DNA of 33,616 bases from Caryophanales bacterium. GTDB taxonomy: Bacteria; Bacillota_I; Bacilli_A; RF39; UBA660. Under the pieces are notes generated by a model. It was not told the origin of the DNA. It was given only the letters and a program-made list of their open reading frames with translations, and made no database searches. The position numbers and the translations under genes are program-made. This document shows positions 1-33,616 of the stretch, piece after piece; positions within the stretch are counted from its first letter, which is position 1, and every line of letters starts with the position of its first letter. The stretch spans positions 1-33,616 of the forward strand of contig JAEEZV010000062.1 in NCBI GenBank assembly GCA_016291995.1, given 5' to 3'.

Positions 1-71
1 ATATATTTAAAAGATTTTTTAATAATGGAGGAAAGCCCTTGCTTGCCACCATAGAAACTTTCTAATGACAT
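1..71 (-). CDS. 5' part of a tail/baseplate-region protein (MSLESFYGGKQGLSSIIKKSFKY...), truncated at window edge
   Basis: ATG at 71-69 preceded by GGGAGGAAAG; open to the window edge. Confidence 0.5.
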   Translation of the reverse strand, partial: MSLESFYGGKQGLSSIIKKSFKY

Positions 72-81
72 TCTTTCCTCC

Positions 82-1278
82 CTATCTAATATATTGATAA
101 TCTAAAACGAAAGTATCTTTTGGCCCATCGGCAACTACACACAATGAATTAACGTTAAATTCATTTAATTCGTAATAACCACTTGAACCAATTTGTACTT
201 CTTCACCATTAATAGCCATCATTAATTCTGGGTGTCCTCAAATACCAAAACGAACAATCGTTTTACCATTAGAGGCTAATATATTGCCGCCATTTTCATT
301 TAAATTTTTCAATTTATATAATTTAAATGTATCCGCAACAGAAAAATTATCTTCTATATTTTGTTCTAAATTAATATATCGTCCATTAATACTTGAACCA
401 TAACCCGTACTACCAACTTGATTAATACACTTTCCTGCGGGATATCCCACTCTTGCAGAAGTTAGAATATCAGGGTCTTCTGTAATTCTTTGTAATTGTA
501 AAAGAATAGCATTAAAGCTATCCTGCGCAGGTGTAAAAACACATTTATAATAGGCCATTTCTGTCGTTGAGTTTGTTTCTCACACTCAATTTAAAACAAC
601 ATCGTTTGTACCAGCAAGAATATTATCTCATCTTTGTGAATCTTCTGTACCAAATGGATCATAATTTGCGTCTGCTGTTAAAGTGGTAACACCATTTTTC
701 CCTCTAAACATTCAATAAGTATCATTTAACCTATTATGATATAAACGATTTTGTCCATAAGTATAACCACTAAATCCAGGATTTAATACTTCATAAAATT
801 GACCATTTGTTGTAGTATAAGTTGAATTATTATTTACATTAGGTTGTGTATTTGTTCCAGGATAATCATAGCTTTGAATTGCCACTCTAGCGTGGTCTTC
901 TCCCACAATTTTATATAATGTAACTAAACTATTAGAAGTTCCATTTGTAGAACTCCGTCTATTATTTATATATTTAACAAACTGATATTTTGTTTTAGCT
1001 TCATTATATCTAAAATTTCCGTCTATTGGAGCTAAAAGCTTTATAGCAATATCAAAATCATAATTTAAATCTCTTGGTATCCCAAAAGTAAGATAATAAG
1101 ATTTATTTGCTTCAAAAGACTGATTATCTGGTAATTGAAAAACAACATCACGATAGAAAGGAGATGTATCAGTTTCAATTTGTCAATCTAGATAGTAAGG
1201 GATCGCTTCTATTTCTTGCATACAAGTGGATCCAGTATTATATCTAAATTGGTTCATACTATATGCAGTATTAGCCAA
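82..1278 (-). CDS. Tail tip/baseplate-region structural protein, ~398 aa, unknown function
   Basis: TTG start at 1278 (MANTAYSMNQFRYNT...) after AAAGGAGGGTAAAAG; joins ORFs 712-906 and 238-558 (same frame) through in-frame TGA; ends at TAG 84-82. Confidence 0.75.
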
Positions 1279-1291
1279 CTTTTACCCTCCT

Positions 1292-3601
1292 TTATTCTCT
1301 TTCAAATACTTCATTTGCATTAACACTCATATTTGCGCCTGGACCAAAAGTAATACCAATGTTGTTAATAACATAATCTCCAAATGTATTAGTACTTTTT
1401 TCATTAATTGTAACTCTACTATTTGGAGCTAAATAAAAGGCAGGTAAAGCTGTTAAACTAACAGTCTTTTGATAGCGAGTATGCAAATAAAGTTCATATT
1501 TTATTTGGTCATAAGCACAATTATGATAACCACCAGGAATTAAACAAGAATAAATTTCATTTCCAACTTGTGTAAAAGGTTGTCCTTGTGCTATAGACTC
1601 TGCTCTTTGTTCTTCAATAGTTGATGCTGGTCTTAATGCAGTGTTTTGAGATGTATTATAAGAAATATCATCTATATTTAAAATATCTACATTTGGAATT
1701 TCTGGATTAAAAAGACAATTAATTTCATCATCTTTTGTTACCTGTGAACGACGACCAATCGCATTAACGCTATATTTTCCAAGAGTAGAAGTAGATGCGT
1801 TAATAAAGTCTAAATAATAATTTCCATCTGCCAAAGTACGCCATTCTGTGTGCGGCGTAGCTATATCTGCTCATTCTGGAGCTTCCGCATCATCTGGAGG
1901 TATTTCTGCTCAAAAACACTGATCTATTAAATTATATACAGTTGGTCAATTAGCATTTAGCTCTTCATAATAGTAACCTTTATCAGTTCCATTTATTTCT
2001 GCTAATTTACCTTTTAAATATAACAGGGTTCTTCAATCTTTAACATAATAAATATTACCAGATCTTCCTCCATAAATTTTACAAGGTTGTAATTGTTCGG
2101 TTTCTGGTTTAGTAGAGTCATATAAAAATACTTCTTCGTACACGCTTCCAGTCCAATAATAAACCTTGTTTGAATCATATAGGTAATACAAATCATCTAA
2201 ATTACCTATCTCTGGTAAAGTATTGCCAACATTTCTGGCGAACCCGGCAACTATATTTCCAGTATATCCATATTCATTTTTTTCACTGAATAAAACTAAA
2301 ATTTCATTATAGTTACTAAGAGTGTCTCCACCATATACGGCATAGTATGGATAAGAAACACCCATTTGTATGCCTATTGGTTTAGGTTTTTCATCTATTG
2401 CTAAATGATATCGTACTTCATAACTAATATCATTAACAGTGTTTTGTCTTAATCCTAAAACAATATAATCATTTTTAATGTTATCATATTGTGGGGTAAC
2501 ATTAATACTAGTAATGTTACCAGTATCGGTAAAAGTGTAAACACTCTTAGAGTTATTTGTTTCTACTAAATATTGTTTTTCTGAAGTTTCTTCTAATACT
2601 AATTTGCCCTGTGTAGTATTGATATAGTTTTTAATTTCTCGAAAATGAAAAATTCCAAATTCATCATAGAAAAACTCATAATTACCAAGAATTTCTTTAA
2701 TTCTTGTAAGAACTGCCGCAACTGACTCGCCCGCATTAGCAGTTAATTCATCAGGAATAACAAAATCAGACATTATATATCCAACATCGTCTCCAGGATT
2801 AAAAGTCAAATAGTTTACTTCTTCATCTGGCTCTATTAAAGTATATTGATACATTATACCGTTAGCCGCACTTGGAATTTCTTCTTCATAATGATTATCT
2901 GCGGTTTGAGTCATATATAATTTAGTATCACCATTTCATTTCATAATTTTACGAATACGACGGGGGATATCTTCAATTACAATGTTACTAATAGGTTCTC
3001 CACCATAATGATTTACTAGCTCTTGGATAATTTCATATATTAAAACTTTTTGTTCACTATATTCTCCTGTTGGAAGTTGAGTAGCCATTGTGTCTAAAAC
3101 AACTAAAGCAGGTAACGTTCCGCCAACATCTCCATTTAACATTGCCATTTTGTCTTTTAAAGAAATGTTAATTGAAACAGATCCTCCTGTAGATGATGCA
3201 GCACTAAAAGAACTAATAAAAAAAACGCCTTGCGGAAATCATAAGATAGGATATTCTAAATATTCATCAGAGTCATTTTTAACGCCAATTTCTAAGAAAA
3301 TTTTCTTATTTATACTAAAATCAGATTCCATATCTTCAACATTATAATCTCCATAACTTACATTACAAGTTAAAGAACAAGTTACTCTGACGGCAGAAGA
3401 GCCATCTTTTGACATAGAGCCAGACGTAATTTGTCCTTCTATGTCTTTGATAGGCTCTTCTTCTCAATTTAACAAAGTAATTTTAAAATACTGCCGCTGA
3501 TTTGCAAATTCATCTATTTTTTGTAAAAAAACCCTTCTTTTTATTTCTTCATTGGAATTATATATATAGCTGTCTTGGAGGTATGGGTATATCTTTCTCA
3601 T
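1292..3601 (-). CDS. Tail-associated/baseplate protein, ~769 aa
   Basis: ATG at 3601 with AGGAGGTTTTT upstream (MRKIYPYLQDSYIYNSNEEIKRRVFLQ...); joins ORFs 2936-3148, 2033-2914 and 1292-1834 (all one frame) when TGA=Trp; TAA at 1294-1292. Position and content fit a siphophage tail-associated protein. Confidence 0.8.
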
Positions 3602-3610
3602 AAAAACCTC

Positions 3611-6600
3611 CTAAGCTGAAGCGAAATATTGTTTTATAACTGTTCCTCGATAATTAATAGAACCGTAAAGAGGAACTTTTGCTGTACAAACAGAAAAATC
3701 GCCATCGGAAAATTCAACTTCATATCATGCTTGATCTAAATAATAAATAACAAATACTTCATTTTCACGATTTTCATCTGTTATTTTATAAATAGTATTA
3801 TATTGAGGATTTTCAATATTTGCAATTAACAAATATCCATATTCTTGTTGAGCTTCAGAACTAGCCATTAAATCATTTCAATGTTTATTAGGACTTTGCA
3901 TATTATATTCGTTAGAGAAACCTCAATAAACAAGATTTTCAGTTTCTTCTATTCTAATTTTAGATGGATCCGATGTTGTGATATAGTTATACCAGTAACG
4001 AGAATAAATTTGATCTTCTGCGCCAGTAACAGATTCATCTAAAACATATTGCCATTCATCTAAATAAGGTCTATTATCATTTGGAGATTGAACCATCCGA
4101 CGGCCTAAGAATCTAACATCTTCAATATCAAATTCCGTCATTAAATTATACACACCAGTTTGACCAACTAAACGTTTTTCTCAATTATTACTACCAACTG
4201 TTTTAATTTCTAATAAAGCATAAGGTGTTACATCAAAACTAATACCAGTTCAATTTTGCATTTTTTGTTCTGAAACAACATAACTTATTTCTTCAGTTTC
4301 ATTAATTGTAACATTACGATAGCCAATTTGATGGTATTGCTCTCTAATAGTAGAACCTAAACTAACATTTGGATAAAAAGTATTCGTATATTGTCCAACA
4401 ATATCTTTCACTTTTTCAACCCTAGTAATCGTAGATTCTTTAGTATATTCAATTTGATATTCTAAAATATAATTTAATTCATACTCTTCTCCATTAAAAA
4501 ACTGTAATCCAGTAACATTTAAATCACTTGGAATTTGATAATATCCTTTCGGATTAACAAAAATGTCTTTATATTGAACTTCAGTTTGTTCAACAGAGTC
4601 TGTTTGAAGTCGTAATCTTAATTTATATCCTAGCAAGAAATTTTCTGCTATATAAGAAGAAGATTTTTGTCCTCCAAATTGTTCTAAATATTTATCAACT
4701 GAAACGCCATCAATTTCTGTACTTAGAGTAGAATTATTAACCATTCAAAAAGGTTTAGAGGTAAACTGAATTTGGAGGTTTCTCATGAGAATAGACCCAT
4801 TTCTAACTTTTTGATTTTTGAGTATTCCCGTATATTCTTGATTTAATTGATCTAAAATAGTAATAGGATCAACTCATCCACCAAAAGCAGAATCTGTAAC
4901 TAATACACTTCCAGTAACTAAGTCTTCTCCAACAATATATTTGTCATTTTTAAGATTATATTGCTGAATTCTAACAATTTCTATAGTATCAGTTTCATCA
5001 TCTTCGTCATCAGAATCGTCACTATTTTTTCCTTTTGCTTTTAATGCGGTGGCTTCATCATTTCTAATTGTTATAACGCCATAGTCATGTAATTTTTGAA
5101 GATCATTGCCATCTTCAATTTCATACATTGTAGCATTAAAACTATATAATCTACGACCGATAGTTTTATTAGGAGTTAATGATATATCATTTAACATAAC
5201 TATCATATTTCCTTCAGTCATTGAACGGAATAATTTAGGTTCACCGTCATTTAATCAAGCAATGACTCTCTCCCTAAATTCTCTTTCTCAATATCAATTA
5301 TCATGAAGGTATGTATCGTGTTGTCCTTGTGTAAAAGGATCTTCAACCGCATTTAAAATAGTATCATTGCGTATTTGATATTCGTTTCCGATATGCTCAT
5401 CATATGCTTCTAAGGTTGGAGCAAATTCATCATCATTATCATCTAAAAATTTTCTGTTAAAATCTTCTTCTGCACTAATTAAACCACTAATAGAAAATTG
5501 TTTATAATTCATGCGAGCATTTTCAGCAAATTTAGGATATTTTCCACCCAAGGTATCTATTTTAACCCTATTTACGACTGGTTTTAATGAATTAATCGCC
5601 CCATCAAAACGAATTGCTAATTGTTTATCTTGCCGCAAGAATAACATATCATAAAAATTGGGGAAAACAAACATAGGAGCTGTTCTAACAGGAGATCATG
5701 TCCCGCCTTCTTTATAATGATATTGTGCCCTATATTTATATTGTAATAAACTACAAACAGTTCTGTCTTCAAAGTCTTGATCGATCATTCCTTTATGATA
5801 TGTTACTTGAATAATTTCATTTGTTTTATAATTATCTGCACTAGAACATCTATAAATATATAAATATCCAGGATACATTTCTTGTTTAGATTTTACATTA
5901 CCAACAACAAAACCATCCTCTTCTGTTACAATTCGTTGAGATAAATCATTATAATTTACAACTTCAGTCCCATTTCAATTTATTGTATCTCCTGAAGTAA
6001 CATCGTTATAGCTATTTAGTAAAATTGTATTAAAAGTTCACTCTAATTCAAAATTCTGATTATTAAAAGTAGCTATTTCAATAGTTTTTTCATCTCACCA
6101 TTTATAACCGTTTCGTGTTTCTGCTTCAATGTGAATAACATAGGATTCGCCAATAGTGGCGTTATTCATGTCTGCTAGATAATAAACAGAATCTTTTTCA
6201 TTATTTCCGACATAAATAACGCCTGAATCAACTAACACTATATTAGAATTATCTGTTGAAAAAATAGTAATTTGATAATGATCTAAATATTCAGTGTTTG
6301 TCTCTGGTGGAGACATTCATCGAATTTGAGCGGCTATTGGAATAAAACCTTTATTATAAGCAGGATAAGTTTGTTGAATATAAGTATATCTTGTAGAAAT
6401 TCCATCTGAACCAGTCTGTATTTCTGGATCACTCATATAATCATCTATACCATTAAAACAAAAAACTGGTCTAGGAATAGCTCTTAATAAAGTAACACCT
6501 GACCATTCTGAAAAATAAGGCCTTTCTGTTAAAATATATTGAGATAAAACTACATTTTCATCATTTAATTTTTTAGATGAACAATCTAATCTTAACTGTG

Positions 6601-6985
6601 CTTGATATCAAGTTTCTGTTTTAAAATTTTTACTTGGCGTGCTTCCAGTATCTAATGTTTCTGAAATTAAATAATCTTTTGGAATCGCAATCCAATATAA
6701 TTCAGTTTCTGGATCTTTATAAAGATTTAATTCATTTTCAACATCTTTAATTAAAATACCTTGAACAACAGCTGTTTTAGTTTGTGCTTCATATGCTCTA
6801 TTTTCTAAAACATACTCGTTTGTTTTTTGGTCTACTAAAGACACATGAATTTTATTAATCATTTCAGGTGTATTGTAAGGAGATAATGAAAAAACAATAT
6901 ATGCTTCTTCAGAAGTATAAACAAAAGCAGGCATAAAAGTATCTACTAATGGTGGATATAAAGTATTTACCAATGTAGTTGCCAT
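3611..6985 (-). CDS. Large tail/baseplate structural protein, ~1124 aa
   Basis: ATG at 6985 (MATTLVNTLYPPLVDTF...) with AAGGAGAATATA upstream; joins seven same-frame ORFs (6608-6985, 6095-6316, 5696-5878, 5294-5674, 4874-5221, 4250-4744, 3923-4153) when TGA=Trp; TAG at 3613-3611. Confidence 0.8.
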
Positions 6986-6999
6986 TATATTCTCCTTAA

Positions 7000-7254
7000 T
7001 TAATTACCACTAGTGTCATATCAAAGTTTTGTATTCAAATTTGCATTTGTTGGAGCAAGTGTCCCATAACTTAAAAACGTACCTGTCTCAAAATAATTAT
7101 ATAAATATTTAGCGAAATCTGCTAAAGTAATATATTCTTGTTCATTATTAACTGATAATGTAATATATACGTCTTCTGCGGCAGCCCCTATATTTACAGA
7201 TTCAACAGACTCACCCTGTCCGCGCTCAATTTTATTAATCGGTAATGTTGGCAT
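7000..7254 (-). CDS. Small tail-region protein, 84 aa
   Basis: MPTLPINKIERGQGESVES...; one in-frame TGA near the end (KLWYDTSGN), then TAA at 7002-7000; start overlaps the end of the upstream gene. Confidence 0.6.
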
Positions 7255-7453
7255 CCTCTTCCTCCTCTTGCGGAGGCTGCTCTTCCGCAGCTGCCGCGCT
7301 TAAAAATTCTATCATAACTTGATCTTTTAAAGTACATAACACTTTATTTAAAGCATCTTCCATCATTGATGGAGAAATATTATACTGTGTCATAAAAGAA
7401 GCCACCCACTGCTGAGTGGCTCCCTGGACCTCTAAACGTGTTTGTAAATTCAT
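7235..7453 (-). CDS. Small acidic protein, 72 aa
   Basis: MNLQTRLEVQGATQQW...; SD AAAAGGAGATAAAAGG; no TGA; TAA stop. Confidence 0.65.
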   Translation of the reverse strand: MNLQTRLEVQGATQQWVASFMTQYNISPSMMEDALNKVLCTLKDQVMIEFLSAAAAEEQPPQEEEEDANITD

Positions 7454-7476
7454 CCTTTTATCTCCTTTTATTTTGT

Positions 7477-10400
7477 TTATGATACAGTAACTGCACTAAC
7501 CTCATAATTATTCAAATAATAAGTATGTCCATCAATAGTAACATTTGGAGTAGCTCCAATATATTGTAAGAAACTACTTGATGAAGTATGACTATGCGAA
7601 CTCGGAGTAAAGCTTGAAGGTTTATTAGAAATGTCACCTCATCCAACAGAGTTTCAATAAGCAACCGCACCTAGTTCACTAAATCTACTATTAATATATT
7701 GAGCATATGCATCAACTAAACTAATTTTATCTAAAAGTTGTTGAATAAATCCATATAATGTACTAGCTTTTGCTGAATAACTATGACTATAACCACCATA
7801 TGTTCCATTGCCTGTAATAGTATGTTCTTTAAAATATAGTCAACTACTATCATTCTCTGGCATAGTAATTCAATTAGTTTGAATACCTGGCTTAATAGCT
7901 CATCCAACACTATCTTTAATAGCATTTGTCTCTACTAATTTCGGTCTAATGCCTCACTGGTGCCTAATATATGCACCATCATTTGTCGTAATACTAACTT
8001 GGGGATTTTCATTTTCGTTTGACACATTAATTGTTCCTATTGCTCTATTTAAATTTAAAGTATTCCCACTATTAGGTCTAAGCCTTATATAAACAAGGCC
8101 TCCTGCATTATCATTATAACTATTGATATTCAAACCATCATTACTTGCATCTTGAGTAATATTCATTTTACCAACAGAATATAAATTAAAGTTTCCTTTA
8201 GAATGTAAATAACTACCATTTGTAGGAGTTAATCGTAAAAAACTGTTATAATAAATATAACCATCTGTTGTATTCCCACTTCGACCACTCGCTCCAGTAT
8301 AATACCCCAATTGAATTCTTGAAACAGGAGAGCTTCCACTGGTTTGTCCCATTAATAAAAATGGTCGAAGGTAATTATTTGTATTTGAACTAGTATTTTC
8401 TCCATAAAGATTACAATTTAATTCAGAACTAAAATTAGCATTACCCTTTGCCCAAATACTTGCGGCACTCGCAACATTTGTTGTTCAAGTATTTCCACCA
8501 TTAAAAATATATGAATCAGCTACTTCTATATTATGTTTTTTACCAAAATTAAAATTAATATTGCTTTCTGTAATATTAAATTCACTATCATTATTATTAT
8601 TCATGGAAATATTTAAATATCCTTGTTTTACAGAAGAAGTATTTCCTAAATATACTCCATCTTTAGACAAAGTGATTTTAGAATTAGTAAATTTTGAAGT
8701 TTTATTATTATTATTTCCATCAATTCCATCAAAAGCATATAAACTAAGAGTTTTTCCATGAATACTTAATGGACGAGTATAATCACTACGATTACCAGAT
8801 GAGCCATGCTCTCCACCGGTAATATAAATTGTTCCGTCATCTTCATCTACTGTATTTTTTTCAGCAAATAAAGAAATAAAAGTTTTTGTATTATCAACGC
8901 TATTTCCTGCTTCAAATTGCGCGCCAATATGAGTTGGATTATCTTCTATATCACCAAAAGCTCAAATATCGCTTACAGAAAAGCTCGTACTACCATTAAC
9001 TCCACTTCCACTACTAGAAGCACCGTCTTGTAATCTATTAGCAATAAAACGTCCTTTATTATCAATACCAGATAATAATATTCGTTGATTACCTCTGTGC
9101 CTAAAAATAGAAAAAATACTGCGTTGTAAAGGATCAAGTTGTAATTCTAAAGAGTCTCCTTCTGCAATATTAGTACCAGGCTCAGTATTTACATCACCAG
9201 CTGTTAATTCACGTCCTTTAATTGAAACATACGGACCACCACGATAAAACCATTTATTATAATCTGGATGATCTTCTGATACATTTTTTTGATAAGGTTC
9301 ACCAATAGCAGTTAATAAAATACCTTGATCGCTATGAGCAATATCATGTTCATGTTCAGTAGCATAATTGTCGTTATAAGGATCAGATATTTCTCCAGAA
9401 GCAGTATAATATAAAGAACGACGGCCAAGGCGTCAACCACCAACTTTACTAACTCCGCCAGGCACAAGTTCAATACGACCTTCATTGTATCCTTGAGTTC
9501 CTTGTCCACCAAACTTATTTTCATTTGGTAAACCAAAATAAGCATTTCCAGTCTTAGAATCTAAAAATATGCTTTGTTTACCATGCGAAAGTCCCAATAA
9601 ACCAATATCTGATTCATCCTCACCATAAGCAGACATCTCTCCCATTACAACACCAGTAAAAGTATTATCATTTTCTTTTTTACCAGCACCTATTTGTGGA
9701 GCCACTATATATCCTGCATCTTCATTAATGTCAACATGATTTCCATCTCATGCATTAAGAGAAGCAAGACCATAAACATTTAAAGACATATAAATTGGAA
9801 CTAAAATCTTTACTTTGTTTAAATTTGAATCACTTAAACTATTTTGAAGAGCCGCACTTTCTGTATTATATGTTTGTGTTAATATATTAATTTCATTGTT
9901 ATAATTGTCTAGTGTTGTATTATGCTCTTCTAAAAGAATATTTTGTTGTTCAGTATAAGCATCATTATTCTCATTTAAAATAATCTGTAATTCGTCTGGT
10001 GAATTTTTATATTGTTCATTAATATTTTTTATTTGTTGCTCATGCTCTTTTTGTAAATTAATCTTTTTATTTCTATAATCAATATTTTCTTGCCGAATTT
10101 GTTGATTAATATTATTTATATTTTCATTATATGTATTAGTTAAATTTTTTATGTTTTGTGTAATATCATCAAGAGTCTGTTTAGCCTCAAAGGAAGAATA
10201 AGTAATAATTTCTACTCTATTATCACAACTTACTCCATTATAATCTTCTGTTGGCAAAATATAAAGGCCATCTTTATTAACGGTTTGTAATACAAATTGA
10301 CCATTAATACTATCTTTTTCTTCCAATAGACGAATAGGAATAGTATTATTTTCTATCTCACCTGATTGTCCAAGGCCACCCGCCACCTTTCATTCAGTAT

Positions 10401-13400
10401 AACGTCCTTCTAACCCGTGTAAAAATACTCCTTGATTCTTGTTATATAAGGGAGTGCGGCCGTCCGCGTTATAAAGAATTTGTTTTAGATATTTTTTATT
10501 ATCTAAATATAATAAATTTTTACCAGTTACAGGTAAAAGTTCTGATTGAATATCTGCTAATGCTCCATTTGTTTGAACAACACAAATAGGATAAACGCAA
10601 TGATATTCTTTTTCTCTTATTGTAACAGTCGCTTTAATTATTAAGTTGGTATAATGATTATTTTTTTCACAATTATAATGTAATCTTATTTGATTATTTT
10701 GCAAACTATTATCACTATCATCAAACTCTCAATAATTACTTCTATTAGTTCCACCTAAGACTTCTCAATGAACACTGGTAAAATCAGATGAAGGAATTTC
10801 AATAGACCTGTTATAAAGTTTTACTTCAAGAATTGGATCTAATGAATTAGAAGTTGTCGAAATATTTCAAAGACTTCTCTTCTCATTTCCATTTTTATAT
10901 TCATAAACTGTTAATGGTTGAGTATCTAAAATCCGTCTATTATCATTTATTGTGATAATCTTCGCTATTATATCTGTACCATTTGTTCCATTATCACCAA
11001 TTTTTCCAAAATAAAAATCTGTATAAGCTGTATAGGTTTCATTTCCATATTTTATAATACATTGAATTTGATTATTCGTACAATCATAATCATACGATGG
11101 CGCGATAGAAAAATCAGTTGTTTGACCTTCAACCATATCAAAATCATGTGTAACAATATTTTCATATAAGTTTTCTGGTGGTACAATTAATGTATCGACT
11201 ATAGGATAGCGCCAATTAACACTATAAGTTCCTTCATTTACTTCTAATCCATTCGGATCATATAAATGAGCTTTTAATTGAAGTATTTCTATCGGTTCTG
11301 TATGCCTAAAATCAGTCGGTGTAATATTTCCTGCGAATAAAGGACTTACTCCTGTTTCGCTATATTGAAAAATTTGATTAGCATTGTCAATTACAACTGT
11401 AAAATTATTCAATGTTGGAATATCTTCATTATATAAAGCAATGCTCCCGGTTCCAATACAATATCATTTACTTAAATTATCAATATCTGTTTGCATATCA
11501 ACAGTATAAACTTGACATTCAAAATTTATTTGTGACGCATTTCTAATATTTTTGATAGGATATTGTATCTTATTTCCATTTATTCCTAAAGGATAAGAAA
11601 CATCTAATAATTCAATAGCATCTTTATTTAAACTAATTCTAGTATTATAATCTAAAATACTATCAATTTGATTTTTAACTTCATCATATGTTTGAGTAAA
11701 AGTAAATATCTCACCTGCTGCGGTTCGCTTAGACCAATAAAATTTAAATTGATTATCTTGCTTATTTGATTCAAAGAATGATTCTTTTCCATCAATTAAA
11801 CAAGTTAATAACGGTTTGCCGCCATCTCATTTAAATTTCGTTCCAAGATCTGATTCAATTGTAATATTGCGCTTACAGGCTTCATTATAAAGGATAAACT
11901 GTTCTTTTAATGTAATAAATGAACCGCTACCGTCGTCATAGACCGCCGTGCATAAATATATATTTTCATAAGCTTTATTGTCAGAAGCTTTTAAAATAAT
12001 TTGTGAAGCATGTTCATGATTAATATCACCTAAATATCTTCAACCAACTCCGCCATGTCAATTATATCTATCATCTTGAGAAGAAGATACTCTAATATCT
12101 TTTACAAATCAATAAAAAGTACAATTATCATTAATATTTGTTCATTCTTTATATGTAGTTCTTGCCTTCGCAATTAAAGTTTCTTCTTCATTTACACTAT
12201 AAAAGATAGCTCCATTTGGAGTGTTTACAGTAATTTTATAATCACCATATTCAGAAGAAATTTCTTTTAAAGCTAAGAATTGAACATTCTTAACTCAAAT
12301 ATCTTTTCCATGATATTGACCGTCAGAATCTAACATTTTTAATTTATTAGAATCAACAAAATTATATCCATCAATATTTTCTATAAAACCTTTACAATAA
12401 AAAGCTATTTGATCAATTCCAATAAAATCTTCTACATCTATTGGAAAAATAGTATATTGATTAGAAAATTGTGAAAAAAGAAAAGGATTACCAACCATAT
12501 GTGAACTATCTAAAACATATGAAAGAATCTTTTCAGGTTGATTAATATTATCTTGTAAATTTGTTAATGACTGATCAAATCATTGAGAATATTTTTCTAT
12601 TAAATTATTAATATTTTCACTATTTAATAATTCTGCTATTAAAAATTGATAAGCAGTAAAAATACTCTTTTCTTGTGTTGTAAATTTTTCTTTATTAATA
12701 TCAAGAAAATCTATAATTTTTATATAAATAGCTGTTAAATTATTTTTTAAAATATCAAAATCAGAAATATTATTTATTTGATCTTCAATTTGTTGTTGAA
12801 AATCAAACATAGAGTATAAAGTTTCTCCGTCTGGTAAATAAGCTTTTACATTATTAGAAACTGCTGTAAATAATTCACCATTTGTAGAATAAACTATTTC
12901 TTTATTTTTAAAAATTAAATTAAAAATTAATCCATATTCTGCTTTAACTTGATTTTGTTGATGTTGATCTAAAGAAGTACGAAAATCTGCTGAAAGCATG
13001 ACAGCTTTAGCATCTTTTATATAAGTTTCTAATTGAGGAATATTTAAATTATAAGGAACTTGATTCGTTTTATTTCTATCATATAATAGTACAATATCTT
13101 GATAAACACCATTCTGTTTTGTTTCACTATAGGAATTTAAACCAACGCCATTCATAGCATATTCTTCATTAATTAACTTTAAAGTATTTGTTCCAATGAT
13201 AGAATAATCATTTATTGCTGATGAAACCGTTTGAATCGTATTTCCAACATAGTAAGAACTAGCATTTCCTAAAATTATTTTTCTATTTGAGAAATTATTT
13301 TGAGGAATCTGCACATATACTGTTGTATTTGGCGCATAAGTAGTTCCAACAGAAGCATAAGCTGTAAAAAATCCTCCGTTATATTTTACTCTATGCGACC

Positions 13401-13539
13401 CATCTTGCGCGGGAGCTAGCGCTTTATCAATAGTAGCGATGATTGTTTTATCTAAATCTAAATCTTCGATACGTTTATTGACTAAAACATCAACAGCTTT
13501 TAAGATAGTATTACTATCTATTTTTTTTGAATTAGCCAT
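7477..13539 (-). CDS. Very large tail fibre / tail-tip receptor-binding protein, ~2020 aa
   Basis: ATG at 13539 with AAAGGAGAGTTTA upstream; frame-0 ORFs 12580-13539, 12295-12498, 10867-11412, 10390-10704, 9748-10386, 9433-9705, 8485-8670 and 7954-8352 plus unlisted stretches join through TGA with no TAA/TAG seen by eye; coiled-coil-like segment about 9840-10180; C-terminal WGDISNKPSSFTPSSHSHTSSS motif typical of phage tail fibres; TAA at 7479-7477. Confidence 0.8.
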
Positions 13540-13565
13540 TAAACTCTCCTTTACAAATAAAAAAA

Positions 13566-13594
13566 ATAGGGAGAAGTATGAGACTTCTCCCTAT
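13566..13594 (-). terminator. Intrinsic-type terminator after tape measure gene
   Basis: ATAGGGAGAAGT-CTCAT-ACTTCTCCCTAT, perfect 12-bp stem followed by TTTTTTTTATTT on the minus strand. Confidence 0.85.
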
Positions 13595-13600
13595 AAATAC

Positions 13601-13638
13601 CTTTTATCTCATATTCCTAATATTTTTAAAGATAAAAG
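13601..13638. repeat. Inverted repeat CTTTTATCT...AGATAAAAG (9-bp arms) in the tape measure/fibre intergenic region
   Basis: Arms at 13601-13609 and 13630-13638, perfect complements. Confidence 0.6.
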
Positions 13639-13661
13639 AGTTTTAATTATAATATTTTGCC

Positions 13662-16600
13662 CTATCGTGTTTTATACGCATATTGGAAGGCATTATCAGC
13701 TAAACTTAACAACGCCTCTCTAATATCTTCTGCCGTATCAACATTAGGGAATTCTGCAACGATTTCAACTCGCTGCTCTATGCTATCTCCGACATTAGAA
13801 TTAACTCCGAACATTGAAGGCATATTAAGAGCATCTGTATTTTTCATATTATTGATAATTTGACGTACTATATCAACAGCACCTAAAAGATTTTCAGTAT
13901 CTTGAGCATTTAATACAAGCTCTTTTTGATGAAGAAGAGCTAATCTTCCTCCTTCAGTATCTTTACTGCCATCGACTCATGTACCGGTGTAACCACCTGT
14001 AGCGTAACCTCAAACATCACTACCTCAATTGACTAAATCCCCAGTACTAGCATACTCGTTAATATATTGTTGAGTAAGGTTGGCAATTGCTTCGCCATAT
14101 CTAGCAGTAATACGGCTGTGCCTATCTGGATCATTCCCTCAACTACCATATGTTCAAATATTTTGAGCAATACCTCATGCTATTTGTGAATCGGTATATC
14201 CGTTATTGTTGCTGCCGCTTGTTGATTTTGGATTATCATGATAAACACCATCTTTATCAAAATATCCATCGCCTTTTGAGACTTTTTCAATTTGAGTTTT
14301 ATAATTTGCAGCTTCGCGTGTTTTACTGTCTAATTCATTTTGCGCCTGTCGCAAAGAAGAAGCCAATGCGCTAGAAGAACTTTGTAAGCTTTCGATTTGT
14401 TTTTGATATCTTTCTAATGCCAACGTCGCATCATCGATTTCTCCAGTGTCCCCTCTAATAATACGCATAAACTCTTCTGTTGATTCATTTAATGAACTCA
14501 TATCTTTTGTTACGTCATTAATAATTTCATTAATATTTGAAAAACTAGTTTCTGCTGTATCTTCTAAGACACGAAGTTTATCATCAAAAGTTTCTGCCGC
14601 GGTAATTGTTTCATCTTGAGCTTGTTGAACCCTTTCTCGGAATTTATCTGTATCTTCTGTTAAATTATGTAATTCAGCAGAATAGATAACACCAATTTGT
14701 TCAAGTGTATCTGCTCAATTTTCTTGCATAGAATCTGCAATATCTTCAAACATTTGAGAAACATAATCGCTAGTATCTTCCGCAAGATGTTGAACGCCTT
14801 CAATCATACCTTCTTGAGCATCTTTAAGTTCTAAACCGAGATTTACTTGACGTTCGACATATCATTCATTAATTTCATTGAGAGCTTTGTTTAATTTATC
14901 TTGATCATCTTTATATCGTTCATTAGCAAATCGAACTTTATCTTCATATTCTTGCTGTACCTGCCAACGTTCATTTAAAATGTCTGAATAACGTTCTTTA
15001 GACATCTCATAGATTTCGTATTCAGAGTCTGCTAACTCTTCTTGTGCCGATAAAATATCATCTTGATTTGCTCTATAAACATAACGATAATTACCTTGCG
15101 TGTCACGACGTAATTGCATTTGATTTTTATTACGTTGTGCTTCTTCAAGAGCAATTTGTTTTTGTAAAGCTTCAATTTTAGCATTAGCTAAATCAACGTC
15201 AAATTGTGATAAAGCATTAACGTATTCAAGTTCACCTTGGTTGTTAATAATTGCTTTCTTTTGGTCTTCTAATGCTTTAAGAATAGCTTTTGCTCTATCT
15301 GCATACTTTTGATCGGTTGCATCTATAACATCATCTTGAATTTTTTGAATGCGGCCACGAAGTTTTTCAAGCTCCATTCCACGTTCAACATTATCAAGAT
15401 ATTGTTCCGCTTGGTCATTAGCCATTTCTCATTCTTTTTCAAAGAATCCCGCGTCACCAAGAGTGCCACCAAATAATTCGTCCCTAAAATGTTGAATTAC
15501 GGCCTCGGTAGCATCCTCATATTGTTTAGCCATTGCATCCGCGGCTTCTTTGGTTGCATCTGTTAAAGCTTCACCAAATTCACGAGCTTTTTTATCCATT
15601 TCTTCTCAAAGCTCTTTTTGAGTTTCTTTATTATATTTATCGCGTTCTCGTACTCAATAATCATATTGTAGTTTAGCTTCATTAACTTTTTGTAAAGTAC
15701 CTTCAACCTGTGCTTGATTAACTATACCAAACATATCATATGATTCATCCCCATGAATTAATTCAATCATATCTCTTTGGTGCTCTAAGAAGTTAAGTTC
15801 ATATTCTAATTGTTCATTGCGGAATTCCATACGGTCTGCAAGTTCGTCATACGCATCAATAATATCATCAAGAACATCTTCGTATTTACTCTCGACGTCT
15901 TTCATATCTCCAATAATATCATTATAAAGATCTTGTAAATCTTCATAATATTGTTTTTCATTGGAGCCATAAATATTACGACCTTCTTGGCTTAATAATT
16001 TTTCAAGATAGAATTGCCGCATATCTAAAATGGAAGTGCCATTACCAAATTTATTTTGCGCTTGATCGCGCGCATCTGTTCAAAATTGCTTAGAAGCAGC
16101 ATCTGTTGCTCCATCAATCATTGTTTTGAAGAATAGATTTGCATTAGTAGTTGTTGTGCCAAACAATCCTTCAAGAAGATTTAAATCTTCAACTAATGCA
16201 CGGAAAGGAGAATCAGATTCACGATTAGTAAATAATCCTTGTAACCATCCTTTAGACTCATTCAAATCTTTAAGAGTGTCAACCGTTTTAGTAGCAGTTT
16301 GGAAGAGATCAATTGCAATATCTTCCATTTCGTGCTCATTTTCAAGAATCTGTTCTGTATCATCACGAATTTTATCGCAAACTTCTTGATATTCATTTGT
16401 TACATCAAGAATTTTATTCGCATATTCTGCCGCATCTTTTTGAGCCTCTTGGAGTTTCTTATAATGTTCTTGTTGATCCTCATTCATCTCACCGCCAAGA
16501 GAGTTTCAATAATCATCCGCAGCTTTTTGCGCGGCATTTTGTTTTGCTAATGCTTCATTATATTTTTGAATATAATTATCTATTGTACCATCATTATCAG

Positions 16601-19600
16601 CATCAGTTAAACCGTATTTAGCTAAAGATTCTCCTTTAAGATAAATACCATAATCAGGATTATCTTGACCGCTTATAAGTGCTTGTTTCTTAGCTTCAGA
16701 AATTTTATTACGTTCTTTAAGTAAAGCATTTTGTTTTTGAAGATTATTGATCTCTTTTTCTGCGGCTTTGCGATATTTATCTCCATACGCTCGGCCTTTG
16801 GCTTTATCAACTTCTGTATAATTATCTGCTAATTCTTCAAGTTTAGAATTGACTTTATTATAAATATCGTCATTTGATTCAGCACTTTTAGCTTTTTCTA
16901 CGGACTTGGTTTTGGAGCCACCTCCGCCACCTCCACCGCCGCCTCCGCCTTTTCCACCACCAGAAGCGCCGCCACCGTGAGAAGCATTGGCATATTTTGC
17001 ACCACCGCCAGCTCCTTTTTTAGCACTTTTAATTTTTAAGCTACCACCAGAACTTTTTCCTCCTGAACCAGTAACTTTCATTCCAAAAGCACTAAACATT
17101 TTAGAAGCTGTTGTCTGTGCAATCTGAGGAATCATCTGAACACCATAAACAGTACCAGTATAACTTTCCATTTTAACGTCTTTGCCTTCACCAATTGGCA
17201 AAGTACTTGTAAAAGTTCGTGGAACTAATTGTGGCATTAAACTAACATATGTTTGCGGATCTTGTTGTTCAGTTGTTTCTGATTCAACTTCTGCATCAAT
17301 ACCCATAGAAGATAAAGCTGCCTCAGCTTGTTCTGCACTCATGCCTGCTGCATTAATCATATTTTCACAAGCTTCGATAAAACCAGAATCATCTATTGTT
17401 GCACCAATTTCAATATCATTAAAATTGATGGCATCCATTTCTGCTCATAAATTATCTAAAGAAGCTAATGCCGCTGAATCATCAACTGCTATGTTTGTTA
17501 CAATATCTTCAGCTGCTCTTCTTTGAAGTTCATCATACGCATCAATATCACCATTAATTGCGGCTTGTAATAATTCAAGATTTTCAGGATTTGTTGCAAA
17601 AGCATCTGAAACAGATAATCCTTCTCCAACATCTAGTAAATCATTATAAACATTAGACAATTCTTCTGCTGCTTTTGCATGATCCTCAACAGCATCAGAC
17701 TCCAATAATTTTTGTCAATCTTCTAAATTTTCTTGCGCTTTTTCTAAAGATTTATCATATCGAAGAATTTCTTCTGTAACTTCTGCTAGTTCATCTGCGT
17801 CTTCTTCTAAAGCTTCGCTAAAGCCTTCCATTTCTTCAGCGTTTTCACCAATATATTCGGCTAGTTGCTTAAACTGTTCTTTATCAACATCTGCATCTTT
17901 TGGACCCATTGAAGCCGCAGCTTCGCTAGCCTTCATAGCTTCTTCAGTATTAATGGGATTTTCTTTTGCAGCTTCGTTAAATGCTTCTCTAAAATTTTCT
18001 CAAGCATTTTTGCCATTTTCTTCAAAAAATCCCATTGCATTTAAATCAGATTCAGACAACAAAGAAAAATCTAAACCTTCAAAATCACTTGCAGTCATTG
18101 AACGAAGAACGCCACCATTTATTTCGCCTTCTCCAGCAAAAAGATTAGCGCCTTTCTCGCCAATTTTATTTTTAATATCATCATAAGCTTCTTGTACTGG
18201 ACCAACAATACCATCCGCATTATTTCTAATTGCTTCTGCAATGGCTTGACCAATTAAAGCAGTGTCTATGTCAATATTATCTCAATTGACTTTTCCAGAT
18301 TCATCTCCTGAATCACGAGCAGCTGTTGAAGTATAGTATTCTCCATTTTTACCTACCACGTACCCCATTTGTTCAGCATAGGCCGCTCGTTTAGCACTAT
18401 CAGACATATCGCTAACTTGTTTACTGGCTTGTTGATAATATTCATTATTAGTATCATTTAAATAACCAGCAACTTGTTTATCCACAATACCCTGAACGTT
18501 AGCATCCGCATTATCATATTTACCGGTTCCAGTCATGACTTGTGCAGCGTATGCTTGAGTAGCAGATTGAAGTGCAACAGTATTTTGTTGAAGATCTGCA
18601 CCTAATTTATAAATACTGTCTTTATTTGCTGCAAGTTCTGTTGCAACTTCTTCACTTACTCCTAAGTTATCAGCTAAAGTTTTAGTTAATTCTTCAGTTG
18701 ACATTACTTGAGTTTCAACATGTTCTGCCATATACGTAGCAGCTTTTTCAAGCTGAGCGCCAGCTCCACTCTCATCATATCCATTTATTGTTATAGGAGC
18801 ACCGTTAGCGTCAGCTGCTCCTTCGACATATGTAGATGAAGTACTTGCAGTTTTAAGGGCTTTATAATCTCCTTCACGAACAAGATTAACGGCATCTCTT
18901 CTATTTTTAGCAGCTAATTCTTCTTGTTTTGCTGCAACCATCATTGCCGCAGCACTTGCTTGCTGTTGTTCAGCAATCTCTCTTTGAGCTTTTAATCCTT
19001 GTTCATTAAAAATCAAAGCACCAGTATTTTGATCATGCTCAACATATTGAGCTAATTCTGGATATTTGTCAATTAATTCAAGAACACTATTATTGGTTTT
19101 TTGTAATGCTTCATTCCATTCTTGAGTTCCACGAGTTAAACTTTCAAAAGGATTTTCATCTAAACCTTTGAGAGCACTATCAATATCAGTAATTAAAATA
19201 GTAGAACGTTTATACGCTTCATTAGCTTGTTTTACATGCTCTCCTGCTTCAACAACTGCAGTATCAAAACGATGAAAACTTTTATCAGCTTCTCCTACTA
19301 AATGTACTATTAATCCAATAGTACCAGCAACCGCGGCAGCTATAGCAATAAAAGGCGCCGCAGCTGCAATTAATGGCAACACTGTAGCTAATAAACCAGT
19401 ATTAGCAATTGTTAAACCAGTTTTAGCTGCGGTTTCAGCTACAGTAGCTTCTGTTACTCCATAAGTAACAGCAATTTCAGCTGCCTTTTCTCCACTAACA
19501 ACACCTTCTACTGCAGCTTCTGCTAATGCAGCTGCCACATTTCCTAATCTAGCATCAGTGCTTCCAATTTCTGCAATTCTAGCAGCCATTGTAGCAGCTG

Positions 19601-22262
19601 CTTCTTCTTCTGTTGCAACAATTTCTGCTTCTGTTACTACAATGCCCGCAGCTTTAACAGCCGTTGCGATTTGTTGAGCTGCGCTAAACTCTTGTAAAGC
19701 AGTTTTTAAAGTCCCAATTGCGGCGCCTGTTTGTTGGATTGCAGGTAATCCTAAAGCCAAAACCATTGCAAAATCCATTGCACCAGCTTCTAACTTTTCA
19801 AAAGGACTTTTAGTTTCGTCTGAAAGAATACTCATTAAATTAGTTAATGATTGAATTGCAAACAATGCAGATAAAGCTCCGTTTGCAATTCCAGCAAATC
19901 CATTCATTACTTCTTGTAATTTAAGTGAAGCAGAAAATTGAGTAAACTGTCCTTCCAAGTAAGTAACAGATGTTGCCGCATCTACTGAAGCCGCTGAAAA
20001 ATGATACATCTGCTCTGCTGCTTCATTGATATCTCTTGGCAATCTACCCTCTAAAAATCCAACTAATTGAGCCATTGTAATATTAGCATCTTTTAAAGCG
20101 GCATCTATCTGTTTTATAGAGTTTGCTCCTTTTAGCCCATTTAAAGCAGCAGTAATTTTTTTACTTTGTTCTGCAGTAATAATTTCTTCATCAACCATTT
20201 TTCTTAGAGATGCTGTGACTTTATCAATTTCTGCAGATGTAATCTGTAATGGGTTACTTTCTAATTTAGCAATAAATTCAGAAAAAGCTTTGGTAGAACT
20301 GCTTATATAATTAGTTAATTCTTCAAACTCTTTTGAAGTAAAATCAATAGCAACTCCGTCTTTTTCCGCGGCAGCTATATTGTCTAGGAGCAAATTAATA
20401 TTTTTTTCCATTTGAACTCCAGCAGCTGCTGCAGCTACTCTAAGTTGACTTTCAAAACTTATTCGTTTTGATTCAGCTTCAGAAAGAGCATTTTCAGCTT
20501 GAACTCTCTGCATTGTTAGCTCTTGAGCTCTCCGCTGCTGCTCTTCATTCATAATTGGAGCATATCGATTTATTTGAGCAATATCATTAGCAAATTTATT
20601 CATACGAACATCTGCAACATTTAAACCTTCACCTCGAAGTTGTTGCCTTGCTAATTGCTGTTGAGCTTGAAGATTTTCGGTTCCTTGTCTGTCTGCAATT
20701 CTGTTAGTAATAAAATTACTAGCTCCACGAGCAATAGAGTTACCTGCAAGTTTTGTCATTACTGCGGCAATGCCAAGTAAAGCAGTTTCTCCACCACCAG
20801 TTGCTTTAATTAAATCATTAAGAACATCGACTAATCCACTAAGAGCATCAACAACGCCATTAAAACTATCACTATTAAATATATTTAAAAATACTTCTTC
20901 AATTTTAGATTGTAAAGTATTTAATCTACCTTCTAATGATCGTTCATAATCAGATTGCATTGAATCAAGAGTTTCTGTCCCAGTCTGCGCCCGAGAAGCT
21001 CCAAGATATTCTTTATATAAGTCAGAACGATTCATTAAAGCTTCAAAACGAGCGAGTTGGAAACGACCAGCTAATGTTGTAGCCGTCGCAGCTTTTTGAG
21101 TTTGATCTAATGTACCCCAAACATCCATTAAATCTTCTACAATGACACCAACATCTCGCATTTTGCCTGCGTCATCAAGAACTTGAACTCCAACTTTAGA
21201 AAGAGCAGAAGTAATTTGACCTAAATCCACACCATCTTCAAGAGTTTCTCCAAGTTTGACATCAGATAAACGAGAATAAATAGTTTTAAGACCATTACCA
21301 ATATTTTCAGGAGCCTCACGAGTAACAGTTTCAATTGTAGCAATCGTAGCTGCCAATTGATCCATATCTACGCCAACAGTGGTAGCGACAGACGCAGCTT
21401 TTTGAGAAGCCACGGATAATTCTTCTACATCTGCCGCAGATACATTAGCAACTTCCGATCACTTAGAAAGAGCATTTCCAATATCTTCTAATGGAATTTT
21501 ATAAGCATTCATATATGCTGTAATTTCATCAGACGCAGTTTTAGTATCTTGTTGAGAAACATTGCCTAAAACAGTCGAATATTGAGCTAACTGTTGAGAT
21601 TTCTGTAAATCATAACCTTGCTGAATAAATACTTGAGTAGCGTCTGTCATAGCAACAGTAGTGCTACCAAGTTTTTGCGCAACTTCGTTAGCAATTCGCG
21701 CATAAGCATTCATATTTTCTCTAGTTTCTCCAGAAACCATCATAATATTAGTCAAAGATTTATCTAAATCTTGAGTATATTGAGCCGCTTGATGAACTGA
21801 ATTCATCATACCAGCAAAAGCACTAGCAATAACACCCCATCTAAAAGTGTTACCCATAGTATTTATTATTTTATCTGTTGTTTTAGAAATACTACGTAAT
21901 CCAGTATCAATTTTAGATACTTGCCCATAAAAAGAAGTAAAAGCTCTAGTTCCTGCTGCACCTGCATTACTAAAAGACTGATAAATTTGATTCATCGATA
22001 GCCCAGCAGTTTTTAACTCATTCATAAACTTAGTAGTATTAAGCATACCAAGCTTTGGATTAAAAGCATTAGTTAGAGCAGTTTGAACTGTTTTTATATC
22101 GCTAAGAGTTTTATTCAAACTTGTTTGGGGAATAAGTCCCTTAGCACCCATAGTATTAACTTTATTTTGTAATTGTGTAAGTTCAGACTGCAATTTTGCA
22201 ATACCGCTATTATCAAGAGTGGTACGAATATTATACTCTACAGTATTGGAATACTTCGCCAT
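13662..22262 (-). CDS. Tail tape measure protein, ~2866 aa
   Basis: ATG at 22262 (MAKYSNTVEYNIRTTLDNSGIAKLQSEL) with AAGGAGGCAAGAGGAT upstream; ten same-frame ORFs from 22322 down to 13662 join through TGA=Trp; classic TMP content (coiled coils, hydrophobic segment ATVLPLIAAAAPFIAIAAAVAGTIGLIVHLV, C-terminal YATGGYTGTWVDGS...GGRLALLHQKELVLN); true stop TAG at 13664-13662. Confidence 0.92.
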
Positions 22263-22323
22263 ATCCTCTTGCCTCCTTGTATTCATCCAATAAATGGAGA
22301 TAATCTCTAAATAATCTGTCAAA

Positions 22324-22353
22324 ATTATACCAGCTTTAGTATACTTTTGACAA
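22324..22353 (-). promoter_or_regulatory. Sigma70-like promoter driving the tape measure gene
   Basis: Minus strand TTGTCA - 18 nt - TATAAT (-35 at 22353-22348, -10 at 22329-22324). Confidence 0.6.
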
Positions 22354-22369
22354 ACTATTCAAAAGTATA
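22340..22369. repeat. Perfect inverted repeat TATACTTTTGA-(8 nt)-TCAAAAGTATA overlapping the -35 box
   Basis: Arms 22340-22350 and 22359-22369. Confidence 0.8.
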
Positions 22370-22403
22370 AAGCCCTATTTATTATTAAATATTACCCTAA
22401 AAG

Positions 22404-22440
22404 ATAATAAAAAAACGCCCTAGCGGAATTCCGCCAGGGC
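22404..22440 (-). terminator. Intrinsic terminator upstream of the tape measure promoter
   Basis: Minus strand GCCCTGGCGGAATTCCGCTAGGGC followed by GTTTTTTTATT. Confidence 0.85.
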
Positions 22441-22461
22441 ATTTGTTTTAATTATTTATTT

Positions 22462-23001
22462 TTATTGAAATAAAGACTCTGATTCAACTATATCAGAATT
22501 ATTTTTCTCTGCTTTTGGGGCCAGAGCATTTCTTCTCATTCCTCACTCATCAGCTACTTCTAATAAATCTTGAACTCCAGTTTCTTGAGCAGTATTAGTA
22601 AGTAATTTCGCAGCTCCTTGTGTAATATCTCCTGTAAAAGATTGTACCATTTCAAGTACTCCTCGAGCAGAATGAGCATAATCAGAATATTCACTGTACC
22701 AAATTTCAGCTTCTTTAAAAAGAACTTCTAAAGTATCAGCATATTCTTCTCTCATAGTCTTAATAGTATCATCTTCAATTAAATTTTTCCAAGAAGAAAG
22801 CAAATCTTTACTAGTTGCTTCAGAAATTGCTTCACCTCGCTCTGGATAAAGGATAATCGCGGCATAGCAACAAAGAGCACGTTCAAGAATAAATGAATTG
22901 ATAAAACCATTATCATCTGCGGCATCTATTGCCATTGCAATAATATCATAGCGCTCCTGCGCATCAAGCGCTAAAGATTTTTCAACTTCAAAATTAATCA
23001 T
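22462..23001 (-). CDS. Tail assembly chaperone-like protein, 179 aa (positional inference)
   Basis: MINFEVEKSLALDAQERYDII...; lies just upstream of the TMP; ORF 22543-23001 extends through TGA (DEWGMRRNALAPK...) to TAA 22464-22462. Confidence 0.6.
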
Positions 23002-23051
23002 TAAAACTCCTTTTCACTCCATATATTTAGTATTATAACATATTTTTTAAA

Positions 23052-24596
23052 TTATGTCAATAAACTACTTAAACCATATAAATTTAAACTAGTAGATACT
23101 TTTGTACTATATAATAAAGCCATTAATTGAGCTTGAGTCTGTTCTGAACGCATTTGTGCAGCAACGTCTCTATCTCCTTCATCTACAAAATTATTTCTAT
23201 TAATTTGTTGATATCTGTCTCTGTCAAAACCAGGCCCGTCATATGAAATAATAGATACATTCTTACCTGCTTCAACATTTTGACGTATATTATTTAAAAT
23301 TTGAGACATTGTAAATATACGACCATTTAAAGCCATATAATATACTTGATCTGTTGTACCTTCTAAACCAGCTAAAGTGGCTAAAATACCTCTGTATTTT
23401 ACTTGTTCTTGAATTGTTTCTCATGCACCAGCTAAACTATCCACTGTATACAAAGCAGCGCCAACATTCATTAATGTAACTAATTCAGAAGTAGAAAACT
23501 CACATTCTCTCAATAAAAAAGTTAATAAAGGAGTATTTGATTGAGTATGAATATTAAAGGCTTTGCTTCCATCTGTAATATCATTTAATCTATAATCTTT
23601 AACAGAAATTCCTGCTGTTCCAACAACACCATCCTGATTAATCTTAATGTTGATATCTGAAACATTTGTTTTGTTATTTCTAACACTATAAGCTTTGCCG
23701 CTTCCCAATTCTTTTTCTAAACGTTTATACATAGCTGTTAATGTAGGATCTTCACTAAATCTACAATCAAAATTAACTCCAGAGGTGCTATTCCCACTTA
23801 ATTGAGCAAAAAAACGAGTATTTATATGTCCTTTTAAACTTTTAAAAAATTGAGATTCCCCTTTAACAAAAGCTTCATAAAAAGCAACTTCTCCAACCGA
23901 ACCTAAAAAATCATTCATTCATTTTTTTATACGATATGCTACATCTTGTCAAAAATTTTGACTATCCCCTGCTCCTCCAGCATCAATTAATCCTTTAAGA
24001 GCATAAATTTTACCAACAGATGAATTTAATTTACTTGCTTCGACCTTACTACCAATTTCTGTTTTATTTAAGTAAAAGGCTTTGCCAGTATATTTACTGT
24101 CCATCAAAGAAGCATACATTCTTTCTTCTACAGTAGCTTGAGACCCGATCTGCCTCCCTAAAGCTCTATTAGCTATAAAATTTCCTCTAACCTGTCGATA
24201 ATATTCTTCTTTTAATCCAACTCCAAAATATTCATTATCTAAAGTTGATAAAAAATTGTCTAAACGCTGAGAAAACTCTGATGCATCAATAATTTTTGAA
24301 TTTGCTGATTCAAATACCTGTAATGCAGCTTCAAAAGTTGCTGGAAATGCGGCTGCTGTAGCTGTTGGTTCTTCTATTTGTTGATTCATTTGCTTCATTA
24401 AATCTTCATTTTCTAATATGCTTCTTGCTTTTTTTAAATCTCCTCCACCAAAAGCAGCCAATCTCTGTTCATGTTGTTCTACAGCTCTTTGAAGAATGGA
24501 TCCTTTTGTTTTGCTTATTAAAGCATTAATATTTCCTCCCCTTTGAGCAATAAAATCATTTTGAAGTAAAAAGATATAATCATTAACGGCCGGCAT
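23052..24596 (-). CDS. Tail-region protein, ~514 aa, unknown function
   Basis: ATG at 24596 with ACAGGAGGAAAA upstream (MPAVNDYIFLLQNDFIAQRGG...); same-frame ORFs 23949-24635, 23421-23918 and 23052-23336 join through TGA=Trp; TAA 23054-23052. Confidence 0.75.
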
Positions 24597-24617
24597 TTTT
24601 CCTCCTGTTATAATAAA

Positions 24618-24647
24618 AATAAGGGGCGCCCGCAAGCGCCCCTTATT
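24618..24647 (-). terminator. Hairpin/terminator directly after the major tail protein extension
   Basis: AATAAGGGGCGC-TTGCGG-GCGCCCCTTATT followed by TTTATT on the minus strand. Confidence 0.7.
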
Positions 24648-24653
24648 ATTTTT

Positions 24654-24892
24654 TTAATCAGAGACTATTTTATAATAAGTTTTATTTTCAATTACTTCTG
24701 TGTCTTCTGATTGTATATAAGCGTCGTTAACTAATTCGAACCAGCCTTCTTCGCTAGGATTTTCTGTACCTTCTGGAATGACTGCTACATAGTTAACTAC
24801 AGGTTCTGCAGGATTATTGTTATCACTGCCTCCGCCTGGGGGATTTTGTTGATCATCGGAAGAACCGCTATCGGAGTCCTCTGTTATTCCCC
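24654..24892 (-). CDS. Putative -1 frameshift extension of the major tail protein, ~78 aa
   Basis: 0 frame ends CTT TCG GGG GAA TAA; -1 frame from GGA reads GITEDSDSGSSDDQQNPPGGGSDNNNPAEPVVNYVAVIPEGTENPSEEGWFELVNDAYIQSEDTEVIENKTYYKIVSD then TAA at 24656-24654; no ATG in this frame. Confidence 0.75.
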
Positions 24893-26011
24893 CGAAAGCT
24901 GTGTGAAGATAGACTTACCGTAAATGTCGTCGTAGTAATCCTCACTATCCTTATCATCACGATAAGCGTTATGACCAAGGACATTATGATCAGCATAATT
25001 ATGCTTAGCTGCAGTAGGATCAATAATCTGTAAAGCAGCCATTACCTTCTTAGTCTTATTGAACTTAGTATAAGCTGGGAAGGCATCAATAGTGAATGTG
25101 AAAGTGGAAGGATCGCCACTTGCAGCCATTGTAAATGTAAAGTTGGACTGAATTTTGCCACGAGGAATAATAAATTCCGCAGGGAAGTCCTGACCAGTTG
25201 CTTCATCACGGAAAAGTGTTGAAGCTTCAATGTAATAATAACCAGCGAAGCTCTTAGCATCAATCTGAAGTTCTTGAGCGCCAGCGCCATAAACTGCATA
25301 GCAATCAATACGAACAGTTGCACCTGATTTTACCAAATCAGCAATATCGTCTGTGTAAGCACTATTTGAACCCTCAGCATAAACTAACTTAAAGAGAATA
25401 TCTTTATCAGCTGCAGCAGTAATAATACCACGATTACCAAGAGTTACAGCACTTGAAACAGTAGAAGCGCCCGCATCTACGACAAAGATTTCAGCATCTT
25501 TAACAGCACTTAAGAATAATGATTGAGCACCCGCACTATCTAAAATAGTAGCAAAAATAGGAGCTTCTTTTGTAGCAATAAGAGTAGCACCATCACGAAC
25601 GTCATAAGGTAGACGTGCATATAAATCTTGACCGATAGCTTCAACAACTAGGTCATAAGTCTGATGGACATAAATCTTTTGCTTACCATCTGTATTGTCA
25701 TAACCATTAGCTGTTTTCTCTCCAACGCCCTTAACAATACCAGCGCCAGAAAGGACATGGAAACTAACTGGGGACATTAAAGCATCCTCGATTGTGAAGG
25801 TAATAGTCTTTTCACCGTCCCAACCAATTAGACGAGGATTACCTTTGCCACCCTGAGCATATACAGTTGTAGACGCACCCTCAAGAGTACTTGTCTTAGC
25901 GGTATCTAAATATAGAACCGGCTGCATTGCATCAAAGTGTTGGTTCCCAATGTCTACAGCAGCTAGAGGCTTGAAAACAACATCACAAATTTCGCGTACA
26001 CCAAATCGCAT
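24884..26011 (-). CDS. Major tail (tube) protein, 375 aa
   Basis: MRFGVREICDVVFKPLAAVDIGNQHFDAMQPVLYLDTAKTSTLEGASTTVYAQGGKGNPRLIGWDGEKTITFTIEDAL...; SD AAAGGAGG; no TGA codons; position between the neck genes and the TMP. Confidence 0.82.
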   Translation of the reverse strand: MRFGVREICDVVFKPLAAVDIGNQHFDAMQPVLYLDTAKTSTLEGASTTVYAQGGKGNPRLIGWDGEKTITFTIEDALMSPVSFHVLSGAGIVKGVGEKTANGYDNTDGKQKIYVHQTYDLVVEAIGQDLYARLPYDVRDGATLIATKEAPIFATILDSAGAQSLFLSAVKDAEIFVVDAGASTVSSAVTLGNRGIITAAADKDILFKLVYAEGSNSAYTDDIADLVKSGATVRIDCYAVYGAGAQELQIDAKSFAGYYYIEASTLFRDEATGQDFPAEFIIPRGKIQSNFTFTMAASGDPSTFTFTIDAFPAYTKFNKTKKVMAALQIIDPTAAKHNYADHNVLGHNAYRDDKDSEDYYDDIYGKSIFTQLSGE

Positions 26012-26130
26012 GTGTGTTTTCCTCCTTTAATCTGTCGAAAAATCTGTATACATATTTTTCCTTTTCGTAATCATTTATTTCGCGCATAAACAATTACTCT
26101 TTATAATAAACAGGCCAAGGCACCTGATTA

Positions 26131-26901
26131 TTAATATAAATTTCTTGTCCACTCTTTTGGTTCTTCCATTTTTGAAACGTCCATAAGAGGGGTCGTACTA
26201 ACTTTCATATAAAAATCATGAGACACTTTTGTAAAATATCTATTGAAAGCATCATATAATTGAAATGGAGTATAATTAAAAAATATATTAATATCCATTT
26301 GTAATCCAATAGAAAGAATAGAAGTATATCGGCCAAACATTGATTGCGGGCCTTCCTTTTCAGCCGCAGCCTGATTTTTTCGTGCACGACCTTCTTTAAT
26401 TTTCTTTGCAATTTCAGCAGCCGCCGCATTTGCAGGATTATATTCTGGCTCGCTATCATTTATAATATGCGGTTCAAACAAATCATTTACTACATTTTGT
26501 AAATTTTGAAAATTAAAAGCATGAACTCGTCCACCAATAAATTTTTCTTCTTCCTGTTGGACATAAAAATCAATAGAGCTATCTTCAATTTTTATTTCAT
26601 AGTCAGGACAAATTAAATTTAATAACTTTAAAATAGAATCTTTAATAATCGATTCTTCTTTCATCGTTACTAATAATAATTGAAAATCGCTAAAGGCTTC
26701 TAATTGAGAATTGCCCTCTTTTATATTTTGAATTATGTTTTCGGGGTGACCTAATAAATTAATACCAATTAAAAATTCATCTTCACCATATATAACTATG
26801 TCTTTAATTGTTGGTTGTACAATAGCTATATTACAATCTATAACTTTTACAGGTTGTCCTGATAAATATAAACCAACATTTGCTCCTTGTACCTCCGCCA
26901 T
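26131..26901 (-). CDS. Neck/tail-region protein, 256 aa, unknown function
   Basis: Complete ORF MAEVQGANVGLYLSGQPVKVIDCNIAIVQ... to TAA; no TGA. Confidence 0.75.
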   Translation of the reverse strand: MAEVQGANVGLYLSGQPVKVIDCNIAIVQPTIKDIVIYGEDEFLIGINLLGHPENIIQNIKEGNSQLEAFSDFQLLLVTMKEESIIKDSILKLLNLICPDYEIKIEDSSIDFYVQQEEEKFIGGRVHAFNFQNLQNVVNDLFEPHIINDSEPEYNPANAAAAEIAKKIKEGRARKNQAAAEKEGPQSMFGRYTSILSIGLQMDINIFFNYTPFQLYDAFNRYFTKVSHDFYMKVSTTPLMDVSKMEEPKEWTRNLY

Positions 26902-26909
26902 AATATCAC

Positions 26910-27536
26910 TTATCCTTGACCAGTATTAGTCAGTTCTGTGATTCCTGATGGCATATCATTATTTATTTTTTCTCTATCTTCATTACCGTGTGTAGCAATA
27001 TATCTTAAAAGAATGCCCCCAAGATATTCATTCATTACTAACTCACTAGCACCCATAAACTGTAAAGTGCCAATACCAGATAATTTAGTTTCATTTAATA
27101 AACCATCGATATAACCAGCAATTTGATATGGGCGGAGTTTATAATTTTCTAATTCTCAATTATCTAAATGACAAATAATCGAAAAACTAATAACACAATC
27201 TCTATAGTGCGGATTCTCTGTAGGAACAAAATCATCAAACTCTAAAAGAATATATGCTTTAACTTCCTCATGCTCACCAAAAGCTAATTTAGGTACCGTC
27301 CGCAAATATTTACGATCATGCAAGAAATCTAATGTAACATGCTCTAAAACTTCTTGATATTGTAATTTAGACTCGTCTAAACAATCAGGAGTATTAATAA
27401 CTAAAAGTCGTTTTAATTTGTCGCTATAAGGACGAGATTCAACGAATAATCTTTTTCATATCTTCTCTTGGTCTGTTTCACATGATAAGAAAGTAGATTT
27501 GAAATTTTTAGCCAACAACGCCGACTGTGCTCTCAT
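26910..27536 (-). CDS. Neck/tail completion-region protein, 208 aa (missing from the ORF track)
   Basis: ATG at 27536 (MRAQSALLAKNFKSTFLSCETDQEKIWKRLFVESRPYSDK...) with GGAGGTAAAG upstream; in-frame TGA at KIWKRL and LDNWELENY; ends TGQG-TAA at 26912-26910. Confidence 0.75.
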
Positions 27537-28650
27537 CTTTACCTCCAAACCAAGATTTAATAGTGATTAATAATTCTTTTTGTTCGCCCTCTTCTGTTTC
27601 ACAATATAAAGTAAACTGTCCTGTACGGCCAGTTAAAATTTCAATCTTGCATTGTTTACCATCTTGTGAAACAATTTTAGCCAAATCTGTATTTAATGAA
27701 TAAACACCTTTGCCACGATAAGTATAAAATTCAAAAGGAGAAACTTCTGTTTGTCCTTTGATATAGGGCTGTTCTCAATCAATTGTAATTTCGCTTGTGT
27801 GTTCACCATATTTAACAATATAAGTTCCAACAGCTCCAGGATAAATTCGTACTTTACACATACGGCCATCTTCAATAATTTCTTGTAAACGTACTCGTTC
27901 ATTGCCAAGAATTTCTCATTTATTCTTACGTTTATAATTTTCTGCTGAAACCATATAGCCAACAATAGTATCTTGTTTTACTATTGTTTCACCCATAATA
28001 ACGCCGTCATTTTCGTTAATAATTTCAGGCAACTCCGCAATAGGATTATCATAATATTCTTGTACTTCAAGTTCTAGTACTCCAGGAACCGAAATACTGT
28101 CTGTAACTTGTACTTCTCAAATATGATTATCTACTTTTATATGAGTAAAACGTTCAAAGAAGTCTCTTGTTTGTTGATTTAATTTAATATAAATAGTACC
28201 ACTTAAATTTAACTCATTAATATTAATTCCTCGTTTAATAAACCAACGCAAATCTGTTTCTGTTGGCCCTTGAAAATAAATTCAATAAGTTGTATCATCA
28301 ATAGTAAGAGTATAGCGGCAACGAATAATTTCTGAACGTAAATATGCTGTTTCAGTAATATATGGAAGATAAATCATCCAATGAGTACCGTCATCTAGAC
28401 ATTCAAAAACATCTCCAGGTTCAAGACCTGCCGCATATTCGACACTAACAATTTTTTTATCATAATCTGGTTTTAAATTATTTTCATTAATGAGCGCAGG
28501 CCACGCCGTATGCAAAGGAGTTTTTATCATACGGGTATGGTAATCATTTTTTAAAGCTCATTGTAAACTACGTAATTTTTGCTTTTTAATTCTTTCATTT
28601 TGATCGCCGCCCAAAAACTGGATACGACTTGCTAAGGTATTTATAGACAT
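27508..28650 (-). CDS. Head-closure/neck-region protein, ~380 aa
   Basis: ATG at 28650 (MSINTLASRIQFLGGDQNERIKKQKLRSLQWALKND...) with AGGAGGATAA upstream; same frame as ORF 28282-28530, reads through several TGA to TAA 27510-27508; overlaps the start of the next gene. Confidence 0.75.
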
Positions 28651-28659
28651 TTATCCTCC

Positions 28660-28971
28660 TTAGCTAAAATTATCTTTTGCTTTACCTAATAACCCGCATA
28701 TTTCAAAAATAGTGCGGCGGTAAGCCATAAAATCCATCTTATTTCCTAGTTCTCGCATCCCCTCCATCTTGCATAATGCGCTGAATAAAGATGGATTTTC
28801 TGGGAAAATAGTACTTAAACCTAAAAGTTCTAAAGAAAGAGTCTCAAGAGGTTTAATTCATTCTTGATCCTCTTCCCGCATAGGCAGTAACTTAAAGGTT
28901 TGAGAGGTCATGCGATCTAAAGTATTAAGCACGACCTCATCATCCACTGTTGTATAATAAATTGTTTCCAT
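28660..28971 (-). CDS. Small neck-region protein, 103 aa
   Basis: METIYYTTVDDEVVLNTLDRMTSQTFKLLPMREEDQEWIKPLETLS...; one TGA (EWIK); start overlaps the upstream stop as TAATG. Confidence 0.7.
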
Positions 28972-29453
28972 TATAAAGGTTCAATAATCTGCGTATAAGC
29001 AGATACAAAATTACCTTTGGTATCCATACGGCTGCGCCTACGATACAACCTTTGTAAATGGAAACCTTTTTCAATATATTGCTGTTTTAACTCTTTTAAT
29101 TGTTTCATATGACTTGCTTGTGAAGTAAATTTAAAATCACTTCCACTGTATTTTTGTCGTACAACATCAACATTAGCCAATTGAAAACCAAGTCATTCAA
29201 CAATCATATATTGACGAATAATCATCATTTCTTCTACATTTAACTTTACACCGAAATGTTTGTTTTCTTTATCAATAGAGTTAAAAAGATTTTTTTCTAC
29301 AGGAAATTCAAACCAAGGCAGCGCTGCAATTAAAATTTCTTCGAGCATCGCTGAAGTATCTTGTGCAGTTAATTCCATAAACATATCATCTGTAATACCT
29401 GCTAAAAAGAAATCATACATTTCTTGAAAAGTAGTAGGAGTTTCTTCTGTCAT
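28971..29453 (-). CDS. Head-tail connector-region protein, ~160 aa
   Basis: ATG at 29453 (MTEETPTTFQEMYDFFLAGI...) with AAAGGAGAACTTCTT upstream; ORFs 29193-29471 and 28971-29180 joined by TGA (MIVEWLGFQLANVDVV). Confidence 0.75.
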
Positions 29454-29475
29454 AAGAAGTTCTCCTTTCAATTTA

Positions 29476-30036
29476 TTATTGAACTCTACGTCCTGTGCTT
29501 ACAGTTTTATTTTCTTCTTGTGCGTTAACACGACGTTGCTTTGGTTTATTATCTTTTTCCGTAGTGCCAATTGCTTCTTCTAATGCAATTTGAGTATTAA
29601 TCATTGAAGTAATATTTTTACCTGTATTATTTTGAATTAATTCTCTTTTATTTACATCTGGAATACGAAGCTCAATAGCTTTATCTACAATCAGATCAAT
29701 AATACCTTCAGGAGCAAAATCTAAAGCATCATGAAGTTTATCCATACTTCCATTAAGAAGCAATTCTTCTACTTCTTTTGGAGTTCAACTATATTCATGA
29801 TCAAAGCTATCAAGAGAAACGCCAAACTCTAAAGCTAAGTCTCTATCTTTCACACTTAAAAAGTTTTGTAATAAAGATTCTCCGCCAGGATGGTAATAAA
29901 GTTTACGTAATTCTGTTGGAGTAATTTTCTTTATTTCATGTGCCGCAAATACACGGCGAATATTATCTTCAGGAATAGTATAAACAACTGTTCCACCAGT
30001 TAAATTTTGTACCTGAATATATTGTTCATCTGCCAT
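29476..30036 (-). CDS. Head-region protein, 186 aa, unknown function
   Basis: MADEQYIQVQNLTGGTVVYTIPEDNIRR...; SD AAAAGGAGATTATA; ORFs 29785-30036 and 29476-29763 joined by TGA (HEYSWTPKEVEELL). Confidence 0.75.
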
Positions 30037-30068
30037 TATAATCTCCTTTTATCTCAAAATGCGTAGAA

Positions 30069-30095
30069 GGGGAGGGAGCATTTGCTCCGCTCCCC
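30069..30095 (-). terminator. Strong intergenic hairpin after the capsid extension; weak T-tract, so terminator or 3'-stabilising stem
   Basis: GGGGAGCGGAGC-AAAT-GCTCCCTCCCC on the minus strand with one mismatch. Confidence 0.5.
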
Positions 30096-30124
30096 TATCG
30101 AATTAAATTAATGGTCGGACCCGA

Positions 30125-31111
30125 CTAGAAGTCAATATCTCCAGAATAAGTACCACCATTAATGGTTAAGCGGCTATGAGGATCTTCGCCCTCTGGGACG
30201 GTAATTGTAACAGTTTTAACTCCTTCATCTGTTGTGAAGGTACCGTCATTAAGAGTAACCGAACAATTTGCTCACTCAGGATATTTAGCTGCGCCATCAA
30301 CATAAACAGCACTGCAATCGGCCAAGACGCGGCTGTCGCCAACCTTGCCTTGAACGTTACCTGTTGTAACAATTGTACCGCCATTAATTTCAACTTGACC
30401 AGCACGAACAAGAACACCGACACCATTAGTGATACGGAATGTACCACCGTTAACTGTCAATGTACCATCTTGTGGTTGATAAATACCGCAAGCAATGTAG
30501 CCAGAGCTTTGAATACCACCGATAAATGTACCATCATTGATAACAATATCAGTACCGCCCCAACCACGAGTACCGTTACCTGCAATAACAGCATTATCTC
30601 TAGCAGTAAAGATACCGCCATTAATTTCAATACTTGAACCTTGCTGCATTGCACCAACTGCAAATTCTTGACTTGTAACTGAACCACCATTAATAATTAC
30701 ATGGCCAACTTCTCCTGAGCTACTACCAGCCCAAATTGCGGTGTCATTACTGGAATTATAATTACCAGATTCGATAGTGACTGTAGAATCACCAACAGCA
30801 ATTACGGCATGACTTTGAGCATTAACAGTACCGTTCTTTAATGTGACATCGGCACCATTATCAGCAACGATGGCTATGCTATTGCCAGTCTTTGTTAAAG
30901 TTTTACCATTTAAATCAATAGTCATATCCTTATCAATGACTAATGACTCTTCTAAGGTTGCACTTTCACCGATCTTAAGAGTTCCGCCTGCAGGCACTGC
31001 CGCGACAGCGTCTGCAATGGAATCATAATCACTAGAGTCTATTGGCTCTGGTTCTGGCTCAGGACCTGGACCCGGTTCAGGATCAGGCCCTGGCTCTGGA
31101 CCCGGGTTAAT
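30125..31111 (-). CDS. Putative readthrough extension of the MCP: Pro/Gly/Glu linker plus beta-helix-like domain, ~328 aa
   Basis: Same frame as the MCP and directly after its TAG; INPGPEPGPDPEPGPGPEPEPEPIDSSDYDSIADAVAAVPAGGTLKIGESATLEESLVIDKDMTIDLNGKTL...; repeated INGGxF/VTLKNGT-type turns; one internal TGA (YPEWANCSV at 30274-30272); TAG at 30127-30125; no ATG or SD near its 5' end. Confidence 0.8.
31043..31105 (-). repeat. Low-complexity PGPEPGPDPEPGPGPEPEPEP-encoding linker, GC-rich against an AT-rich background
   Basis: Direct read of CCG GGT CCA GAG CCA GGG CCT GAT CCT GAA CCG GGT CCA GGT CCT GAG CCA GAA CCA GAG CCA. Confidence 0.85.
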
Positions 31112-32185
31112 CTAACTACGAGTAGCTTTCTTAAGCTCACTGTTGCGATATGCGCAAATCCAGTTAAGCTTACCAAGAGAAGCTACAGTACCAATACCAA
31201 CCTTGGTATAGGTCTGCATATCTGTTGACCAATCATCATTATCAGTAATCTCACGAATATGGGTTTGACCCTCAAAGACAACCTTAATTGGCTTTTCAGA
31301 ACCAACAGGAATGATATAAGCCTGAGCAGGATCAACAACCTTCTCCATGTTAGTTTCATCAACTAGAGACTGATCAAGAATAATAACTTCATGACCCTTA
31401 TAAGTTAAGAGCCAACCCTTCTCCCAAAGAGTATCCTTCATCTTCTCAGAGATACGAGCTTCAGAAGGAATCATCTTTGCAGCAAATTCCTGTGTGCAGT
31501 AAATAGCAGCCTTGCCATAAGTATCAGCAATAGCAAGTAATTCGTCCATTGTTTGCTCGTCGAAACCAGCAACAGTAGCCTTATTTACATCAGGAATATT
31601 CTCCACCATAGCCTCGAGAGCCTTGGCAACCTCAGCATAGATGAAGTAGTCCATTTGGTCTAGAATGATGGAAGTGAAATCAGAGAACTGCCAACGGCCA
31701 TCGAGGAATTCCTCGAAACCAATACGAGCAGCACTGCCGATAGCACCAGTCTGAACCTCCATGGAAGCACCATCGAGCATAAAGACTTCATAACGACCAG
31801 CAAGACCAACACGAGTTACGAATGTGCGAGCACGACGCTTAGCAAATTCAGTAACCTTTAGACGGAATACCGCCTTATCGCCCTGCGGAATACGCTGAAC
31901 ATCAGCAAAGCGCATATAATTTTGCTCAATACGAGGAGGAAGAACTTCACTAATAGCTTGCTCAATTAAAGCAAAGATTGTGTTCTTATTCTCTTCGTAC
32001 TTACGATAATCGCAACCGCGACCTTCAACGTAACCAGTTAGAGTTTTAAATTCATTTGCTAGAGCTTCATTAACTTGCTCTGCAGAATAAGTTTCAGTTG
32101 CACCATCAAAGGAGAAAGTAGTAGAAGTACCACGCTCTGCCTTAGCAGCAGCAACAGCTAACTTTTTAAGTTCGCTAAATTCCAT
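31112..32185 (-). CDS. Major capsid protein (HK97-fold type), 357 aa
   Basis: ATG at 32185 (MEFSELKKLAVAAAKAERGTSTTFSFDG...) with GAAAGGAGGATTAGTA upstream; order after the scaffold and a small head protein; HK97-like content (NYMRFADVQRIPQGDKAVFRLKV..., ...MQTYTKVGIGTVASLGKLNWICAYRNSELKKATRS); TAG at 31114-31112; no TGA. Confidence 0.82.
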   Translation of the reverse strand: MEFSELKKLAVAAAKAERGTSTTFSFDGATETYSAEQVNEALANEFKTLTGYVEGRGCDYRKYEENKNTIFALIEQAISEVLPPRIEQNYMRFADVQRIPQGDKAVFRLKVTEFAKRRARTFVTRVGLAGRYEVFMLDGASMEVQTGAIGSAARIGFEEFLDGRWQFSDFTSIILDQMDYFIYAEVAKALEAMVENIPDVNKATVAGFDEQTMDELLAIADTYGKAAIYCTQEFAAKMIPSEARISEKMKDTLWEKGWLLTYKGHEVIILDQSLVDETNMEKVVDPAQAYIIPVGSEKPIKVVFEGQTHIREITDNDDWSTDMQTYTKVGIGTVASLGKLNWICAYRNSELKKATRS

Positions 32186-32202
32186 TACTAATCCTCCTTT
32201 CA

Positions 32203-32694
32203 TTAAGCCTTGATGCATTGTAGCTTGACAGCAGGTTGACCGTCAGGCATTGTGTATTCTTTAACAACACGGAAAACTAGATCGCCATCGCCAGCAGCGA
32301 GGAAACCATCATCACCAGGAGTTACATCGTCGCCAACTTTAAGCTCTGTGCCCTCCGCAAATGTGTTTGTAGTAAAAATGTCGCCAACAGAGATGCGGAA
32401 TACGCGAGGATACATCTTACCATCATAGTAATCTGCAGCCTTTTGGGCGTAATGCTTGTGCATCTGATAGCGTTCATCATAAAGCTTTTCCTCGTTGAAA
32501 ACTAGCATCCACGCACCGTCACCTTCGAAATTGCATTCTCCAGCGGCATAGTCATACTTAACGAACATGCCATTCTCGAGAATTTCAATTTCTTTGTTTG
32601 CGGGTAGTTGCGCGTAAACACCGCCATCACGAGGAGCGGATAAATGATTAGGCTCTACCTGACCATATCCGTCGCGTTCAATGGTAATTGCCAT
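32203..32694 (-). CDS. Small head/decoration-type protein, 163 aa
   Basis: MAITIERDGYGQVEPNHLSAPRDGGVYAQLP...; sits between scaffold and MCP; no TGA. Confidence 0.65.
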   Translation of the reverse strand: MAITIERDGYGQVEPNHLSAPRDGGVYAQLPANKEIEILENGMFVKYDYAAGECNFEGDGAWMLVFNEEKLYDERYQMHKHYAQKAADYYDGKMYPRVFRISVGDIFTTNTFAEGTELKVGDDVTPGDDGFLAAGDGDLVFRVVKEYTMPDGQPAVKLQCIKA

Positions 32695-32710
32695 TTAACA
32701 TCTCCTTCAA

Positions 32711-33616
32711 TTAGTTTACTTTTGTTTTACGGAGTGCTTCTTGTAATCCAGAAAGCGGCCCCGCAACCTCACCGTCTAATGAGAAAGTAGTAACGGCATT
32801 TTCATCTTCGGTTTCTTCAACCTCAGTAGTTTTTTCTGCCTCTGCCGCAAATTGTACGCCCTTCTCAATGTAGATGACGGCTAGCTTAGCTTTAATTTCA
32901 TCTAAGCTATATTCAGATTTCTTTTCCATTACTTCACGCTTATCTTCTGCAGATAGTGTGTTATAAGGGAATGAATCCATTAATGCGTCTTTCTGCTCGT
33001 TTTCAACAGTTAGCTTAAACTCACGTAAAGATTCAATCTCTGCGCGAAGAGATTCAATTTCACTTTCGAGTGCTTCATATTCTTCAAGAGAATGTCTAGA
33101 AGCAGGTTTTTCATCCTCGTCGTCATCGTCTTCTTCGTCTTCAGACTCAGCTTCATCATTTGTATCATCAGAATCGTCCTTGTCATCATCTGATTTAACA
33201 AATTCAACCTCAGCTTCTGTTTCAGGAGCTTCCTCCGCATTCGTATAATCAACAGCTTCGTCTACGACCTCTTCCTCAACAACTTCTGTTTCTTCAGCGG
33301 CCGCAAATTCTGTTTCTGTAGATTCAACTTCTTCAACAGTTTCTGCTTGCTCTGCAAACTCGTTAGGCATTTTCTCCAACCCTCCTTTGCTTTGTAACGC
33401 GTCTGTTAGTTCATTCATCATAGTAAACAAAGTAGAAGAAAAGTTTTTATTATTACTAAAAACTTTTCCTACTTCTGAAGATATTGCTGTAACAGAACTG
33501 CCTTCAAAGCAGGGTTCAACATCATCTCCAAGTATGCACAGTTTACTGAAAACTGCGTCATTTATAATGAAAAATTCGACTCCCAAGTTATTATCTTTTG
33601 CCCAATGACCATCTAG
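32711..33616 (-). CDS. C-terminal part of a prohead protease-scaffold type protein (truncated at window edge)
   Basis: Open frame continues through the right edge (LDGHWAKDNNLGVEFFIINDAVFSKLCILGDDVEPCFEGSSVT...), then a long acidic/coiled-coil region; located just before the MCP. Confidence 0.6.
   Translation of the reverse strand, partial: LDGHWAKDNNLGVEFFIINDAVFSKLCILGDDVEPCFEGSSVTAISSEVGKVFSNNKNFSSTLFTMMNELTDALQSKGGLEKMPNEFAEQAETVEEVESTETEFAAAEETEVVEEEVVDEAVDYTNAEEAPETEAEVEFVKSDDDKDDSDDTNDEAESEDEEDDDDEDEKPASRHSLEEYEALESEIESLRAEIESLREFKLTVENEQKDALMDSFPYNTLSAEDKREVMEKKSEYSLDEIKAKLAVIYIEKGVQFAAEAEKTTEVEETEDENAVTTFSLDGEVAGPLSGLQEALRKTKVN

Follow-up and report, generated by a model that had tools for sequence, protein, structure and literature searches.

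Candidate amber readthrough from a tailed-phage major capsid gene into a predicted beta-helix domain, and putative alternative recoding modes at the same junction in related phages

The window, i.e., the whole 33,616-nt stretch of DNA analysed here, carries on its minus strand a gene for a 357-aa protein, most likely a major capsid protein (MCP). Its TAG stop codon is followed in the same frame by 328 further codons (31111-30128), which open with INPGPEPGPDPEPGPGPEPEPEPI and run to a second TAG (Table 1). The initial annotation had described this arrangement correctly, including a linker that opens immediately behind the stop. In translation this linker is rich in Pro, Glu and Gly over about 23 codons. 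The extension lies in frame 0 relative to the MCP, and the -1/+1 frameshift layout of T7- and A118-type phages was not found in the window. The computed masses are 40 kDa for the MCP and ~73.5 kDa for an MCP-extension fusion.

Table 1. Features at the MCP stop junction and around it in the window.
Feature	Position	Strand	Description	Basis
MCP	31115..32185	minus	357 aa, ends ...ELKKATRS	PHROG 4088, E 2e-57 (unnamed PHROG)
AGGAGG Shine-Dalgarno	5' of MCP gene	minus		sequence
Junction TAG, proposed leaky (readthrough) stop	31112..31114	minus	context CGT AGT TAG ATT AAC CCG	
Pro/Glu/Gly-rich linker	31043..31111	minus	~23 codons from first codon after stop (INPGPEPGPDPEPGPGPEPEPEP)	translation
Beta-helix display domain (predicted)	30128..31042	minus	~305 aa	homology and model
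Second TAG	30125..30127	minus	end of extension	sequence
Terminator-like hairpin	30064..30095	minus	GGGGAGCGGAGCAAATGCTCCCTCCCC, between extension stop and next gene	folding
Next conserved head gene	29476..30036	minus	186 aa, own AAAAGGAG Shine-Dalgarno, synteny anchor	tblastn across relatives

A sequence profile search of solved structures gave no match, and an earlier AlphaFold model of the MCP, built on a 19-row alignment, reached a pLDDT of 55 and showed no significant fold match. The model of the read-through product, for which we used a 50-row alignment headed by that product, reached a pLDDT of 72. Nearly all of the top 50 PDB matches in a fold search with this model were HK97-fold capsids or encapsulins (best E 2e-6); 229 PDB matches had E<=0.001, with moderate target-normalised TM-scores of mostly 0.4-0.6, and the best BFVD matches were named 'Capsid protein' (E 1e-14). 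The fold search thus backs the HK97-type assignment made from the sequence in the initial annotation, the HK97 fold being defined by an N-arm, a long spine helix and P and A domains. The protein is 44.5% identical to its counterpart in phAss-1, 33% to that of Enterococcus phage EF1/H1 and, more distantly, 25% to those of SPbeta-like phages. Homologues are placed behind the terminase in phiCDIF1296T and behind terminase and portal in Geobacillus E3, and tblastn detected the next head gene in nearly all relatives, marking a conserved head-gene cluster. The most likely identity of the 357-aa protein is that of MCP in a large siphophage-type lineage related to these phages.

The extension is modelled mostly as beta strands, with a pLDDT of ~90 or more for most of fusion residues 381-480. 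It is homologous to the extension of a related locus, L020 (41% identity over 339 aa, E 4e-73), and to extensions that in other relatives lie behind a putative frameshift site (L051, E 2e-12; L053, E 2e-16) or a UGA codon (L034, E 5e-10). The extension of L043 matches the Pfam family Beta_helix (PF13229) with 31.5 bits against a cut-off of 25.9 and also resembles a tail-spike PHROG, whereas the window and L020 extensions gave no Beta_helix match.

At the base composition of the window, the chance of a 328-codon run free of TAA and TAG is ~1e-9, and in 20,000 shuffles of the extension segment not one stayed open. Open in-frame runs after stops are nothing unusual by themselves here: their 90th percentile is 94 codons, because in such compact genomes the next gene is often in the same frame. 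An ordinary case lies at window position 3611, where TAG, GGAGG and ATG are followed by an in-frame gene; we rejected it as a further readthrough case because it has both a Shine-Dalgarno (SD) sequence and a start codon. The MCP extension differs from these ordinary in-frame neighbours in that neither a start codon nor an SD accounts for the ORF. Counted from 0, the earliest start-like codons of the extension are a GTG (codon 38) and an ATG (codon 62). Both lack an SD core, and none was found within 60 nt of the window junction. The earlier statement that the ORF has no ATG and no SD is hence correct near the junction, but has to be amended for the internal ATG. A start codon or SD at the junction was likewise not found in L020 and L040, in which the first start-like codons lie 59 and 67 codons in, respectively; L034 and L043 have a GTG at codon 4 after their TGA, without an SD.

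TGA, which the initial annotation took to be reassigned, is read as Trp by the window phage: we counted 84 in-frame TGA codons against 33 TGG, one of the TGA codons being located inside the extension (W280). TAG was not found internally in any of 10,534 window codons, and several window genes terminate at it. Two code-4 ORFs, one of 2020 codons (7477-13539, no PHROG or Pfam match) and one of 2886 codons (13662-22322, by its size probably the tape measure gene), contain no TAG. Since these long genes lack the codon and the extension itself terminates at it, TAG does not serve generally as a sense codon in the window, and the sense TAG codons within genes that go with a genome-wide reassignment (code 15) were not seen there. 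The MAG binned with the window contig (G000:C69) carries prfB, encoding RF2, and the sole Trp tRNA seen there has the anticodon CCA. Either the contig was misbinned, or it belongs to a phage that recodes a stop codon in a host with the standard code and then probably supplies the Trp-UCA tRNA itself. No UAG reader was present among the typed tRNAs of the host bin, in which 22 tRNAs were found, and of the 13 tRNAs typed on the related phage contig L032 (125 kb, code 4, MCP with a short TAG..TAG tail), one has the anticodon UCA and none has CUA. Low-level near-cognate decoding of UAG is the simplest assumption; a phage tRNA that decodes UAG is also conceivable, as the window phage is represented by a 33.6-kb fragment.

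Since the window extension alone as a query gave no matches in viral contigs, relatives were sought through the MCP. MCP searches yielded 79 distinct loci, the window included; a genus-level search returned nothing beyond the own genome, and L196 (apparently the same as L022), L198, L199 and L200 came from genome searches across the order and the class. The MCP is unextended in 64 loci, and the next head gene then mostly lies 70-190 nt behind its stop, commonly with a terminator-like hairpin in between. An in-frame TAG followed by a linker and a large domain was found in the window, in L020 and in L040/L042 (431 codons). L020, a rumen MAG phage whose MCP is 62% identical to that of the window, has the same layout of TAG, linker and homologous beta-helix, and in L040 and L042, which are alleles of one phage from two metagenomes, the order MCP, TAG, linker and domain is kept. 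L034, L043 and the fragment L033 carry an in-frame TGA before linker and beta-helix. In L051 and L053 (beta-helix), L025, L027, L022 and L199, a C-terminal domain is encoded in the -1 frame; the domains of L025, L027, L022 and L199 are small, and those of L025 and L027 are related to each other, resemble head-fibre domains and match the unnamed PHROG 31690. The initial annotation had proposed searching related MCP loci for a stop, a linker and a domain, and L020 repeats all three. An independent downstream gene with its own start was not seen in the relatives; the L020 extension is in frame and precedes a terminator-like hairpin.

Short tails of the TAG..TAG or TAG..TAA type are present in L019, L029, L032 and L024. 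In L019 (=L004/L026), L029 (=L007) and L032 (=L010), the MCP TAG is followed by 22-28 in-frame codons, forming a linker that ends in DSLFLDP, and a second TAG; indels in these tails are multiples of three and the changes within DSLFLDP are synonymous. They may represent short readthrough tails. L032 additionally has a Big_2 Ig domain fused directly in frame to the MCP, and none of the 79 distinct loci has a beta-helix fused to the MCP without a stop or shift. Right behind the stop, the linkers of nearly all in-frame loci open with x-[N/D/E]-P. We do not claim this motif as a readthrough signal, as linkers at the frameshift loci start similarly.

Evidence for translation directly after the stop comes from the L040/L042 pair rather than from a close pair of the window. 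The two extensions differ at 47 nt, 38 of them at third positions, with a dN/dS of 0.078. Between the TAG and the first shared start-like codon (TTG, codon 67) all nine differences are synonymous in the MCP frame (P ~6e-6) and none is synonymous in either of the other two frames, which indicates that this stretch is translated. Short of an unusual start, only ribosomes arriving from the MCP would be able to translate it. The amber readthrough proposed in the initial annotation gains support from these codons, which evolve as translated protein. The window and L020 extensions have a dN/dS of 0.38, with TAG kept in both, and the beta-helices of L034 and L043 a dN/dS of 0.24, intact behind TGA. 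In L034 and L043 the structural genes flanking the MCP contain 20 and 13 TGG codons, respectively, and no TGA other than the one at the junction; TGA is therefore a stop in these phages, and a sense reading was rejected on the codon counts. L034 and L043 would accordingly be the cleanest readthrough case.

All six -1 loci have an in-phase XXXYYYZ heptamer within the overlap (AAAAAAA, AAACCCT, AAAGGGG, GGGAAAT), against a background of 4 of 72 other MCPs with one in the last 12 codons; AAACCCT, AAAGGGG and GGGAAAT are the heptamers of L025, L027, L022 and L199. The presence of a heptamer at every -1 locus suggests that homologous domains are reached in the same place by an independent, well-known recoding route. 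Stop codon use differs as well: the in-frame-extended MCPs end in TAG or TGA in five of five cases, never in TAA, whereas the unextended ones end in TAA in 57 and in TAG in 7 of 64 (Fisher P 7e-5, falling to 1e-7 once the four short TAG tails are counted in; both values are optimistic, as the loci are not phylogenetically independent). Folding of the window, L020, L040, L034 and L043 placed the hairpin 3' of the extension rather than between MCP and extension, and an equivalent hairpin lies directly behind the MCP stop in most unextended relatives checked. A conserved stem-loop or other stimulatory RNA structure 3' of the stop was not found in the window or the relatives folded; a hairpin 3' of the window's TAG has a z of ~-2.2, and most relatives are without one that strong.

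In the MCP tree, L020 (UAG) stands beside L025 (frameshift) and L029/L019 (short tails), L024 (short) is sister to L027 (frameshift) and L053 (frameshift) to L050 (no extension), while the window forms a long branch of its own. As the extension modes are interleaved in the tree, modules and recoding modes seem to have been exchanged repeatedly. That relatives appear to rely on UGA or on a -1 shift in this same place goes beyond what the initial annotation had envisaged. It appears likely that this lineage of large tailed phages uses the MCP C-terminus as a standardised docking point for swapped display modules (beta-helix, head-fibre-like and others), which would be kept at low copy by UAG readthrough, by UGA readthrough in phages retaining UGA as a stop, or by -1 frameshifting, whichever signal is available.

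On the comparative evidence, UAG readthrough would be the best reading of the window locus, and we give a probability of roughly 80% to readthrough of the MCP stop that yields a minority of beta-helix-bearing subunits. Most ribosomes would terminate at the UAG and release the 40-kDa capsid subunit. A minority would insert an amino acid there, by near-cognate decoding or possibly by means of a phage suppressor tRNA, and would continue in frame through the Pro-rich linker into the beta-helix to give the ~73.5-kDa fusion. This fusion would co-assemble through its MCP part, so that a minority of subunits would bear a beta-helix on the capsid surface, where it would probably serve as an adhesin or carbohydrate-binding decoration. 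What the analysis shows is the sequence layout, the HK97 fold by prediction, coding-type selection behind the stop in one pair of relatives and the recurrence of the layout with different recoding signals; that UAG is read through, how often and with which residue, and that the domain is exposed and binds a ligand, are inferred.

The extension might instead be a separate gene, translated from an internal start or by reinitiation after termination at the MCP stop. Neighbouring genes often share a frame in these genomes, protein-level selection on the domain would be expected for an independent gene too, and the GTG at codon 4 in L034/L043 could serve as a start. The first start-like codons in the window, L020 and L040 lie, however, 38, 59 and 67 codons in, within the domain region, with no SD core near the junction, whereas the ordinary neighbours examined in the window show clear SDs. 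The L040/L042 codons ahead of the first shared start change only synonymously, and in relatives homologous domains are joined to the MCP by canonical -1 sites. We therefore regard a separate gene as unlikely. Slightly less likely still is efficient decoding of UAG by a phage- or host-encoded amber suppressor tRNA, which would turn the junction TAG into a late-phase sense codon and leave most of the MCP extended. phAss-1, whose MCP is 44% identical, does use TAG as Gln with suppressor tRNAs (PMC10607447), and the window phage has already given TGA to Trp. Against this stand the termination of window genes, the extension among them, at TAG and its absence from the interior of genes; the typed tRNAs of the host bin and of L032 likewise include no UAG reader, and the UGA and frameshift versions of the layout suggest a low-level product.

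A former direct MCP-beta-helix fusion could have acquired the TAG as a recent nonsense mutation, leaving the extension as a decaying remnant, and direct fusion does occur in this MCP family, as the Big_2 domain of L032 shows. A stop or a frameshift site at the same junction across divergent phages, the dN/dS of 0.08-0.38 in the extensions and the lack of any stop-less or shift-less beta-helix fusion among the 79 loci make such decay very improbable. An assembly or binning artefact, in which the TAG would be a sequencing error in a plain fusion, deserves a thought because the MAG that contains the window is fragmented. A stop at the junction is, however, present again in the independent assemblies of L020, L040 and L042 (TAG) and of L034 and L043 (TGA), and we consider an error, which the initial annotation had named as a possible source of the TAG, the least credible explanation of all.

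RNA phages and plant viruses are known to extend coat proteins by readthrough. In Qbeta, a leaky UGA at the end of the coat gene gives the minor extended coat protein A1 of the virion; the leaky-stop logic is alike, whereas Qbeta is an ssRNA phage with an unrelated coat fold, uses UGA and has an extension that is not a beta-helix. Luteovirus-type CP-RTD proteins arise by UAG readthrough of the coat protein, with a Pro-rich linker opening the readthrough domain, but as products of plant RNA viruses with unrelated proteins they offer an analogy of layout only. Among tailed phages, frameshifted capsid extensions have been described for T7 (10B), T3, Listeria A118/A500/PSA and Lactobacillus A2, and for Ig-like capsid domains the direction of recoding is apparently indifferent (PMC5009743). 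As proposed for the window, recoding lets one MCP gene of the T7/A118 type yield an abundant short capsid protein and a minor one with a modular domain added at its C-terminus. These phages use a -1/+1 frameshift into an Ig-like or other small domain, whereas the window has an in-frame UAG (UGA in relatives) and a beta-helix, and frameshifting is here confined to relatives of the window phage. The phAss-1/Phassvirus group and Enterococcus phage EF1 share a homologous MCP and large siphophage-type genomes, with recoding in the group; phAss-1 has no extension behind its MCP, and TAG, a stop in the window, is reassigned in many of its genes (PMC10607447).

We found no prior report of in-frame stop readthrough in a tailed-phage MCP in the open-access literature searched. 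The in-frame UAG/UGA signal, the beta-helix module and the exchange of signals within one family would be new here, while the logic of a minor extended subunit is already known. If correct, the family would provide the first case of a tailed-phage MCP extended through an in-frame stop, together with a natural exchange of readthrough and frameshifting at one junction. The two are usually regarded as alternative routes to a fixed product ratio, and few switches in homologous genes are known; with UAG, UGA and -1 modes at one junction and related domains behind it, it becomes testable whether selection acts on the ratio and not on the mechanism. Phages that reassign one stop codon may also keep another one leaky. 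Standard gene callers truncate such MCPs or call a start-less ORF, so that many display domains of gut and rumen phages have probably been overlooked.

A different kind of MCP tail was observed in L021, L030, L036 and L046. These loci carry ~1.5 kb with two genes between the MCP and the next head gene, an insert restricted to loci whose MCP tail consists of a collagen-like GxT/GES repeat. The two genes of L030 were typed as Glyco_transf_8 and Anp1-like, the latter below the cut-off, and the collagen-like tail is possibly glycosylated by the adjacent transferases.
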